Source: Hymenobacter lucidus
Lineage (GTDB): Bacteria > Bacteroidota > Bacteroidia > Cytophagales > Hymenobacteraceae
DNA length: 64,000 nt
Direction: 5' to 3'
NCBI RefSeq assembly: GCF_020447265.1
Contig: NZ_JAJADR010000001.1
Location: 992,001-1,056,000 of the forward strand
The position numbers were made by a program, and so were the translations under genes. Shown one piece after another: positions 1-64,000 of the stretch (within the stretch, counting starts at the first letter, position 1; every line of letters begins with the position of its first letter). The notes under the pieces are model-generated. The model was given only the letters and a program-made list of their open reading frames with translations. It was not told the origin of the DNA and did no database searches.

Positions 1-1034
1 TTGGGCACCGACTGCTTTTCAATCAGGCGGACGATGTGCCAGCCGTAGGGCGTCTGCACGGGTGCCGACAGGTCGCCGGGCTTCTGTAGCTTGAAGGCAG
101 CTTCCTCGAAGGAGGGAATCATGCGGCCGGTGCCGAAGGGCGGCAATTCACCACCGTTGGCGGCCGAGCCGGCATCCTCCGAGAACTGGGCTACCAGCTT
201 GTCCCAGGCTTCGTTGCGCTGGAGGCGGCTATACAGCTCGTCAATCTTTTTCTTGGCCGTTACCGAGTCGGCCTTGGGCATGCCCGGCGTAGCCCGAATC
301 ATGAGGTGAGCCACCTTGATTTCGCCCTGTGCCGTGCGTACGTCATTCACCTTGATGATGTGGTAGCCAAAGCGGGTGCGCACCGGCTGCGACACCTCGC
401 CTACCTTGGTGCGGTACGCGGCCGACTCGAACGGATACACCATCTGCATAGCCGTGAAGTAGCCCAGCTTGCCGCCATTGTCGCGGGCCGAAGGGTCTTC
501 GGAGGTTTCGGCGGCTACTTTATTGAAGTCCTCGCCACCCGTTACGCGCTGGCGCAGCGCCATTATCTTGTTGTATGTGGCCAGCGTATCGGCCGGTGAG
601 GCGTCAGGGGCTAGGCGCAGCAGGATGTGAGAAGCGCTTATTTCCTTACTCATTCGGTCATAGGCTTCCCGCACCAGCTGGTCGGTCACGCTCTTCTCGG
701 TGAGGTAGGGCTGGGCCAACTGCTGCTTGTAGCCCTCCAGCTCCCGCTTAAAGGCTTGGGTGGTGTCGAGGCCGCGCTTCTCGGCTTCCAGCACCTTCAG
801 CTTGAAGTTGGTGTACAGGTCCAGGTATTCCTGCACGCTGGGGCGGGTGCCAAACTCGGGCGCGGAGCCGTTGTTTTTGCGGTACACGTAGGCAAACTCC
901 CCGGCGGGCACCTCGTAGGTGCCCAGCGTCTCAATAACGGGCTGTTTGGCAGTGGTAGTCGGTTTGGTGGTCTGGCAGCCAGCGGCCAGCAGTGCAGCGG
1001 CCAGCGGGCCGGCGTACAAAATGCGTTTGTGCAT
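1..1034 (-). CDS. Peptidyl-prolyl isomerase, PpiC/SurA type, lipoprotein (3' end cut by window)
   Basis: Periplasmic foldase that isomerises proline bonds in exported proteins. The ATG at 1034 opens a lipoprotein signal ending in the lipobox LLAAGC (Cys20), so the protein should be membrane-anchored. Two parvulin (rotamase) domains follow: about residues 132-230 (start SASHILLRL, end FGYHIIKV) and 240-340 (VAHLMIRATP to PYGWHIVRL). A SurA-like N-terminal helical part fills 60-130. The C-terminus runs off the left edge, so total length is unknown. The frame is open with no stop from 1034 to base 1. It lies downstream of the partner-switching operon but is separated from it by a strong terminator at 1160-1189, so it has its own promoter. 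Family assignment is sure; the client proteins are unknown. Confidence 0.93.
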   Translation of the reverse strand, partial: MHKRILYAGPLAAALLAAGCQTTKPTTTAKQPVIETLGTYEVPAGEFAYVYRKNNGSAPEFGTRPSVQEYLDLYTNFKLKVLEAEKRGLDTTQAFKRELEGYKQQLAQPYLTEKSVTDQLVREAYDRMSKEISASHILLRLAPDASPADTLATYNKIMALRQRVTGGEDFNKVAAETSEDPSARDNGGKLGYFTAMQMVYPFESAAYRTKVGEVSQPVRTRFGYHIIKVNDVRTAQGEIKVAHLMIRATPGMPKADSVTAKKKIDELYSRLQRNEAWDKLVAQFSEDAGSAANGGELPPFGTGRMIPSFEEAAFKLQKPGDLSAPVQTPYGWHIVRLIEKQSVP

Positions 1035-1159
1035 ACAAAAAATAAGATACTACAAAGCGTACAGCCATCGAAACGAGTTAGGACGGAAGGCTGACTGATG
1101 CAATTTTACGCATTTTTTTTGGCTGCCGCGCCTCGCCAACTTATAAGTGTTAGGCATAA

Positions 1160-1189
1160 AAAAAGCACTTCGGGGGCGAAGTGCTTTTT
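1160..1189. terminator. Rho-independent terminator
   Basis: A perfect 13-bp stem (1160-1172 with 1177-1189) around a GGGG loop, with A-runs on the left and T-runs on the right. On the minus strand it lies 16 bases after the stop of the RsbW-like gene. Confidence 0.88.
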
Positions 1190-1204
1190 CAGTGGCTTTT
1201 CGGT

Positions 1205-1618
1205 TCAGGCAATGTGCTTGTAGAGGCGGCAGACGTTGTGGGTGCCAGTAGTCGTAAACTCGACCCGGTCCATGATACGGTTTACCAGGGCCATGCCCAC
1301 ACCGCCTTTTTTACCGGTGCGAATGTGCTCTTGTAGGTCAGGCTCCTTATAGAGGGAAGGTTGGTAAGAAGAGTTGCTGTCGTCTTCGATTTCGATTTCG
1401 AACACCTGCTTTTCCACGCCAACCCGCACATTCAGAAACTGCGATTCGTCTTCGTGGTTGGCGTGAATGATAAGGTTGGCTACTACCTCATCAACGGCCA
1501 GAATAATCTGGTTGAGGTGCAGATCCGACAGGCTGTAAGCAGCCAGGTAGGTGCTTACAAAATCGCGCACCACTTTGAGGTTGTGGCGGTTGCAACTGAT
1601 GCGGATTGCGTTTTTCAT
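1205..1618 (-). CDS. Anti-sigma-type serine kinase (RsbW/SpoIIAB-like HATPase)
   Basis: A 137-aa GHKL ATPase of the RsbW family, expected to phosphorylate its STAS partner and to bind a target protein when that partner is phosphorylated. Visible motifs are the N box (AVDEVVANLIIHA, about residues 41-53), a G1-like stretch (EIEIEDDS) and a G2 box (GKKGGVGMALV, about 103-113). It is the last gene of an operon with the STAS protein (24-nt gap) and the SpoIIE-type phosphatase, the three classical parts of a partner-switching system. No sigma-B-like gene lies nearby, so the output is unknown; the only sigma gene in the window is an ECF factor 38 kb away. ATG at 1618. Confidence 0.88.
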   Translation of the reverse strand: MKNAIRISCNRHNLKVVRDFVSTYLAAYSLSDLHLNQIILAVDEVVANLIIHANHEDESQFLNVRVGVEKQVFEIEIEDDSNSSYQPSLYKEPDLQEHIRTGKKGGVGMALVNRIMDRVEFTTTGTHNVCRLYKHIA

Positions 1619-1642
1619 TCCCTCCGGTGCCTTCTGTAGTGC

Positions 1643-1972
1643 TTAAATAGCGGTGGCTTCGGCCTCCGAAGGCACGATGGTCATCAAGGCATCCAGACCC
1701 AGAATCTCGAATACGTTGTGCACTTTTTCCTGCATGTTGAAGAATACCAGCTTTACGCCCGCATCCTGAAAACGCTGCAAATGGGAAATGAAAACTCCCA
1801 GGCCGGCCGAGGAAATATAGTTGAGCCGCTGGCAGTCAATCAGTACCTTTTTATAGTCAAGCACTTCCGGCTTGGTAAGCTCCGTGTCGAGCAAAACGGA
1901 CGAGCTGGCGTCCAGTTCACCGTCGAGGCTGAGCGTGAGGGTATTTTCGGTGGTTTGTTGCGCTATTTTCAT
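1643..1972 (-). CDS. STAS-domain anti-anti-sigma factor
   Basis: A 109-aa single STAS domain like SpoIIAA/RsbV. The phosphorylation motif is YISSAGLGV, with Ser54 or Ser55 as the likely target of the kinase encoded just downstream; the preceding strand KVLIDCQRL fits the family. Dephosphorylation is expected from the PP2C domain of the gene immediately upstream (14-nt gap). Order phosphatase-STAS-kinase on one transcript strongly suggests one switch. ATG at 1972. Confidence 0.92.
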   Translation of the reverse strand: MKIAQQTTENTLTLSLDGELDASSSVLLDTELTKPEVLDYKKVLIDCQRLNYISSAGLGVFISHLQRFQDAGVKLVFFNMQEKVHNVFEILGLDALMTIVPSEAEATAI

Positions 1973-1986
1973 GCCTCCTCTGTACG

Positions 1987-4083
1987 TTAGATTGTTGCTT
2001 CTGGTTGAGCTGCTTTGAATTTGATGACTAGCAGCGTCTGGTCGTCGTGCATAGGCTGGCCCTTGCTGAACTCGTTGAGGTCGTCTAGGATGCGCTGCTT
2101 GATTTCGTCGGCATCGAGATAATACGTGTGCTCCAGCATCTGCAGCAGCCGGTCTTCACCGTATTCTTCCTGGCCCGCCCCCCGCGCCTCCACGATGCCG
2201 TCGGTGTAAATCACCATCACGTCGCCGGGATTGTAGTCGTAGAACTGGTTTTTGATGTGCTTCTCGTAGCTGTCGTTGCGGATGATGCCCAGGCCCATAC
2301 CGGCGGTGTGGAAGTACGAAACCTCCTCCTTGATGGAATGATAGTAGAGCGTGTGGCAGTGGCCGGCGCGGGCAAATACGAAGCCGCCGTGCTCGTAGTC
2401 GATGATATAGAGGGCGGCAGTAATGAAGGACGACTTTTCCAGGCAGTGGGTGAGGGCGCGGTTGGCCATCGACATAAACTTGCTGGGCACCGGAAACTTC
2501 TCCCGGTCATCCTTGGCCAAGGGGTTTTCCTGCATCAATGCGTGGAAAATGCCTTTCATCTGGGCCATGTGGAAGGCCGCCGTGATGCCCTTGCCCGATA
2601 CGTCGCCGATGAGGATGGCGAGGCGCTTGCCGGGCAAGTGCAGGAAGTCGTAGAAGTCGCCGCCTACTTCCTTGGCCGCCAGCGCGTGGGAGCTGATTTC
2701 AAACCAGTTGTCGATGGGCAGGTCCTTGGGAATGAGGCTGTCCTGCACCGAGGAGGCAATTTTGAGCTCTTCCTTCACCCGCTCGTTCTGGATGGATGCG
2801 GCCACCAGCTGCAGGTTTTCGATGCTGAGCACCGTCTGGCTGGTGAAGGTTTGCAGAATGCCCAGGTTTTCGCGGTCGAAGCTCTGGCGCTGCTCCTTGA
2901 GCATATACAAGGAGCCGTATTGGCGCTTGGCCGAGCGCATGGGCATTACAATGAGCGAACCGTAGGAAAGCTCCAGGTTGCGGAAGCCGTTGCTGTTCGG
3001 CAGGTCGTTGTTGAGGTACTCAATCTGGCCTAGGTTGTAGTCGGCCAACAGGGTCCGGATGGCCTGCACGTTCTCTTCACTGACGTTAAACAGCTGCCCC
3101 GTGTGCACCTCACCATCGGTTTCCACGTCGAGCCAAGCCGCGTCGGCTTCCACCGTCTGGATGGCGGCCTCGAAGAGCATCTGGTACACTTCATGCTCAT
3201 TCTGGCCCTTCTGAATCAACTGGGTCAGGCGCTGCAAACTCAGGATTTCCTCACGCTTCTGCTCAAAGACCCCTGCCGTTGGCAGGTTGAAGAAGGTAAC
3301 CAGCAGGCCGGCCAAGGAATAGAAGCCGGCAAAGAACACGGTGAGCAGCAAAAACGCGTGCTGGGGCTCGGGGGCTACCAGCTTGGGGTCTTTGGCGATG
3401 CGCAGGAAATACAGGGTAAAGATGCCCAGACACAGCAGCAAGGCTACCTGCATGAACACTACTTCCCACTTCTGCCGCCGATTCAGGTAGGCTACCCATT
3501 TCTGGTTGCCGCTCAGATACACCCCAAATACGGCCAGCCCGCCCATAATGAAATACGCAACCGGCATGGGCGGCGTCCAGGCGAAGAGGCGGAACAGGAG
3601 CGTGGTACCCAGCAGCAGCTCAAACCAGAGCCAGTCGCGGCGCAGGCGGGCCGCCGAGCGAAACAGCACCAAGGAGCGCCAGGAGTAGTTGGTGTAGGCC
3701 AGAAAAATGACGAACAGCGCCAGATTGATGGTGTAGATGCAGGCAAACAGAACCCGGTCGGCGGTGGGGTGCTCGTACTGGATGAGGCGTTCGAGCAGAT
3801 GCAACCCAATGCAGACAGTGGCCAGCAGACCCGGCCCAAATACCAGCCGGCGCAGGAGCCCCACAAAGTCGGTGCCCCGGAGCGGGTCGGGGCGGCTGCG
3901 CAGATACACGAATACGCCGGCTACGAAGGCGGCCTGGGCCAGCAGCGTTACCCATTCGGGCGGTGAGCCCACGCGGGCCGCGGCCTCCGGGCTGGCTTGC
4001 AACAGGGTACTGGTAAGCAGTATCAGCCAGCTCAGCACGGTGAAGGGCAATACAATAGCTGTCAGCTTCTGTCGGACGGGCAT
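1987..4083 (-). CDS. Membrane-anchored GAF / SpoIIE-type PP2C phosphatase
   Basis: A 698-aa sensor phosphatase. The N-terminal 290 residues hold about seven hydrophobic helices; then comes a GAF-like domain (about 320-470), a coiled linker and a C-terminal PP2C/SpoIIE domain (about 490-690). Metal-binding motifs are GGDFYD, GDVSGKG, YTDGIVEA and DDQTLLVIK. It should dephosphorylate the STAS protein encoded downstream in response to a signal sensed in the membrane or GAF part. The frame stays open up to 4389, but that extension crosses the guaB terminator and guaB itself; the ATG at 4083 (MPVRQKLTAIVL) begins at the first membrane helix and is the better start. Confidence 0.88.
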   Translation of the reverse strand: MPVRQKLTAIVLPFTVLSWLILLTSTLLQASPEAAARVGSPPEWVTLLAQAAFVAGVFVYLRSRPDPLRGTDFVGLLRRLVFGPGLLATVCIGLHLLERLIQYEHPTADRVLFACIYTINLALFVIFLAYTNYSWRSLVLFRSAARLRRDWLWFELLLGTTLLFRLFAWTPPMPVAYFIMGGLAVFGVYLSGNQKWVAYLNRRQKWEVVFMQVALLLCLGIFTLYFLRIAKDPKLVAPEPQHAFLLLTVFFAGFYSLAGLLVTFFNLPTAGVFEQKREEILSLQRLTQLIQKGQNEHEVYQMLFEAAIQTVEADAAWLDVETDGEVHTGQLFNVSEENVQAIRTLLADYNLGQIEYLNNDLPNSNGFRNLELSYGSLIVMPMRSAKRQYGSLYMLKEQRQSFDRENLGILQTFTSQTVLSIENLQLVAASIQNERVKEELKIASSVQDSLIPKDLPIDNWFEISSHALAAKEVGGDFYDFLHLPGKRLAILIGDVSGKGITAAFHMAQMKGIFHALMQENPLAKDDREKFPVPSKFMSMANRALTHCLEKSSFITAALYIIDYEHGGFVFARAGHCHTLYYHSIKEEVSYFHTAGMGLGIIRNDSYEKHIKNQFYDYNPGDVMVIYTDGIVEARGAGQEEYGEDRLLQMLEHTYYLDADEIKQRILDDLNEFSKGQPMHDDQTLLVIKFKAAQPEATI

Positions 4084-4218
4084 GAATAGGAGTGAAATAC
4101 GAACGGCCCGGCACCGTGTGGCGCGCTCCGTAATGTACCGGCAAGATACATTCTGATTGGTAAATCGGCCGCAAGGCTTTGCTTCGGCCAGCCTTCCCGG
4201 TACGAAAATGCAAAAAAA

Positions 4219-4250
4219 GAAGCCAATTGCCCAGTGGGGCAATTGGCTTC
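4219..4250. terminator. Terminator of guaB
   Basis: Left arm 4219-4232 pairs with 4236-4250 around a 3-nt loop. On the minus strand it is followed by a run of seven T, 27 bases after the guaB stop. Confidence 0.9.
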
Positions 4251-4276
4251 CGTATACAAAAAAATGACCCGAAAGG

Positions 4277-6088
<1,812 letters not shown>

Positions 6089-6140
6089 ATGCGTGAACGA
6101 TGTAGAGACGCAAGTATGCGTCTCTACATCGTTCACGCAT
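6089..6140. repeat. GTAGAGACGC-type palindromic repeat
   Basis: Perfect 24-bp inverted repeat (6089-6112 with 6117-6140) with a 4-nt loop AGTA. The inner core GTAGAGACGCA is shared with two hairpins at 22571-22655. It ends 4 nt from the hrpB stop codon and could fold in the hrpB 3' end. Confidence 0.9.
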
Positions 6141-6144
6141 GATA

Positions 6145-8676
6145 TTACCCCGGCCGCTTCTTGGTGCCGCGGGTGGCAGGGGCTTCCAGCGGGTTGTCGG
6201 GCCAGTGGTGCTTGGGGTAGCGGCCCCGTAAGTCCTTCCGCACCTCGAAGTAGCCCGTATTCCAGAAGCTGCGCAGGTCGCGGGTGACCTGCACCGGCCG
6301 CCGCGCCGGCGACAACAGGTGCAGCGTAAGCGGCACTTTGCCATTGCCCACGGTGGGCGTATCGAGCAAGCCAAACACTTCCTGCAGGCGCACGGCCAGC
6401 ACAGGTGCGGCGGGGTTGGAGTAGTCGAGGGTAATAGTCGAGCCGCTGGGCACGGGGCAATGGGCGGGAGCCAGCCGGTGCAGCTCCTGCTGCTGGGCCC
6501 AGCCGCCAGGCAGCCAGTTGAGCAGCGCTTCGCCCAGCGGTATGCGGTTGACTTCGGCCATCGTGCGTAAGCCTTCCAGGTAAGGACCCAGCCATTCGGG
6601 CAAGGCGTCGAGCAAGGTCGCATCCGACACGTCGGGCCAGTCGTTGGGGGCCAGGTGGTGGGCAAACGCCAGCCGCTCGCGCACCTGCTGGGCCTCATCC
6701 GTCCAGGGCAGGCGGGCAATGCCACCCACCTGTAGGCCTTCAAGTAGGGCCGCGGCCACGGCTTCCGGCTGGGGCTGGGTAATGGCAACTTCGGAGAGCG
6801 TAATAGCGCCCAGACGACGAATCCGGCGGGCTACTACCCGGCCGGCGGTGGCATCCCAGCGCACTTCTTCCCGGGCTTCGATGAGGGCGGCAAAGTGCTG
6901 CTCCAGCTCCTCGCGCTCCACCGGGGCCGCCAGCGCCGCCCGCACCGCGTGGGGCGGACCATCGAGGTGGGCTACGGCAAAAAAGTTGGTGCCCTGGCTG
7001 AAATGCTCGGCCGGCAGGGCGGCGCGCTGGCCCGTAATGAGGCGCACCCGCTCGGGTGTTTCGCGCTGGGCAAGGCGGTCGGGGTAGGCCAGGGCCGCCA
7101 GCAGCCCGGCGGCGTCGGCCTGCAGGGCGGTGTCGCGAATGTGGGCGCGGTTGCGGAGCACGGCTGCCGCCTCGCGCACCCGCCGCACCGCGCCGGCATC
7201 GGGCACGAGGCCGGGCAGCGGGGCGCGGCCGGTGTTCAGGGCTTCCAGGCGCAGGCGCAGGTCGGGCGGGGCGGGAGTGCCGTCGGGCAGGCGCAGAATG
7301 TCGCGCTCGGTGAGCAGAGCCGCCAGCGCGCAGGCCGTAGCCCCGTGCCCCACTTCCTTGCCCCGCACCACTAAGTGGCCCAAGCGCGGCACCAGGCCTA
7401 GGCCGGCCAGGGCGCGGCCGTGGGGCGTGGGCTGGCCTTCGGGGGTAAGCGCGCCGAGGCGCACCAGCAACTCCCGGGCCTGAGCCAGGGCGGCCGCCGG
7501 GGGCGCATCGAGCCAACGCAACGCGGCCGGGTCGTGGGTACCCCACAGGGCCAGCTCCAGGGCCAGGCCGCTAAGGTCGGCAGTGAGGATTTCGGGGGGC
7601 AGGTGGTGGGGGCGCAAGGCGTGTTCGGCTTCGGTCCAGAGGCGGTAGCAGGTGCCGGGCCCAAGGCGGCCGGCCCGGCCCCGGCGCTGGTCGGCGGCGG
7701 CCTGACTGACGGGCACCGTAGCCAGGGTAGTGAGGCCGGTGCGGGGCTCGAACTGGGGCACGCGGGCATAGCCGCCATCCACCACAATCTGCACGCCCTC
7801 GATGGTAAGGCTGGTTTCGGCAATGCTGGTGGCCAGCACTATTTTGCGGCGGCCTTTGGGAGCCGGACGCAGGGCCGCATCCTGCTGCTCGGCGGGCAAT
7901 TCGCCGTGCAATACGTGGATATCGGTAGTGCTGGAAACCGCGCCGGCTAGCTTTTCTGCGGTGCGGCGCTGGTCGGCAAGGCCGGGCAGAAACACCAGTA
8001 CGTCGCCTTCGTGCTTGGCCATTGCTTCGCGCACCAGAGCCGGGGTGAGGTCGGCCAGTCGCTCGTTGGGCCGGCTGCCGGCAGCGGCCACCCGGGCTGG
8101 GGTGAGGTAATGGGTGGAAACGGCGTGGTGCAAGCCCGCGCTGCGCACCACCGGCGCGCTGAGCCAGGTGCCAAGCCGCTCGGCTTCCAGGGTAGCACTC
8201 ATAATGAGCAGGCGCAGATCGGGGCGGAGCACGGCCTGGGCGTCGAGGGCCAGCGCCAGGCCCAGATCGGCCTGCAGGCTTCGCTCGTGAAACTCATCGA
8301 ACAGCACGGCCGCCACACCTTCCAGGGCCGGGTCGTCCTGCAGCATCCGGGTCAGAATCACTTCGGTGGCTACTTCGATGCGAGTCTGGGCCGAGACGCG
8401 GCTTTCGAGCCGGACGCGGTAGCCCACGGTTTGGCCCACCGGCTCGCCCAGGATGCTGGCCATGCGGGCGGCGGCGGCGCGGGCCGCCAGCCGCCGTGGT
8501 TCGAGCACGATGATGCGGCCGGTGGGCGGCATCCAACTGGCTTCGAGCAGGACCAACGGCACCACAGTAGTTTTGCCCGCGCCCGGCGGAGCTTGCAGCA
8601 CGGCGCAGTTGGTAGCAGTCAGCGTGGCTAGCAGCTCGGGCAAAGCGGCGCAAATGGGTAGGTCGGGCAGGCGCAA
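6145..8676 (-). CDS. hrpB: ATP-dependent helicase HrpB
   Basis: An 843-aa DEAH-box helicase of the HrpB family. Motif I is PPGAGKTT, motif II DEFHE, motif III SAT, motif VI QRRGRAGR; the C-terminal HrpB-specific region follows, ending in the usual segment with FEVRKDLRGRYPKHHWPDNP. The precise substrate of HrpB proteins is not well defined. No ATG precedes the conserved N-terminus (LPDLPICAALPELL), so a TTG start at 8676 is proposed. A palindromic repeat lies just upstream and another just downstream. Confidence 0.93.
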   Translation of the reverse strand: MRLPDLPICAALPELLATLTATNCAVLQAPPGAGKTTVVPLVLLEASWMPPTGRIIVLEPRRLAARAAAARMASILGEPVGQTVGYRVRLESRVSAQTRIEVATEVILTRMLQDDPALEGVAAVLFDEFHERSLQADLGLALALDAQAVLRPDLRLLIMSATLEAERLGTWLSAPVVRSAGLHHAVSTHYLTPARVAAAGSRPNERLADLTPALVREAMAKHEGDVLVFLPGLADQRRTAEKLAGAVSSTTDIHVLHGELPAEQQDAALRPAPKGRRKIVLATSIAETSLTIEGVQIVVDGGYARVPQFEPRTGLTTLATVPVSQAAADQRRGRAGRLGPGTCYRLWTEAEHALRPHHLPPEILTADLSGLALELALWGTHDPAALRWLDAPPAAALAQARELLVRLGALTPEGQPTPHGRALAGLGLVPRLGHLVVRGKEVGHGATACALAALLTERDILRLPDGTPAPPDLRLRLEALNTGRAPLPGLVPDAGAVRRVREAAAVLRNRAHIRDTALQADAAGLLAALAYPDRLAQRETPERVRLITGQRAALPAEHFSQGTNFFAVAHLDGPPHAVRAALAAPVEREELEQHFAALIEAREEVRWDATAGRVVARRIRRLGAITLSEVAITQPQPEAVAAALLEGLQVGGIARLPWTDEAQQVRERLAFAHHLAPNDWPDVSDATLLDALPEWLGPYLEGLRTMAEVNRIPLGEALLNWLPGGWAQQQELHRLAPAHCPVPSGSTITLDYSNPAAPVLAVRLQEVFGLLDTPTVGNGKVPLTLHLLSPARRPVQVTRDLRSFWNTGYFEVRKDLRGRYPKHHWPDNPLEAPATRGTKKRPG

Positions 8677-8684
8677 GCGGTGAG

Positions 8685-8759
8685 ATAGTGAGATGGTGAA
8701 CTGGTGAGTTTGCTGTTCTGCTACTGTGGACGGCCCTCACCCTTTTACCATCTCACTAT
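8685..8759. repeat. GTGAGATGGTGA-type inverted repeat
   Basis: Arms 8685-8708 and 8736-8759 match at 13 outer bases (ATAGTGAGATGGT) and 6 inner bases (GGTGAG), with a diverged middle. It fills the gap between the rhodanese stop and the hrpB start. Confidence 0.75.
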
Positions 8760-8769
8760 TGCACCAAAA

Positions 8770-9093
8770 TTAGTACACGGGGACTTCCGGGTCAACGCGT
8801 ACGGACCAGGCGTGGATGCCGCCGCGTAGGTTCAGCAGGTTCGTCAGGCCGTGGCGGTGCTGCAGAAAGCTCAGGGCCTGGGCCGAGCGCACACCGTGGT
8901 GGCAGATGAGCACCACGGGCCGGTCGGTGGCCAGCTCTTCCCAGCGCTTCGGGATTTCGCCCAGTGGGATGAGCAGGCTGCCCGGTAGGTGGCAGTAGTC
9001 GTATTCCATCGGCTCCCGCACATCGAGCAGCTGCAGCGGCTGGCCCTGTTGGAGACGAGTGTGCAGGTCTTCGGGAGAAATATCGGGGAGCAT
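8770..9093 (-). CDS. Rhodanese-domain protein
   Basis: A 107-aa single rhodanese domain, likely a cytosolic sulfurtransferase or persulfide carrier. Key features are LLDVREPMEYDYCHLPGS and the catalytic loop CHHGVRS, whose Cys carries the persulfide. The frame extends to a TTG at 9117 but the ATG at 9093 (MLPDISPEDL) is the natural start. It is divergent from pnuC. The sulfur acceptor is unknown. Confidence 0.9.
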   Translation of the reverse strand: MLPDISPEDLHTRLQQGQPLQLLDVREPMEYDYCHLPGSLLIPLGEIPKRWEELATDRPVVLICHHGVRSAQALSFLQHRHGLTNLLNLRGGIHAWSVRVDPEVPVY

Positions 9094-9212
9094 AGACAAA
9101 GGCAAAATTGTGGGCAAGCCGTAAAATTAGCGGGTGGGTGGTTAGCTTTGGCTCCGGCCCGGTTTCGGGGCCCGCCCTGTTCAGCCATTTCGCCGCCAAC
9201 TCCTTCCTACTT

Positions 9213-9842
9213 TTGCTACAGTCGCTCTACGAATTCTGGACCGCCGCCGCGGGAGGCACCCCGCTGGAGTGGGTGGCCGTCATTACCGGTTTTGCCTGCG
9301 TGTGGCTGGCCGCCCGCGAGTCGCTCTGGAACTTCCCGGTGGCCATCATCAGCTGCGGCCTCTACATCGTGGTCTACTACCGCAGCCAGCTGTATTCCGA
9401 CAGTATGCTGCAGGGGTTTTTCATTCTGATGAGCCTCTACGGCTGGTACGAGTGGCTCTACGGCGGAGCCCGCCACACGGCCCTGGTCGTGACGCGCACC
9501 CGGCGCTGGGAGTGGCTGGCGGTGGCCGTGGGCATAGCGGCTTTCACCGCTGGTTTCGGCTACTACCTGCAGCAGCACACCGATGCCGCCCTGCCGCACT
9601 GGGACAGTTTTACCACGGCCGGCAGCATGGCTGCGCAGTATTTGCTCACCCGCAAGCGGCTCGAAAATTGGCTGCTCTGGATTGTAGTCGATATTATTTA
9701 CGTGCCCATTCTGTGGTATAAGGAGCTGTATCCGACCAGTGCTTTGTATGCCGTGTACCTGGGCTTGGCCGTGTACGGCTACTTCGAATGGCGCCGGGCT
9801 GCCCGGGCCGCCGCTCACACTACTTTAGCTGCTACTTCCTGA
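9213..9842 (+). CDS. pnuC: Nicotinamide riboside transporter PnuC
   Basis: A multi-helix inner membrane protein that brings in nicotinamide riboside. Family marks are VWLAARESLWNFPVAII near the N-terminus and the aromatic WYEW (WxxW) stretch after helix 3. The stop overlaps the start of a NadR-like kinase by one base (TGATG), which supports nicotinamide riboside as substrate, since the kinase would trap it as NMN. A thiamin-type relative (PnuT) cannot be excluded because a TPP riboswitch lies 2.5 kb downstream. The start is uncertain: the frame is open from 9108, no ATG exists near the conserved N-terminus, TTG 9213 gives about 209 aa, and GTG 9273 is possible because TACTTTTG at 9208-9215 resembles a -7 box. 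Confidence 0.88.
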   Translation: MLQSLYEFWTAAAGGTPLEWVAVITGFACVWLAARESLWNFPVAIISCGLYIVVYYRSQLYSDSMLQGFFILMSLYGWYEWLYGGARHTALVVTRTRRWEWLAVAVGIAAFTAGFGYYLQQHTDAALPHWDSFTTAGSMAAQYLLTRKRLENWLLWIVVDIIYVPILWYKELYPTSALYAVYLGLAVYGYFEWRRAARAAAHTTLAATS

Positions 9843-10378
9843 TGCTGCGCGTTGCTCTCACCGGCCCCGAATCGACGGGTAAAACCACGCTCAGCCGCCA
9901 GCTGGCCGCCCACTACCACACCACCTGGGCCCCCGAGTACGCCCGCGAATACCTGGAAAAGCACGGCCCCGGCTATACCCTGCAGGATCTGGAAACCATT
10001 GCCCGCGGGCAGGTAGCGGCCGAAGAGGAGGCCGCCGCCCGGGCCCACCGCGTGGTGTTCTGCGACACCGATCTGCTCGTTATCAAGGTATGGGCCGAGC
10101 ATGCCTTCGGCCAGTGCCCCGAGTGGGTGAAGCAGCGGATTCAGCAGCAGCACTACGACCTTATTCTGCTGCTCGACGTGGACATTCCCTGGGAAGCCGA
10201 CCCGCTGCGGGAGCACCCCAACCACCGCCAGCATTTCTACTCGATTTACCACTCGGAGCTGAGCGGGCAGATGGCCAACTTCGCCGAAATCAGCGGCTCG
10301 GCCGAGGAACGACTGGAACAGGCCTGCTTTTACGTGGATGAGCTGCTGGCCGAAGCCGCCCGCCCCGCTTTGCCGTAG
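9842..10378 (+). CDS. NadR-like ribosylnicotinamide kinase (AAA family)
   Basis: A 178-aa P-loop kinase with Walker A GPESTGKTT at residues 7-15 and the aromatic/acidic pattern of the kinase domain of NadR (WAPEYAREYL, VFCDTDLLVIKVW, LLLDVDIPWEADPLREHP). It is expected to phosphorylate nicotinamide riboside to NMN for NAD salvage. The adenylyltransferase and HTH domains of enterobacterial NadR are absent. It overlaps pnuC by one base, so the two are translationally coupled. ATG at 9842; upstream in-frame sequence belongs to the pnuC 3' end. Confidence 0.9.
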   Translation: MLRVALTGPESTGKTTLSRQLAAHYHTTWAPEYAREYLEKHGPGYTLQDLETIARGQVAAEEEAAARAHRVVFCDTDLLVIKVWAEHAFGQCPEWVKQRIQQQHYDLILLLDVDIPWEADPLREHPNHRQHFYSIYHSELSGQMANFAEISGSAEERLEQACFYVDELLAEAARPALP

Positions 10379-10406
10379 AACCCTGATTGCCGTATTGCTA
10401 CTACCT

Positions 10407-11294
10407 ATGAACTATTCCCTCGAAAACGACCAGTGCCGCCTTGTAGTGCAAGCCCACGGCGCAGAGCTCAGCAGCCTGGTGCGCAAGGATTTGCCAGAAA
10501 CCCCGTCCCTGGAGTACATCTGGCCCGCCGACCCGGCCGTGTGGGGCCGCCACGCGCCGGTGCTGTTTCCCATCGTGGGCCGCCTGCCCGACGATACCTA
10601 CCACCACCAGGGCCAGCAGTACCGGCTACCCCAGCACGGCTTTGCCCGGGACCGGGAATTCACGCTGGTGCAGCAAACAGCCGACGAGCTGACCTTCGAG
10701 CTGCGGGCCGACGAAGCCAGTCGGGCCGTGTATCCGTTCGAGTTCGTGCTGCGCATCACCTACCAGCTGCGCGGGCTGCAGCTCGCGGTGCGCTGGGACG
10801 TGCAGAACCCGGATGCCGATAATGAGCTGCTGTTCAGCATCGGGGCTCACCCGGCGTTTCGGTGCCCACTCATGCCGGATGAAAAGTTTGAGGACTACTT
10901 CTTTCACTTCGACCACCCTGTGACTTTGGCGCGCCACCTGCTGCAAGGCGGCCTGCTGACGGGTGAAACGGAGCCGGTACTGACGCAGGAAACCGAAATG
11001 CCGCTCACCTACGAGCTGTTTGCCCAGGATGCGCTGGTATTCAAAGACTTCGACTTCACCCACGTCACGCTGCGCAGCTTTGCCTCCGACCGCGCCGTGC
11101 GCCTGCGCTTCGACGGCTTTCCTTACCTGGGCCTTTGGACGAAAGAAGCCGGCGCGCCTTTCGTGTGCATCGAACCCTGGCAGGGCATTGCTGGCAGCGT
11201 GGGCGGCTCCGTGGAGCTGGCCGATAAGGAAGGTATTTTGACCCTGGCCCCCGGCAAACAGTATTCGGCCCAATACTCGATTAGTATCACCTAG
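10407..11294 (+). CDS. Aldose 1-epimerase family protein
   Basis: A 295-aa galactose-mutarotase-like beta-sandwich protein (YeaD/LacX-type). Visible motifs are the early RHAPVLFPIVGRLPD stretch, the HGFARD catalytic-region segment, SIGAHPAF and a late segment PYLGLWTKEAGAPFVCIEPW. It probably interconverts anomers of a sugar or sugar phosphate; the substrate is unknown. It starts 28 bases after the NadR-like gene on the same strand and may share its transcript. ATG at 10407 is chosen because the earlier in-frame start lies inside the kinase gene. Confidence 0.9.
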   Translation: MNYSLENDQCRLVVQAHGAELSSLVRKDLPETPSLEYIWPADPAVWGRHAPVLFPIVGRLPDDTYHHQGQQYRLPQHGFARDREFTLVQQTADELTFELRADEASRAVYPFEFVLRITYQLRGLQLAVRWDVQNPDADNELLFSIGAHPAFRCPLMPDEKFEDYFFHFDHPVTLARHLLQGGLLTGETEPVLTQETEMPLTYELFAQDALVFKDFDFTHVTLRSFASDRAVRLRFDGFPYLGLWTKEAGAPFVCIEPWQGIAGSVGGSVELADKEGILTLAPGKQYSAQYSISIT

Positions 11295-11305
11295 CTGCCG
11301 CGCCG

Positions 11306-11728
11306 ATGCTGCAAGAGCATGAGCCAGAAATCAGGCCCATAACGGCGGCCGAAACCTACCCGCTGCGGCACGCGGTGCTGTGGCCCAATAAGCCTTACGA
11401 CTACGTGCAGGTCGAAAATGATGCGGCGGGCTACCATTTCGGCGCCTTCCGGCAGGGCCGGCTGGTAGCGGTGGTTTCGCTATTTATAGAGGGCGAAGAA
11501 GCCCGGTTCCGCAAGTTCGCTACTCATCCCAGCTACCAGCGCCAGGGCATTGGCTCCCGGTTGCTGACCCACCTGATAGCCGTAGCCCGGCAGCATGGTG
11601 CCCGTAGCCTCTGGTGCGATGCCCGCCAGGATGCTACGGCCCTGTACCACCGTTTCGGCATGAGGGCCGAAGGCCCGGTTTTCTATAAAGGCCCGATTCC
11701 CTACCAGCGGATGCGCCGGGAGTTGTAG
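11306..11728 (+). CDS. GNAT family N-acetyltransferase
   Basis: A 140-aa acetyltransferase. The acetyl-CoA loop is visible as YQRQGIGSRLLTHLI (about 71-85), preceded by the strand ARFRKFATHP and followed by LWCDARQDATALYHRFGM, the usual end of motif A/B. It begins 11 bases after the epimerase stop, so it is probably in the same operon. The acceptor is unknown. Confidence 0.92.
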   Translation: MLQEHEPEIRPITAAETYPLRHAVLWPNKPYDYVQVENDAAGYHFGAFRQGRLVAVVSLFIEGEEARFRKFATHPSYQRQGIGSRLLTHLIAVARQHGARSLWCDARQDATALYHRFGMRAEGPVFYKGPIPYQRMRREL

Positions 11729-11744
11729 CCCGTTTGGACCCAAA

Positions 11745-11822
11745 AAAGCGGCCTTTTCGCCTTCGTACTCCCGGTATCAGCCACGATTAACCGGAAGTCA
11801 AAAAGGACAAAAAGGCCGCTTT
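11745..11822. terminator. Bidirectional terminator-like inverted repeat
   Basis: Arms 11745-11757 and 11810-11822 (AAAGCGGCCTTTT) are perfect, with a 52-nt loop that holds a small CCGG hairpin. It sits between two convergent genes. Confidence 0.65.
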
Positions 11823-11841
11823 GCTTTGGCAGGGAAAAGAC

Positions 11842-12084
11842 TCAGTAGGTAATGGTTTCCAAGGGGCGGACGGGCACGGTGGGCCGGCCGTAGTCGGGCT
11901 CCCAGTCGTTGATGGGTCGGGAAATGCCGGGTGGTAAATCCAGGTCGGGCAGGCCATCATCGAGGGGCTCCCCGCCGTCGTCGTCGCCATCGGAATAAGG
12001 TGGCTGCTGGTAGCGGTGGCGCGGGGCCACGATGAAGTAGGCCAGGATGGCAAATACCACGAGCGTGTAGATGAGACTGATCAT
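11842..12084 (-). CDS. Small single-pass membrane protein
   Basis: An 80-aa unrecognised protein. Residues 3-20 (ISLIYTLVVFAILAYFIV) form one membrane helix; the rest is a polar tail rich in Asp, Gly and Pro (YSDGDDDGGEP). ATG at 12084 starts just before the helix; the open frame reaches 12198, but the added residues look unnatural. It stands alone between a GNAT gene and the TPP riboswitch. No function proposed. Confidence 0.6.
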   Translation of the reverse strand: MISLIYTLVVFAILAYFIVAPRHRYQQPPYSDGDDDGGEPLDDGLPDLDLPPGISRPINDWEPDYGRPTVPVRPLETITY

Positions 12085-12253
12085 GGCAGCAGCAGTGAAA
12101 AAGGCGACGGAAAGTAACGAGCCGGCGGGCTTTAGAAATGTAAACGGGGTGGGAGGGGTTGTTGTTTTCGGATGCCGTAATTTTTCCTGCCCTATCAACA
12201 GCTAGCCTAATATAGTTGATTGTCAGGCGAAAGTAAAGAGAGAAGGTGCCCGA

Positions 12254-12285
12254 TTTGGAACTCCCCGCCGGGCGCTCTAGCTTTG
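12254..12285 (+). promoter_or_regulatory. Bacteroidota-type promoter for the TPP-controlled gene
   Basis: A -33 element TTTG (12254-12257), a 20-nt spacer and a -7 element TAGCTTTG (12278-12285). This matches the Bacteroidota consensus TTTG-N19/20-TAnnTTTG and ends 5 bases before the riboswitch. Confidence 0.8.
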
Positions 12286-12290
12286 CCCCA

Positions 12291-12382
12291 GTTTTAGGGG
12301 TGCCCCGCCAGCTGCTTGCTGCCGTGGGGCTGAGATCATACCCATTGAACCTGCCCGGGTAATGCCGGCGAAGGGAACAAAC
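12291..12382 (+). ncRNA. TPP riboswitch (THI box)
   Basis: The conserved aptamer parts are in order: AGGGGTGCC near 12296, GGGCTGAGATCATACCC at 12337-12353, then GAACCTGCCCGGGTAATGCC and GGCGAAGGGAAC (12357-12378). The closing helix pairs GTTT (12291-12294) with AAAC (12379-12382). Binding of thiamin pyrophosphate is expected to reduce expression of the TonB receptor downstream. About 75 bases separate the aptamer from the start codon; a clear terminator is not seen, so control may act on translation. Confidence 0.95.
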
Positions 12383-12457
12383 GATCCGCGAGCGAGAAAA
12401 CCTTTTGCGCCGACCCCTGGCGTAGGGCCCGTTCCACTTTTTCTTTTTACCATTTCC

Positions 12458-14953
12458 TTGAAAAATTTACTGGTTTTGGGTGGTGCCCTGGTGGCTCTGC
12501 CTATGCTTGTGCCCCAGTGGGCGCGGGCCCAGGGCCCCGTGGCCGGCACCGTAACGGATGCCCGCTCGGGTACGGCCCTGCCCGGCGCTACTGTGCTGCT
12601 TGATGGTGCAGTGGTAGGCGCCACCGACGCGGCCGGTGCTTTCACGGTGCCCGTTGTGCCGACTGGCTCCCACGAGCTGCGTATCACGTTTGTGGGTTAC
12701 GAGGCGCTGGCGCGGCCACTGCAGGGCCAGACCGCTGAGCAGCGCCTCGCGCTGGGGCTGCAAGCCAGCGGCGTGCTCACCGGCGAGGCCCTTGTAACGG
12801 CTTCGCGGGCCAACGACCGTACGGCCACGGCCTACACCAACCTCGACCGACAGGACCTGGCCAAGCGCAATTTCGGCCAGGACATTCCCTACCTGCTCGA
12901 TCAAACGCCTTCGGTGGTCGTCAATTCGGATGGGGGCGCGGGCGTGGGCTACACCGATATCCGCATTCGGGGCACCAGCAACACGGGTATCAACATGACC
13001 ATCAACGGGGTGCCGCTGAACGATGCGGAGTCGCACGGCTCGTTTCTGGTGAACCTGCCCGACCTGGCATCGTCCGTGAGTAGCCTGCAGGTGCAGCGCG
13101 GCGTGGGCACGAGCCAAAATGGTGGCGCGGCTTTCGGGGCCAGTATCAATATTTCCACCTTCGATGCCCGCCGCGAGGCTTACGCCGAAACCCAGAACAC
13201 CTACGGCTCCTTCGATACCTGGAAAAACAACGTGTCGTTTGGCACCGGCCTGCTCGGCGGCCACTTTACCGTTGATGGACGGTTGTCGCGCATTGCCACC
13301 GACGGCTACATGAACCGCGCCGCGTCGGATTTGAAGTCGTACTACTTCTCGGCCGGCTACCAGGGCAAAAACACGCTGCTCAAGTTCATCACTTTCTCGG
13401 GCCGCGAAAAAACCTACCAGTCGTGGAATGGGGTACCCGAGCCGCTGCTCACCGGCAACCGGGCGCTGCTCCAGCAGTTTATCGACAACGGTGAATTGAG
13501 CGAGGCCGATGCGGCCCGGGGCCTGCGTGAAGGCCGCCGCTACAGCTACTACACCTACGACAACCAGACTGACAACTACCAGCAGAACCACTACCAACTC
13601 CACCTCTCCCAGGGCCTGGGCACCGATTGGAACCTGGGCGCGGCTCTGCACCTGACCCGGGGCTTTGGCTACTACGAAAGCTACCGGGCCAACCGCAAGC
13701 TGACCAACTACGGCCTGGACAACGTGGTACTCAGGGACACGACCATCACGCGCACCAACCTGATTGACCAGAAGTGGCTGGATAACTATTTCTACGGCGG
13801 CACTTTCGCCTTGAACTACCAGCCCAAGGCCAACGACAAGCTGCAGGCTACCATCGGCGGGGCCTGGAACCGCTTCGAGAATGACCACTATGGCGAAGTA
13901 ATCTGGGCCCAGTATGCTTCCAACGGCAACATCCGGCACCGCTACTACTTCAACGACGCGGTGAAAACCGACTACCACGGCTACGCCCGCGCCACCTGGC
14001 AGGTGCTGCCCCGCCTGAGCATCTACGGGGATATGCAGGTGCGCCATATTCAGTACAACCTCGACGGGGTGGAAAACCAGGACAGCATCGGCACGCACGT
14101 GAGCTACACCTTCGTGAATCCCAAGGCCGGCGCTACTTTCAGCCTGAGCGAAGGCCAGCTGCTCTACGCCAGCTACGCCGTGGGTCAGCGGGAGCCAGTG
14201 CGCGCCGACTTCACCGACCGTCCCGCCGGCGACGCCAGCGCCAAAGCCGAGCGCCTGAACGATGTGGAAGCAGGCTACCGCATTTCTCGCCCCGAGGCCA
14301 GTGTTTTCGGCCCCAATACGGCGCTGCGCTTCGAGGCCAACTACTTTTATATGAGCTACCGCAACCAGCTGGTAGCCACCGGCCGGCTCAATGACGTGGG
14401 CACGGCCCTGCGCACCAACGTGCGCCGCAGCTACCGCACCGGCCTCGAGCTGACGGGCTACGTGGCGGCCAATGACCTCATCAGCCTGAGCAGCACCTTG
14501 ACGCTGAGCCGTAACCGTATCCTGAACTACCGCGACGTGACCTACGACGCCGACTTCCTGCCCGTGGAAGCCGCCGAAGCCCGTACGACTACTATTTCCT
14601 ACTCGCCCTCCGTAGTTTCGGCCCACACGCTGGAAGGCCAGCCGCTGAAAGGCTTGCGCGTGGCGCTGCTCTACAAAACGGTGGGGGAGCAGTTTCTCGA
14701 CAACTCGGCCAGCGCCAACAAGCGCATTGCGCCTTACCAGGTCCTCGATTTTCGGCTGCGCTACACCATCAAGCCGGTTTTTGTGAAGGAAATTGAGCTG
14801 GGGCTGCTGGTAAACAACGTGCTGAACCGCGAGTACGTGGCCAACGGCTACACCTACGGCTACCCCGGCGCCGACGGCCGGCAGCAGACCTTCAACTTCT
14901 ATTTCCCCCAAGCCACCCGCAATTTTCTGGCCTCAGTGGGCGTGAAATTTTAA
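12458..14953 (+). CDS. TonB-dependent receptor, probable thiamin uptake
   Basis: An outer-membrane receptor of about 831 aa. A signal peptide (KNLLVLGGALVALPML, cleavage after ARAQ) is followed by a carboxypeptidase-regulatory-like domain (GTVTDARSGTALPGATVLL, about 28-110), a plug domain with DIRIRGTSNTGINMTINGVP, and a 22-strand barrel ending in the terminal Phe (VGVKF). The TPP riboswitch immediately upstream points to thiamin or a thiamin compound as ligand. The start is taken as TTG at 12458, which gives a normal signal peptide; an in-frame ATG at 12362 lies inside the riboswitch and cannot be right. No other thiamin gene is adjacent. Confidence 0.93.
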   Translation: MKNLLVLGGALVALPMLVPQWARAQGPVAGTVTDARSGTALPGATVLLDGAVVGATDAAGAFTVPVVPTGSHELRITFVGYEALARPLQGQTAEQRLALGLQASGVLTGEALVTASRANDRTATAYTNLDRQDLAKRNFGQDIPYLLDQTPSVVVNSDGGAGVGYTDIRIRGTSNTGINMTINGVPLNDAESHGSFLVNLPDLASSVSSLQVQRGVGTSQNGGAAFGASINISTFDARREAYAETQNTYGSFDTWKNNVSFGTGLLGGHFTVDGRLSRIATDGYMNRAASDLKSYYFSAGYQGKNTLLKFITFSGREKTYQSWNGVPEPLLTGNRALLQQFIDNGELSEADAARGLREGRRYSYYTYDNQTDNYQQNHYQLHLSQGLGTDWNLGAALHLTRGFGYYESYRANRKLTNYGLDNVVLRDTTITRTNLIDQKWLDNYFYGGTFALNYQPKANDKLQATIGGAWNRFENDHYGEVIWAQYASNGNIRHRYYFNDAVKTDYHGYARATWQVLPRLSIYGDMQVRHIQYNLDGVENQDSIGTHVSYTFVNPKAGATFSLSEGQLLYASYAVGQREPVRADFTDRPAGDASAKAERLNDVEAGYRISRPEASVFGPNTALRFEANYFYMSYRNQLVATGRLNDVGTALRTNVRRSYRTGLELTGYVAANDLISLSSTLTLSRNRILNYRDVTYDADFLPVEAAEARTTTISYSPSVVSAHTLEGQPLKGLRVALLYKTVGEQFLDNSASANKRIAPYQVLDFRLRYTIKPVFVKEIELGLLVNNVLNREYVANGYTYGYPGADGRQQTFNFYFPQATRNFLASVGVKF

Positions 14954-14993
14954 TGTGAAGAATGTGGGAAATGTGCTGATGTGCTAATCGTCT

Positions 14994-15143
14994 GTCATTG
15001 CGAGGCACGAAGCAATCCGTCCTCTGCTAGTGACCAACGCCCTTTTACCAGAAAGCCCTTTATCGTTGGTTCGATAAAGGGCTTTTCAGTTTAGAGGGCT
15101 CAGCACATTTCAGAGGACGGATTGCTTCGTACCTCGCAATGAC
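14994..15143. repeat. Nested inverted repeat (TCATTGCGAGG type) around a terminator
   Basis: Outer arms 14994-15026 and 15111-15143 are 33 nt each and match at 32 positions. They enclose a separate perfect hairpin at 15052-15085 (14-bp stem, 6-nt loop, T-run) that can act as a terminator both ways. The element fills the gap between the convergent TonB receptor and APC permease genes. Confidence 0.9.
15052..15086. terminator. Bidirectional terminator
   Basis: Stem 15052-15065 with 15072-15085, ending in TTTT; the mirror strand ends in AAAGCCC preceded by T on the opposite strand. It lies between convergent genes. Confidence 0.75.
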
Positions 15144-15171
15144 ACATTTCTCACATTAGCACCTGAGCACA

Positions 15172-16911
15172 TTAAACAATCAGCCGCACGCCGCCCAGCT
15201 CGGAAATGTGGTAGGGAAACTGGTTGCCGGGGGAGCCGATGAACATGAAGTTTTTGGGAATATTCCACTCGGCCGAGAGCTTATCAATCAGCTCGGGGCC
15301 AAACTTGCCTTCCATCGTCACAAAATCCACTTCGATCTGCTCATAGGCGCGGTCCAGCACGTGAATATCGGTAAGCAGCTCCTGGGGAAATTGTTCCCCA
15401 TCCTTGAGCAGGGTCACGATTTTGAGCTTGGTGGTAAACTCGTTTTCGACCACGTAGGCCATTACTTTATTGAGGTTGGAGACGTTGTCGCCCTTAGTGA
15501 AAAACACGAATTCCTGTTGGTGCAGCTCCCGCAGCTTGCGCCGCACCAGCAGCCGGCTGAAGCGCGAAATGCGGGGTGAGTGCTGGGCAAAGGAGTTGGC
15601 CGCCGCCAGAATCAGGTTTAGAATGGCAATCCGGTTGAGCATAATGGACACCAGCGCCATGGCAGGCAGGAAGTACTGCAGGAACACAATCAGATAGTCG
15701 GGGTGAATCCGGATGTTGCCGTAGAGGGCCAGCAGAATACTGATGAGGGCCAGCGTAACGGTGAAGACGCCCGCATAGACCGGCCGGGGCAGCTTGGGCC
15801 GCTTACTCTTGAGCAGGAAGTTGCCGAGGGCAAAGAATGCCATTACCGACAAAAATGAAATAGTGTACACGCCTGCCAGCGGCCCCAGCTCCCCATTGGT
15901 AATGAGTAGTACCGAAACGCAAAGTAGAAAGAAGGTGATGAGAATGAGGTAGTTGCTCTTGGCCTTGTTTTCCTTGAGGAAGAATTGGGGCAGAATCCGG
16001 TCTAGGGTCATGCGCTTCATCAAGCCACTTACACCCACAAATGAGGTCAGCACGGCGCCGCTGAGCACGGCCACGGCATCCACCGAAATGAGTGTGCCCA
16101 GCCACCGGCCTCCGGTGGTAGTGCCCAGGTGGGAAAGCAGAGTTTCGGTGTGCGTACTAACGTCGTTCATGGGCAGCACCGCAATGGCCAGGAAGGCAAT
16201 AATCGGGTTGAAAAAGCTCACGACCACCCACATGTTGCGCAGGGTTTTGGCAAACACGCCCCGGGCCTGCTCCTCCACAAAGTTGGCCGAGCTTTCGAAG
16301 CCCGAAATACCCAGCATGGCCGCGCTGAAGCCAAAAAACAGCGCTGTGATGATGTTGCCGCCTTTCACGGGCAGCTGAAAGTTAAAGCTCAGGTTATCGA
16401 TGCCGTGGGTGGCCAGGTACCAGATGGCGCTGCCCACCAGCAGCGTAAGGGAAATAAGGTGAACCAGGAAAATGCCCACCGCCACCTTCGCCGACTCCGA
16501 AATGCCCAGAATGGTGAGCACCAGAAACAGCCCCAGCAACCCTAGCGTGGCCCCAATGATGGGCAGTCCGTGCCAAAGTGTGTGCAGGTAATGCATAGCC
16601 TCGGAAGCCGAAATAACGGCTGTGGCCATGTAAGACAAAATCGTGAGGCAGGCCGCCAGGGCCGCGTTGCGCTTACTGGTCGTGTTCAGCAGCACGTTGT
16701 AGGCCCCGCCGTTGAGGGGCAGCGCGCCTACTACTTCGCCGTAAATGGAGCGGAACAGGTAGAGTACCGCGCCCACGATGAGCAGCGCAATCCAGGCGTA
16801 CTGCCCGGCGTAGGCAATGGCCAGGGCCGACACATAGAGGCAGGACGACGAAATGTCGTTGCCGCAGATAGCCGTGGCTTCCAGCTCGTTTAGTTTTTTT
16901 TCGTGACTCAT
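15172..16911 (-). CDS. APC-superfamily amino acid permease with a cytoplasmic tail
   Basis: A 579-aa transporter of the amino acid-polyamine-organocation superfamily. About 12 membrane helices fill residues 25-445; the first-helix area has ATAICGNDISSSCLYVSAL and GGAYNVLLNTTSKR, typical of APC proteins. The last ~110 residues form a soluble domain (EFVFFTKGDNVSNLNKV onward) that resembles a small alpha/beta regulatory fold. Substrate cannot be read from sequence. It is divergent from the acyl-CoA dehydrogenase. ATG at 16911. Confidence 0.88.
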   Translation of the reverse strand: MSHEKKLNELEATAICGNDISSSCLYVSALAIAYAGQYAWIALLIVGAVLYLFRSIYGEVVGALPLNGGAYNVLLNTTSKRNAALAACLTILSYMATAVISASEAMHYLHTLWHGLPIIGATLGLLGLFLVLTILGISESAKVAVGIFLVHLISLTLLVGSAIWYLATHGIDNLSFNFQLPVKGGNIITALFFGFSAAMLGISGFESSANFVEEQARGVFAKTLRNMWVVVSFFNPIIAFLAIAVLPMNDVSTHTETLLSHLGTTTGGRWLGTLISVDAVAVLSGAVLTSFVGVSGLMKRMTLDRILPQFFLKENKAKSNYLILITFFLLCVSVLLITNGELGPLAGVYTISFLSVMAFFALGNFLLKSKRPKLPRPVYAGVFTVTLALISILLALYGNIRIHPDYLIVFLQYFLPAMALVSIMLNRIAILNLILAAANSFAQHSPRISRFSRLLVRRKLRELHQQEFVFFTKGDNVSNLNKVMAYVVENEFTTKLKIVTLLKDGEQFPQELLTDIHVLDRAYEQIEVDFVTMEGKFGPELIDKLSAEWNIPKNFMFIGSPGNQFPYHISELGGVRLIV

Positions 16912-17109
16912 ATGCAGATGGGTGGGAAGGGAGAGCGGGGTATTTGTGCGCTGTACGGTAAAATGCCCATTTTTGAATATAAAAACTGCGAATTATGTGG
17001 GGCAGCTGGCCGGCGCCCAATTTGGTCGTTGCCGCGTAGGTCACCCGTACCACCCGCTGCCCGGTCCGAACCAACCCGGCAACGGGCCTGTTCTGCATTC
17101 TGAAACTTC

Positions 17110-17117
17110 TATCTTTG
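17110..17117 (+). promoter_or_regulatory. -7 promoter element TATCTTTG
   Basis: Exact TAnnTTTG, 27 bases before the ATG of the acyl-CoA dehydrogenase. The -33 element is weak. Confidence 0.6.
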
Positions 17118-17144
17118 AGGCTGATTCCCACCCAACCACCAGTT

Positions 17145-18377
17145 ATGTCTTCTCAATCCGACGTACTCTCGCCTAAAGCCAAAGCGGCCCAGCACCACGG
17201 CTCGACCAACGCGGCCGGCTTCACCGATTACTACGACATCGACGGCCTGCTGACCGAGGAGCACAAGCTCATCCGGCAGAGCATCCGTGACTTTGTCAAG
17301 AAGGAAATCAGCCCCAGCATCGAGAAATGGGCCCAGGACAATCATTTTCCCTCCGAAATCGTCAAGAAGTTTGGGGATGTTGGTGCTTTCGGGCCCACTA
17401 TCCCTACCGAATACGGCGGCGGCGGCCTCGACTACATCAGCTACGGCCTGATTATGCAGGAAATTGAGCGCGGCGACTCCGGCATGCGCTCCACGGCCTC
17501 GGTGCAGGGCTCGTTGGTGATGTACCCGATTTACGCCTACGGCTCGGAAGAGCAGCGCAAAAAATACCTGCCCAAGCTCGCCTCGGGCGAGTGGCTGGGC
17601 TGCTTCGGCCTCACCGAGCCCGACCATGGCTCGAACCCCGGCGGCATGGTGACCAAGATTGAGGACAAAGGCGACTACTACTTGCTCAACGGCGCCAAGC
17701 TCTGGATTTCTAACTCGCCCGAGGCCCAGGTGGCCGTGGTGTGGGCCAAAAACGAGCAGGGCCGCATCAAGGGCCTGATTGTGGAGCGCGGTATGGAGGG
17801 CTTTACTACCCCCGAAATTCACAACAAGTGGAGCCTGCGCGCTTCCTGCACCGGCGAGCTGGTGTTCGACAACGTGAAGGTGCCCAAGGAAAACCTGCTG
17901 CCCAACGTGGAAGGTCTGCGCGGCCCCCTCGGCTGCCTCGACTCGGCCCGCTACGGTATTGCTTGGGGTGCCATCGGCGTGGCCATCGACTGCTACGAGT
18001 CGGCTCTTAAGTACTCCTTGGAGCGGGAGCAGTTCGGCAAGCCCATTGCCGGCTTCCAGTTGCAGCAGAAGAAGCTGGCCGAAATGATTACCGAAATCAC
18101 TAAGGCTCAGCTGATGGTGTGGCGCCTGGGTATGCTCAAAAACGAGGGCAAAGCCACCAGCGCCCAGATCAGCATGGCCAAGCGCAACTCCGTGGACATG
18201 GCTCTGCACGTAGCCCGCGAAGCTCGCCAGATTCACGGCGGCATGGGTATCACGGGCGAGTATCCCATCATGCGCCACATGATGAACCTCGAGTCGGTCA
18301 TCACCTACGAAGGCACCCACGACATTCACCTGCTCATCACGGGGGCCGATATTACCGGGATTCAGGCGTTCAAGTAA
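17145..18377 (+). CDS. Acyl-CoA dehydrogenase, glutaryl-CoA dehydrogenase-like
   Basis: A 410-aa FAD enzyme with the full acyl-CoA dehydrogenase fold. Marks are GDSGMRSTASVQGSLVM, the flavin-binding GCFGLTEPDHGSNPGGM, and the catalytic-base segment TYEGTHDIHLLITG. The YEGTHDIH stretch and the SVQGSLVMYPIYAYGSEEQ region are closest to glutaryl-CoA dehydrogenases, which make crotonyl-CoA in lysine and tryptophan breakdown; other short-chain substrates remain possible. ATG 17145 follows a -7 box by 27 bases; a possible TTG at 17115 lies within the box. A hairpin follows the stop. Confidence 0.92.
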   Translation: MSSQSDVLSPKAKAAQHHGSTNAAGFTDYYDIDGLLTEEHKLIRQSIRDFVKKEISPSIEKWAQDNHFPSEIVKKFGDVGAFGPTIPTEYGGGGLDYISYGLIMQEIERGDSGMRSTASVQGSLVMYPIYAYGSEEQRKKYLPKLASGEWLGCFGLTEPDHGSNPGGMVTKIEDKGDYYLLNGAKLWISNSPEAQVAVVWAKNEQGRIKGLIVERGMEGFTTPEIHNKWSLRASCTGELVFDNVKVPKENLLPNVEGLRGPLGCLDSARYGIAWGAIGVAIDCYESALKYSLEREQFGKPIAGFQLQQKKLAEMITEITKAQLMVWRLGMLKNEGKATSAQISMAKRNSVDMALHVAREARQIHGGMGITGEYPIMRHMMNLESVITYEGTHDIHLLITGADITGIQAFK

Positions 18378-18397
18378 GCTAATTCGCTTTACAGTAA

Positions 18398-18429
18398 AAA
18401 CGGCCGTTCTGGAAGCAGGGCGGCCGTTT
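18398..18429 (+). terminator. Hairpin terminator
   Basis: Stem AAACGGCCG (18398-18406) with 18421-18429 and a 14-nt loop, 20 bases after the dehydrogenase stop. The T-run is short. Confidence 0.6.
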
Positions 18430-18445
18430 CTGGTTATTATTACGC

Positions 18446-19018
18446 ATGGGTTTAGACTCCGTAGAGCTGCTGGTAGCCTTCGAAAAGCGCTTCAACTTAT
18501 CCATACCGGATACCGAAGCGGAATGGATAGACACCGTCGCCGAAGCGGCCGAGTGCATCGGCCGTCACCTGCGGGTTCCCGTTGCGGCCAGCCGGTCCGC
18601 GGTATTCACAGCTGTGCTTGCTTCACTGCTACAGTGTCTGAGCCAGCAGAAGCTTCCGGCCGCATCAATTACCGCAGCCACTCAGCTCGAAGCGCTGTGG
18701 CCCGCTGGCCCGGCAGCCGAAGGCCTACAGCTGCTGGCGGGTTGTCTGGCCCTGAAAATTCCGGGGCTGCCAAAGCCGCGCACTGGCTTTTCGGCCTGGC
18801 TGCTGGGGCAGCCAAGTGCGCCGGTCTGGGCAGGCAAAACGGTGGCTGACTTCGTGGATTGGCTGGTGGCGCTGAATCAGGAGCAGCTGCTGCCGACGGT
18901 AGCCACTTTGTATGACGTGCAGCGCGTAGTAGTCGGCATTACCAGTGAAAAAATCGGCGTCCCGGTGGATGAAATCCGGCTTACCGACAGTTTCGTCAAT
19001 GACTTGGGCATCGATTAA
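18446..19018 (+). CDS. Acyl-carrier-like protein with permuted domain order
   Basis: A 190-aa protein. Residues 2-42 match the second half of an acyl carrier protein: LDSVELL with the phosphopantetheine Ser4, then FEKRFNLSIPDTEAEW and DTVAEAAECIGRHL. The last 35 residues match the first half: VQRVVVGITSEKIGVP and SFVNDLGID, and the stop falls exactly where DS would come next. The middle (about 50-150) looks like a further, degenerate carrier unit without a serine (LEALWPAG, then TVADFVDWLVALN). So the unit is half-whole-half, as if the frame were circularly permuted. I have the impression that similar Bacteroidota proteins exist, but no function is known to me. ATG at 18446; next gene starts 85 bases on. 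Confidence 0.75.
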   Translation: MGLDSVELLVAFEKRFNLSIPDTEAEWIDTVAEAAECIGRHLRVPVAASRSAVFTAVLASLLQCLSQQKLPAASITAATQLEALWPAGPAAEGLQLLAGCLALKIPGLPKPRTGFSAWLLGQPSAPVWAGKTVADFVDWLVALNQEQLLPTVATLYDVQRVVVGITSEKIGVPVDEIRLTDSFVNDLGID

Positions 19019-19102
19019 GCTCTGGTACCGTTGTTTCCTGCCGGGCACTCCAAGAATTCCACTGCCTTCGCCTGAGCAAGCTATGTTACCTGCACAGATA
19101 CG

Positions 19103-19738
19103 ATGAAGACGATACAATACTGCCTTGGGCTGTTAAGTGCTGCGGGGCTGGTATCGGCCCAGCCAGCCCCCGACCAGCAGCGGGCACTGGTCAATACCAT
19201 TCTGGAAGAGCTGGAACCTCAGGCCATGACGCTGGTGCAGCGCGGCCCGAACGGCCGGTATCAGCTGCAGCCCAAACAGCCCCCGGTGCTGCGCTTGCTG
19301 CTGCTCGACCGGAGCTATACCGGACTGGCTGGTCGGCTCCTGCTGGCCGCCGACGATACTCCGTACAACCAGCGCCTCCGCCAGCATTTCTCCGCCGACG
19401 ACCTACTGTACATGCGGCGGCAGCTGACGATGACCAGCTTCTTCCGTCACCAGCAAGCCACTATTCCGCAGCCCTGGGTGCGGGTGCTGCCAATGGATAC
19501 ACTTCGAGCCCTGCGGCAGCGGCTGGGGTGGCAGGCCGAGTTTCGCTTCACCGATTCGCTTGCGCAGCGCTATGGCAGCTACACCACTTTCGCTATCAGC
19601 AAGCCCTTGTTTTCCGAAGACCACACGCGCGCTTTGGTGAACGTTGCGGCCGGTTCCGACACCAGCACCTGCGTCTACCAGAAAACCGGTACCCGCTGGC
19701 GCAGGAAAGAAGTGCTGTATATCGTCATCAGCGACTAA
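19103..19738 (+). CDS. Exported protein, paralog of the next gene
   Basis: A 211-aa protein not recognised. It has a signal peptide (KTIQYCLGLLSAAGLVSA, cut before QPAP). The C-terminal half shares a pattern with the following lipoprotein: YMRRQL, then VLPMDTLRALRQRL, then SKPLFSEDHTRALVNV, and a final Trp-rich strand. The shared part probably forms one domain. ATG at 19103. The upstream neighbour is the carrier-like gene; the downstream one starts 22 bases later, so the pair is likely cotranscribed. Function unknown. Confidence 0.7.
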   Translation: MKTIQYCLGLLSAAGLVSAQPAPDQQRALVNTILEELEPQAMTLVQRGPNGRYQLQPKQPPVLRLLLLDRSYTGLAGRLLLAADDTPYNQRLRQHFSADDLLYMRRQLTMTSFFRHQQATIPQPWVRVLPMDTLRALRQRLGWQAEFRFTDSLAQRYGSYTTFAISKPLFSEDHTRALVNVAAGSDTSTCVYQKTGTRWRRKEVLYIVISD

Positions 19739-19760
19739 CCTGAATTGTGCTTCTAACGCT

Positions 19761-20507
19761 ATGCCATCATTTCGATTGGTAATCCTTTGCGCCTTTACCG
19801 CCATGCTGCTGCTTACCGGCTGCTCGTCGGCTACTGATGCCCCGGCCGGCTGGTGGAGCCACACCAACAAGGACGCTGCCGCAGCGCCGTACCTCCACCA
19901 CCATCGGGCGCGGGTCGAAGCGCGTGCTGTGGTGCCTGATACGACCCTGCACCGCTTCGTGCGCGGCCTGCTGGCCCAGGGCCTACTAGTGCCCGGAGCG
20001 GACCCACGCACGACATTTTTCGCCGGTAACACCTTCCTTGACCGTGCGCCCGCGCAGCTGCCACCAAACGAAAAGTGTGAGGAGTGCTACGGGCCTGACC
20101 TGTCGGGCAACCTGCTGGGCGAGCTGGTCAGGCAGGGGCAGCTACCGGCTGCCGACAGTGCCTTCATGCGCCGGCAGCTGGCTTCAGCCGTGGAGTTTCG
20201 CCTGCGCCCGTCCTTGCTGCCTGGCTTCCAGATCGTGCCCGTCGATACGTTGTGGGCAATCAGAAAACGCCTGCCGGAGGAAGTAAGAAACCAGCAGGCT
20301 AGGGTCGTATTGGGAGAAAGATATAAGACACGCTACTTCTTTTACGTCAGCCGACCTTTGTTCTCGCGCGACCTGCAAACGGCCATTGTTGACATCAGCC
20401 TTTTTTGCGGTGGCGTAGGTGCATGTGGTGGCAGTACCACGTACGTTCTTCGCCGGGAAAAAGGCTTTTGGCGTATCGTGCAGGAGCATGAGCGGTGGGT
20501 CAGCTAA
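19761..20507 (+). CDS. Lipoprotein, paralog of the preceding gene
   Basis: A 248-aa lipoprotein with signal MPSFRLVILCAFTAMLLLTG and Cys21 in LLTGCSS. Residues 130-248 align with the preceding gene: FMRRQLASAVEFRLRP, IVPVDTLWAIRKRLPEE, FFYVSRPLFSRDLQTAIVDI and a closing KGFWRIVQ. A CEECYGPD segment in the middle is not in the paralog. The frame opens at 19644 but that overlaps the upstream gene; the ATG at 19761 begins the signal. Unknown function; the pair looks like a local duplication. Confidence 0.75.
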   Translation: MPSFRLVILCAFTAMLLLTGCSSATDAPAGWWSHTNKDAAAAPYLHHHRARVEARAVVPDTTLHRFVRGLLAQGLLVPGADPRTTFFAGNTFLDRAPAQLPPNEKCEECYGPDLSGNLLGELVRQGQLPAADSAFMRRQLASAVEFRLRPSLLPGFQIVPVDTLWAIRKRLPEEVRNQQARVVLGERYKTRYFFYVSRPLFSRDLQTAIVDISLFCGGVGACGGSTTYVLRREKGFWRIVQEHERWVS

Positions 20508-20536
20508 GCGCCGTACTTCTCCAAGAGGGCCCAAAC

Positions 20537-20576
20537 AAAAAGCCGCTCCCGAATCCCGGAGCGGCTTTTCTTTTTT
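20537..20576. terminator. Bidirectional terminator
   Basis: Stem 20537-20549 with 20558-20569, followed by a T-rich run to 20576. It sits between convergent genes. Confidence 0.88.
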
Positions 20577-20590
20577 AAAAAATCGGTATT

Positions 20591-20950
20591 TCAGCGCCGT
20601 TCCAGCAGATACGTAGCCGTGCGCACCACATCCGGGCCCAGCAGCGGGTGCTGCAGATCGGGGGTGCTGGTTTCGGTGTGCTGCATCTGTACCACCGACC
20701 AGCCCTGCTGATGCAGCTCATTCAGCTTCACTACCAGCAGCGCTTGGTACTTGTAGTCGCCCTTGGCTTTGGTGGTCATTTTCTCCTCCGTTACTTCGCC
20801 GTTCGGTGCAATCATCACCAGCGTGGGTTTGCCCGAGCTGGCGTGTACCGTCAGTTCCATGTATTCGGGGGCGGCGGCCGTTTTGGGATAGAAAGCCCAG
20901 GTGCCTAGGGCCATGGCTAGTAGCGCCGGCACGGCGAGAATCTTTTTCAT
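20591..20950 (-). CDS. Small exported protein A
   Basis: A 119-aa protein with a signal peptide (KKILAVPALLAMALGTWA). The mature part has YMELTVHASSGKPTLVMIAP, then VVKLNELHQQGWSVVQMQH, and ends in VRTATYLLERR. The segment KLNELHQQGW recurs in the next gene (KVNELSAQGW), with the same overall plan: signal, short beta strands, a helix ending in QGW, then a closing RYLFRK/ATYLLERR strand. Likely a small beta-rich domain. Function unknown. ATG at 20950. Confidence 0.7.
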   Translation of the reverse strand: MKKILAVPALLAMALGTWAFYPKTAAAPEYMELTVHASSGKPTLVMIAPNGEVTEEKMTTKAKGDYKYQALLVVKLNELHQQGWSVVQMQHTETSTPDLQHPLLGPDVVRTATYLLERR

Positions 20951-20986
20951 ATCGTCGACTGCAATAGTGAGGTAAAGAGCCGGCAG

Positions 20987-21409
20987 TTATTGCGCAGCCG
21001 CGTCCTTGCGAAACAGGTAGCGGGTCGTAAAGCCCTCCTGCGTGGTACTTACCAGCTGCCAGCCCTGGGCGCTAAGCTCGTTTACCTTCCGGGTTTCGGC
21101 CTGAAACAGCAGGTTGCGGCTGTAGCGCACGCGCCGTTCAGAATTGCCGGTTGAATCGGGAGAGAAACGGCTGATGCTGCCGTTGATAGTGCGCTTGGGA
21201 TAAAGGCTGGCGTTTACCTGTATTTCCTCCGTTTTGAATGTGCCATCGGGTTCCACAACGGTTAGGGAGGAGCGGCGGTTGGCGTCGAAATCGTTGCCGT
21301 CAATTTCGCGCACCAGCATCAGGTAGCGGGAAGGGGTGGGTTGGCGCTGGGCCAGGGCCGCGCTGGTCGTGAGCAGCAGCAGGCCCAATAAGCTGGTAAT
21401 CTTTACCAT
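20987..21409 (-). CDS. Small exported protein B, related to A
   Basis: A 140-aa protein with signal peptide VKITSLLGLLLLTTSAALA. Mature part: YLMLVREIDG, TVVEPDGTFKTEEIQV, KVNELSAQGWQLVSTT and TTRYLFRKD. It shares the helix KxNELxxQGW and the closing strand with the neighbour 36 bases downstream, so the two look like diverged duplicates in one operon. Function unknown. ATG at 21409. Confidence 0.7.
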   Translation of the reverse strand: MVKITSLLGLLLLTTSAALAQRQPTPSRYLMLVREIDGNDFDANRRSSLTVVEPDGTFKTEEIQVNASLYPKRTINGSISRFSPDSTGNSERRVRYSRNLLFQAETRKVNELSAQGWQLVSTTQEGFTTRYLFRKDAAAQ

Positions 21410-21533
21410 GTAACAGAAAAGTTAGGATGAAAAGATAATACACGTCCACACAGCCCTCCCGCGGGCACTGCTGGCGCAGAAATCAGGCCAGATACCCGTT
21501 CCGTACTATATTCCAACCAAGGAATGCAAAGGA

Positions 21534-21995
21534 CTACCGGAGCTCGTCGAAAGCGTACTGAGCCGTGCTCCAAAACTCGTCGAGGGCTATCAATCGGGGC
21601 TTGAAGAAGGAAATCAGCGCGGGCCAGTCGTCGCGGCTGAACATATTCACCGGCCGTAGCTCCCGGTAGATGCGGCTGATCTGCTGGCCGTTTTCGTCTT
21701 CAAAGTGCTGCTCCCAGGTCCAGGTTTCGCCCAGGCTTTCCTCCAGCATCAGTTTTAATTCCCGGAACTGCTCAAAAAACAGCTCCCGCACGCCCGCATC
21801 GGAGTGCGTCAGGTCGATACTGATGGTAGCGTGGCGCACGTCGGCCCGCAGGCGGAAATACACGTGCTTGAGGCCGGTTTTGTAGTTAATCCAGTTGGTG
21901 GGCACTCCTTCGGCCGAGGGCACCGGGGCCATATACTGCCCAAACGTCGTCCAGAAGGCCTGGCGCAGCTGGGCTGCTTCGGTTTTGCTATACAT
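21534..21995 (-). CDS. DUF4268 domain protein
   Basis: A 153-aa protein with the whole DUF4268 pattern: AQLRQAFWTTFGQYM, WINYKTGLKHVYFRL, ISIDLTHSDAGVRELFFEQF, and W-rich helices near WTWEQHF and SRDDWPALISFF. DUF4268 is also found at the C-terminus of some restriction- or nuclease-linked proteins, but here it stands alone. It probably acts in the cytosol; function unknown. ATG at 21995. Confidence 0.8.
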   Translation of the reverse strand: MYSKTEAAQLRQAFWTTFGQYMAPVPSAEGVPTNWINYKTGLKHVYFRLRADVRHATISIDLTHSDAGVRELFFEQFRELKLMLEESLGETWTWEQHFEDENGQQISRIYRELRPVNMFSRDDWPALISFFKPRLIALDEFWSTAQYAFDELR

Positions 21996-22202
21996 CTACT
22001 GGCTAAGAAATGGGAGAGTGCCTGAGAAAAATGAAAGGGCGTGCTATTGCGTTGTAATACCGTTTTTGGCCGGAAACTGTTGGAATGAAACCTCTCGGAG
22101 AAGAACTCAGGCCCAGCTACAATACGCCAGTGGGCCAGCCAGCGAAAGCAGAGAGCGGGCCGAAAAAATAGAAACATAGCGGGAGTCGCGTAAATTGGCC
22201 CC

Positions 22203-22556
22203 ATGACGACTGCTCCCACTTCTTCCCCCGACGGCCTGATTCTGCTCGAATGCCTGGTAGCCGGCACCACCCACCGCGAAAAGCTCAAGCAGCACGAGCC
22301 CAAGCTTTACGTGGGCCAGGCCCTGGAACTGGTCCGCGAAGCCGACAGCAAATACGACGACTGGGCCGTGAAAGTGCTGACCACCGAGGCCGAAGGCGGC
22401 ATCTGGCTGGGCTACCTGCCCGAAGTGCGCAACGAAACCAGTGCCCGTCTGCTCGATGCCGGTTATCACCTCACGGCCCGCCTCACCCACAAAGTATGGG
22501 ATGAAGACTGGCTGCAGCTCGAAATAGAAGTGCTGTTGCCCACGCCGCTGCAATAA
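22203..22556 (+). CDS. Stand-alone HIRAN domain protein
   Basis: A 117-aa protein that is almost entirely one HIRAN domain: LECLVAGTTHREKL, LYVGQALELVREADSKYD, WAVKVLTTEAEGGIWLGYLP and NETSARLLDAGYHLTARL. In SNF2-type helicases (HLTF, Rad5) the HIRAN domain binds single-stranded 3' DNA ends; a lone bacterial domain may bind damaged DNA or stalled forks, but this is inference. ATG at 22203. Two GTAGAGACGC-type hairpins follow the stop. Confidence 0.85.
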   Translation: MTTAPTSSPDGLILLECLVAGTTHREKLKQHEPKLYVGQALELVREADSKYDDWAVKVLTTEAEGGIWLGYLPEVRNETSARLLDAGYHLTARLTHKVWDEDWLQLEIEVLLPTPLQ

Positions 22557-22570
22557 CAGCCACTGCACAT

Positions 22571-22655
22571 TGTAGAGACGCATAATTGCGTCTTGATCAT
22601 TGCCCGAATTCTACCAACGGCGCGGCTGTAGAGACGCAACTAGGCGTTTCTACAG
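22571..22655. repeat. Two tandem GTAGAGACGC-type hairpins
   Basis: The first (about 22572-22593) pairs AGACGCA with TGCGTCT; the second (22626-22655) pairs CTGTAGAGACGCA-like arms with one mismatch. They share the GTAGAGACGC core of the element at 6089-6140. The second one provides the stop codon (22650-22652) of the hypothetical gene on the minus strand. Confidence 0.85.
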
Positions 22656-23657
22656 CAAATCCGTGAGGTCGGCAATTTCCTGGCGGGCCTGGGCTATTTC
22701 ATCGGCGTCGTCGAAGTTGGCCTGCACCCATTCCGTGAAGCCGCTCACCATTTCGCCCACCGCCTGCCGGCTGGTCATGGGCGCCCGGCCGGTGGTTTCG
22801 GGGCTGGGCGCAGCCTCGGGCTCCCCGATACCCATAAAGTCTTCCAGCCCCAGCGTGGCCAGCACATCCGTCACGAACACTAGTCCGCACACCTGCATGG
22901 CCTGGTAGAGCAGCACCAGCTCGGGCATGGTGAGGGCCAGCTGGTCGCCGGGCTGCAGCGTGCCCAGTCGGCCCGACATCAGCTCCAGCTGCTCGGGCTG
23001 CAGGGCCGGCATGCGCGCCACGGCATGAATGAAAGGCAGATCGGTATCCGTGGGCAGGCTGAACACGAGCAGCACCGCCAGCCGGATCATCTGCAGCTGC
23101 GGGTCGTTGAAGCGCACGGTAGCTACCGTGAGCAGCACTGCCGGTTCGGTGCCAACTTCCACGGCGTCGCTGTGCAGAAAAAAGGCCTGCTCGATATGTA
23201 GCCGGTGCTGGCCCAGCTGCCCGGCCACGGCGCGGTCGGTTTCGGCCAGGTGCTGTTCTACCGAGCCCAGAAACGTTTCGCTCAGCTCCAGGCAGTAGGC
23301 TTTGATAGCCGCAATCTGCTCTTCCGAGACGTACATCTGCTGCTGCACAAAGCGCAGCACCGGCTCGGCTAGGGAAGTATCGAGGCCCAGCCGGCCTAGC
23401 AGCAGCATGTCGTAGACTAGGGCGGGCTGCTGGTGCAGGGCTTCGAGCAGCTGCTCCTGGCTCTGAATCGTGTTCAGCTCGGCTACCTTGGCGGCATCGA
23501 GCGGCGTGTGGGCCGCCAACTGCTGCACCAGCTCGGTGCCGGGGCGGCTGAAAAGCTCGGCGCACACCATACCGTGCAGGGAAAGGCAGTGAGCCAGCTG
23601 GTCGTAGAAGTCAAGGGGCAGCTGGGTAAGCCAGGTATCGGAGAGGGAAAACGTCAT
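22650..23657 (-). CDS. Hypothetical protein
   Basis: A 335-aa protein of mainly helical character, not recognised. Notable parts: YDQLAHCLSLHGM near the start, VYDMLLLGRLGLDTS, a long helix-rich middle (SEEQIAAIKAYCLELSETF), and an acidic C-terminus (FDDADEIAQARQEIADLT). No signal peptide or membrane helix. The stop codon lies inside a palindromic repeat, so the last residues may have been changed by insertion of that repeat. It is transcribed away from ruvB. ATG at 23657. Confidence 0.75.
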   Translation of the reverse strand: MTFSLSDTWLTQLPLDFYDQLAHCLSLHGMVCAELFSRPGTELVQQLAAHTPLDAAKVAELNTIQSQEQLLEALHQQPALVYDMLLLGRLGLDTSLAEPVLRFVQQQMYVSEEQIAAIKAYCLELSETFLGSVEQHLAETDRAVAGQLGQHRLHIEQAFFLHSDAVEVGTEPAVLLTVATVRFNDPQLQMIRLAVLLVFSLPTDTDLPFIHAVARMPALQPEQLELMSGRLGTLQPGDQLALTMPELVLLYQAMQVCGLVFVTDVLATLGLEDFMGIGEPEAAPSPETTGRAPMTSRQAVGEMVSGFTEWVQANFDDADEIAQARQEIADLTDLL

Positions 23658-23850
23658 CGGAAAGGCAGATAAGGCCGCAAGTAGCTAAGAAAGCCTTATT
23701 TCCAGGCAACTATCGGCCAACAATACCGATATTGCTAATATAAGTAGTAGCAAAGGTGAAAAAAATACCGGATTTTACTAAAAAAGGGGAGCATTTCGGG
23801 CCTCGAAAGCGTTACCTTTATTCAACGCAACAACTGAATATAGTCCTGCT

Positions 23851-24906
23851 ATGCGCGAACCATTCATGACCGGTGGCAACGACCACATGGAATCCGGGGA
23901 GAAGGAGATTGACAAGGCCCTGCGCCCGCTCAGCTTCGCCGATTTCACGGGCCAGGCCAAAATAGTCGACAACCTGCAGATCTTCGTGGGTGCCGCCAAG
24001 CAGCGCGGTGAGGCCCTCGACCACGTATTGCTGCACGGCCCACCCGGCCTGGGCAAAACAACTTTGTCGCACATCATTGCCAACGAGCTGGGCGCGGGCA
24101 TCAAGATGACCTCGGGCCCGGTGCTCGACAAACCCTCGGACCTGGCCGGCCTGCTCACCAACCTCGACCCGCACGATGTGCTGTTCATTGATGAGATTCA
24201 CCGGCTGAACCCTGTGGTGGAAGAGTACTTGTACTCGGCCATGGAGGACTACCGCATCGACATTCTGCTCGATTCGGGCCCGAATGCCCGCTCGGTGCAG
24301 ATTTCGTTGAGCCCGTTTACGCTCATCGGGGCCACTACGCGCTCCGGCATGCTTACCTCGCCGCTGCGGGCCCGCTTCGGCATCAGCTCCCGCCTGGAGT
24401 ACTACGACGCCAAGCTGCTGACCGACATTGTGATGCGCTCGGCCGAAATCCTGGCCACGCCGATTCATGAGGATGCGGCCTTCGAAATTGCCCGCCGTTC
24501 GCGCGGTACCCCGCGGATTGCCAACAACCTGCTGCGCCGCACCCGCGACTTTGCCCAGATCAAAGGTACCGGCACCATCACCGTCGATATTGCCCAGTTT
24601 GCCCTTAATGCCCTCGACGTGGACGCCCGCGGCCTCGACGACATGGACAAGCGCATCCTGAACACCATCATCGACAAGTTCAAGGGTGGGCCCGTGGGCA
24701 TCAGCACCATTGCTACGGCCTGCGGCGAGGAAGCCGAAACCATCGAGGAAGTCTACGAGCCGTTCCTGATTCAGGAAGGCTACCTCAAGCGCACCAGCCG
24801 GGGCCGCGAAGCCACCGAAGCTGCCTACAAGCACCTCGGCAAGCTTATGCCCCAGCACCTACGCGGCAACTCCCCTGGGGATTTGTTCGGCGGGCAGGAC
24901 GAGTAA
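23851..24906 (+). CDS. ruvB: Holliday junction branch-migration helicase RuvB
   Basis: A 351-aa AAA+ motor of the RuvABC resolvasome. Walker [11 protein letters not shown], Walker B DEIHRLNP, sensor-1 [18 protein letters not shown] and the C-terminal winged helix ([30 protein letters not shown]) are in place. The ATG at 23851 gives a few extra residues; [10 protein letters not shown] at residue 13 is an alternative start. RuvA and RuvC are not in the window. It is followed at once by a nested repeat. Confidence 0.98.
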
Positions 24907-24923
24907 AGGTTAGCTTATTTCGG

Positions 24924-25083
24924 CTGTCATCCTTAGCAGAGCAAAGGACCTTCCTCATCTGAGTGACAAGCTATATTAAGTGTGAAAAAGCCCTTTTCCA
25001 GCGGATGGAAGAGGGCTTTTTGTGCTAGTAATAGCTGCCGTGGGGTAGGTGAGGAAGGTCCTTCGCTCTGCTCAGGATGACAG
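24924..25083. repeat. Nested inverted repeat (TGTCATCC type) around a terminator
   Basis: Outer arms 24924-24957 and 25050-25083 are 34 nt and differ at two positions. They enclose a second hairpin (24985-24999 with 25007-25021) with A- and T-runs. It fills the ruvB-queG gap and has the same architecture as the element at 14994-15143 but a different arm sequence. Confidence 0.92.
24985..25021 (+). terminator. Terminator of ruvB
   Basis: 15-nt arms with a 7-nt loop and a T5 run, inside the nested repeat, 78 bases after the ruvB stop. Confidence 0.8.
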
Positions 25084-25099
25084 ACGGGAAGGAAAGCCG

Positions 25100-25107
25100 T
25101 ATTTTTG
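25100..25107 (+). promoter_or_regulatory. -7 promoter element TATTTTTG
   Basis: Exact TAnnTTTG, 22 bases before the ATG of queG, and just outside the nested repeat. Confidence 0.6.
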
Positions 25108-25129
25108 TAGTCAGCTATTCACGAAAATC

Positions 25130-26095
25130 ATGCTCCCCACCGCCCAGTACACTGCTTTCATCAAGCGCCGCGCGGCGGAGCTGGGCTTTATGTACTGCGG
25201 CATTTCTGAGGCCGGCTTTCTGGAAGAGGAAGCCCCGCGGCTGGAAAGCTGGCTAAACCGGAACATGAACGGCAAGATGAGCTACATGGCCAACCACTTC
25301 GACAAGCGCCTCGACCCGCGCCTGCTCGTAGACGGGGCCAAGTCGGTTATTTCGCTGCTATTGAACTACTACCCGGCCCCGGAAGACCAGCAGCCGGAGG
25401 ATACGCTCAAGATCAGCAAGTACGCCTACGGCCGCGACTACCACTTCGTCATCAAAGACAAGTTGAAGGAGCTGCTGCACGACATGCAGGCGGAAATAGG
25501 GGAGGTGGGCGGTCGGGTTTTCGTCGATTCGGCGCCGGTGATGGATAAAGTCTGGGCTAAGAAGAGCGGGCTGGGCTGGGTGGGCAAAAACTCCAACCTG
25601 ATTACGCCCGGCGTGGGCTCGTTCTACTTCATTGCCGAGCTAATCGTGGACGTAGCCCTGGACTACGATGGCCCCATCAAGGACTACTGCGGCACCTGCA
25701 CCAAGTGCGTGGATGCCTGCCCCACCGACGCCATTACCAACCCCTACGTAGTAGACGGCAGCAAGTGCATCAGCTACTTCACCATTGAGCTGAAAGACCA
25801 GATTCCGATGGAAGTGGCGGGCAAGTTTGGCAACTGGGTGTTCGGCTGCGACATCTGCCAGGACGTGTGCCCCTGGAACCGTTTTGCTAAGCCCCACCAG
25901 GAGCCGCAGTTTCGGCCCCACGCCCAACTGCCCCACCTGAAGGCCAACGACTGGCAGGAAATAACGCACGAGCTGTTTACGGAGCTGTTCCGGCAGTCGG
26001 CGGTGAAGCGCACGGGCTATGCCGGCCTGACACGAAACATCCGCTTCGTCGTGGACGAAGCGGATGCTCAAATTGGGTTGCCAGAAGACGAATAA
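25130..26095 (+). CDS. queG: Epoxyqueuosine reductase
   Basis: A 321-aa cobalamin- and iron-sulfur enzyme that reduces epoxyqueuosine to queuosine in tRNA anticodons, the last step of that pathway. Two 4Fe-4S motifs are visible: [16 protein letters not shown] and [11 protein letters not shown]. The N-terminal DUF1730 region ([25 protein letters not shown]) and [13 protein letters not shown] fit the family. The open frame reaches 25049, inside a repeat and before the promoter, so ATG 25130 is the start. Confidence 0.96.
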
Positions 26096-26113
26096 TAGGG
26101 AAAGAGAAAGAGC

Positions 26114-26317
26114 TTAAAGCGTACCGGTCGGGGCAGCCGTAACGAACACGCGGTTCAGGATGCGGCGGTAGATTTTGGCAAACTGTTGGTAGCACCAGGC
26201 TTTCAGCTCGGCCAGCTCGGCCGGGACGAGCATGCGCAGTGCTTTGCGCAGCTCTTTCTCAAATAGAATTTTGTCGAAACTGACTTTTAGCAGGATGGTT
26301 TTAGCGTATTCCAGCAT
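26114..26317 (-). CDS. Small conserved helical protein
   Basis: A 67-aa protein with two helices: MLEYAKTILLKVSFDKILFE and KELRKALRMLVPAELAELKAWCYQ. I have the impression that very similar small proteins are conserved in Bacteroidota, but no function is known to me. No signal peptide. ATG at 26317, stop 18 bases from the convergent queG stop. Confidence 0.7.
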   Translation of the reverse strand: MLEYAKTILLKVSFDKILFEKELRKALRMLVPAELAELKAWCYQQFAKIYRRILNRVFVTAAPTGTL

Positions 26318-26498
26318 CGGTCAAGGTTGTTTTGGGTAGGTTGGGAAGTGTAGATTGGGGAGCAGAACTGAGTATACGAGAGCCGCTAAAAAAGCTGCGG
26401 CCACAGAGGTGGAAAGCATCAACTTTATTGAAAGATACAAGAATAAGTTTTGATAGTGCAAGCTGAGCAGGCTTTTTAATCTTTTCTTAATACAAAAA

Positions 26499-26524
26499 AA
26501 AGAACGGTCGAAACCGTTCTTTCA
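26499..26524. terminator. Terminator of the ferritin-like operon
   Basis: Stem 26499-26508 with 26513-26522 and a 4-nt loop CGAA, flanked by a long A-run that is a T-run on the minus strand. It follows the last ferritin-like gene. Confidence 0.85.
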
Positions 26525-26552
26525 AACTCGCCTCAAAGAAGGGTTTGAGTGC

Positions 26553-27431
26553 CTATACGTAGATAAAAAGGCTGGCTATGTTGCTGGCAGTAGTTGCCGT
26601 CATCGGTTCGTCGAAAGCCTCCCCTAGGCTGATGGTCACCTGCTCTTTGGTACCCGTCAGGATCTGGGAAGTATCGGTGGGGAAATAGTTTACCAGATCA
26701 ATCAGGCCCTGGCGAGCTACTTCTTCACCGGCGTATACCGCATCGGTAACCCCAGGCGTGGTGATGACCTCATCCCGGGTGCTGATCCAGTTGCGGACGT
26801 TGGCCCCGAGCAGCGTGCGGCGCATCCCGCGAATGTGCGCGGCATGACGAGCTTCCACGGCGTGAATCCGGAGCGCGCCTTCCAGCAGGTCGTTATCAGT
26901 AGCGAGAGTTTCTACCTGGCCTTTATAGGCCCGCACACCGGTGTCTTCCAGCAGCTGCGCCACTTTCAGGAAGGTGCCGAAGTTCTGAAACACGTCGGCA
27001 TACAGAGCAGGCCGGGTGTTGTTTTTGCTGCCAGTGAAATCAAACTTGGGCTTGGCCGGTACTGCCACGCCCGAATCAGCCAGCACCTTTTGCAGAAACG
27101 TTACGTGGTCTTGCTCGTGCTGGGCAATAGCCTGAAAAACGGTCCGGGTGTTGCCGGGAAACACAAGGCTGGTAGAGGCCAGTGCCCGGGTGTAGAAGTC
27201 ACTTTCCAGGTATTCCAGAGTCAGGGCCAGGCTAAAGGCGTCGACGATGGTAGCGGCCCGGCGGCCGTAGGCTTTTTGCAGTACGGTGCCGAAGGCCAGC
27301 GGTACGGCCGCTGCTACGGCCCGCCGGCCGGTTTGGCCCAGGCTGGCCAGCACGCCCCGGCGGCCACTGATTCGCTCGTAGGAATCGGGGTCGACAGCGG
27401 ACAGGTCAGCGAGTAATTTCAGGATATTCAT
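26553..27431 (-). CDS. Ferritin-like domain protein (Ferritin_2), pair 1 member b
   Basis: A 292-aa protein with one ferritin-like four-helix domain (about 75-225), of the type seen in plant desiccation protein PCC13-62. Helix marks are LEYLESDFYTRAL, AQHEQDHVTFLQK and IHAVEARHAAHIRGMRR, supplying the Glu and His pairs. It starts MNILKLLADLSAVDPDSYER; the longer open frame adds nothing natural. A paralog lies at 28371-29183. The N-terminal part has RRGVLASLGQTGRRAVAAAVP, suggesting export or membrane association. Possible stress or iron role; not proven. Confidence 0.85.
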   Translation of the reverse strand: MNILKLLADLSAVDPDSYERISGRRGVLASLGQTGRRAVAAAVPLAFGTVLQKAYGRRAATIVDAFSLALTLEYLESDFYTRALASTSLVFPGNTRTVFQAIAQHEQDHVTFLQKVLADSGVAVPAKPKFDFTGSKNNTRPALYADVFQNFGTFLKVAQLLEDTGVRAYKGQVETLATDNDLLEGALRIHAVEARHAAHIRGMRRTLLGANVRNWISTRDEVITTPGVTDAVYAGEEVARQGLIDLVNYFPTDTSQILTGTKEQVTISLGEAFDEPMTATTASNIASLFIYV

Positions 27432-27460
27432 GACAGAGAATCGTAAGAGCAAAAACCCGC

Positions 27461-28162
27461 TTAGGACGTCGGCAAATCGGCGATGATAACAAGGAAGGGC
27501 GTGAACTTGGCAATGGCCTCCACTACCTGCGCGGGCGTGAGGGCCGTAGCCGCACCCGTAAATGGTCCGCTGGTTTCAACTACATCCGCGAAAGGGGAAA
27601 GCTGAAGCAAGTCCCGGATAAAGGCCGCGTGACGAGCCTCCACAGAAGCTATTTTGCTGAGCTGGCCCAGGGTGGCTTTGGTCGTGAGGAGCTTACCAGC
27701 GCCGTTGTAGGCAGCCACTCCCACGTCCTCAAACGTACGAGCCGCCGCCAGCACCGAGGCGCGCGAGGTAAAGCTGATCGACGTGAAATCAAACGTCATG
27801 GTGGGAATACCACTGGTGCCAAGTACCTGCTTGAAAAACTCGCGGTGAATCACTTCATGGTCGCGCAGCTCGGTGAAAGCCGCCAACTCGGCCGGGGTAA
27901 AGTCGGTGGGCGGCGAGTCGAGTACCTTTTGGTAAAAGGCCGCTTCCAGCTGTTCCAGCAGATAAGCATAGTTTAGCACGCCAATGTCGCCGGAGCCTAA
28001 GTTGAGTGTACCGGGCGTCGATAGGTCAGGAGCGACAGGGTCGTCGGCACAGCCGGCCAGTACCAGCGTAGAAGCCGCTACGGTAGCGCCGGCTACCCGG
28101 AAGAAGGAGCGGCGGCGCATGGTGCGGGCCAGAAAGGAAGAGGAAACAGCAGACTCGGACAT
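27461..28162 (-). CDS. Ferritin-like lipoprotein (Ferritin_2), pair 1 member a
   Basis: A 233-aa protein. An Arg-rich signal (MRRRSFFRVAGATVAASTL) resembles a Tat signal and ends in a lipobox LVLAGCADD. The ferritin-like domain spans about 55-190: LEQLEAAFYQKVL, LRDHEVIHREFFKQVL and VEARHAAFIRDLL. It is followed at 29 bases by the other member of the pair. The same arrangement is repeated upstream. Likely a periplasm-side anchored partner of the soluble one. Function inferred only. Confidence 0.85.
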   Translation of the reverse strand: MSESAVSSSFLARTMRRRSFFRVAGATVAASTLVLAGCADDPVAPDLSTPGTLNLGSGDIGVLNYAYLLEQLEAAFYQKVLDSPPTDFTPAELAAFTELRDHEVIHREFFKQVLGTSGIPTMTFDFTSISFTSRASVLAAARTFEDVGVAAYNGAGKLLTTKATLGQLSKIASVEARHAAFIRDLLQLSPFADVVETSGPFTGAATALTPAQVVEAIAKFTPFLVIIADLPTS

Positions 28163-28310
28163 TAGCTAGGAATATGCCAGCGAAAAGATGCAGCCACTTT
28201 ATAGGGAATAAGCAGCCTCTGCAAAGGTACTCCGATAAACCGGGATGCACCAAGGAGAAGAGTAACGCGGGTTTGGAAAAGTTGCGTGCGTTACCGCTGG
28301 TTATTAAATA

Positions 28311-28345
28311 AAAACGGCTGACTCCGTGTTGGAGTCAGCCGTTTT
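28311..28345. terminator. Terminator between the two ferritin-like pairs
   Basis: Perfect 15-bp stem (28311-28325 with 28331-28345) and a 5-nt loop; a T-run follows on the minus strand. It separates the two pairs into two units. Confidence 0.9.
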
Positions 28346-28370
28346 ATGAGTTGCTTTTTGAGCCGGATGC

Positions 28371-29183
28371 TTAGGCACCGATCAGGCCACCGGCGCGCGA
28401 GGCGTCGGTTACTTCAGCCATCGTCAGAATTTCATCGAACGAAGCAGCTGCATCGGTAGCGCTATAGCCAGCGCCGAGCTTGGTGATATCAACACCCGAC
28501 TGCGTGGTATTGCTTTCGGGAATGGCACCGGTGTATACCGGACCGAGCGGAGCGGGCAGGCTCGAATCGGAGGCCGGAATCCAGGACGGCTGAGCACGCA
28601 TGGTGCGGATGTGCGCCGCGTGGCGAGCTTCGACCGAGTGAATCTGGAGGGCTACCTGGAGCAGGTTGGTGGTACCAGCCATGGCACCCATCAGGTTGCC
28701 AGCCTGGCCTTTGTAGGCCCGCACGCCGGTGTCTTCCAGCGCCTGAGCATAGGCTAGCTGCGTGGCATAGTCGGCGGGGAATACCGACGACTTAAACTTG
28801 ATGCCGGTTACGGGAGTGCCGCCTAGTGCCTTGATAGTAGCATCCAACAGCTTTACGTGGGCCGTTTCGTGCTGTTTGATCAGGGTAATGGCTGCGGCCG
28901 GAGCACCGGTTGGTACCTGACCGGCGGCAATCATCTTGGCGTAAAAATCCTCTTCCAGCAGCTCCAGCGTCTGGGCGTAATTCAGGACTTCAATAACCGA
29001 GGGCTTGGTGGTCTGGCCGTAGGCCTTCTGGAATAGCGAGGCTACGAAAACCGGAGCAGCCGCCAGGGCACCCTTCTTGGCGGTTTCGCCCAGGGTTTTG
29101 AAAACAGCCCGACGGGAATCGAAGCGGCCCAGGACATCGGCGTCTACCTCCGACAATTGCTCAATGATGCGAAATATGTTCAT
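28371..29183 (-). CDS. Ferritin-like domain protein (Ferritin_2), pair 2 member b
   Basis: A 270-aa paralog of the gene at 26553-27431. Starts MNIFRIIEQLSEVDADVLGR, then RRAVFKTLGETAKKGALAAAP. Ferritin helices: LELLEEDFYAKMI, IKQHETAHVKLLDATIK, EDTGVRAYKGQAGNL and IHSVEARHAAHIRTM. Likely metal ligands are the Glu/His of each helix. It lies 28 bases after its lipoprotein partner. ATG at 29183. Confidence 0.87.
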   Translation of the reverse strand: MNIFRIIEQLSEVDADVLGRFDSRRAVFKTLGETAKKGALAAAPVFVASLFQKAYGQTTKPSVIEVLNYAQTLELLEEDFYAKMIAAGQVPTGAPAAAITLIKQHETAHVKLLDATIKALGGTPVTGIKFKSSVFPADYATQLAYAQALEDTGVRAYKGQAGNLMGAMAGTTNLLQVALQIHSVEARHAAHIRTMRAQPSWIPASDSSLPAPLGPVYTGAIPESNTTQSGVDITKLGAGYSATDAAASFDEILTMAEVTDASRAGGLIGA

Positions 29184-29211
29184 GATATGGAGTCGTTAAA
29201 CGGAGGAGAAA

Positions 29212-29934
29212 CTATTTGCCAACGCTGGTGGCATCCAGCTTTTCTTTGATGAAGGCCTGAGCAGCACTGATAACGTCTACGGGCTCCATAGCCTTGTCTA
29301 GGCCGGTGGTAGCGTCGATGATAGAGGAATCAGCGAAAGTGCCGTTGGATATCAAGTCACGCACATACGCCGCGTGGCGAGCTTCCACCGATACGATCTG
29401 ACCGGCAATAACCAGGTAAGCAGCCGTCTTCAGGTATTTGCCGGCGCCGTTGTAGGCAGCTACGCCAAGGTCTTCGAACGTGCGGGCCGTTTCCAGCACC
29501 GACTGGCGGCTGGTGAAGGTGATTTTCGAGAAGTCGGGGGTCAGATCCTGAATGATCTTGCCGGGAGCGTCACGGTTGATGGCCGCCTTGAAAAAGTCGC
29601 GGTGAATAGCTTCGTGGGCGGCTACCTGGGTGAAATACGCCAACTCACCGGTTTTGAAATCCGTGGCGGGAGTTTTTACTACAGCGGCGTAGAAAGCTGC
29701 TTCCAGCTGCTCTAGGGCGTAAGCATAGTTGAGCACACCCACGTCGCCCGAGCCCAAGCTCACCGTTCCGTTGGGGGTTACCGTGTCGTCATCGTCGCTG
29801 CAGCCCGAGAGCAGCAGGGCCGTAGCGCCAGCCGTAGCGCCGGCATACATGAAGAAAGAGCGTCTTTTAATCGGAACGTAGAGAGGCTGGGCAAAACCGG
29901 CCTCATCCTCACTGGAGTTGATGATCTTGGACAT
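29212..29934 (-). CDS. Ferritin-like lipoprotein (Ferritin_2), pair 2 member a
   Basis: A 240-aa paralog of the gene at 27461-28162. The signal begins KRRSFFMYAGATAGATALLL and ends in LSGCSDDDD. Ferritin helices: LEQLEAAFYAAVV, VAAHEAIHRDFFKAA and VEARHAAYVRDLI. The open frame extends to 29994 but ATG 29934 (MSKIINSSEDEAGF) precedes the RR signal directly. First gene of the pair; the intergenic space to batD is about 260 bases. Confidence 0.87.
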   Translation of the reverse strand: MSKIINSSEDEAGFAQPLYVPIKRRSFFMYAGATAGATALLLSGCSDDDDTVTPNGTVSLGSGDVGVLNYAYALEQLEAAFYAAVVKTPATDFKTGELAYFTQVAAHEAIHRDFFKAAINRDAPGKIIQDLTPDFSKITFTSRQSVLETARTFEDLGVAAYNGAGKYLKTAAYLVIAGQIVSVEARHAAYVRDLISNGTFADSSIIDATTGLDKAMEPVDVISAAQAFIKEKLDATSVGK

Positions 29935-30169
29935 GGGAGGAAGTGATAAGGGTGAAAAGGAAAGTAAAGGCAAAGCGCGGCCAGCACGGCCCAAAAGCCG
30001 TTTTTGTAGAATGCCGCCCAGAAGTTTTTGGGGTTATTTGCGGTGATTTACGGCGCAGCTCCAAAACCGGATTGGTATTGTCCGGAAATTTCTTTATAAA
30101 CAAAAGGGTATATAGCCGGGCTGATAGCGCCCATAGTGGCGTTTCTAGACTGGTAGCAAGGTTTTTACG

Positions 30170-30177
30170 TAGCTTTG
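30170..30177 (+). promoter_or_regulatory. -7 promoter element TAGCTTTG
   Basis: Exact TAnnTTTG, 21 bases before the ATG of the BatD-like gene; a TTG that could open a longer frame lies within it. Confidence 0.6.
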
Positions 30178-30198
30178 CGGCCTCTTTTTCTTTGTCGG

Positions 30199-31680
30199 AT
30201 GGTTGGTAAAGTATGCCTGTTTTTTTTGCTGCTCCTGGTTTGCTTCCTCGCAAGTCACGGTGTGAAGGCGCAGGCAACGGCGGCAGCGCAGGCCGATATC
30301 GTGCTGGGGCGCACCTCGTTTCCGGTCAACGACTACTTCCTGATCAGCTTTCGGCTGCGGGGCGCGCCGCTGGAGCGCTACTCACCCTTTCCCGACATTG
30401 AGGGCTTCAAGAAAAGCAGCAAGTCGAGCACTACCACCACGCGTATCGTGGGCGGGCAGACGTCCACGGAGCTGACCATTACGCAGCGCTACGCGGCCTA
30501 TGCCGAAGGAGAGTTTGAGCTGAAGCCTTTTTCGATGACCGTGAACGGCCTGGCGGTGCAGTCGGCCGGGGCCAAGCTGCAGGTGCTGCCCCAGCAGGCG
30601 GCTCCCACCGCGCCGCCGGCTGGGGGCGCCATTCAGGGCCTGGGGCTGCTCGACAAGCTCTTTGGCAAGCCCAAACCCCAGGAGTATATCGAACCGCACG
30701 ACAACGCCTTTCTGGCCCTGGTGCCCGATAAAACGGCGGTGTATGTGGGCGAAGGCGTGCACGTGGGGCTGTATTTCTACCTCACCCCCGCCGACCAAGG
30801 CCTGCTGAGCTTCTACAACTTTGGCGGGCAGCTGCCCGATATTTTGCAGCTGATGCGGCAGCGCACGGCCTGGGAAGAGCCTTTCAACGAGCAGGAAATA
30901 GTGCCCGAAACCGTGGTGGCCGGCGGCAAAACCTACCTGCGCTATCGGCTCTACGAGGCCGAATATTACCCGCTCAATACCCAGCCGCTCACCTTTCCGG
31001 AAGTGCCGCTACAGATGGTGAAATACCGGGTGGCCAAGAAACCCGAAGCTGGCCTTGACAACCGCATGGAAGGCTTTAAAACTTACCGCACCACGGCCCG
31101 CACCATTACTGTGAAGCCCCTGCCGCCTCATCCCTTGCGTGACCAAGTGCCCGTAGGCGACTACCACCTGCGTGAGGCCATCAACCGCACCACTTTTCGC
31201 ACCGGGCAGGCTTTCATGTATTCCTTCACGGTGGAAGGCGAGGGCAACTTGGCAGCCTTGGCGGCTCCCGTGCCGCAGGTACTGGCTGGCGTGGAAGTGT
31301 ACGGGCCCGACACGGAGCTGGGTATTACGCGCCAGGCCGGGCGGGTGGGCGGCACCAAGCGGTTTCAGTACCGCCTCATTGCCCGCCAGCCAGGCGTGCT
31401 GGCCCTGGACAGCATCTTCTCACTGGTCATATTCAACCCCACTACCGCTCGCTACGACACGCTGCGGGCCGAGGTGAAGCCTGACGTGAAAGGTAACGCG
31501 AGCAGCGCCGGCAGCTTCACGGCGCGGCCCGACGACCCGTTTTACCGCGAGGTGCTCAACTCGGCCGACAACTCGCTGCAGCCGCTCGATGCCTACGTCG
31601 ATGTGAAGCGCTACGCCAACTACATTCTGCTAGCGCTGGCACTGCTGGCCGTGTTTGGGTGGTGGCGCAGCGGGCGCTGA
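30199..31680 (+). CDS. BatD-like protein
   Basis: A 493-aa membrane protein of the BatD/oxygen-tolerance family. Signal peptide KVCLFFLLLLVCFLASHGVKA, then several beta-sandwich domains (ADIVLGRTSFPVNDYFLISF, KTAVYVGEGVHVGLYFYL, FTVEGEGNLAALAAP), and one C-terminal membrane helix (ILLALALLAVFGWW). In many Bacteroidota BatD is encoded beside batA, batB, batC and batE; here it is alone. The role of Bat proteins is not clear. ATG 30199 follows a -7 box by 21 bases. Confidence 0.85.
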   Translation: MVGKVCLFFLLLLVCFLASHGVKAQATAAAQADIVLGRTSFPVNDYFLISFRLRGAPLERYSPFPDIEGFKKSSKSSTTTTRIVGGQTSTELTITQRYAAYAEGEFELKPFSMTVNGLAVQSAGAKLQVLPQQAAPTAPPAGGAIQGLGLLDKLFGKPKPQEYIEPHDNAFLALVPDKTAVYVGEGVHVGLYFYLTPADQGLLSFYNFGGQLPDILQLMRQRTAWEEPFNEQEIVPETVVAGGKTYLRYRLYEAEYYPLNTQPLTFPEVPLQMVKYRVAKKPEAGLDNRMEGFKTYRTTARTITVKPLPPHPLRDQVPVGDYHLREAINRTTFRTGQAFMYSFTVEGEGNLAALAAPVPQVLAGVEVYGPDTELGITRQAGRVGGTKRFQYRLIARQPGVLALDSIFSLVIFNPTTARYDTLRAEVKPDVKGNASSAGSFTARPDDPFYREVLNSADNSLQPLDAYVDVKRYANYILLALALLAVFGWWRSGR

Positions 31681-31812
31681 AGCCGGAGCGGTGGCAGGGT
31701 AGCCGACTGGTTTTCTGCCGGAACGGCCGGGTTTTGCGCGTTGGCTCTGAAACACCCTGTTCAAACCAAGTTTTAGCGGTTTCTTTGCGGCACCAGAACT
31801 GAATTTTTGCCC

Positions 31813-32889
31813 ATGAATAGCTTCGGCACTTTATTCCGCATTACCACCTTCGGCGAGTCGCATGGGCCGGGTATCGGCGTTGTTATTGATGGCTGTCCGG
31901 CCGGTATTGCCGTCGAGGTAGCCGCTATTCAGCAGGCACTGGACCGGCGGCGCCCGGGGCAGTCGGAGCTGACGACGCCGCGGAGCGAGGCCGACCAGGT
32001 AGAGGTGCTGTCGGGCATTTTCGGGGGCCAGACCACCGGTACGCCCATCGGCCTCTTCATCCGCAACCAGGACCAGGCCAGCCACGATTACTCCCACATC
32101 GAACACGCCTACCGCCCCTCGCATGCCGACTATACCTACGACCAGAAATACGGCCGGCGCGATTACCGGGGTGGGGGCCGCAGCTCAGCCCGCGAAACGG
32201 CTGCCCGCGTAGCCGCCGGGGCCATTGCCGCGCAATTTCTGGCCCAGCACGGCATCACGGCGCTCAGCTATGTGTCGCAGGTGGGGGCCGTGGCCGTGCC
32301 CGTGGGCTACGAGCAGCTCGATCTGAGCTTAATTGAAAGTAACATGGTGCGCTGCCCTCACCCCGAAACGGCCGAGCAGATGACCACGCTGATCCGCCAG
32401 ACCCGCGACCGGCAGGATACCGTGGGCGGCCTCGTGACGGGCGTGGTGCTGGGCGTGCCCGCCGGCCTCGGCGAGCCAGTATTCGATAAGCTGCACGCCG
32501 AGCTGGGCAAGGCTATGCTAAGCATCAACGCCGTGAAGGGCTTCGAATACGGCTCCGGCTTTGCCGGCACGCTGCTATTTGGCTCCGAGCACAACGACGC
32601 TTTTTATACCGACGAGCAGGGCGCCGTGCGTACGCGCACCAACCATTCGGGCGGTATTCAGGGCGGTATTTCCAACGGGCAGGATATTTATTTCCGGGTT
32701 GCCTTCAAGCCCGTGGCTACTATTTTGCAGCCTCAGCCTACCATCAACGACCAGGGCGAAGCTATTACGCTGGCCGGCAAAGGCCGCCACGACCCCTGCG
32801 TGCTGCCCCGCGCCGTGCCCATTGTGGATGCCATGACCAACTTGGTAGTGGCCGACATGCTGCTGCGGGCCCGGGCCAACAAAGCCTAG
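31813..32889 (+). CDS. aroC: Chorismate synthase
   Basis: A 358-aa flavin-dependent enzyme making chorismate from EPSP, the last shikimate step. The start [19 protein letters not shown], the [11 protein letters not shown] segment, the signature [20 protein letters not shown] and the late [15 protein letters not shown] are all canonical. ATG 31813; an earlier TTG adds two residues. Single gene; a weak -7 match (TTTCTTTG) precedes it. Confidence 0.98.
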
Positions 32890-32940
32890 CACCAGCACCC
32901 GACGGCTACTCCACTGTAGCCGGAAACGCAACAGCTTGCG

Positions 32941-32948
32941 TACCTTTG
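32941..32948 (+). promoter_or_regulatory. -7 promoter element TACCTTTG
   Basis: Exact TAnnTTTG about 95 bases before the ATG of the Nfu gene, so the mRNA would have a long 5' leader. Confidence 0.5.
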
Positions 32949-33043
32949 GAACATATCGGCGGTGGCACGGTTTTACCGCCGCCGCTGTTACTCTACTCAG
33001 CGCCTTCTTCGCGTCTTCATATTCGTCTCCAAGTCTTTCAAAC

Positions 33044-33670
33044 ATGGCTGATACCCTCACTTCGCCCGCTGCCCCGGTTTCCATTTACGCCGAAGCCAGC
33101 CCCAACCCCGAATCCATGAAATTCGTGCTCAACACCCAGCTACTAAGCGACGGGGTGAGCGTGGATTATCCGAACCTGGAGGCCGCCGCCAACTCGCCGC
33201 TGGCCCAGGAGCTGTTCAATTTCGACTACGTGGGGCGCGTATTTATTGCCTCCAACTTCGTCACCATCACCAAAACTTCCGACCTCACCTGGACGCACCT
33301 CATCCCCGAGCTGCGCACCTTCCTGAAGTCGTACGTGGAGGCGGGCGGCCCCATCTTCACCGTAGACCCCGCCGCGGAGCAGAAAGCCGCCCAGCATGCC
33401 GCCGCTACCGGCGACGCCTCCGAGCAGGATCAGCAGATCAGCCAGAAGGTTATCGACCTGCTCGAAAACTACGTGCGCCCCGCCGTGGAACAGGATGGCG
33501 GCAACATCACCTTTCGTTCGTACAAGGCCGGCGTAGTTACCGTAAACTTGCAGGGCTCGTGCTCGGGCTGCCCCTCAGCCACCGTCACGCTCAAGTCCGG
33601 CATCGAAAACCTGCTCAAGCGCATGGTGCCCGAAGTAACCGAAGTAGTGGCCGAAGGCATTACGGTGTAG
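33044..33670 (+). CDS. Iron-sulfur scaffold/carrier protein of Nfu type
   Basis: A 208-aa protein with an Nfu N-terminal domain (about 12-100: EASPNPESMKFVLN, LFNFDYVGRVFIASNFVTI) and a NifU C-terminal domain (about 130-208) holding the CSGCPS motif whose two Cys bind a bridging 4Fe-4S cluster. It delivers clusters to target proteins. ATG 33044; the open frame starts earlier but runs through the promoter leader. Strong terminator follows. Confidence 0.95.
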   Translation: MADTLTSPAAPVSIYAEASPNPESMKFVLNTQLLSDGVSVDYPNLEAAANSPLAQELFNFDYVGRVFIASNFVTITKTSDLTWTHLIPELRTFLKSYVEAGGPIFTVDPAAEQKAAQHAAATGDASEQDQQISQKVIDLLENYVRPAVEQDGGNITFRSYKAGVVTVNLQGSCSGCPSATVTLKSGIENLLKRMVPEVTEVVAEGITV

Positions 33671-33710
33671 CTTTTCTTTGAGGCAATAGCTTTGCCTTAT
33701 CCAAGTTGCA

Positions 33711-33743
33711 AAACGCTCCGGCCACAAGCCGGAGCGTTTTTTT
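33711..33743 (+). terminator. Terminator of the Nfu gene
   Basis: Stem 33711-33722 with 33728-33739, loop CACAA, then seven T. It lies between convergent genes. Confidence 0.92.
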
Positions 33744-33760
33744 GTGGCTTAATGCACCGG

Positions 33761-35482
33761 CTAACGAACCACCTCCAGCCAGCCTTTGACTAACGCGCCA
33801 CCGGCCGGCACTACATAATAATAGTACATGCCGGTAGGCAAACCCGCCGCATCCCAATCTTGCTGGTAGTGCGTGCTGGTATACACCTGTTGTCCCCAGC
33901 GGTTAAAAATGTACAGCGCTAAGTCTGTCACAGGGGCGTTGCTAAACCGGAATACGTCGTTTTTTTTGTCCCCATTGGGGGTAATAATATTCGGGATGGT
34001 GAAGGCTGCGGTGGTAAAGACCGAGTCGGGCGGATCAACCGGATCAACGGCGCTACTGCTATAATGAGCCACGAAGGCGTTGGAGAACAACGTGTGCTTA
34101 TTGGCCAGCGTGATAGTTCCAAACTGTGCCGTGGGCCAGCCGATGTAGCCGGCAATGGTGAAGTTGTTGCTGTCTTTTTGATAGAAGCCCCGCACCCCGT
34201 CGTTGCCCGGGCCGCCGGCTTGCTGAAAGCGGGTCCACTGGCCGGCAGCCGACAGCTGGGCTACGTAAATGTCGTTGCCGCCTGCACTGCTCGGGGTAAA
34301 AGAGCCAAAAGAGGCGCGGCCAGTGAAATAACCGGCCACCGTCACCGAGCCATCGGCGTTTGGCACAATGCGGATAGCCGCGTCGCTGTCGGGGCTGCCG
34401 GCCCGCACGGCCTGGGTCCAGGTGCCCGCACGGTCGAGCCGGGCCACGTAGGCATCGGGGTATGTGCCCGTGTTGTCGGTATTGAGTAGCGTGAAGCTGC
34501 CGATGGCGGTGGAAGGCCCATTAAAACTGCCGGCCACCACCAGGCTGCCATCCGCTGCCAGGGCAATGTCGCTCACGGAGTCGTAGTTGGGGCCGCCGGC
34601 GCGCAAAGCTGCTATCCAGGTGCCAGCAGGGCTTAGCCGCGCCACAAATACGTCGGTTTCCTGGCCAGTATTTTGGAGGTCAATGGCGCCAAAGCTAGAC
34701 ACAGCACTGAAGAAGTTGCCGGCCACCACAAAGGTCCCATCGGGCTCCATCACCAGGTCAGTGGGATAATCATGGCTGGGGCCGCCCGCGCGCACGGCCT
34801 GCACCCAGGCTCCCGAACGGTTGAGGCGGGCTACAAAGACGTCGTCGCTGGCAAAGCCACCGGTTCCAACGTAGGCATTGGGGAGCTGAAACGGCCCAAA
34901 CGAAGCCACGGCGCTGGCAAATTTCCCGCCCACTACCACGTTGCCCTGATTATCGAGGGCCATGTTCATCACGCCGTCAATGGAATTGCCGCCCGCGCGC
35001 ACGGCCTGCACCCACGTGCCGGCCTGGTTTAGCCGCGCCACGAAAACATCCTCCGAGTTTCCGAAGTTGTCGGCGTTGATCAGTCGGAACGAACCAAAAT
35101 CAATGGCCCGGCCCGAGAAGGAGCCTCCCACCACCACCGTTCCGTCGGCTTCTATCAACAAGGCGGAAACCAGGCAGGCGTTGCCACTGCCGGCGCGCAC
35201 GGCCTGCAGCCAGTTGCCCGAGTTGTCGAGCCGGGCCACAAATACATCCGCCGGCCCCGAGCTGGTCAGCGTGAACCGGCCTAGCGTGATGGTACCGGAA
35301 AAATAGCCTGCCACAACGGTAGTGCCGTCTTTATCCGGCACCATAGCCGTTACTTCGGAAGCACTGATGGGGGTGTTGCCCGGCGCTACGGCCCATTGCC
35401 AGGTTTGGGCGGCACTGCTGTATGGCAGCAACCCCAGCAACCAGACGAGGCCCATAAAGCGGGTAGGCGGTAAGTATTTCAT
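33761..35482 (-). CDS. T9SS-exported repeat protein with type-B sorting domain
   Basis: A 573-aa secreted protein. Signal peptide (MGLVWLLGLLPYSSAAQ), then about seven repeats of near 55-60 residues with the pattern VVAGxFxG...FGxF...DVFVARLxxxGxWxQAVRAGG (bases about 34150-35420), likely blades of a beta-propeller (SBBP-like). The C-terminal 90 residues (NIITPNGDKKNDVFRF, LYIFNRWGQQVYTS, DWDAAGLPTGMYYYYV) are a gliding-motility/CHU_C type-B sorting domain recognised by the type IX secretion system. Natural ligand unknown. ATG at 35482. Confidence 0.93.
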   Translation of the reverse strand: MKYLPPTRFMGLVWLLGLLPYSSAAQTWQWAVAPGNTPISASEVTAMVPDKDGTTVVAGYFSGTITLGRFTLTSSGPADVFVARLDNSGNWLQAVRAGSGNACLVSALLIEADGTVVVGGSFSGRAIDFGSFRLINADNFGNSEDVFVARLNQAGTWVQAVRAGGNSIDGVMNMALDNQGNVVVGGKFASAVASFGPFQLPNAYVGTGGFASDDVFVARLNRSGAWVQAVRAGGPSHDYPTDLVMEPDGTFVVAGNFFSAVSSFGAIDLQNTGQETDVFVARLSPAGTWIAALRAGGPNYDSVSDIALAADGSLVVAGSFNGPSTAIGSFTLLNTDNTGTYPDAYVARLDRAGTWTQAVRAGSPDSDAAIRIVPNADGSVTVAGYFTGRASFGSFTPSSAGGNDIYVAQLSAAGQWTRFQQAGGPGNDGVRGFYQKDSNNFTIAGYIGWPTAQFGTITLANKHTLFSNAFVAHYSSSAVDPVDPPDSVFTTAAFTIPNIITPNGDKKNDVFRFSNAPVTDLALYIFNRWGQQVYTSTHYQQDWDAAGLPTGMYYYYVVPAGGALVKGWLEVVR

Positions 35483-35603
35483 TGGAGCAATATATTCTGT
35501 AATGATATTCTGTCGGGTCTGGTCAGCAAGCCTCTCTCGTTTGTGATGGAGAAGAGTCCGGCTTTCCTCATAAAACTCCTAAAAGGACGCCAATAATACT
35601 GGA

Positions 35604-35631
35604 AAAGCGTTTCGGCCATGGCCGAAACGCT
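35604..35631. repeat. Perfect 28-nt palindrome
   Basis: The whole stretch is its own reverse complement, centred on CATG. Between two minus-strand genes; it may fold as a hairpin after the DUF5777 operon. Confidence 0.85.
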
Positions 35632-35671
35632 TCAAATAATTTGGGTAAGGATACGCTACTGCCGGCCGGGT

Positions 35672-35772
35672 CTTATGGGTGGCGGAATAGGTTTGAGCGG
35701 CCAAGGATGGGGCTGTCGACAATCGAAAAAATAAATTTGATTGTCGACAGCACTTGCGGGCTTATGGGTGGC
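35672..35772. repeat. Direct repeat flanking an inverted repeat
   Basis: CTTATGGGTGGC occurs at 35672-35683 and 35761-35772. Between them is an inverted repeat with 13-bp perfect arms (35712-35724, 35739-35751) and a 14-nt AT loop. The right direct copy touches the DUF5777 stop codon. This has the look of a small insertion footprint. Confidence 0.8.
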
Positions 35773-36690
35773 TTACCGACTCTTCACCGTAAAGGCCCGG
35801 CTCACGTTGAAGCCGAAGTAGATGTCGCCGTCGAAGAAGTTGCCGGTGGTACGGGGTACAAACAGGCTTTCCATCATGCCCTGGGCGTTGGTGAAGTGCA
35901 GCTGAAACACGTGGCCCCCGGTTTCGATGTCGATGCCCACGCCCAAGGCGTTGCGCATATCGTCGGCGGTGGCGCCGGGCAGCAGGTAGAAGTAGTCGGC
36001 GGTGAGGGCCAGGCGCTTCGTTATTTTCTGGCGCACGGCCGCACCCAGCGCGTACACGTCGTTCTGGTCGCGGGTCGTTTCCACGAAGTTGCGGTGTACG
36101 AGCGTGGGCATGAACTGCACCGACAGATTGGAGCTGAATTTGCGCGCAATCAGGGCCTGGTAGGTGTAAGCCAGGCGGGTGCTGGTGGTGCGCTCCGGCT
36201 CCCGAAATTTCAACGACGTGAGGGCCGAGCTGGCCAGCAGCGTTACCGAAACCGGCATGGCGTGCGTGCCACTGCTCTGGCGCAGGGCCTTGTATTTGAC
36301 GAACCCGTCGAAGGTTTTTTCCTGGGAGCTGCGGCCCACGCCCAGCGCCAGCCGATCCGTCAGGCCATACTCGAAGCTGAGGCGCAGCACAGCCTGGTCG
36401 AGCCCGAAGAAGTTGTAGGCCCCGCTGTTGAGCGTACCGAAGCGGTGCTGAATTAGAAACAGCAGCGTGCCTTCGCCGGGCGTCTCAATCGACTGGCTGT
36501 TGATGATGTGGGTGCCCTTGAAGGTGGCCTGGGTGTAGTTGGGCCCGGGAGTCTGAGTGCTGTCAGCGGCTTTTTTCTCCAGTTCCTGCAGCAACTCATC
36601 CTGGGCCAGTGCGGGCGTGCCGCACACGAGCAGTAGGCTGCAGCACAGGCTCCAGCCAATAAAACGAAGGGTAGTCATCGGTAGCATCAT
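35773..36690 (-). CDS. DUF5777 outer-membrane beta-barrel protein
   Basis: A 305-aa protein. Signal peptide near WSLCCSLLLVCGTPALAQ, then GTHIINSQSIETPGEGTLLF and barrel strands such as DRLALGVGRSSQEK and FLPTLVHR-like segments to a final FGFNVSRAFTVK. The DUF5777 family is made of Bacteroidota beta-barrels. It overlaps the YceI stop by 4 nt (ATGA), the third gene of a cytochrome c-YceI-DUF5777 operon. Possible role in electron or small-molecule traffic, not proven. Confidence 0.83.
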   Translation of the reverse strand: MMLPMTTLRFIGWSLCCSLLLVCGTPALAQDELLQELEKKAADSTQTPGPNYTQATFKGTHIINSQSIETPGEGTLLFLIQHRFGTLNSGAYNFFGLDQAVLRLSFEYGLTDRLALGVGRSSQEKTFDGFVKYKALRQSSGTHAMPVSVTLLASSALTSLKFREPERTTSTRLAYTYQALIARKFSSNLSVQFMPTLVHRNFVETTRDQNDVYALGAAVRQKITKRLALTADYFYLLPGATADDMRNALGVGIDIETGGHVFQLHFTNAQGMMESLFVPRTTGNFFDGDIYFGFNVSRAFTVKSR

Positions 36691-37259
36691 CGGGAAAGGG
36701 GCGTTTGGGGCTGGCTGGCTGGCGCACAGTCGAAGGTCACGGTCACAGCTACCGTTTTGGCAATATTGTCGCGGACCAGGGCCGGAATTTCAATGTTGTA
36801 GTCAGCCGGGGCCACGGCAAACTTCGATTTGATCAGCAGCCGTCCATCCTTCAGCTCCAGCGTGCCCGGCACCCGCACCCGGCGCTTCACTCCGTGAATG
36901 GTCAGGTCGCCATCTACCTGCACCGACTGGGAGCCGGCCTGCCGCAGCTGCTCGGCCTGAAAGTTCAGCACCTGGCCCGCAAACGTGGCCCGCGGGTACT
37001 TATCCGACTCCACATAGTTCTCGTTGAAGTGCTCCTGCATCAGGGTGCGCTTGAACTGAAACGACTTCATGGGTACGCTGAAGGCTACCTGCCCGGTGCT
37101 CATATCGAGCACGCCGGCCGTTTGGGTACTACGGGCTTCGATGTCTTCAATGGGCGTGCCGGAGAAGAAGGTAATCAGCCCGGCGCGGGTAGAGTATTTC
37201 TGCTGAGCCCCGGCTACCAGCGGCAACAAGCTCAACGCGAGTAAGAAAAGACGTTTCAT
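36687..37259 (-). CDS. YceI family protein
   Basis: A 190-aa exported lipocalin-like protein. Signal peptide KRLFLLALSLLPLVAGAQ, then YSTRAGLITFFSGTPIEDIE, FQFKRTLMQEHFNENYVESD, YPRATFAGQVLNF and DGDLTIHGVKRRVRVPGTL, the standard YceI pattern. Such proteins bind isoprenoid lipids. ATG 37259 begins the signal. It sits 7 bases after the cytochrome c gene and overlaps the next one. Confidence 0.95.
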   Translation of the reverse strand: MKRLFLLALSLLPLVAGAQQKYSTRAGLITFFSGTPIEDIEARSTQTAGVLDMSTGQVAFSVPMKSFQFKRTLMQEHFNENYVESDKYPRATFAGQVLNFQAEQLRQAGSQSVQVDGDLTIHGVKRRVRVPGTLELKDGRLLIKSKFAVAPADYNIEIPALVRDNIAKTVAVTVTFDCAPASQPQTPLSR

Positions 37260-37266
37260 GGCCGTG

Positions 37267-37638
37267 CTAGTTGTTGGGAGCCTTGTCGTCGACCCACTTT
37301 TTGATGCGGGCAATGTCGCAGTCGGAGAGCTTGGGCATACCCTGGGGCATGGGGTCGAAGCCGTTGGCGTGGCTCACCACACCTACCAGCAGCCCGTTGT
37401 CGGCGTAGCGCTTCACCTGGGCGTAGGAGTCCAGCGCCACGTTGCCCGAGGGTAGCTGCGTGTTGTGACAGGTGCGGCAGTTCTGGGCCAGAATCGGCGC
37501 AATGGTCGTGGCGTAGGTCGTACTGGCTACCTCACAATCCGGGGTAGGCTGGTTGGCAAACAGCTCTTCGGCATTGTCGTAGGCGCAGCTGCTGAGCATA
37601 GCTAGTCCGCCAACCAGAAAAAGTACTGGGCGTAGCAT
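37267..37638 (-). CDS. Cytochrome c lipoprotein
   Basis: A 123-aa haem protein. Lipoprotein signal LVGGLAMLSSC (Cys18); haem-binding CRTCH at residues 54-58; likely Met ligand in MPQGMPKLSD near residue 98. Fits the small DUF-type single-haem cytochromes (PF13442-like). It heads the operon with YceI (7-nt gap) and DUF5777. It should sit at a membrane surface and carry electrons; partners unknown. ATG at 37638. Confidence 0.88.
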   Translation of the reverse strand: MLRPVLFLVGGLAMLSSCAYDNAEELFANQPTPDCEVASTTYATTIAPILAQNCRTCHNTQLPSGNVALDSYAQVKRYADNGLLVGVVSHANGFDPMPQGMPKLSDCDIARIKKWVDDKAPNN

Positions 37639-37678
37639 AGAAACAGGAAAGAAAACGAGGAATAGAAGAAAAAGCGCG

Positions 37679-39328
37679 CTAGGGCGTAACCGAGGCCGGC
37701 GCGGTAGGCAGCAAGCTGTATTTGAGGGAGAAAAAGACGCCGGCGCTGCTAAGCTTCACTTTGCCGAAGCCCACGCCACCCAGCGGAACCTTCACAAATG
37801 GCTCGCCCTGCAACGACCAGCGGCCCGGCAAACTCCGCTCGTAGCCCGCCGACAGGTTAACGACGCTCAGCCAGTGGTTCGAGCCTTTGGCCAGGCTCCA
37901 GTCTTTGGTGGCAGGCTTGCCGTAGTACTGGTAGGAGTAGAGGTACCGCTCGTGGCGCATCAGCAGCGAAGACAGGCCCACGGAGGCAAACACGGTGGTA
38001 TTGGCCCGCTGTAGCACATCGTAGCGCAGGTTGATGGGCACCTCGGTGATACGGCAGGTGGCGTCTATTACGTCGATGTCGTAATTGTTGCTCCAGTAGC
38101 CAGTTGGCGGGTGGTAGTCGGAGCCCCGGGCTATGTAGCGCTTCACCGAGCGAATGGCTGCCGCATTGATCCGCAGGCGGTTGGTCAGCCGGTATTCGGC
38201 CATAATACCCAGGTTGCTGCCCACGGCCGTGGTCTTTTCCCAGCGCACAGTGCTTAGCTCCGGCGCATACATCAACCCCACGCTGAAGCGGTAAGTGGGC
38301 TTGGTACGCCGGGGTTTTTCGGGCTGCTGAGTTGAATCAGGCTGAACTATGGCGGGCCGCGGCGCAAGTACTGCCGGAATCGGCTCTACGGCGGTCGGAG
38401 CTGCCGAATCGGGCAGGGTGGCTCCTGAATTACGGTCGGGTAGGGGCTCACTACCCGGCCGTATAGCTGCTGCAACAGCTGCTTCAGGAGCTACCGTTTC
38501 GGCCGACGATACGGGCACAGCAGGTGCGGGTACCGGGGAAGTTGGGGTGTCTTGCGAAATGTGGCGAGCCGCTGCCGGAGCCAAAGCGCCGGAGTGACCA
38601 GAAGTCGTTTCAGGTACGCTGGCCACTGGGGTTTCGGATTTAGGTACTGGCAACAACAGGGCTTGAGCTGGCAGCGGGTGGTTGCGTCGGCTCGGCGCAT
38701 CTACTGTTATCGTAGCTGAAACGGTGCCATAGTCACTAGCCGTAAAAGCCTCTCTACGGGCCATAGCCTTCGGTTTGCGCGTGGGCTGCACGGGCAGTAG
38801 CACCAGGGCCGGGTGGAGTTTCGCGGGCCGTAACTGGTGCTGCGGATGGGCAGAATTTTTTGTTGCTTCCGGTGCTGTCACTTCAGCAGCGGAAGCGGGT
38901 GCTGCTGCTGGTTGAGTTGCTGCTGCCACTGCCTTTGCTACGGGTACGGCCGGGGTTTTCGGCGAAGCTGATCGGGAATTACTGGTCTGGGCAGAAACTG
39001 CGGCGGGCCGGGCGGCTTTGGTTTGGGCGGCGGCTAGGGCCAGCTTGGTTTGTTTGGCGTCGGTGGTGGTGAGCATGCCGGCGGCCAGCTTGGGCAGCGG
39101 GGTTTGGGCCGAGAAGCCCAGCCATACCAGCAGGCCTACCGCTAGTGCCAGCGTTTCCAGCGCGAAAATGCGGAGCACCCGCTGGCGCACGAGCTGCTGC
39201 ACGGCGGCTTCCTCCAGCTTCCGCTCCATCTGCAGCCAGGCGCTGAGGTTGTGTTCGTCGGGGTAGTTGTCGGCGCTCTGCTGAAACAGCGCGTCGAGCT
39301 CCTCATCCGACATATCCGGCGTACGCAT
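37679..39328 (-). CDS. Sigma-linked membrane protein with C-terminal beta-barrel
   Basis: A 549-aa protein in three parts. Residues 1-45 are a short cytoplasmic-looking head (SDEELDALFQQSADNYPDE, NLSAWLQMERKLEEA); one helix follows at 53-72 (FALETLALAVGLLVWLGF); then an Ala/Pro/Thr-rich linker to about 350; then an outer-membrane-barrel-like domain (PTYRFSVGLMYAPELSTV, RINAAAIRSVKRYIARG, YDVLQRANTTVFASVGLSS). The ATG at 39328 lies within the sigma gene end (26-nt overlap). Sigma gene followed by a one-helix protein is the usual sigma/anti-sigma layout, so it may hold the sigma factor; the barrel is an odd addition. Confidence 0.7.
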   Translation of the reverse strand: MRTPDMSDEELDALFQQSADNYPDEHNLSAWLQMERKLEEAAVQQLVRQRVLRIFALETLALAVGLLVWLGFSAQTPLPKLAAGMLTTTDAKQTKLALAAAQTKAARPAAVSAQTSNSRSASPKTPAVPVAKAVAAATQPAAAPASAAEVTAPEATKNSAHPQHQLRPAKLHPALVLLPVQPTRKPKAMARREAFTASDYGTVSATITVDAPSRRNHPLPAQALLLPVPKSETPVASVPETTSGHSGALAPAAARHISQDTPTSPVPAPAVPVSSAETVAPEAAVAAAIRPGSEPLPDRNSGATLPDSAAPTAVEPIPAVLAPRPAIVQPDSTQQPEKPRRTKPTYRFSVGLMYAPELSTVRWEKTTAVGSNLGIMAEYRLTNRLRINAAAIRSVKRYIARGSDYHPPTGYWSNNYDIDVIDATCRITEVPINLRYDVLQRANTTVFASVGLSSLLMRHERYLYSYQYYGKPATKDWSLAKGSNHWLSVVNLSAGYERSLPGRWSLQGEPFVKVPLGGVGFGKVKLSSAGVFFSLKYSLLPTAPASVTP

Positions 39329-39899
39329 GATGGCTGGTTTGTTTAAGGATGTTCTTGAGGTGGGCGCGCGCCTTCGACAAGTTTGATTTGGAAGCCCCAA
39401 CCGAGATGCCCAGCTGGCTGCTTACTTCTTCGTGGGTAAAGCCGTCGATGACGTAGAGGTTGAACACCGTACGGTAGGCCGGGGAAAGCTGCTGAATAAG
39501 CCGGAGCAGCTCCTCGTAGGAGAGAATATCGAGGGCCGAGTTGCCGGTGTCGGCCTCGGCGTAGGCGGCATCATTGAGCTCTTGCTGGTGCTGATGCTTT
39601 CCCTGGGTGCGGTAATGGTCGATGGCGGTGTGAATCATGATGCGCTTGAGCCAGCCCCGGAAGGAGCCGCTGACTTCGTGCCGGGTGACGTCGAAGCGGC
39701 TTACGTCGCGGAATACTTTCATAAACCCGTCGTTGGCGGCTTCCATTGCTTCGTCGCGGGTGCGGGTGTAGCGCAGGCAAATGCTCATGGCAAAGCTATA
39801 GTACAGCCCATACAGCCGCCGTTGCGCGTCGCGCTCCGCCCGCTGGCAGCCTGCCAGCAAGGCAATAAGCATCTCGGGGTCGTGTTCGGCGTGGGGCAC
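39303..39899 (-). CDS. ECF-type RNA polymerase sigma factor
   Basis: A 198-aa sigma-70 family factor with region 2 (RRLYGLYYSFAMSICLRYT, AMEAANDGFMKVFRDVSRFD) and region 4 (QLSPAYRTVFNLYVIDGFTH, EEVSSQLGISVGASKSNLSK). It begins at GTG 39899 (MPHAEHDPEM). A membrane protein that may act as its anti-sigma follows with a 26-nt overlap. Target promoters unknown. Confidence 0.93.
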   Translation of the reverse strand: MPHAEHDPEMLIALLAGCQRAERDAQRRLYGLYYSFAMSICLRYTRTRDEAMEAANDGFMKVFRDVSRFDVTRHEVSGSFRGWLKRIMIHTAIDHYRTQGKHQHQQELNDAAYAEADTGNSALDILSYEELLRLIQQLSPAYRTVFNLYVIDGFTHEEVSSQLGISVGASKSNLSKARAHLKNILKQTSHHAYAGYVG

Positions 39900-40004
39900 G
39901 GCTGCGGGGTTTATATCCAGCGACTCGCAGGCTTGCGGAAAAAGGTTGCCTCGCGGTAATAAAAGTTACAAAAAGTGTTGGTACATGGCTTCGGTATGAG
40001 GCAT

Positions 40005-40038
40005 AAAAAAGCCCGGTCCTTACGAACCAGGCTTTTTT
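40005..40038. terminator. Terminator of secDF
   Basis: Arms 40005-40017 and 40026-40038 with A/T runs; one mismatch. It follows the secDF stop at 53 bases on the minus strand. Confidence 0.85.
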
Positions 40039-40090
40039 AATCATCCACAAATTGCGACTCATCCGGCAAATCCGAATGAATCCGTGGGCC

Positions 40091-43000
40091 TTACTGCACC
40101 GTCGTCGAGAGCTTGGGCGCGTCGGCGTCGGTGATGACCGTCGAGGTGGTCGTGCCACGCTCCCGGGCCTCCTTGCGGCCGTAGGTGTCCAGGATAATCG
40201 GCGTAGCGATGAACAGCGACGAATACGTACCGAAGATGATACCCACAATCATGGCGAAGGAGAACGAGCGGAGCGTTTCACCACCGAAGATGTAGAGTAC
40301 GATTACCACCAGGAACACCGTAGTAAACGTAATCATAGTACGCGAGAAGGTGCTGTTCAGCGCGGGGTTTACTACCTGCGCGAAGGTCAGGTGCGGATTC
40401 TCCCGCAGATATTCCCGGATCCGGTCGTAGATAACCACGGTGTCGTTCATCGAGAAGCCGATAATGGTCAGCACGGCAGCCACGAAGATCTGGTCCATTT
40501 CGTAGTTCAGGCCAAAGGCGCGGGCAATGGGGTAAGCCGCAATTACCAGCAGCGCATCGTGGAAGAGGGCAATAACGGCGGCCATCGAATACTGCCACCG
40601 CTCGAAACGGAACAGTACGTACACGAAGATACCCAGCAGCGTCAGGCCCAGGCTCAGCACCGAAGTCTTCTTGATGTCATCGGCAATGGTGGCGCCTACT
40701 TTCGAGGTGCTCTTGATCTGCGGGTTGTCGGCACCGTACTGCTTGAGGCCGGCCAGCAGGGCGTTCTGCACTTTCTCGTCGGCAGCAGTGCTTTCGTCCT
40801 CGGCCAGGTAGCCGGTCGTGATACGCAGGCGGTTGGCCGCGCCGAAGGTTTTTACCTCGGTACCGGCGCCTTTAAAGTCATCGGCCAGGGCTTCCTTTAC
40901 GTCGGAAGCAACTTCGTTCTTGTTGAAGTCAACCACGTAGCTGCGGCCACCGCGGAAGTCAACGCCCAAGTTGGGGCCGCCCTGAATGTACATCAGCACG
41001 AAGCCGATGATGATGAAAACCGTCGAGGTGATGTAGGCAATCTTGCGCTTGCCCACGATGTCGAAGTTCAGGCCCTTAAACAGGTGACGCGAAATAGGCG
41101 TGCTGAAGGTGATGCTGGTCGTTTCCTTACCGCGGGTCAGCCACTCGATGATGAGGCGCGACACGAACACGGCCGACAGGAACGAGGTCAGTACGCCGAT
41201 ACCCAGCGTGATGGCGAAGTTCTGTACCGGACCCGTACCGAAGAAGCCCAGGATAACGGCAATCAGCATCGTGGTTACGTTCGAGTCGAAGATGGCCGTA
41301 AACGCGCGGGCATAGCCCTTGTTGATGGCATCTTTCACGGTCAGACCGTGGTCCAGCTCTTCCCGAATCCGCTCGAAGATCAGTACGTTGGCATCCACCG
41401 CCATACCGAAGGTCAGCACCAGACCGGCAATACCGGGCAGGGTGAGGGCGGTGCCGAACTGAGCCAGTACGCCCAGAATCAGGAAGCCGTTGAACAGCAG
41501 CGCGGCATCGGCCACCAGGCCGGCCTTACCGTAGTAGAGGGCCATGAACACCATAATCAGCACCAAGCCGGCCAGCGACGAATACAAGCCCTGGTTGATG
41601 GCTTCCTGACCGAGCGACGGACCAACTACGGCTTCTTCCACGATGCGGGTAGGAGCGGGCAGCTTACCGGCTTTCAGGACGTTGCCAAGGTCTTGGGCTT
41701 CTTCAATCGAGAAGTTGCCCGAAATGCTGGAGTTGCCACCGGCAATTTCAGCCTGCACCACGGGAGCCGAGTACACATAGTCATCAAGCACAATGGCTAC
41801 CTGACGGCCAATGTTGGCGGCCGTCAAACGCTGCCACTTCTTGGCGCCCGAGGGGTTCATCTGCATCGAAACTTCCGGACGGCCACCCTGGTCGTAGTCC
41901 TGGCGGGCATCCGATACTACTTCGCCACCGAGTGGGGCGGTAGCCTCCCGCGACTTGCGGATGGCGTAGAGCTGCAGGTATTCCTGGCCTTCGATTACGT
42001 CGGGCTTCACACCCCACAGGAACGTCAGGTTAGCGGGCAGTACGGCGCGTACCTCGGGCATTTTCAGCATCGAGTTCACGCGGGCCGTGTCACGCACGTT
42101 CGAGCCCAGCGCGCCGGGCATCGTGAAGAGCTTAGCCAGGGCGCTGCTCTGCTGGGGGTTAGTCGAGTCGGCTTTGGCCGTAGTGGTTTTCTTTTTGGCA
42201 AGCTGGCTGGCCAGCGAAGAAGAGTCGCCGGCGGCCGTGGTGGCAGCCGTAGCGGTAGAGTCGGTGGTAGCAGTAGCCGGAGTAGCGGCGGTGCCGGTCA
42301 GCTTGTCGGCAGCTTCTTTGGCCGTCAGCACTTCGTTGAGCTGGCCGAGGTAGGGCGAGAATTCATCGGCACGCCATACTTCCCAGAACTCCAGCTTGGC
42401 CTGGCCCTGGAGCAGCTTACGAACCCGCTCGGGGTTATCCACGCCGGGCAACTCAATCTGGATGCGGCCCGTGCCTTTCACCCGCTGGATGTTGGGCTGG
42501 TTCACGCCGAATTTATCGACGCGGGTGCGCAGGATGTTGAACGAGCGTTCAATGGCTTCTTCCTCTTCCTTGTCGATGGCGGCAATTACCTTTTCGTTGG
42601 TCGAGTTGATGTCGATGCCCCGGCTCTTGTTGGTCGTGTTAGCAAAGATGCGTGCCAGCTTATCGTTGGGCGCGATGGTGCGGTAGGCCTGAGCAAACAG
42701 GGCCGTGAAAGGCGTCGACGGGTTGGTCTTCTGCATGGTCTGGGCTTCCACCAGCGCCTTGTTGAAGTTTACGTCTTTGGAGTTGCCCGACATAGCCCGC
42801 ACGATTTCCACCGGCGAGACTTCCAGCGTTACGTGCATGCCGCCTTTCAGGTCGAGGCCGAGGCCCAGTTCCGAGGCGCGCACGTCGCGGTAGGTGTAGG
42901 GGCCAAACACGGGGGCGCGCCACACCGAGTCGAGGTAGTGCTGCCGCTGCCGCTCGTCGAGCTTGCCGCTCTTGGAGGCGTAGTTTACGGCATCCTTCTG

Positions 43001-43093
43001 CACCCCACGGGAAATGTAGGTGAAGAAGAGAAAGTACGCGCACAAAGCCGAAACGACGACCGTAAGCGCGATAATGAGTCCTTTATTACGCAT
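40091..43093 (-). CDS. secDF: Fused protein translocase subunit SecDF
   Basis: A 1000-aa RND-type membrane protein that uses the proton gradient to pull secreted proteins out. SecD (about 1-560) and SecF (about 640-960) are fused. Marks: LGLDLKGGMHVTLEV, TGRIQIELPGVDNPERVRKL, GMAVDANVLIFERIREE (D/R helix), and in the SecF part GPNLGVDFRGGRSYVV and GFSMNDTVVIYDRIREYL. 12 membrane helices expected. ATG at 43093; followed by a terminator. The SecD half has a Ser/Thr/Ala-rich insert near 260-290. Confidence 0.97.
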   Translation of the reverse strand: MRNKGLIIALTVVVSALCAYFLFFTYISRGVQKDAVNYASKSGKLDERQRQHYLDSVWRAPVFGPYTYRDVRASELGLGLDLKGGMHVTLEVSPVEIVRAMSGNSKDVNFNKALVEAQTMQKTNPSTPFTALFAQAYRTIAPNDKLARIFANTTNKSRGIDINSTNEKVIAAIDKEEEEAIERSFNILRTRVDKFGVNQPNIQRVKGTGRIQIELPGVDNPERVRKLLQGQAKLEFWEVWRADEFSPYLGQLNEVLTAKEAADKLTGTAATPATATTDSTATAATTAAGDSSSLASQLAKKKTTTAKADSTNPQQSSALAKLFTMPGALGSNVRDTARVNSMLKMPEVRAVLPANLTFLWGVKPDVIEGQEYLQLYAIRKSREATAPLGGEVVSDARQDYDQGGRPEVSMQMNPSGAKKWQRLTAANIGRQVAIVLDDYVYSAPVVQAEIAGGNSSISGNFSIEEAQDLGNVLKAGKLPAPTRIVEEAVVGPSLGQEAINQGLYSSLAGLVLIMVFMALYYGKAGLVADAALLFNGFLILGVLAQFGTALTLPGIAGLVLTFGMAVDANVLIFERIREELDHGLTVKDAINKGYARAFTAIFDSNVTTMLIAVILGFFGTGPVQNFAITLGIGVLTSFLSAVFVSRLIIEWLTRGKETTSITFSTPISRHLFKGLNFDIVGKRKIAYITSTVFIIIGFVLMYIQGGPNLGVDFRGGRSYVVDFNKNEVASDVKEALADDFKGAGTEVKTFGAANRLRITTGYLAEDESTAADEKVQNALLAGLKQYGADNPQIKSTSKVGATIADDIKKTSVLSLGLTLLGIFVYVLFRFERWQYSMAAVIALFHDALLVIAAYPIARAFGLNYEMDQIFVAAVLTIIGFSMNDTVVIYDRIREYLRENPHLTFAQVVNPALNSTFSRTMITFTTVFLVVIVLYIFGGETLRSFSFAMIVGIIFGTYSSLFIATPIILDTYGRKEARERGTTTSTVITDADAPKLSTTVQ

Positions 43094-43223
43094 TGAGAAA
43101 AAATAAAATGTATTCGGGGAAAAGCAATCCGGATCAGGCGGCCGTATTGATCACGCATGAGTCTGCTGCACCTGCAAAAGCACGCCGGCTACCGGGAGCC
43201 GCGCAAGGGGGCCGGCTCAGTGG

Positions 43224-43589
43224 TTAGGGAGCGTGCGGCGACAGGGCTGCCACCAGCAGCCGGGAGCGGAACAAATCGGGGACGGCGCTGGGCCGGGGCT
43301 GTGGGGCGGCAATGCGCCGCGCCGGCCGGGGCCACACCAGCGGCTCGAAGCCGGGCTGCCAGATATCGGTGGCCGGAGCCAGCCATAAGCCCAGCGGGGC
43401 TGTGGCTTCCAGGGTTACTTTCTGCTTGACCAGCGCCGCTTTCGGCCCCACGCCCACGCGCGTCACTTTGCCTTCCGGAAGCCGGTAGGTAGCAACGGCC
43501 CGGTGGTTCAGCGCCAGCACAAACAGCAGAGTAGCTGTGAGCAGCGTGAAGCGCAGGCGGGGCAAAAAGTGGGAGAGAAAGACCAGCAT
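43224..43589 (-). CDS. Hypothetical membrane-anchored small protein
   Basis: A 121-aa protein not recognised. Residues 1-30 (MLVFLSHFLPRLRFTLLTAT and LLFVLALNH) form a signal or anchor; then beta-type segments (YRLPEGKVTRVGVGPKAALV, KVTLEATAPLGLWLAP). ATG at 43589 is chosen over the open frame to 43637, whose extra residues look weak. It is upstream of secDF on the same strand (130 bases). Function unknown; existence is moderately supported. Confidence 0.45.
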   Translation of the reverse strand: MLVFLSHFLPRLRFTLLTATLLFVLALNHRAVATYRLPEGKVTRVGVGPKAALVKQKVTLEATAPLGLWLAPATDIWQPGFEPLVWPRPARRIAAPQPRPSAVPDLFRSRLLVAALSPHAP

Positions 43590-43784
43590 TCTTAAAGCAA
43601 TGGTTACAAATATAGCCAAACCCGGCAGCGCGGGCAAGCAGAAAGCGGCGGATTAGGGCGGAAAAGACGAACAAACGTTCATAAAACCCGTAGCATCGGC
43701 GCCGTTCGGCCGCCTGACCCCGGTGGCCGCCGCGTCCTGCCACTGCTTGGTCGAAGCAAAGTAAAAGAGCCCCGGGAAACGAAA

Positions 43785-43825
43785 AATGCCCCGACAGCTG
43801 CTCGAAAAGAGCATGTCGAGGCATT
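43785..43825. terminator. Terminator of udk
   Basis: Arms 43785-43796 and 43814-43825 with one mismatch, an inner 5-bp stem TGCTC/GAGCA, and a T-run on the minus strand. Just after the udk stop. Confidence 0.8.
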
Positions 43826-43843
43826 CATAAAAGGTAGTTTCGC

Positions 43844-44473
43844 CTATTTCTTGGCTTCCACCACTTTATTGCGCAGAAACGACACCAGCACGTCCAGGCC
43901 CCGGTCGAAGTGGCGGTTGTTGGGAATCACGATGTCGGCATCTTGCTTGAAGGGCTTGATGTACTTCTCGTAGGTGGGCGCCACGTGGTTGGTGTAGCGG
44001 TAGAGCACGTCCTCCAGGTCGTAGCCCCGCTCGTCCCGGTCGCGCACGATGCGGCGCTGCAGCTTCACATGCTCCCGGGCATCGATGTACACTTTCAGAT
44101 CGAGCAGCTTGGCTACTTCCTCGAAGTAAAACACGAAGATGCCTTCGACTACCACAATGGGCGCGGGCCGGAATACCAACTCGTTGGCCTTCACGTTGGG
44201 GTTGTTGAAGGTGTATTCCTGGCGGCGCACTTCCTTGCCCTGGCTGATTTGCAGCACGTCGGCGGCGTAGGCAGCCGAGTCGATGGAGCCCGGCAGGTCG
44301 AAGTTGGTGACGCCGTTCACGTCGATCTGCTGGTTTTCGCGCGGGTGGTAATAGTTGTCCTGCGAAATCAGACAAATATCTTCTTCAGGAAACGAGGCCA
44401 GCAGGCGGCGCAGAAAGGTGGTTTTACCCGAGGCACTGCCGCCCGTAATACCGACGATGAAAGGATGTTGCAT
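43844..44473 (-). CDS. udk: Uridine kinase
   Basis: A 209-aa kinase that phosphorylates uridine and cytidine in pyrimidine salvage. P-loop GITGGSASGKTT; nucleoside-site segments ISQDNYYHP and NFDLPGSIDS; PIVVVEGIFVFYFEEV; lid RRIVRDRDERGYD; and late IVIPNNRHFDRGLDVL. ATG at 44473; the open frame to 44524 adds non-family residues. Confidence 0.96.
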   Translation of the reverse strand: MQHPFIVGITGGSASGKTTFLRRLLASFPEEDICLISQDNYYHPRENQQIDVNGVTNFDLPGSIDSAAYAADVLQISQGKEVRRQEYTFNNPNVKANELVFRPAPIVVVEGIFVFYFEEVAKLLDLKVYIDAREHVKLQRRIVRDRDERGYDLEDVLYRYTNHVAPTYEKYIKPFKQDADIVIPNNRHFDRGLDVLVSFLRNKVVEAKK

Positions 44474-44581
44474 GGGGGTGGGAAATGGCCCGTACCTACA
44501 GGGCCAACCCTGCAAAAGTAACAAAATGCCTTGGGCCGCCGAGGTTTCCGGGCTTTGGACCGCCGAATATTTCTGTTTTGT

Positions 44582-45172
44582 CTACTTTTTTGCCTCCAGC
44601 GTCTGCAAAAAGCCAACCAGCCCCGCCACGGCCCGGGCCCGGTGGCTAAGCGTATTTTTCTCGGCTAGTGTCATTTCCGCAAAGGTCACATCCTGCTCCT
44701 CGGGCCGGAAAACCGGGTCGTAGCCGAAGCCGTCCGTGCCGCGCACGTCCTCGGTAATGTGGCCATCTACGGCCCCGGCAAACTCGTGGACCGCGCCGTC
44801 GGGCAGCACCAGGGCAATAACGGTCCGGAACTGGGCCGAGCGGTCGGCTTTGCCTTGCAGCTCCTGCAGCAGCTTGGCCACGTTGTCGGCGGCCGAGCGC
44901 TGGGGGCCGGCGTAGCGGGCTGAGTACACGCCCGGCTCCCCATTCAGGGCGGCTACTTCCAGGCCGGTGTCGTCGGCAAAGCAGGAAGTTTGGTAGTGCT
45001 GCCACACGTATTCGGCCTTTTGCCGGGCATTGCCTTCGAGCGTATCCTGGGTTTCGGGCAGCTCTTCGTGGCAGCCAATATCGCGCAGACTTAGCAACTC
45101 GATGCTGGCCGGCAGCAAAGCCCGGACTTCGGTGAGCTTGTGCTCATTATTGGTAGCAAAACAGATGCGCAT
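44582..45172 (-). CDS. rdgB: Inosine/xanthosine triphosphate pyrophosphatase (RdgB/HAM1)
   Basis: A 196-aa house-cleaning enzyme that hydrolyses dITP, ITP and XTP. Marks: CFATNNEHKLTEVRAL, SCFADDTGLEVAALNGEPGV, YSARYAGP, GTDGFGYDPVFRPE and KNTLSHRARA. All catalytic and substrate residues (Lys, Asp, Ser, His) are visible. ATG at 45172. A GTGAAATTGTGAAAGG-type inverted repeat lies upstream. Confidence 0.97.
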   Translation of the reverse strand: MRICFATNNEHKLTEVRALLPASIELLSLRDIGCHEELPETQDTLEGNARQKAEYVWQHYQTSCFADDTGLEVAALNGEPGVYSARYAGPQRSAADNVAKLLQELQGKADRSAQFRTVIALVLPDGAVHEFAGAVDGHITEDVRGTDGFGYDPVFRPEEQDVTFAEMTLAEKNTLSHRARAVAGLVGFLQTLEAKK

Positions 45173-45177
45173 GGGTG

Positions 45178-45303
45178 GTGAAATTGTGAAAGGTGAAGTT
45201 GTGATGACACATTATAAGTCGTTGGTCAAAGATAAGGGCACAAAAAAACCGGCTCCTGCGTACCGGCTTAATTCATTCACAAATTCACCTTTCACAACTT
45301 CAC
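45178..45303. repeat. GTGAAATTGTGAAAGG-type inverted repeat
   Basis: Arms 45178-45204 and 45277-45303 (27 nt, two mismatches) enclose a CCGG-bearing stretch with a run of A (T on the minus strand). It fills the gap between the FN3-like gene and rdgB and is of the same class as the 8685-8759 repeat (GTGA-rich). Confidence 0.85.
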
Positions 45304-45305
45304 CG

Positions 45306-45713
45306 CTAGCGAAACATCGACTTGATGCTGCCCCAAGAGCGCTGCACGGCGCTGGGCGTGGTGTTGAGGACGGTGGTGTAGTTCTGGTCGCCGGCGGTGG
45401 TATGCACCGTGAGGCGGTAGGTGAAGGGCCCGCCGCCATTGGTACCGTTGATACCCCGGTACACATTGTCGTCGAGGTAGAGGTAGCGCCGCTGGCCGCC
45501 GGGTGCCACGGTGGTCATGCGGGCAAAGCTGGGCTCGTTGTTGGATTTGCGCCAGATATCATAGTTCTGCACGCCGCTTTCGTTCGTCACTTCCCACTCT
45601 AGACGCACGTTGGTGCCGTCGAAGGTGGCCTGAAAAAGCGTGATAGTAGCGCCGTAAGCCAGCGTAGCCGCCAACAGGCATAACCCCCCCAATAGAGTAG
45701 CAGTACGAATCAT
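45306..45713 (-). CDS. Secreted FN3-like protein
   Basis: A 135-aa protein with signal peptide IRTATLLGGLCLLAATLAYG, then ITLFQATFDGTNVRLEWEVT, NYDIWRKSNNEPSFARM, and a strand GPFTYRLTVHTTAG: the pattern of one fibronectin-III-like domain (the W and Y of the core are visible). ATG at 45713; the open frame to 45761 is not needed. Its stop is 3 bases from a repeat. Function unknown. Confidence 0.75.
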   Translation of the reverse strand: MIRTATLLGGLCLLAATLAYGATITLFQATFDGTNVRLEWEVTNESGVQNYDIWRKSNNEPSFARMTTVAPGGQRRYLYLDDNVYRGINGTNGGGPFTYRLTVHTTAGDQNYTTVLNTTPSAVQRSWGSIKSMFR

Positions 45714-45848
45714 ATAACAAAGCCAACAGGGGTGGGGTAGGGAGTAGCGGGCGGAAATCAAAAATAAACATTTTCCAGTTCTGTCAGCTAGTAGTACTTC
45801 GAAATCCAGAAAAGACGGCGCACGTTTTTAAAATTCGGAGCTAACGTG

Positions 45849-45856
45849 TACTTTTG
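45849..45856 (+). promoter_or_regulatory. -7 promoter element TACTTTTG
   Basis: Exact TAnnTTTG, 53 bases before the rpmE2 ATG; a T-rich stretch (45825-45829) lies near the -33 position. Confidence 0.6.
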
Positions 45857-45909
45857 CAGTCCCTTCCGCAAAATCGGCAGGGCCAGAAGGTTTTAACGGC
45901 ATCACGACC

Positions 45910-46158
45910 ATGAAAAAAGACATCCACCCCGAGTATCGCCAAGTTGTGTTCCAGGACACGTCCAGCGACTTTAAATTCATCACCCGCTCGACGATGAACT
46001 CCAACGAGACCATCACGATGGAGGACGGCAAGACGTATCCCGTTATCAAGGTGGAAGTTAGCAGTGCCTCGCACCCTTTCTACACCGGCAAAAACGTGTT
46101 TATCGACACCGCTGGCCGCGTAGAGAAATTCCGCAACCGCTACCAGAAGAAAGCCTAG
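45910..46158 (+). CDS. rpmE2: 50S ribosomal protein L31 type B
   Basis: An 82-aa ribosomal protein: [44 protein letters not shown] and [11 protein letters not shown]. There is no CxxC zinc pair, which is the type B form, used when zinc is low in other bacteria; here it may be the only copy nearby. ATG at 45910, strong terminator follows. Confidence 0.97.
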
Positions 46159-46206
46159 CTCTGGGCAGTGGCCGCAAGCGGATGCCTGCAGCTTACTAGA
46201 TTATAC

Positions 46207-46241
46207 AAAGCTCCTTTCGGCCCCGCCGGAAGGAGCTTTTT
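46207..46241 (+). terminator. Terminator of rpmE2
   Basis: Arms 46207-46221 and 46225-46239 with a 3-nt loop, one mismatch, then a T5 run. Confidence 0.9.
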
Positions 46242-46361
46242 GTTGCCAGCTACTTCCGGTGGGCGGCAATTTTGCCGCCCACGTCCATGGTTTTGCGGCT
46301 AAGGCGCTAACTTGCCGCGGCCAATTCTCGGCCTGTTTCCCGCTCATCGTTTCTGCCCCGC

Positions 46362-47591
46362 ATGACTATTCTGCTCTTCGACGACCCCGCCATCCGCCCC
46401 CAGCTGTTGCCCTTCACCTTCACGCGCCCGGTGGCGGCCCTGCGCTGCGGTATCCTGACGGTGGCCGAAAAATGGCAGCACCGCCTGCAGCAGCCTGTGC
46501 ATTACCTCACCGAGCAATACCTGCAGGCCAAATACCCCGCCGGGCCGGTGGGTGGGCCGGCGCTGGTTATCAACGGAGCCGTGTGCCCCGATGAGCTACT
46601 GGCCAAGCAGGTTCAGGCTCTACAGCCCGGCCAGGCTTTGATGGATGGCGACCTGCTGGTGGCTGCCCACTTGGCCGATGCCGCCAACGTGGCCGAGCTG
46701 ATTCAGGATGGCTTCACCGACACCAAGGAAGTTGCCGAGCCCGTTGTTGTCCTGCGGCAGGTGTGGCACCTGTTTCTGCACAACGGGGCCGAAATTCGCC
46801 GCGACTTTGCCCTGCTTACCCACGGCCGCCAGTCGCAGCCCATCGGCGACGCGCATACCATCGTGTACGCCCCCGAGAATATCTTCATTGAGGAAGGCGT
46901 CAAAATCCGGGCGGCTATTCTAAACGCTGAGGACGGCCCGATTTACCTGGGCAAAAACTCCCAGGTGCACGAAGGCGCTATTATCAAAGGCCCGCTGGCG
47001 CTCTGCGAAGGGTCGCACATCAATGCCGGGGCCAAAATGCGCGGCGACAATACCGTAGGGCCGCACAGCAAAGTAGGGGGTGAAGTGGGCAACTCCATTC
47101 TGCTGGGCTACTCCAACAAAGGCCACGACGGCTACCTCGGCAACTCGGTGATTGGCGAATGGTGCAACCTGGGGGCCGATACCAACACCTCCAACCTGAA
47201 GAACAACTATGCGCCAGTGAAAATCTGGAGCCACAGCGCGGGCCGCTTCGTGAATACCGGCCAGCAGTTTTGTGGCCTGATGATGGGCGACCATAGCAAG
47301 TGTGGCATCAACACGATGTTCAATACCGGCACGGTGGTGGGAGTGGGGGCCAACATATTCGGAGCCGGCTTCCCGCGCACGTTTATTCCCTCCTTCAGCT
47401 GGGGCGGGGCCGCGGGCTTCGAAACCTTCAAGATGCCTAAAGTAGCCGAAGTAGCCGAGCGCGTCATGGCCCGCCGTCACCTGGCGTATGATGCCGTAGA
47501 GCAATCCATCATGCAGCACGTGTTCGACCAGACCGCTAAAGACCGGATCTGGGAAAAGGCCGTGAGCAAAGAAGCGCCAGCCGCCGAGTAA
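46362..47591 (+). CDS. GlmU family sugar nucleotidyl/acyltransferase-like protein
   Basis: A 409-aa protein of the GlmU-like family found in Bacteroidota. Residues 1-190 resemble a degenerate nucleotidyltransferase (ILLFDDPAIRPQLLPFTFTR; no clear GxGTRM loop). From 190 a left-handed beta-helix of hexapeptide repeats follows: IYLGKNSQVHEGAIIKG, SHINAGAKMRGDNTVGP, GNSVIGEWCNLGADTNTSNL. It may act on a sugar phosphate for envelope synthesis; substrate unknown. ATG at 46362. Confidence 0.85.
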   Translation: MTILLFDDPAIRPQLLPFTFTRPVAALRCGILTVAEKWQHRLQQPVHYLTEQYLQAKYPAGPVGGPALVINGAVCPDELLAKQVQALQPGQALMDGDLLVAAHLADAANVAELIQDGFTDTKEVAEPVVVLRQVWHLFLHNGAEIRRDFALLTHGRQSQPIGDAHTIVYAPENIFIEEGVKIRAAILNAEDGPIYLGKNSQVHEGAIIKGPLALCEGSHINAGAKMRGDNTVGPHSKVGGEVGNSILLGYSNKGHDGYLGNSVIGEWCNLGADTNTSNLKNNYAPVKIWSHSAGRFVNTGQQFCGLMMGDHSKCGINTMFNTGTVVGVGANIFGAGFPRTFIPSFSWGGAAGFETFKMPKVAEVAERVMARRHLAYDAVEQSIMQHVFDQTAKDRIWEKAVSKEAPAAE

Positions 47592-47594
47592 ACG

Positions 47595-47623
47595 CCCTTG
47601 TGCGACTGCCACCCGCACAAGGG
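47595..47623 (+). terminator. Hairpin after the GlmU-like gene
   Basis: Stem 47595-47604 with 47614-47623 and a 9-nt loop, but no T-run, so it may be only a pause or RNA-stability hairpin. Confidence 0.4.
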
Positions 47624-47691
47624 TCGTCTCCTGGCTGACCAAAACCGGCTGACAGAAGCTTTGCTGCCTCAGCACAAATCAACCGTACATC

Positions 47692-48828
47692 ATGCGTTTC
47701 TCCGAAATACCCGGCCAGACCGACGTCAAGCGGGTGCTGGTGCAAACCGTGCATCGGCAGCACATTGCCCACGCCCAGCTGTTTCGCGGGGCCGAAGGCT
47801 CGGCGGCGCTGGCGCTAGCCCTGGCCTACGCCACGTTTCTGAACTGTGAGAACCGGGCCGCCGATGCCGCCGATTCCTGCGGGCAATGCTCCAGCTGCCA
47901 GAAAATCGACAAGCTGATTCACCCCGATCTGAACTTCATCCTGCCCGTCACCACCACCAAGGCCGTGGCCAAGGATGCCGTCAGCAGCAAGTTTGCGGGC
48001 GAATGGCGCTCCTTCGTGCTCGAAAACCCTTACCAGGGCCTCAACGACTGGATGCAGCACATCGGGGCCGACAACAAGCAGGGCAGCATTTCCAAGGAAG
48101 AAAGCTTGCAGCTGCTCAAGCTCGTGTCACTCAAAGCCTTCGAGGCGCAGTTTAAAATCGTCATTATCTGGCTGCCCGAACTCATGCACCCGGCCGCCGC
48201 CAACGCCGTGCTCAAACTGCTGGAAGAGCCGCCGCCCGCCACGGTGTTTCTGCTGGTGAGCTTCTCGCCCGAGCAGCTGCTGCCCACCATCATCAGCCGC
48301 GTGCAGCCGGTGGTAGTAAGGCCCTATGCCGAGCCAGAACTCACTGCCTTTCTGCGCGACGAGCACCAGGTGCCCGAAGTGAAGGCCCGGCAGATTGCCC
48401 AGCTCGTGGAAGGCAACCTCGGCGCGGCGCTGGCCGCCCGCGAAGCTGCCGCCGACAACGACTATTTCACCTTCTTCGTGGAATGGATGCGCCAGTGCTA
48501 CGGCTACAAGGTCGACCTGATTCTGAGCAAAACCGACGAGTTTCAGAAGATGGGCCGCGAAAACCAGAAGGAGTTTCTGCAGTTCGGGCTGGGCATTCTA
48601 CGCAAGGTGCTGCTCTTCGGCATCGATGCACAGCTCGTGCCCCATTTGCCGGCTAGTGAGCAGCAGTTTGTGGCGGGCTTCAGCCGCTTCGTGCACCCGG
48701 CCAACGCCGATGCGCTAACCCAGGAGATGAACGACGCGCACTACCACATTGAGCGCAATGCCAACCCCCGGATGGTCTTCGTGGACATGTCCCTGCGTAT
48801 TGCCGAGCTGCTCAAAATGCCCGTTTAA
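47692..48828 (+). CDS. holB: DNA polymerase III delta-prime subunit
   Basis: A 378-aa clamp-loader subunit. The region after the start has FSEIPGQTDVKRVLVQTV and a degenerate Walker A (RGAEGSAALALALAYATF), normal for delta-prime. A four-Cys zinc site is visible (CENRAADAADSCGQCSSC). NAVLKLLEEPP and LLPTIISRVQ follow (SRC-like site). Delta-prime does not need to bind ATP. ATG at 47692. Confidence 0.94.
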   Translation: MRFSEIPGQTDVKRVLVQTVHRQHIAHAQLFRGAEGSAALALALAYATFLNCENRAADAADSCGQCSSCQKIDKLIHPDLNFILPVTTTKAVAKDAVSSKFAGEWRSFVLENPYQGLNDWMQHIGADNKQGSISKEESLQLLKLVSLKAFEAQFKIVIIWLPELMHPAAANAVLKLLEEPPPATVFLLVSFSPEQLLPTIISRVQPVVVRPYAEPELTAFLRDEHQVPEVKARQIAQLVEGNLGAALAAREAAADNDYFTFFVEWMRQCYGYKVDLILSKTDEFQKMGRENQKEFLQFGLGILRKVLLFGIDAQLVPHLPASEQQFVAGFSRFVHPANADALTQEMNDAHYHIERNANPRMVFVDMSLRIAELLKMPV

Positions 48829-48915
48829 ACGCTGGAAATACAGAAAATACAGTTTGCTAATTTGCTATAGTAACTGCTAAAAGCCGTATAGACCGTACGG
48901 GGCAAACGGGTGTTG

Positions 48916-48923
48916 TACCTTTG
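48916..48923 (+). promoter_or_regulatory. -7 promoter element TACCTTTG
   Basis: Exact TAnnTTTG about 100 bases before the hemC ATG, leaving a long 5' leader. Confidence 0.5.
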
Positions 48924-49023
48924 CCAGCCCAATAATGCGCAGGCTACCGCCGGAATCCAACACAGAATTCCGGTGTCTGATTAACCCCGGGCAGCGGGCT
49001 GAACTGGTTGCCATTTCCTTCTT

Positions 49024-49971
49024 ATGACTCTCAATCGTCCCATTCGCATCGGAACCCGCGGCAGCCGGCTGGCTCTCTGGCAGGCGCACCACGTAGCGGC
49101 CTTGCTGGAACTGGCCCAGCTGACCACCGAAATCGTCATTATCACGACCAAAGGCGACGTCGTGCTGGACCGCTCCCTGGATAAAATCGGGGCCAAGGGG
49201 GTGTTCACCGAGGAGCTGGAGGAAAGCCTGCGCTCCGGTGCTATCGATATTGCCGTGCACAGCGCCAAGGACGTGCAAAGCACCATTCCCGCCGACCTGG
49301 AACTGCTGGCCTTCATGGAGCGCGAAAAGGTGAACGACGTTATCGTCAGCTTCGACCCCGCCCTCGATCTGAGCCGCCCCGACCTTGTGCTGGGTACCAG
49401 CAGCACGCGTCGCAAAGCCATGCTGCGCCGGTTTTACCCCCACGCTACCACGGCCGAGGCCCGCGGCAACCTCCAGACGCGCCTGCGCAAGCTCGAAGAA
49501 GGGCAGTACCACGCGCTGGTGCTGGCCTATGCTGGTGTGCACCGTATGGAGTATGACGAGCTAATTCGCCACGTATTGCCCGAAACCCAGTTTGTGCCGG
49601 CCACCGGCCAGGGCAGCGTGGCCATCGAGTGTGCCCGCAATCTGGAGCCAGCGTTGAAGGCCGAGCTACAGCGCATACTCGACCACACGGCCACCCACAC
49701 TTGCCTACTGGCTGAACGCGCCTTTCTGCGCACAATGGAAGGCGGCTGCAGCATTCCTTCGTTTGCCCTGGCTACGCTCAGCACCGACGGCGCGCTGCAG
49801 CTGCACGGCGGCCTCATCAGCCTCGACGGGCAGCAGTACTTGGAGGAAATCCTGACCACGACCGACCTAATGCAGGTAGAAGCCCTGGGCACGGAGCTGG
49901 CCGAGCGGGTGCTGAGCCGGGGCGGCCGCCAGATTCTGGACGATATCCGCAGCCAGCGCGCCGTGAGCTGA
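49024..49971 (+). CDS. hemC: Hydroxymethylbilane synthase (porphobilinogen deaminase)
   Basis: A 315-aa enzyme that joins four porphobilinogen units into hydroxymethylbilane for haem. Start NRPIRIGTRGSRLALWQAHH, then GVFTEELEESLRSGAIDIAV, HSAKDVQSTIP, and the dipyrromethane-cofactor Cys in MEGGCSIPSFALA (near residue 240). ATG at 49024; bidirectional terminator follows. Confidence 0.97.
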   Translation: MTLNRPIRIGTRGSRLALWQAHHVAALLELAQLTTEIVIITTKGDVVLDRSLDKIGAKGVFTEELEESLRSGAIDIAVHSAKDVQSTIPADLELLAFMEREKVNDVIVSFDPALDLSRPDLVLGTSSTRRKAMLRRFYPHATTAEARGNLQTRLRKLEEGQYHALVLAYAGVHRMEYDELIRHVLPETQFVPATGQGSVAIECARNLEPALKAELQRILDHTATHTCLLAERAFLRTMEGGCSIPSFALATLSTDGALQLHGGLISLDGQQYLEEILTTTDLMQVEALGTELAERVLSRGGRQILDDIRSQRAVS

Positions 49972-49994
49972 GCCAGCGCGCAAGACCACTATCA

Positions 49995-50027
49995 AAAAAG
50001 GCCCGGAAGTTGATTCCGGGCCTTTTT
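49995..50027. terminator. Bidirectional terminator
   Basis: Perfect stem 49995-50008 with 50014-50027, loop GTTGA, A- and T-runs on both sides. Between convergent genes. Confidence 0.92.
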
Positions 50028-50044
50028 CGTGTTTTACAACTGCT

Positions 50045-50680
50045 TTAAAGCGCTTGGGCGGGCCTGGTAAACTTGTCGCGCAGCCAGTAGAGCAGTAGGG
50101 CAAAAATAGCCCCGCTGGTATCGGCCAACATATCTTTCTGGGCATCCCAGATGTCGCCTTGGCTGCCCAGAAAAGCGGCTCCGGCGTCGCCGCCCGCTGT
50201 TTCGGCATACACCCATTCAATCAGCTCGTAGGCCATGGCCACTGTGCCGATGACGCAGAGCGGGAACAGGTAGGCTACCACCCGGTTACGGATAATCTGG
50301 TACCGGTCGATAAGCTCCAGGATGGCAAAGGCGTAGAAGCCCACGCTGATGTGCGCTACCCGGTCGTACATATTACGCTTGAAGCCGAACAGGTCGTTGA
50401 ACCAGGCAAAGGGCACTTTCTCGAAGGTGTAATGGCCGCCGATAGTGTGCATAAACAGCAGCACGCTCATCAGCAAGTAAGCTAGGTTGGAAAACCGGAC
50501 GCCGCGCACGTAAAGCACCGCCAGGGCGGCGGTAATGGCGACAATTGGCAGGTTTTCGGCCACCCAGGTGCCTCGTTCGGCCGGATTGATAGCCAGCACG
50601 GCAAACAGAATTATGTAAGCCAGCAAAAGCAACTTGGGAAACCAGTGGGGAGGCGGCGAAGCCGAGGCAGGAGCAGACAT
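50045..50680 (-). CDS. DUF2238 (YjdF-type) membrane protein
   Basis: A 211-aa protein with about six membrane helices and conserved polar segments typical of DUF2238: GGHYTFEKVPFAWFNDLFG, RNMYDRVAHISVGFYAF, AYELIEWVYAETAGGDAG and GSQGDIWDAQKDMLADTSGA. Role unknown. ATG at 50680. Confidence 0.9.
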   Translation of the reverse strand: MSAPASASPPPHWFPKLLLLAYIILFAVLAINPAERGTWVAENLPIVAITAALAVLYVRGVRFSNLAYLLMSVLLFMHTIGGHYTFEKVPFAWFNDLFGFKRNMYDRVAHISVGFYAFAILELIDRYQIIRNRVVAYLFPLCVIGTVAMAYELIEWVYAETAGGDAGAAFLGSQGDIWDAQKDMLADTSGAIFALLLYWLRDKFTRPAQAL

Positions 50681-50871
50681 GAAGCAGGGATGAAAGGACG
50701 AGTTTGGCGCACAATACGGATATTTCGCAGATTCGCTGCTGCCCGGCGCGAAAAGTGTATTTCATCTTTGCCATACTACTTGCATTTCCGGGCTGCCAGC
50801 TTCTTCGCCCGCGCCCTTGCTCCCTGAGTCTGCTCGGCCAGGATTTTGTAGCGCAGCCTGCCGAAACCGCG

Positions 50872-50879
50872 TAGTTTTG
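50872..50879 (+). promoter_or_regulatory. -7 promoter element TAGTTTTG
   Basis: Exact TAnnTTTG, 29 bases before the cyclophilin ATG; a TTTG at 50845-50848 may be the -33 element (23-nt spacer, a little long). Confidence 0.65.
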
Positions 50880-50908
50880 TTGTTCTCTCCTCACCCTAAC
50901 TCCTCGCT

Positions 50909-51553
50909 ATGAAGTCCATTTTCCGCGCTACGGCGCTCTGCTGGCTATTGATCTGCGTATTGGCCCTGACGCTGCAGGCCGCCAAAGCTCCCAAAAAAAG
51001 CAAGAAGGACCAGGTCGTGACTATCAGTACGCCTCAAGGCGACATTCGCATGATTCTGTTTGATGAGACGCCCCTGCACAAGGGAAACTTCCTGAAGCTG
51101 GCCCAGAGCGGGTTCTACAACGGCACTACCTTTCACCGCATCATCCCGAATTTCATGATTCAGGGCGGCGACGCCAACTCCAAGGATGCCGACCCGAACA
51201 ACGACGGTATGGGCCCGCAAAACGATAAGACGATTCCGGCCGAAATTCGGCCCGAGTTTTCGCACAAGTTCGGGGCCGTAGCCGCCGCCCGCCAGGGTGA
51301 CATGGTGAATCCGACCAAAGCCAGCAGCAGCTCTCAGTTCTACATCGTGCAGAACCACACCGGCACTCCTCACCTCAACGGGGGCTATACTGTTTTCGGG
51401 CAGGTTATCAGCGGCCTGGATATTATCGACAAGATTGCGGCCCAGCCCAAAGACATGCGCGACCGGCCGACCACCGACGTCAAAATGACGGTGAAAGTGG
51501 AAAAGCTGAAGAAAAAGAAAATTACGGAGCTCTACGGCTACAAGTACGAGTAG
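50909..51553 (+). CDS. Exported cyclophilin-type peptidyl-prolyl isomerase
   Basis: A 214-aa protein. Signal peptide FRATALCWLLICVLALTLQA, then the cyclophilin fold: GDIRMILFDETPLHKGNF, the active-site FHRIIPNFMIQGGD with its catalytic Arg, SSQFYIVQNHTGTPHLNGGY and TVFGQVISGLDIIDKI. It should help fold exported proteins. A Lys-rich C-terminal tail (KLKKKKITELYGYKYE) follows. It is 3 bases upstream of the next gene. Confidence 0.95.
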   Translation: MKSIFRATALCWLLICVLALTLQAAKAPKKSKKDQVVTISTPQGDIRMILFDETPLHKGNFLKLAQSGFYNGTTFHRIIPNFMIQGGDANSKDADPNNDGMGPQNDKTIPAEIRPEFSHKFGAVAAARQGDMVNPTKASSSSQFYIVQNHTGTPHLNGGYTVFGQVISGLDIIDKIAAQPKDMRDRPTTDVKMTVKVEKLKKKKITELYGYKYE

Positions 51554-51556
51554 CGC

Positions 51557-52471
51557 ATGACCAGACGCATCTTAGTAACCGGCTCCAATGGCCTGCTGGG
51601 GCAGAAACTGGTCGAATTGCTGCACCATGAGCCCGGCGTAGAGCTCATTGCCTCCTCCCGCGGTGCCAATAAGCTGGCGGCCCTCTATCCAGCCGTGCGC
51701 TTCGTGCCGCTCGACGTCACCGACTGCGCCCAGGTGCAGGCCGTGCTGGCGGCCGAGCAGCCCACTCACCTCATCCACACTGCCGCCATGACCAACGTGG
51801 ACGAGTGTGAACTGAACCAAGAGGCTTGCTGGCAACAGAACGTAACGGCCGTGGAGCATCTGGTAGAAGCTTGCGCCCAGCTCAGCGTCCACCTCATCCA
51901 CGTCAGCACCGATTTTATTTTCAGCGGGGAGCAAGGGCCCCTGAGCGAGGAGGCCGCACCGGAGCCCGTCAACTTCTATGGCCAAAGCAAGCTGGCCGCC
52001 GAACAAGCCGTGCAGGCTAGCGCCGGCCGCTGGGCTATTGTGCGCACGGTGCTGGTCTACGGCATTGCCCACGACTACGGCCGTACCAACATCGTGCTCT
52101 GGGTGCGCGAGTCATTGGCGGCCGGTAAGCATATTAAGGTCGTCGATGACCAATTCCGGACGCCTACGCTGGCCGAAGACTTGGCTCAGGGCTGCTGGCT
52201 GGTAGCCCTCCACGATGCTGCCGGCATCTACCACATCAGCAGCAATGAGATGCTCACGCCCTACCAGATGGCACTGCAGGTAGCTGATTATTTTCAGCTG
52301 GATAAAAGCTTCATCGAGAAAGTAAATGCCAGTACTTTTTCGCAGCCGGCCCGGCGGCCGCTCCGTACGGGCTTTATTATTGCCAAGGCGCAGCGGGAAT
52401 TGGGCTTCCGGCCGCATAGCTTTCAGGAAGGCATTGCGCTGCTGGCCCGGCAAATGGGCACAGAGGCCTGA
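51557..52471 (+). CDS. RmlD-like NAD(P)-dependent sugar reductase (SDR)
   Basis: A 304-aa extended SDR related to dTDP-4-dehydrorhamnose reductase. Rossmann loop LVTGSNGLLGQKLV, VDECELNQEACWQQNVTA, HVSTDFIFSGEQGPLSEEA, and the catalytic YxxxK in NFYGQSKLAAE; FRTPTLAEDLAQGC is typical of RmlD. No rml cluster is near, so the sugar-nucleotide substrate is uncertain. It starts 3 bases after the cyclophilin stop, likely one transcript. Confidence 0.88.
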   Translation: MTRRILVTGSNGLLGQKLVELLHHEPGVELIASSRGANKLAALYPAVRFVPLDVTDCAQVQAVLAAEQPTHLIHTAAMTNVDECELNQEACWQQNVTAVEHLVEACAQLSVHLIHVSTDFIFSGEQGPLSEEAAPEPVNFYGQSKLAAEQAVQASAGRWAIVRTVLVYGIAHDYGRTNIVLWVRESLAAGKHIKVVDDQFRTPTLAEDLAQGCWLVALHDAAGIYHISSNEMLTPYQMALQVADYFQLDKSFIEKVNASTFSQPARRPLRTGFIIAKAQRELGFRPHSFQEGIALLARQMGTEA

Positions 52472-52496
52472 AAAGCGAGTAAAAGCCTATAAACGC

Positions 52497-52529
52497 AAAA
52501 AAACCGTTGGCAAGGCCAGCGGTTTTTTT
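52497..52529 (+). terminator. Terminator
   Basis: Arms 52497-52511 and 52515-52529, loop AAG, with A- and T-runs; follows the reductase. Confidence 0.9.
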
Positions 52530-52595
52530 ACACACCTATTGCAACAACCTTCGGGTATTACCGCTGCGAGCAGAGCAGCGCCACACCCATTCTAT

Positions 52596-52820
52596 TTATT
52601 CGCCGCCGATTTCCGACGGGATTATTCCTACCAAAAGGCCGCCTATCAGCATGGCCGCGCCGGTGCGCAGAGCCACTTGTCCGGCAGGATAAGATATTAG
52701 CTCCCCGTCGAGAGTTTGGAAGCAGCCTGCACTCTGGCGAGTGGCCCGACGGGCAGCCATTTCCAGCAGCAGGTAATGCAAGGCATATCCCTGACGACGC
52801 TTAACTAATAAATAACTCAT
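52596..52820 (-). CDS. Small hypothetical protein
   Basis: A 74-aa frame from ATG 52820: SYLLVKRRQGYALHYLLLEM, RRATRQSAGCFQTLDG, then one hydrophobic stretch (GAAMLIGGLLVGIIP) and a final EIGGE. It resembles no family I know. It is the last minus-strand frame downstream of the peptide-importer operon. A longer frame to 52835 exists. Low to moderate support. Confidence 0.35.
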   Translation of the reverse strand: MSYLLVKRRQGYALHYLLLEMAARRATRQSAGCFQTLDGELISYPAGQVALRTGAAMLIGGLLVGIIPSEIGGE

Positions 52821-53113
52821 ACTGAAAGACCGCAAACAGCCTGTAGAAAGTAGCTAGCCTACTTGGCGGGCTGTTTCTATATGACAATATTAGGGTGATA
52901 AGCGGCGCATGTAAAGGATGATTAGCCCCTAATTGTGACTTGGTTAATAATCAGCTTGGTTGCATGAACCATAGAAGGATTTGAAATTAAAAAGGATAGG
53001 TTTTGGGCCTGTAATTACTGCTTGACAACGCAAGTGGCGTAATTGCAGTGTGTTATTATGCCTATTAGCTTTTGCTATAGCTATTGATGTGTGCTGAAAA
53101 GGTGTCTAATTGT

Positions 53114-53165
53114 GACAGTTGATTTTAATTGGCCGCTTCTAGGCGTCCAATTAAAATCAACTGTC
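53114..53165. terminator. Inverted repeat overlapping the end of the permease gene
   Basis: Perfect 19-bp arms (53114-53132, 53147-53165) and a 14-nt loop. The right arm and loop code the last residues of the DppC-like permease and the stop is in the left arm. It could end the importer operon; AT-rich, so a weak terminator. Confidence 0.6.
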
Positions 53166-54117
53166 GCAACGCCAGTGTGGTAAACAAAATAGCCGTAGCG
53201 GGCACTGCAATCAGCCACCAGGCGGTGGGCTCCAGGCGGGCCGTAGCCAGCATGCGTCCCCAACTGGCTGTTTCGGGTGGCAGGCCTACGCCCAGAAACG
53301 ATAGGGTAGTTTCGAGGCCAAGCAGCGTGGCTACACTCAGCGGCAGTGTGGCTCGCACCGTTTTCCAGATAACGGGCAAGGCATGGCGGGTAATAATGCG
53401 CCAATCAGATAAACCCAACGCCCGGGCGGCTTCGATGTAAGGCAACTGGCTGATGTGTTGCATATCAGCCCGTACCAGCTGGGCAGTAGCAGGCCAGAAA
53501 GTGAGAGCTAGTACGAGCAGTAGCATCGGGGCCGAAGGAGGCTGTAGGGCTGCCAGGGCTAGTACCAGCACTAGCCGGGGAACCGAAGAAAGGAAAGCTA
53601 CGAGCAGCAAAACCAGCCGGTCGAAGGGTACCGGCCAGGAGCTAGGTCGAGCCTGAAGACCCAAACGCCGCGCGCCTAGCCACAAGCCCAACACAACCAG
53701 GCCAGTAGCCCAGCCCAGCCACCACGCGGTGCCCGTGAAGCTGGCCCAAAATAGCCCGGTGCCCGCCGAAATTAGCACGATGGTAGCGGGCAGCCGCAGC
53801 CGGTTATTGCCCCAATACCCGGCTAGGCACCCTAGCAGGGTGCCTAGCAGCGTGGCTATCAAGGCAGCGGGCACACTAATCAGACTTACCGTGCGGGCTC
53901 CAAAGACAAGCCCGGCTAGACTGTCACGCCCCATTGGGTCGGTGCCGAGCCAATGGGTACCAGAAAAGGGCGGCTGCGTAATGGCCGCTAGGTCGGGAGA
54001 ATCGGGTGCGAAGGGTAAGGGCAATATCTCCGCAGCTAGGGCCACTAGTGCTACCAACGCCAACCACAGTATAGCCAGCCATCTACGCCACCAGTGAGGT
54101 ATTGTGAACCGTCTCAC
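53125..54117 (-). CDS. Oligopeptide ABC transporter permease, DppC/OppC type
   Basis: A 330-aa inner-membrane permease. N-terminal helix, then the OppC-type GTHWLGTDPMGRDSLAGLVF, and the ATPase-contact EAA loop EAARALGLSDWRIITRHALP. About six helices. The GTG start at 54117 overlaps the DppB-like stop by 4 nt (GTGA). Partner of the DppB-like permease and the binding lipoprotein; no ATPase gene is present downstream. The 3' end overlaps an inverted repeat. Confidence 0.92.
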   Translation of the reverse strand: MRRFTIPHWWRRWLAILWLALVALVALAAEILPLPFAPDSPDLAAITQPPFSGTHWLGTDPMGRDSLAGLVFGARTVSLISVPAALIATLLGTLLGCLAGYWGNNRLRLPATIVLISAGTGLFWASFTGTAWWLGWATGLVVLGLWLGARRLGLQARPSSWPVPFDRLVLLLVAFLSSVPRLVLVLALAALQPPSAPMLLLVLALTFWPATAQLVRADMQHISQLPYIEAARALGLSDWRIITRHALPVIWKTVRATLPLSVATLLGLETTLSFLGVGLPPETASWGRMLATARLEPTAWWLIAVPATAILFTTLALRQLILIGRLEAAN

Positions 54118-55193
54118 GCTTCTAGGCGAGTTCGTGGGTCAGCTTGGTACGACAGCCAATCGGCTAAAATTTGCGCCAGCAGCCGGGTCAGCGCAATCAG
54201 CAAAACGCCGCCCAGCAGAACAGGGAAATCATGGGCAGCGGCTGCCTCGGCCAGCAGGCGGCCCATGCCGGGCACCGCAAATATCCACTCTACTACGACT
54301 GCCCCGGCTACCAGTGCCGGTAGCAGGTCGGCTATATAGATAATAGCGGGCAATAAGGCATTGCGAAGCGCATGACGCCGTACTACCAGTCGATTGGCCA
54401 AACCCTTAGCCCGGGCCGTCACCACGTAGTCGGTTTTCAGCTCTTGTTGCAGGGAGTTGTCGAGTTGCACAACCAAGGCAGGCAGACTCACTAGCACCAA
54501 GCTTAGCAACGGCAACGTGATATGGTGCAGAAAGCCAAGTAGCTGACTGTTCCAGGAGGCTGTGCTATCCGCTCGGCCCATGCCATAAGCCGGAAAGAGC
54601 GCCAGCATATCGGGGTTAGCCAGTAGTAGCAGCAATAGCAGCGCCACAACAAAGAGCGGCAGGGCGTGTAGCATGTGTAACCCGCCCAGCACCGCGTACC
54701 GGATGCCACGGTAGCGGGCTAGCAGCAGCGTGAGGACATGCGCCGCCGCAATAGTTACCAAAAAAGCCGCAATGGTCAATGGCAGCGTAGAGCCTAGGGC
54801 GCGGAGCAGCAAAGCCGTCACTGGTTGGTTGTCCCGGAAAGAATAACCTAAATTACCGTGTAGCAAGTCGCGCAGCCAGATATGGTACTGATTGTGCAAT
54901 CCATTCCACTGCCAGCGCCAGCGCAAAGTGGGTGAACGTGACGGTGACTTTGGCGCGGCGGCTGGTGTCAGATAGAACAGCGGTAAATCCAGGCCCAGGC
55001 GCTGATGGAGTAAGCGTTCCGCGGTTTGAGTCTGCTCCGGCGTAGCGGTGCGCGCCGATAGATTGCCGCCCCGGGAGCCTTCAAAACCCAGTGGATTACT
55101 TGCTAAGGCACGACTCAGTAGGAAAATAACCGACAAAATGGCCCAGGCTGCCGGCAAAGAGTGTACCAGACGGGAAACCAGGAAGCGTCTCAT
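54114..55193 (-). CDS. Oligopeptide ABC transporter permease, DppB/OppB type
   Basis: A 359-aa inner-membrane permease. OppB-type start RRFLVSRLVHSLPAAWAIL, periplasmic loop with LRDLLHGNLGYSFRDNQPVT, and the EAA contact loop VTARAKGLANRLVVRRHALR. About six helices. An insert of 40 residues near 95-125 is rather long. It lies 3 bases after the binding protein and overlaps the next permease. ATG at 55193. Confidence 0.92.
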   Translation of the reverse strand: MRRFLVSRLVHSLPAAWAILSVIFLLSRALASNPLGFEGSRGGNLSARTATPEQTQTAERLLHQRLGLDLPLFYLTPAAAPKSPSRSPTLRWRWQWNGLHNQYHIWLRDLLHGNLGYSFRDNQPVTALLLRALGSTLPLTIAAFLVTIAAAHVLTLLLARYRGIRYAVLGGLHMLHALPLFVVALLLLLLLANPDMLALFPAYGMGRADSTASWNSQLLGFLHHITLPLLSLVLVSLPALVVQLDNSLQQELKTDYVVTARAKGLANRLVVRRHALRNALLPAIIYIADLLPALVAGAVVVEWIFAVPGMGRLLAEAAAAHDFPVLLGGVLLIALTRLLAQILADWLSYQADPRTRLEA

Positions 55194-55196
55194 GCG

Positions 55197-56933
55197 TCAC
55201 TGGGCAACGGGCTTCTCCCGAATGGCAGTTGCCGTGTAGCCCGGCCGAAGCCCCGAAACCTGCAGATTGGTGAGCCGGCTGGCGGCCGCCAGCCGGGAGC
55301 GTAGAAAAAACAGAACCGTCAGCGGCTTTTCGTCGTGCAACACTCGTTGAAATTGCCTGATAAGCTTAATCTGGCGGCTTTCCTGCTCTTCAACGGCTAT
55401 GGCTTCGATGAGTCGGTCACTGCTGGTAGTGGCAAAGCCCATGTAATTGCCGGCTCCAATACTGTTGGAATGAAGAATAGGAGCAAAGTTGTACACAAAT
55501 GGATTGCCAGTAACGGTAAACAGATACATGTCTACTGAGCCTGACCGCAGCTTTTCCCAGAACAGTGAAGACTCCAGGGGCTGAGGCTGAATAGGAATGC
55601 CAATTTGCCGGGCAGTGTTGCGCAGCTGCAGCGCTATGGTTTCAAATGCTGGGTCCCCGACCCGGTAGCTAAGCGACAAAGCAAGCTGCTGCGCCTGGCC
55701 TGAATGTCCCTGCCGCGTCCAATTGCCAGAAGACTGCCGTTGCCAACCCGCCTTTTGCAGCAGCCCAACAGCCGCGTCCACATCATAAGCGGTTAGGGGC
55801 AGGCTGTCGTTGTATAGGCGCCCCGAATTTGGATTTATCAAGCCCACGCTCGGGTAGGCCATGCCCTGCTGAGTGGCCTGAATAAGGGCCGGCACGTTAA
55901 ATAAATGAGACAAGGCCTGGCGGGTAAACTTATCCTGTAAGGTAGGCTGCCGGGTATTAAAGCAGGCCGTTATCATCTTATAGGAGTCGGTGGTGTAGAA
56001 CTGCAGTTCTGCCTCCTTGTCTTTGGTTTGGCGTAGTCGTTGAAACTCTTTGGCCGGCATCATTGGGTACACGTCGATATCACCACGCCGTAAGGCCAGC
56101 ACGGCAGTTGCCTCATCCGGAATGATTTGATAATCGAGCCTTACCGGGTGGGCTTGCAGGGGAAGTAAATCGGAGTGCAGCGTGTCGGCCCACCAAGTAG
56201 CCTTACGCTTGAATGTAACGTAGCGGCCCGGCTCCCAGCTTTCTAGGGTATAGGGGCCACAGCCGGGCAGTCGTTCGGGATGATGGTCGAGTTGGGCTTG
56301 TTTGTAGCGCTGTACAAAAGCCCCAATAGCCGGATGATGCTCATCACCGGCCGTATCGGCCCGTAGCGTGGCCAACGAGAAAGGGCGTAATTGACCTTGC
56401 GGATCCAGTGGATACTCAGGCAGGATAATATAGTCGCCTGATGACCACTTATACTCAGGTGAACGGCCGGCACAGATCAGGGTGAAACGCCGGTCATCTT
56501 TCGGATCGAGTTTTATATCCCGAATAAAGCCCCATTGGGATTGGTTGCTCTCCGTCGGTAGGCCCGGGCAGTTCATCACTTTGAGTGTGAAGGCAACATC
56601 ACGGGCTGATACTGGCCGACCGTTGTCCCACACAGCTGCAGGTCGTATCCGGTAAGTCAGCAGTGTCAGGGAATCGGTATACGCTACCGTCGGCAACGAT
56701 TCAGCCAAGCAGGGGGTAAATTGCTGCTTGCTGGGGTCAACAAATAATAAGCTTGAATACAACAGATTTGCTGCTTCAAGAGCATTTTCATTTGGCAAAA
56801 TCAGCGGATCCATATTTTCAGGATCCCGTGCCCAACGAATACGAATCGGAGACTTAGTGCTTTCCTGATGCGAAGAGCAGGCGCCCACGACGCCGCTCAC
56901 CACAACCAGGAAACCAAATAAAAGCTGCTTCAT
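55197..56933 (-). CDS. Oligopeptide-binding lipoprotein of an ABC transporter (SBP family 5)
   Basis: A 578-aa solute-binding protein. Lipoprotein signal KQLLFGFLVVVSGVVGACSS (Cys19). Family marks: IRWARDPENMDPLILP, LTYRIRPAAVWDNGRPVSAR, DVAFTLKVM, GCGPYTLESWEPGRYVTFKR, and KFTRQALSHLFNVPALI. It should capture peptides (or similar) and hand them to the DppB/DppC permeases that follow at once. ATG 56933; the open frame to 56978 is longer but not needed. A small peptide frame lies 88 bases upstream on the same strand. Confidence 0.92.
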   Translation of the reverse strand: MKQLLFGFLVVVSGVVGACSSHQESTKSPIRIRWARDPENMDPLILPNENALEAANLLYSSLLFVDPSKQQFTPCLAESLPTVAYTDSLTLLTYRIRPAAVWDNGRPVSARDVAFTLKVMNCPGLPTESNQSQWGFIRDIKLDPKDDRRFTLICAGRSPEYKWSSGDYIILPEYPLDPQGQLRPFSLATLRADTAGDEHHPAIGAFVQRYKQAQLDHHPERLPGCGPYTLESWEPGRYVTFKRKATWWADTLHSDLLPLQAHPVRLDYQIIPDEATAVLALRRGDIDVYPMMPAKEFQRLRQTKDKEAELQFYTTDSYKMITACFNTRQPTLQDKFTRQALSHLFNVPALIQATQQGMAYPSVGLINPNSGRLYNDSLPLTAYDVDAAVGLLQKAGWQRQSSGNWTRQGHSGQAQQLALSLSYRVGDPAFETIALQLRNTARQIGIPIQPQPLESSLFWEKLRSGSVDMYLFTVTGNPFVYNFAPILHSNSIGAGNYMGFATTSSDRLIEAIAVEEQESRQIKLIRQFQRVLHDEKPLTVLFFLRSRLAAASRLTNLQVSGLRPGYTATAIREKPVAQ

Positions 56934-57021
56934 GAAGAGGTTTCTGCTCGGAGAGAGTGCCGGGCAAGTTAACAACATTCTACAGGAAGCCGAACGCTAT
57001 AGTGCGGAAGGGACTAGAAGC

Positions 57022-57174
57022 TTAGTCACCGCCCCAGCCACCGCCACCTTGGTCGTTGCCAGTTGGTACTACAACAATAGGATTATTATTTCCAGACGCC
57101 TGGGCATCGGTACGCTCAGGAGAAGAAGTAAAGCTGGAGAGCTGAAGCAGGGCAATTGCAATGAGTTCTAACAT
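57022..57174 (-). CDS. Small Gly-rich peptide, candidate signal precursor
   Basis: A 50-codon frame from ATG 57174 to the stop at 57022. The N-terminus MLELIAIALLQL is hydrophobic, the middle polar (SSPERTDAQASGNNN) with PIVVVPTGND, and the end is QGGGGWGGD. It is 88 bases upstream of the binding lipoprotein on the same strand, so it probably heads that operon. It resembles no named family I can recall. It could be a peptide pheromone precursor, a leader peptide or noise. See the finding on a peptide-signalling module. Confidence 0.5.
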   Translation of the reverse strand: MLELIAIALLQLSSFTSSPERTDAQASGNNNPIVVVPTGNDQGGGGWGGD

Positions 57175-57546
57175 GGCGCTCTATATGGTTGAGGTGGTTA
57201 GGCGTTTGAACATTACAAAGGTGCTCTACATTTAGGCCGTCGTAAAGGAAAGAACTAGCGTAAAAGTGACTTGAATTATTCCGTAGATAACTATGACTTG
57301 TGCACTGTGATATTTGAATTATGTCAACAGTATAAGTAATTACACCTTAGGGTGTAAGCGCTAGACTTTGGCAATATATTGCAATTGTGACTTTTTGCTT
57401 TTTTAATGGACGAAATTACTCAACTACAAAGGTGCAGAGGGATATCGAAAATTATAAAGGAAGTATTTCAATTGTTTGTGACAGTAATTATTTTGCTTTT
57501 TCCATCTTGCAATAGTCTATAGAAGAACTAAAACGCTGTTTAGAGT
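57175..57546. promoter_or_regulatory. AT-rich divergent control region with two palindromes
   Basis: The space between the peptide/importer operon (leftward) and the TPR-like gene (rightward). It contains TACACC-TTAG-GGTGTA (57341-57356) and the perfect palindrome GCAATATATTGC (57371-57382). TACAAAGGTGC occurs twice (near 57215 and 57424); on the minus strand these give CACCTTTG, close to a -7 box. It is clearly AT-rich compared with its surroundings. No gene is seen in it. Confidence 0.5.
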
Positions 57547-59088
57547 ATGGAAAAGCTGAGTAATCTAGCAAAGATTGTGACAGATCGTCGCATGAAAGAA
57601 TCACCGTTATTTGATTTTTCCGCTAAGAAATCCTCCAACAAAGATCTTAAGCTAATCAGGCTTTTGGAGGAAGAGCCCGATAGTACGCAACTGCAACTTA
57701 CGAAGGCCCTATATGGTAGGGCTTCGACCGCCAACAATACCTCTTTCCGTAAGCTAAAGTCCCGGGTACAGCAGAAGCTCCTGAACCATCTTTATTTTTT
57801 GGAGCAATCCGACCCTCGCCATTTGGTATCGAGAAGATACGAGTTGCAATGCATCGGGTTATATCATCAGGTAACAATCCTATACAGAGAAGGCGAGTAT
57901 ATGCTGGCGGAGCAACTGTTGCGCAAGTGTTTGCGGCAGGCTCTGGAAGGTGAATTTACCGAGTATGCTGTACTGGCGACCCGCTTGCTAAGCAAATTGT
58001 ATGTAGATCTTCGGCAGCCGGCACGCTACCGGGCGGCTAGTAAGCAACTCAACCAGCTGCAGCAGTTAATGGCGCTGGAAGATGAAGCAGGCCAGATCTA
58101 CCTAAGTAGTAAAATGGCGCAGGCGCACACGGTACGGTCGCGCCGGGCACTGCTAAACGAGCTACCGGGCTATCTGGCTCAGCTGCAAAAGCTGCACGAC
58201 AAAGCGAAAAGCTACACTACGTTCAACTATCTGTATCTGATCCAGCTGACTTTACTGGAGTTTACGGGTAATTACGAGGAGATAATCAAAATAACCACGG
58301 CTACCGAGAAGCTGTGGGCTAAGGGCAAGATCAACCGGCGACGATTTGACAGCCGGTTCAATAACTACATGACGGCTTATGCTTATTTGCACAACAAGCA
58401 GGCAGACAGGGGGTTGGTTTTGTCAGAAGATTATCTTAAGGATTTCCACCCGTCTTCTGGCAACTGGTTCTTCTTCATGGAGAACTATGTGCTGCTGGCC
58501 CTGCATGCCGGACAATACAGCCAGGCGCAGCAGTTGCTGGAAATGGCTCATAAAAACCCCTATTTCCGCAAGCAACGTGCTGCGCCGCGGCAGCGCTGGG
58601 ACTTGTACAAAGCCTATATCTACTTCTTACAGCCTGAAAATTCGCCCCTGACACTGCGACACTTCAATCAGTTCTTGCAGACCGTGCCCGACTATAGCCG
58701 CGACAAGCAGGGCTATAACGTGGCTATTCTGATTTTGCAGTATCTCAACTTCCTGCGGCGCCAGGATGTTGAGAACTTGCTGGCCCGTCTGGAAAGTCTA
58801 CGCAAGTACGAACAGCGCCACTTGCGGGAATCGGCGACGTTGCGCAGCCAGCTGTTTTTTCGGCTACTGGTACTTACCGTTAAAGAAAATTTTGATCCTG
58901 AAGCTTGCCAGAAAAAGGGACAACCGCTGCTCAACCGTCTGCACGAAGCCCCACAGCCTGGGGAAGCCTATGCCGAAATTGAAATCATCCCCTACGAAGC
59001 CTTGTGGGGAATAACGCTGGACATTCTGCGAGCTAACCTAGCGGAAAATAAAACCGCCGAACAGGCGCAACGGGCCCGGGTAGCCTAA
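57547..59088 (+). CDS. Helical TPR-like protein, possible peptide receptor
   Basis: A 513-aa almost wholly helical protein, not assigned to a named family. The N-terminus is KLSNLAKIVTDRRMKESPLF, then LQLTKALYGRASTANN, FRKLKSRVQQKLLNHLYFLE. From about 100 on there are repeating paired helices of the TPR type (GEYMLAEQLLRKCLRQALEG, YTTFNYLYLIQLTLLEF, HAGQYSQAQQLLEMAHKNPY, QGYNVAILILQYLNFLRRQD). No signal, membrane helix or clear DNA-binding helix-turn-helix. The divergent partner is a small peptide frame with an oligopeptide importer, which suggests, without proof, a peptide-responsive regulator like the RRNPP proteins of Firmicutes. ATG at 57547. Confidence 0.8.
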   Translation: MEKLSNLAKIVTDRRMKESPLFDFSAKKSSNKDLKLIRLLEEEPDSTQLQLTKALYGRASTANNTSFRKLKSRVQQKLLNHLYFLEQSDPRHLVSRRYELQCIGLYHQVTILYREGEYMLAEQLLRKCLRQALEGEFTEYAVLATRLLSKLYVDLRQPARYRAASKQLNQLQQLMALEDEAGQIYLSSKMAQAHTVRSRRALLNELPGYLAQLQKLHDKAKSYTTFNYLYLIQLTLLEFTGNYEEIIKITTATEKLWAKGKINRRRFDSRFNNYMTAYAYLHNKQADRGLVLSEDYLKDFHPSSGNWFFFMENYVLLALHAGQYSQAQQLLEMAHKNPYFRKQRAAPRQRWDLYKAYIYFLQPENSPLTLRHFNQFLQTVPDYSRDKQGYNVAILILQYLNFLRRQDVENLLARLESLRKYEQRHLRESATLRSQLFFRLLVLTVKENFDPEACQKKGQPLLNRLHEAPQPGEAYAEIEIIPYEALWGITLDILRANLAENKTAEQAQRARVA

Positions 59089-59099
59089 CCCTTACGCCA

Positions 59100-59597
59100 C
59101 TATGGGCGGCTACGGACCGTGGTGCTGGCATGGACCCCTGCGCTGGCCTTTTTGGCCGGAGCTACGAGTGTTTTCTTGGTAACCGGTTGGGTTACTGCTT
59201 TCGGGGCAGGTGCTGTGGTAGGTAGAACCGGCGCTGATACTGCTGCAACTGTGGCAGCAGCCGCTACAGGAGTGCTGACGGCAACGTAGCGCTGATATTG
59301 CGCATCGGTCAATACTCCTTTCAGCTTGTCTGCATACTCTTTCGTAACAACAGCCATTTTGCTTTGCAGCAAGGCCGGATCAATGCTATACATCTGCTTC
59401 AGGTCATTCTCCTGCACCAGTCGGTCATACGTAAGCCGCTTTACTTGGAACATACGGGAATCATCCAGGGAAATTTGCTGGGCCAGTTTGCGGGTGTCTT
59501 CGGTAGCTTGGGCACGCAGATCAGGTGTCTGCTGAGCTTTGGCTACTAGGCTGTGCATAGAGGCGGCAACAAGAAGGAAGAAGCAATATTTCTTCAT
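59100..59597 (-). CDS. Small exported protein with Ala/Pro/Thr tail
   Basis: A 165-aa protein. Signal peptide CFFLLVAASMHSLVAKA; a helical part (EDTRKLAQQISLDDSRMF, YDRLVQENDLKQMYSIDPAL, VVTKEYADKLKGVLTDAQYQ) that resembles LTxxQ-type periplasmic proteins by the LTDAQY end; then a low-complexity Ala/Pro/Val/Thr tail. It is convergent with the TPR-like gene. Function unknown. ATG at 59597. Confidence 0.75.
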   Translation of the reverse strand: MKKYCFFLLVAASMHSLVAKAQQTPDLRAQATEDTRKLAQQISLDDSRMFQVKRLTYDRLVQENDLKQMYSIDPALLQSKMAVVTKEYADKLKGVLTDAQYQRYVAVSTPVAAAATVAAVSAPVLPTTAPAPKAVTQPVTKKTLVAPAKKASAGVHASTTVRSRP

Positions 59598-59934
59598 GGT
59601 AGGCGGAAGCGAAGGTGACTATGCGAGTAAGTATGGCACAAATAAACAAAACAATATTGATATAATGCAGTAAGGTGAAAAATATATTGGAATATGGTAA
59701 GAAATAATATTTCAACTCGTGTGTAGCACAAAAAAGTCTTATCCAATGCTTACGTTTTATGCCAGCATCAAAATGACTGCTAGTCGTAAGAGTCTTTCGC
59801 ACAGCAGAAATGCCTATCAAACAACAGGCTATGCCAATAATGTAGCATAGCCTGTTGGTAGGGGCGGTATAAGGCGAGGTGCTATTTCATAGCATCATTA
59901 CTAGAAAGCAGGATTCAACCGGGCTGTTGCGTGA
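59598..59934. other. Intergenic region, no gene seen
   Basis: AT-rich stretch that should contain the promoter of the small exported gene. Apart from the hairpin at 59822-59857 I see no structure or gene. Confidence 0.5.
59822..59857. terminator. Hairpin after the LytTR regulator
   Basis: Perfect 13-bp stem (59822-59834 with 59845-59857), 10-nt loop, 78 bases after the stop; T-run weak. Confidence 0.55.
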
Positions 59935-60666
59935 TTAGAACTTATTCAGCCGCTGCAATACGTCCCGTACGTACGTCTGCCCGATGGGAATTTGCTTGTT
60001 TTCAATCGTAATGGTGTTATCCTCAATTGCTTGCACTCTTTTGAGGTTCACGATAAACGAGCGGTGGGCTCGCACGAATACCGAAGAGGGAAATTTCTCT
60101 TCCACGGCTTTCATGGTGCTGTACACGATGAGCTTACTGTGCGGCATTACGATGTGAACATAGTCGCCGAGGGCCTCTACGTAGCATACGTCGTTGAAAA
60201 GGACTTTCACCAGCTTGGTATCGACCTTCACGAAAGTAAAATCCGGGTCAGTGCTGGTGGGGGCCAAAATGGTAGCTGTGGAAGCCGCAGCAGTTTCGGA
60301 CAGCTCCAGGGCTTTTTGGGCCGCCTTCAGAAAGCGGGCGTAGCTGATGGGCTTTACTAGATAGTCGACCACATCGTGCTCGAAGGCCTCGACAGCGTAG
60401 TGCTTGCTGCTGGTAATGAGAATAACCAGGGGCGGATTCTGGAGCGTGCTTAGCAGGTCGAGGCCCGACATCAGGGGCATTTCAACGTCGAGGAAAAGCA
60501 GATCGACGGGCTGGGTACGGAGCACTTCGGCCGCGGCCATGGCACTGTCGTAGCTCCCGACAGCGGTTAGGAAAGGCGTATTGTTGATGCAGTTGATAAC
60601 GATCTGGACGGATAGCGGATCATCGTCGACGACAAGGCAACGCAGCGTGGAAAGAGGTGTTGGCAT
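59935..60666 (-). CDS. LytTR-family response regulator
   Basis: A 243-aa two-component regulator. Receiver domain (about 8-125) with acidic DDD pocket (RCLVVDDDPL), phospho-acceptor Asp60 in FLDVEMP and conserved Lys in VDYLVKPISY; LytTR DNA-binding domain (about 145-243: FTFVKVDTKLVKVLFND, YVEALGDYVHIV, FVRAHRSFIVNLKRVQ). No cognate histidine kinase lies in the window. A TACCTTTG box on the minus strand (60679-60672) ends 5 bases before the ATG, so the mRNA may be nearly leaderless. The REC-Hpt gene is directly upstream. Confidence 0.95.
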   Translation of the reverse strand: MPTPLSTLRCLVVDDDPLSVQIVINCINNTPFLTAVGSYDSAMAAAEVLRTQPVDLLFLDVEMPLMSGLDLLSTLQNPPLVILITSSKHYAVEAFEHDVVDYLVKPISYARFLKAAQKALELSETAAASTATILAPTSTDPDFTFVKVDTKLVKVLFNDVCYVEALGDYVHIVMPHSKLIVYSTMKAVEEKFPSSVFVRAHRSFIVNLKRVQAIEDNTITIENKQIPIGQTYVRDVLQRLNKF

Positions 60667-60721
60667 AAGGCCAAAGGTATAAGAAGACGTGACAAGTAAA
60701 ATATTAACCGCCGGAAGGTGG

Positions 60722-61534
60722 TTATTCCGCCGCAGAATTGCGCATCCGATGCTCCAGATGCGGATACAAAGCAGTCAGCTGACGCCCGATGATTTCGACC
60801 AGATACCGCGAATTAGCCGCGTTGAGGGACGTTGCCGGCCTTTCCAACTTTTCCAGATGCTGCTGGATGACGGGCACGCCAAAATATACGACCTGCCCCT
60901 TAAGCTTATGCGCCAGCCGGGCCTGAGCCGGCAAATCGGGTGCCGTGGAGGCCGCCAAGAGCTGCTGGTAGAGCACGGGCGTTTGCTGCAGAAAAGTGCT
61001 GATGATCTGGGCAATGAACGACTCACTGCCCGCCGCCAACTCTTCCAGCAAATCCCAATTGGGAAAAATAGCCCGGTTTTGCTCACTAATGAAATCGGAC
61101 GCCGTAGTAGTAGCGGCCGGAGCGGGCGGGCCGGGGCTGGTGAAGCGTAGCAGGCTGGCGTGCAGCAGCACTGGGTCGAAGGGCTTGGGCAGCGTAGCAT
61201 TCATGCCTGCCTCCAGGGCCCGGGCCTGATCCTGAGCCGAAGCCGAAGCAGTAAGCCCGATTATGGGCAGCTGCCGCAGCCGCGCGTGGCCCCGCAGCTG
61301 GCGGGTAGCTTCATATCCGTCCATTTCCGGCATCTGAATATCCATCAAGATGGCGTCGAAAGGCTGGGCGGTAGCTATGCTCACGGCTTGGCGGCCATTG
61401 TCGGCCAGAGTAGTTTCCACGTTCCAGTCTTCCAGCGCCCGGCATACCACCAGCTGGTTCAGCTCATTATCATCAACGACCAGCACTCGCAGGGCAGGCT
61501 CGAAAGAGGGCAGCTGGATGTAGGAAGTAGGCAT
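60722..61534 (-). CDS. REC-Hpt hybrid phosphorelay protein
   Basis: A 270-aa protein with a receiver domain (about 15-130; RVLVVDDNELNQ, Asp65 in MDIQMPEMDG, Lys in TLPKPFDP) and a C-terminal Hpt domain (about 160-260; His209 in ARLAHKLKGQ). This is the layout of a phosphorelay shuttle between a hybrid kinase and an output regulator such as the LytTR protein encoded 55 bases downstream. The kinase is not in the window. ATG at 61534. Confidence 0.93.
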   Translation of the reverse strand: MPTSYIQLPSFEPALRVLVVDDNELNQLVVCRALEDWNVETTLADNGRQAVSIATAQPFDAILMDIQMPEMDGYEATRQLRGHARLRQLPIIGLTASASAQDQARALEAGMNATLPKPFDPVLLHASLLRFTSPGPPAPAATTTASDFISEQNRAIFPNWDLLEELAAGSESFIAQIISTFLQQTPVLYQQLLAASTAPDLPAQARLAHKLKGQVVYFGVPVIQQHLEKLERPATSLNAANSRYLVEIIGRQLTALYPHLEHRMRNSAAE

Positions 61535-61567
61535 GAGAAGATGCTGAAAAACAACCCGGATTACGCT

Positions 61568-63604
61568 TTACTTACCAATTACCTTAAACTCTGTCCGGCG
61601 GTTGAGCTGGCGGCCACCTTTGGTATTGTTGGTGGCCACAGGCTGCGTGTCGCCGTAGCCGGCAAAGGTGAGGCGGCCTTTGTCGACGCCTTTAGCTACC
61701 AGATAGTCTACTACGGCTTTGGCCCGGCGCTGGCTCAGGTCCTTGTTGTATTCGGCTTTGCCCACGTTGTCGGTGTGGCCCGATATTTCCAGCCGTAGGG
61801 CTGGAGTTTCCACCATCAGTTTTTGCAGGCGCTCCAACTCGGCGGTGCTTTCCTTGCGCAGCGTGGCTTTGTCGAAGTCGAAGAAAATGTTGTTGAGCAC
61901 CACTTTCACGCCCACGTCCAGCTTCTTGAGGGCAATGTCTTTCACGACTTCCGAGTACGCCGCGCCGGCCGGCAAATCGAAGTTTTCGGAGTGAAACAGG
62001 TAGCCTTCCTGCCGAACCACAATGCCGTAGTTGACGCCCGAGGGCAACGATACCAGGTAGCGGCCCGACTGTGCGTTGGCCCGGAAGGAGGCAATCAGCT
62101 CGTTGCGCGAGTTGTCGACTACATCGATGGTAGCTTCCAGGGGCTGCTTGGAGGCTGCATCCGTCACCACGCCTTTGAGAATGGTAACTTGAGCCGTAGC
62201 AATGGGCACTGGTGGAGCCAACGATGCTTCTTTCACTGGCTGAGCACGGGAGGCCAGCAACTGGTCTTCCTGCGACAGAACCGGCGGCTTTTCGGCGCCT
62301 AAAAACGTAATCTGGTAGATGTCCTTGGAGCCCAGGCCATCGTCGCGGAATGAGGAATAGTAGCCGTGGCGGCCCGAAGCTGAAATCACGAAGAACACGT
62401 CGTCGTCGGGGGTATTAATAGGCCAGCCCAGGTTTTCGGGCTCACTCCACTTGCCGTTTTCGAACACCGACTTGAAGATGTCATAGCCGCCCATCGAGTT
62501 GTGGCCCTCGGAGCTGAAATACATAGTCTTGCCATCGGGGTGCAGAAATACGCCTTCCTCGCCGTAGGGAGTGTTGATGGTGGAACCCAGATTGATGGCG
62601 GGGCCCCGGCCATCGATTTCCACCTTATATATATCCCGGTTGCCGATGCCGCCGGGTTTGTCGCTCACAAAATACAGGCTGCGGCCGTCGGGCGTGTAAG
62701 CCGCCGACGACTCGTGGGCCCGGCTGTTGATGCGCGGGCCCATTTTCTCGGGCTTGCGCCAGGCGGCCCCGCGCAGCTCGGCTTCCTGCAGGTCGCCGCC
62801 GTTGTCTTCCACATACACCAGCATCCGCTGCCCGTCGGGGGCCAGGCCCACGGTAGCATCGTGGCCTTCATTGTTGACGGGCTTGCCCAGGTTGCGGGCC
62901 GCCGACCAGCCCGAGGCGGTGCGGGTGCTTTGGTAGATGTCTTCGAAGAAGCCGCCGGTTTCGGGGTCCCGCTCCTTACCGGTCGAGTTGTCGCGGCGGG
63001 AGGTGAAGAGAATTACCGATTCGTCGGCGGAAATAACGGCGCCGTAGTCGGCGTAGGGCGAGTTGATGGCCGCGCCAATGTTGTCGATAAATACTCGAGA
63101 AGGATTTTTCTCCAGCTTCTGCCCGTTTTCACACTCCTTTATCTTCTTGCTGATTGAGGCCAGCAGCGCCGCCGAGTTTTTGCCGGCTACGGCCGGCTGG
63201 GCGGCTTTGTACTCAGCAATAGCCTCGGTCCACTTGGCATTCAGGTGCAAGCCCTGACCCAGCAGGTAGTGGATGCGCGGGTCAATATCGGAGTTGAGCT
63301 GATAGGCTTTCTGCAGGTAGGGCAAAGCGCGCGGCTTATAGCCCGAGTGCAGGTAACAGTCGCCGATGCGCAGGTTGAGGCGGGCGTTGTTGGGGTTGAA
63401 CTTCTGGGCTTCCAGGTAGTGGGGCAGGGCCTGCTCATAGCGCGGCGGGTCCATGTCGTACCACTCGTCGCCGGTCTTTACTTCCCGTTGGGCCTCTTTC
63501 AGGCCGTCCTTGTTGGACTTGAAATTGTCTTTGTCGAACTCCACGTTCTGGGCCACGGCTACGTGAGCCAGCAAAACCAGGGCGACCAGTAAGAATTTAG
63601 GCAT
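61568..63604 (-). CDS. PorE-like T9SS component (TPR / WD40-like / CRD / OmpA)
   Basis: A 678-aa exported protein. Signal peptide PKFLLVALVLLAHVAVA; TPR part (about 45-150; YEQALPHYLEAQKFNPNN, SGYKPRALPYLQKAY); PD40/WD40-like propeller (about 180-440; NSPYADYGAVISADE, ADGRSLYFVS-like repeats); carboxypeptidase-regulatory domain (about 475-555, ILKGVVTDAASKQPLEATI); and OmpA-like peptidoglycan-binding domain (about 565-678; FFDFDKATLRKESTAELERL, ISGHTDNVGKAEYNKDLSQR, LNRRTEF). This four-part order matches PorE, which links the type IX secretion system to peptidoglycan. ATG at 63604. Confidence 0.85.
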   Translation of the reverse strand: MPKFLLVALVLLAHVAVAQNVEFDKDNFKSNKDGLKEAQREVKTGDEWYDMDPPRYEQALPHYLEAQKFNPNNARLNLRIGDCYLHSGYKPRALPYLQKAYQLNSDIDPRIHYLLGQGLHLNAKWTEAIAEYKAAQPAVAGKNSAALLASISKKIKECENGQKLEKNPSRVFIDNIGAAINSPYADYGAVISADESVILFTSRRDNSTGKERDPETGGFFEDIYQSTRTASGWSAARNLGKPVNNEGHDATVGLAPDGQRMLVYVEDNGGDLQEAELRGAAWRKPEKMGPRINSRAHESSAAYTPDGRSLYFVSDKPGGIGNRDIYKVEIDGRGPAINLGSTINTPYGEEGVFLHPDGKTMYFSSEGHNSMGGYDIFKSVFENGKWSEPENLGWPINTPDDDVFFVISASGRHGYYSSFRDDGLGSKDIYQITFLGAEKPPVLSQEDQLLASRAQPVKEASLAPPVPIATAQVTILKGVVTDAASKQPLEATIDVVDNSRNELIASFRANAQSGRYLVSLPSGVNYGIVVRQEGYLFHSENFDLPAGAAYSEVVKDIALKKLDVGVKVVLNNIFFDFDKATLRKESTAELERLQKLMVETPALRLEISGHTDNVGKAEYNKDLSQRRAKAVVDYLVAKGVDKGRLTFAGYGDTQPVATNNTKGGRQLNRRTEFKVIGK

Positions 63605-63658
63605 GAGGGCAGCTTTCGGGCGGAAAAAACAGCGGGGGATAAGAAGCATACAGGAGCC

Positions 63659-64000
63659 TTACTCGGCGGCACCGCAGCCGGAGTTGGCGGCGTAGCTGGA
63701 ACCAGTTTCCAGGCCAAGCTCGGCGGCTTTCTGCCAGTCCTGGCAGGCGCCGGGGGCGTCGCGCAGCATTTCGCGGGCGTGGCCCCGGTTCATGTAGGCT
63801 TCGGCGTACTGGGCATTAAGGGCAATAGCCTTGGCCGCGTCGGCGGCGGCTTTCTTGTAGTCTTCGAGCTTGAGGTAGGCAGCGGCGCGGTTGTTCCAGG
63901 CGAAGGCGTAGCTGCCGTCCAGCTCAATGGCCTTGCTGAAATCTTCCACGGCCCCCTTGTAGTCACCGGCGTCGTAGCGGGTGCTGCCGCGGTTGGTAAA
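63659..64000 (-). CDS. TPR-repeat protein (5' end cut by window)
   Basis: At least 114 codons, with the N-terminus beyond the right edge. Three TPR motifs are visible: NRGSTRYDAGDYKGAVEDF, AWNNRAAAYLKLEDYKKAAA and AYMNRGHAREMLRDAPGACQ, closing with NSGCGAAE. It is directly upstream of the PorE-like gene on the same strand (54 bases), so it is likely in the same operon. The full protein is probably a secretion- or envelope-associated TPR protein. Confidence 0.85.
   Translation of the reverse strand, partial: FTNRGSTRYDAGDYKGAVEDFSKAIELDGSYAFAWNNRAAAYLKLEDYKKAAADAAKAIALNAQYAEAYMNRGHAREMLRDAPGACQDWQKAAELGLETGSSYAANSGCGAAE

Follow-up and report, generated by a model that had tools for sequence, protein, structure and literature searches.

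The 64,000-nucleotide stretch of Hymenobacter lucidus DNA analyzed here (the window) encodes a small Gly-rich peptide, an oligopeptide-type importer, and a divergent tetratricopeptide repeat (TPR)-like protein. Our reading is that this module carries out intracellular peptide-pheromone signaling in the manner of the RRNPP systems, most likely as an export-import circuit. It is an equivalent of RRNPP rather than a member, because the predicted receptor has no sequence similarity to solved proteins, the peptide leader lacks a basic N terminus, and hidden Markov models (HMMs) for TPRs fail. The initial annotation had guessed at such an equivalent in the Bacteroidota, and the guess is now well supported: the three parts are linked in the genus and family, the receptor and the substrate-binding protein (SBP) are absent together, and the predicted fold is nearest to Rap/NprR. 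Further support comes from tandem peptide copies that are identical despite codon divergence, from conserved upstream boxes, and from a receptor-peptide pair outside the window's class. What is read from the sequences, then, is gene linkage, the coding nature of the small frame, repeat homogeneity, varied cores, upstream boxes, and presence outside the class.

All frames listed in the initial annotation, a 50-codon peptide, a binding lipoprotein, DppB- and DppC-like permeases, and a divergent helical protein of 513 residues, exist as described. The candidate propeptide gene (positions 57022 to 57174, minus strand) encodes 50 Gly-rich residues, consisting of a hydrophobic leader (MLELIAIALLQLSSF), a variable linker, and one C-terminal core, QGGGGWGGD. 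This core is the predicted signal and occupies the last nine codons before the stop (57025 to 57051, minus strand); its delimitation is based on the identity between repeat units from W-5 to W+2 and on the C-terminal site of the motif in other genera. On the same strand follow a 593-codon frame for an SBP family 5 binding lipoprotein (55197 to 56978), for which the start at 56933 (MKQLLFGFLVVVSGVVGAC..) is more likely than that at 56978, and genes for a DppB/OppB-like permease (54114 to 55193) and a DppC/OppC-like permease (53125 to 54117). The predicted intracellular peptide receptor, an all-helical protein of 513 residues, is encoded on the plus strand (57547 to 59088).

The binding-protein and permease labels were upheld by Pfam, with PF00496 at 172.8 bits (cutoff, 32.4) and PF00528 at 87.7 and 69.5 bits (cutoff, 26.4). 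The operon thus has the SBP family 5 protein and the two BPD_transp_1 permeases of an Opp/Dpp importer. The best NCBIfam models of the permeases are Opp4B and Opp4C, each below its cutoff, and that of the SBP is NikA, far below its cutoff. Among solved structures, the relatives of the SBP are peptide-binding and nickel-binding proteins, a peptide-binding one ranking first. The operon contains no ATPase genes; a 652-codon frame on another contig of the same genome has two oligo_HPY stretches, one of them over the cutoff.

A profile search located the receptor gene in 93 of 101 Hymenobacter genomes (single in 89, double in 4). Neighborhoods were compared at 81 loci, comprising 80 from 79 receptor-positive genomes plus the window and leaving out 13 of the 93 positives. 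The SBP-DppB-DppC operon lies divergent from the TPR-like gene at 77 of them, and at 78 the small frame starts 340 to 385 nt (median, 369 nt) from the receptor start. Three loci (L098, L109, and L110) are missing the propeptide frame and, together with L136, form the four operon exceptions: L098 holds a second paralogue, L109 and L110 lie at contig ends, and L136 is rearranged, with two receptors and only the SBP. At L109 and L110, some 560 nt precede the receptor before the contig ends, perhaps because assemblies break at long repeats here; in G088, the genome of L110, the SBP orthologue is on a separate contig. The L098 paralogue (G092:C14, 8067 to 9578) has no propeptide or importer within the stretch and is possibly an orphan listener. 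At L136 (1 to 14000) and L228 (1 to 19501), one SBP gene sits between two receptor genes, with a two-unit propeptide beside one receptor, layouts that could represent two-receptor circuits. The two receptors of L136 are 47% and 43% identical to that of the window.

Presence of the SBP orthologue follows that of the receptor, with 12 of 12 receptor-positive and 0 of 8 receptor-negative genomes tested carrying it; six of the negatives have SBP paralogues at 24 to 26% identity, and two have no match. A marker tree was built from 24 of 30 genomes, six having been dropped with partial or paralogous-looking best matches. Because seven of the eight receptor-negative genomes share one clade in this tree and the eighth is 82% complete, the comparison, which covers the receptor and the SBP orthologue, amounts to one firm joint absence, not eight.

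The propeptide frames at the 78 genus loci range from 46 to 297 codons, a spread that is due to repeats. A hydrophobic leader of the type M(L/F)ELIAIALLQFAS is followed by a variable linker and then by W-centered units, whose core is an 8-residue G-rich stretch around one Trp. One unit is present at 18 loci, including the window, where it is C-terminal, and at least two at 60, with a maximum of 20; these motif counts are not independent of the choice of frames at the 81 loci, because the score used favored a hydrophobic start and GxW motifs, while the fixed position and the codon patterns remain independent of it. Units of one genome share at least 98% identity at each of positions W-5 to W+2 (genome-weighted; 60 multi-unit loci) and 39 to 61% in the flanks from W-9 to W-6. 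Since codon identity over W-5 to W+2, W itself apart, is only 58 to 73%, the sameness of the units is not just a product of recent DNA duplication. A single 8-mer is common to all units at 55 of the 60 multi-unit loci, and 47 different majority 8-mers occur among the 78 loci, with G at W-4 in every case and variation at W-5, W-3, W+1, and W+2. To judge by these sequences, repeat homogeneity within loci combined with core variety between them is what one would expect a multi-copy, species-specific signal to show.

Codon differences among the window and eight close relatives are largely synonymous in both the leader (147 synonymous, 34 nonsynonymous) and the C-terminal core (83 and 14), in counts that are summed over pairs and hence not independent. 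This pattern and the fixed start at 78 of 81 loci rule out a chance frame. The initial annotation looked for conserved frame ends; the start and the C-terminal core are indeed kept, and the total length and stop position vary.

The structure prediction called for in the initial annotation yielded a TPR-like protein. The AF2 model (pLDDT, 89) has an N-terminal helical, HTH-like domain (residues 1 to about 90) followed by a TPR-like superhelix, the fold of a peptide-binding TPR protein. In VIA-align, its nine closest solved structures are all Rap or NprR, mostly peptide-bound, with NprR at ranks 8 and 9; AimR is also among the matches. Plain Foldseek gave no specific RRNPP match for the predicted receptor and no significant match for its N-terminal domain, which shows weak HTH-like matches. 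Nor did Pfam return any match above its cutoff, N-terminal domain included; the best TPR model, TPR_12, scored 13.4 bits against a cutoff of 30.1, so that the TPR assignment rests on the predicted fold, which bears out the earlier label where Pfam does not. The receptor profile (A1) searched against all PDB sequences had no matches at an E value of ≤1. Among the 120 of 353 receptor relatives that were listed, those with a source name are, as far as the truncated names show, labeled hypothetical, uncharacterized, or tetratricopeptide repeat protein, with "uncharacterized protein YukE" as the one exception.

The region between the divergent genes contains three GTCAC boxes on the minus strand, at 57478 to 57482, 57387 to 57391, and 57266 to 57270 (-308, -217, and -96 from the propeptide start), and, ahead of the propeptide, a promoter-like element, GTCAC-N16-TCCTTT-N23-CTTTG (57216 to 57270, minus strand). 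Over the 78 genus regions, boxes on the propeptide strand cluster near -306, -215, and -95. At least one occurs in 70 regions, and the mean of 2.09 per region compares with 0.25 after shuffling and with 0.09 for the reverse GTGAC, while GTCAC-N16-TCCTTT-N21/22-[AC][AC]CTTTG is found in 25 of 78 regions and on average in none over 50 shuffles, which preserved single-base composition only. GTCAC boxes are also present in loci L206 and L207; none was seen in the 16 loci examined from four other genera of the family. When the pattern was made strict (gap, 20 to 23), its sole match in the window's genome lay before the propeptide. Across 19 genomes the strict pattern matches seven times: 7 of the 12 receptor-positive genomes have one match apiece, and the 7 receptor-negative ones have none; by coordinates, six matches are at this locus and one is elsewhere (G092:C14). 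The apparent absence of other targets carries little weight, because the pattern is strict and missed the window's own upstream element.

Beyond the genus, the receptor profile matches 196 of 204 genomes of the family (Hymenobacteraceae), in 6 of 6 genera. At 20 loci sampled from the five other genera (L189 to L208), SBP-DppB-DppC is divergent in 19, the exception being L208, where one genome has a second receptor copy with the SBP only. Leader peptides are found at 18 (none was seen in L200 or L208), and all 18 have a G-rich W motif no more than 20 residues from the end, in most cases right at the C terminus, as in GGSGTWDTRD and IGTSGWDDRN. L193 has three propeptide genes in tandem (about 6110 to 6780), each ending in GGTGSWDDNN, and L200, L201, and L202 (genus g5) have two, four, and two tandem receptor genes, respectively, per single importer set.

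At the order level, 111 of 390 genomes match the receptor profile, 34 of them outside the family. In a phylum sample of 395 genomes, the first profile matches 19 and a profile with remote members 32, some of them weakly (E values up to 8.9e-4), so that these may be other TPR proteins. Reading of the candidate lists, not a rule, assigned a divergent leader-type frame to 12 of 39 remote loci. A plain rule found such frames at 10 of the 39 within the divergent 700 nt, against 7 distinct ones elsewhere in about 984 kb of strand, where one of the 10 (L213) looks spurious and one of the 7 (L236) resembles a second copy of the neighboring peptide. The rule undercounts, because its leader part passes only 43 of the 78 genus peptides; a leader HMM did not cleanly separate the remote peptides from background. 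The importer is mostly not near the receptor at these 39 loci. Hence, the initial proposal that a short frame and an importer accompany the TPR-like gene holds in the genus and the family, and its importer part mostly fails outside the family. Two individual loci outside the family differ in layout: L209 has a 41-residue leader peptide (6104 to 6229) ending in CDNGGWVDKDVKK beside the receptor and no Dpp genes in the stretch, and at L224 (6396 to 12830) the receptor has a leader peptide to one side and SBP-DppB-DppC to the other.

A family belonging to a class other than the window's has the receptor in 21 of 23 genomes, and a divergent leader-type frame occurs at 12 of 30 loci, which overlap at several places with the 39 remote loci. 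The ending IDRxED is shared by seven peptides at five of these loci, two of which have two tandem copies; among the other 18, several are partial matches or lack upstream DNA, and nothing was found in the others. This suggests that receptor and leader peptide were paired before the importer became linked to them and that the C-terminal code varies between lineages. We lean, with some reserve, toward the view that the Bacteroidota have an old intracellular peptide-pheromone lineage of their own, with a receptor family in more than one class, divergent leader peptides, and a C-terminal code that was rewritten from one lineage to another (in the Hymenobacteraceae a G-rich Trp core, outside the class IDRxED). 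Hymenobacter would contribute precursors of an alpha-factor-like kind, carrying as many as 20 identical copies, and species-specific codes by the dozen.

For the circuit itself, we infer secretion, processing, import, receptor binding, output, and target genes as follows. The propeptide would be made from the GTCAC-box promoter along with its own importer, whose genes are adjacent on the same strand and presumably cotranscribed. The leader would carry it across the inner membrane, where proteases could free a peptide of about 8 to 10 residues around the Trp core. The lipoprotein would capture this peptide, and DppBC would reimport it with an ATPase encoded elsewhere. In the cytoplasm, the peptide is expected to bind to the receptor's TPR-like superhelix and to alter the activity of the receptor's N-terminal helical domain. 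The output of this domain is probably DNA binding at the GTCAC boxes, which would feed back on the propeptide-importer operon. Species-specific cores would keep the signal private to relatives, and multi-copy precursors would give more signal peptides per translation.

Core distance was correlated with protein distance over 58 loci for the receptor (0.553), SBP (0.540), DppB (0.456), DppC (0.464), and a LytTR control gene (0.453). Given LytTR, the partial correlations of the receptor (0.375), SBP (0.391), DppB (0.340), and DppC (0.331) are similar, so the excess is common to the module, not specific to the receptor. None of 200 permutations, which ignore phylogeny, gave an equally high receptor-core correlation. 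Within that limit, the statistic supports the idea that the parts of the module change in a linked fashion.

A different job for a secreted peptide (bacteriocin-like, metal-binding, or adhesive), recovered by the importer and with the TPR protein as only a local regulator, is unlikely. The identity of copies within genomes against 47 codes between them fits recognition better, as do the single C-terminal copy in other genera and the predicted receptor fold nearest peptide-bound Rap/NprR, even though Gly-rich repeats, some with Asp or His, and many copies per precursor would suit such a job. The SBP's best NCBIfam model and the presence of NikA among its solved relatives, behind the peptide-binding proteins, also point that way, but the majority 8-mer core has no His at 51 of 78 loci; a metallophore reading of these NikA-like matches is not favored. 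Outside the class, moreover, the peptides keep leader and receptor and have quite different tails.

We give little credence to a product that stays in the cell as a membrane-anchored or cytoplasmic microprotein and binds the TPR protein directly, for instance, as an envelope-state sensor. Against the leader without basic residues, a still hypothetical processing site, and remote homologues mostly without a nearby importer stand an importer that shares the operon in six genera and tandem repeats with variable spacers between them. The frame might also be a leader peptide that acts as an attenuator on the Dpp operon, at the level of translation or transcription, as its place just ahead of the SBP gene, on that gene's strand, could suggest. 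This reading is very improbable and was rejected, since core amino acids are conserved while codons vary freely, repeats reach 20 copies, and leader frames also adjoin TPR genes in stretches that showed no Dpp gene (e.g., L209, L217, L225, and L231).

The pheromone circuit, our preferred reading, can be compared with several known systems. NprR-NprX, PlcR, Rgg, and AimR (RRNPPA) are one-component TPR receptors with an N-terminal output domain. The Hymenobacter receptor may share this layout, and NprR and AimR are among its VIA-align matches; unlike them, its N-terminal domain has no Pfam model above the cutoff and only weak HTH-like matches. Yeast alpha-factor-type precursors, which are eukaryotic and act on a membrane receptor, likewise combine many identical peptide copies with variable spacers. 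The importer resembles Opp/Dpp (SBP family 5) systems in its PF00496 and PF00528 domains; it differs in having no ATPase genes in the operon and in sitting beside a peptide-receptor pair.

The Rap-Phr systems of Bacillus and its phages and plasmids also have neighboring propeptide and TPR receptor genes and several pheromone copies per propeptide, and the predicted superhelix is closest to Rap with bound pheromone. Rap propeptides are described as carrying 1 to 4 tandem copies, with duplicated pheromones in Rap phi3T and Rap 105 (PMC11343458), compared to up to 20 in Hymenobacter. In contrast to Rap-Phr, the Hymenobacter module belongs to another phylum, its genes are divergent, its importer lies beside the propeptide, and its receptor has neither sequence similarity nor a partner leader with a basic N terminus.

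As excerpts of PMC10075063 set it out, the RRNPP signature has five points: a propeptide of 10 to 100 residues, a Sec-type leader by SignalP (or a PptAB substrate), a receptor of 250 to 500 residues, TPRs by HMM, and adjacent genes; basic N-terminal propeptide residues serve as a candidate filter, and the screen was restricted to complete Firmicutes genomes. The window's 50-residue propeptide is within this size range, and receptor and propeptide genes adjoin at 78 of 81 genus loci and 18 of 20 loci of the five other genera. The receptor, with 513 residues in the window and 472 to 514 at the 81 loci, is narrowly above the range at most loci and inside it at a few; TPRs escape HMM detection, and K or R occurs at propeptide residues 2 to 8 at only 1 of 78 loci. 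These criteria and the Firmicutes-only genomes, as given in those excerpts, would explain why such a screen did not report the module.

In the parts of the sources consulted, one-component peptide pheromones are described for the Bacillota (PMC10075063, PMC11343458), and a 2026 review names N-acyl-cyclolysines for the Bacteroidota (PMC13419125). Mining of Bacteroidales for RiPPs, in the portion consulted, noted two clusters with TPR-like genes, as well as a frame that resembles ComX and lacks the key Trp (PMC10352776), a setting different from that of Hymenobacter. Among the papers listed in literature searches, which covered open-licence papers without preprints, no Bacteroidota example of such signaling appeared, which is not proof of absence. 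If the reading is true, peptide codes that are genetically encoded and private to species exist in a phylum outside the Bacillota, with an importer beside the signal gene. Questions that would become testable are how the peptide exits and reenters, why copy number ranges between 1 and 20, and in what way receptor and code change jointly; because the pairs are readable from genomes, predicted receptor-peptide partners can be tested directly with synthetic peptides.

Two further genes lie beside the module in the window. A 165-residue frame with a signal-like start (59100 to 59597, minus strand) adjoins the receptor gene; Pfam gave nothing above the cutoff, and a relative is close to the receptor at 27 of 81 loci, the window included. 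The LytTR response regulator that served as the control gene (59935 to 60666, minus strand) is close to the receptor at 59 of 81 loci.
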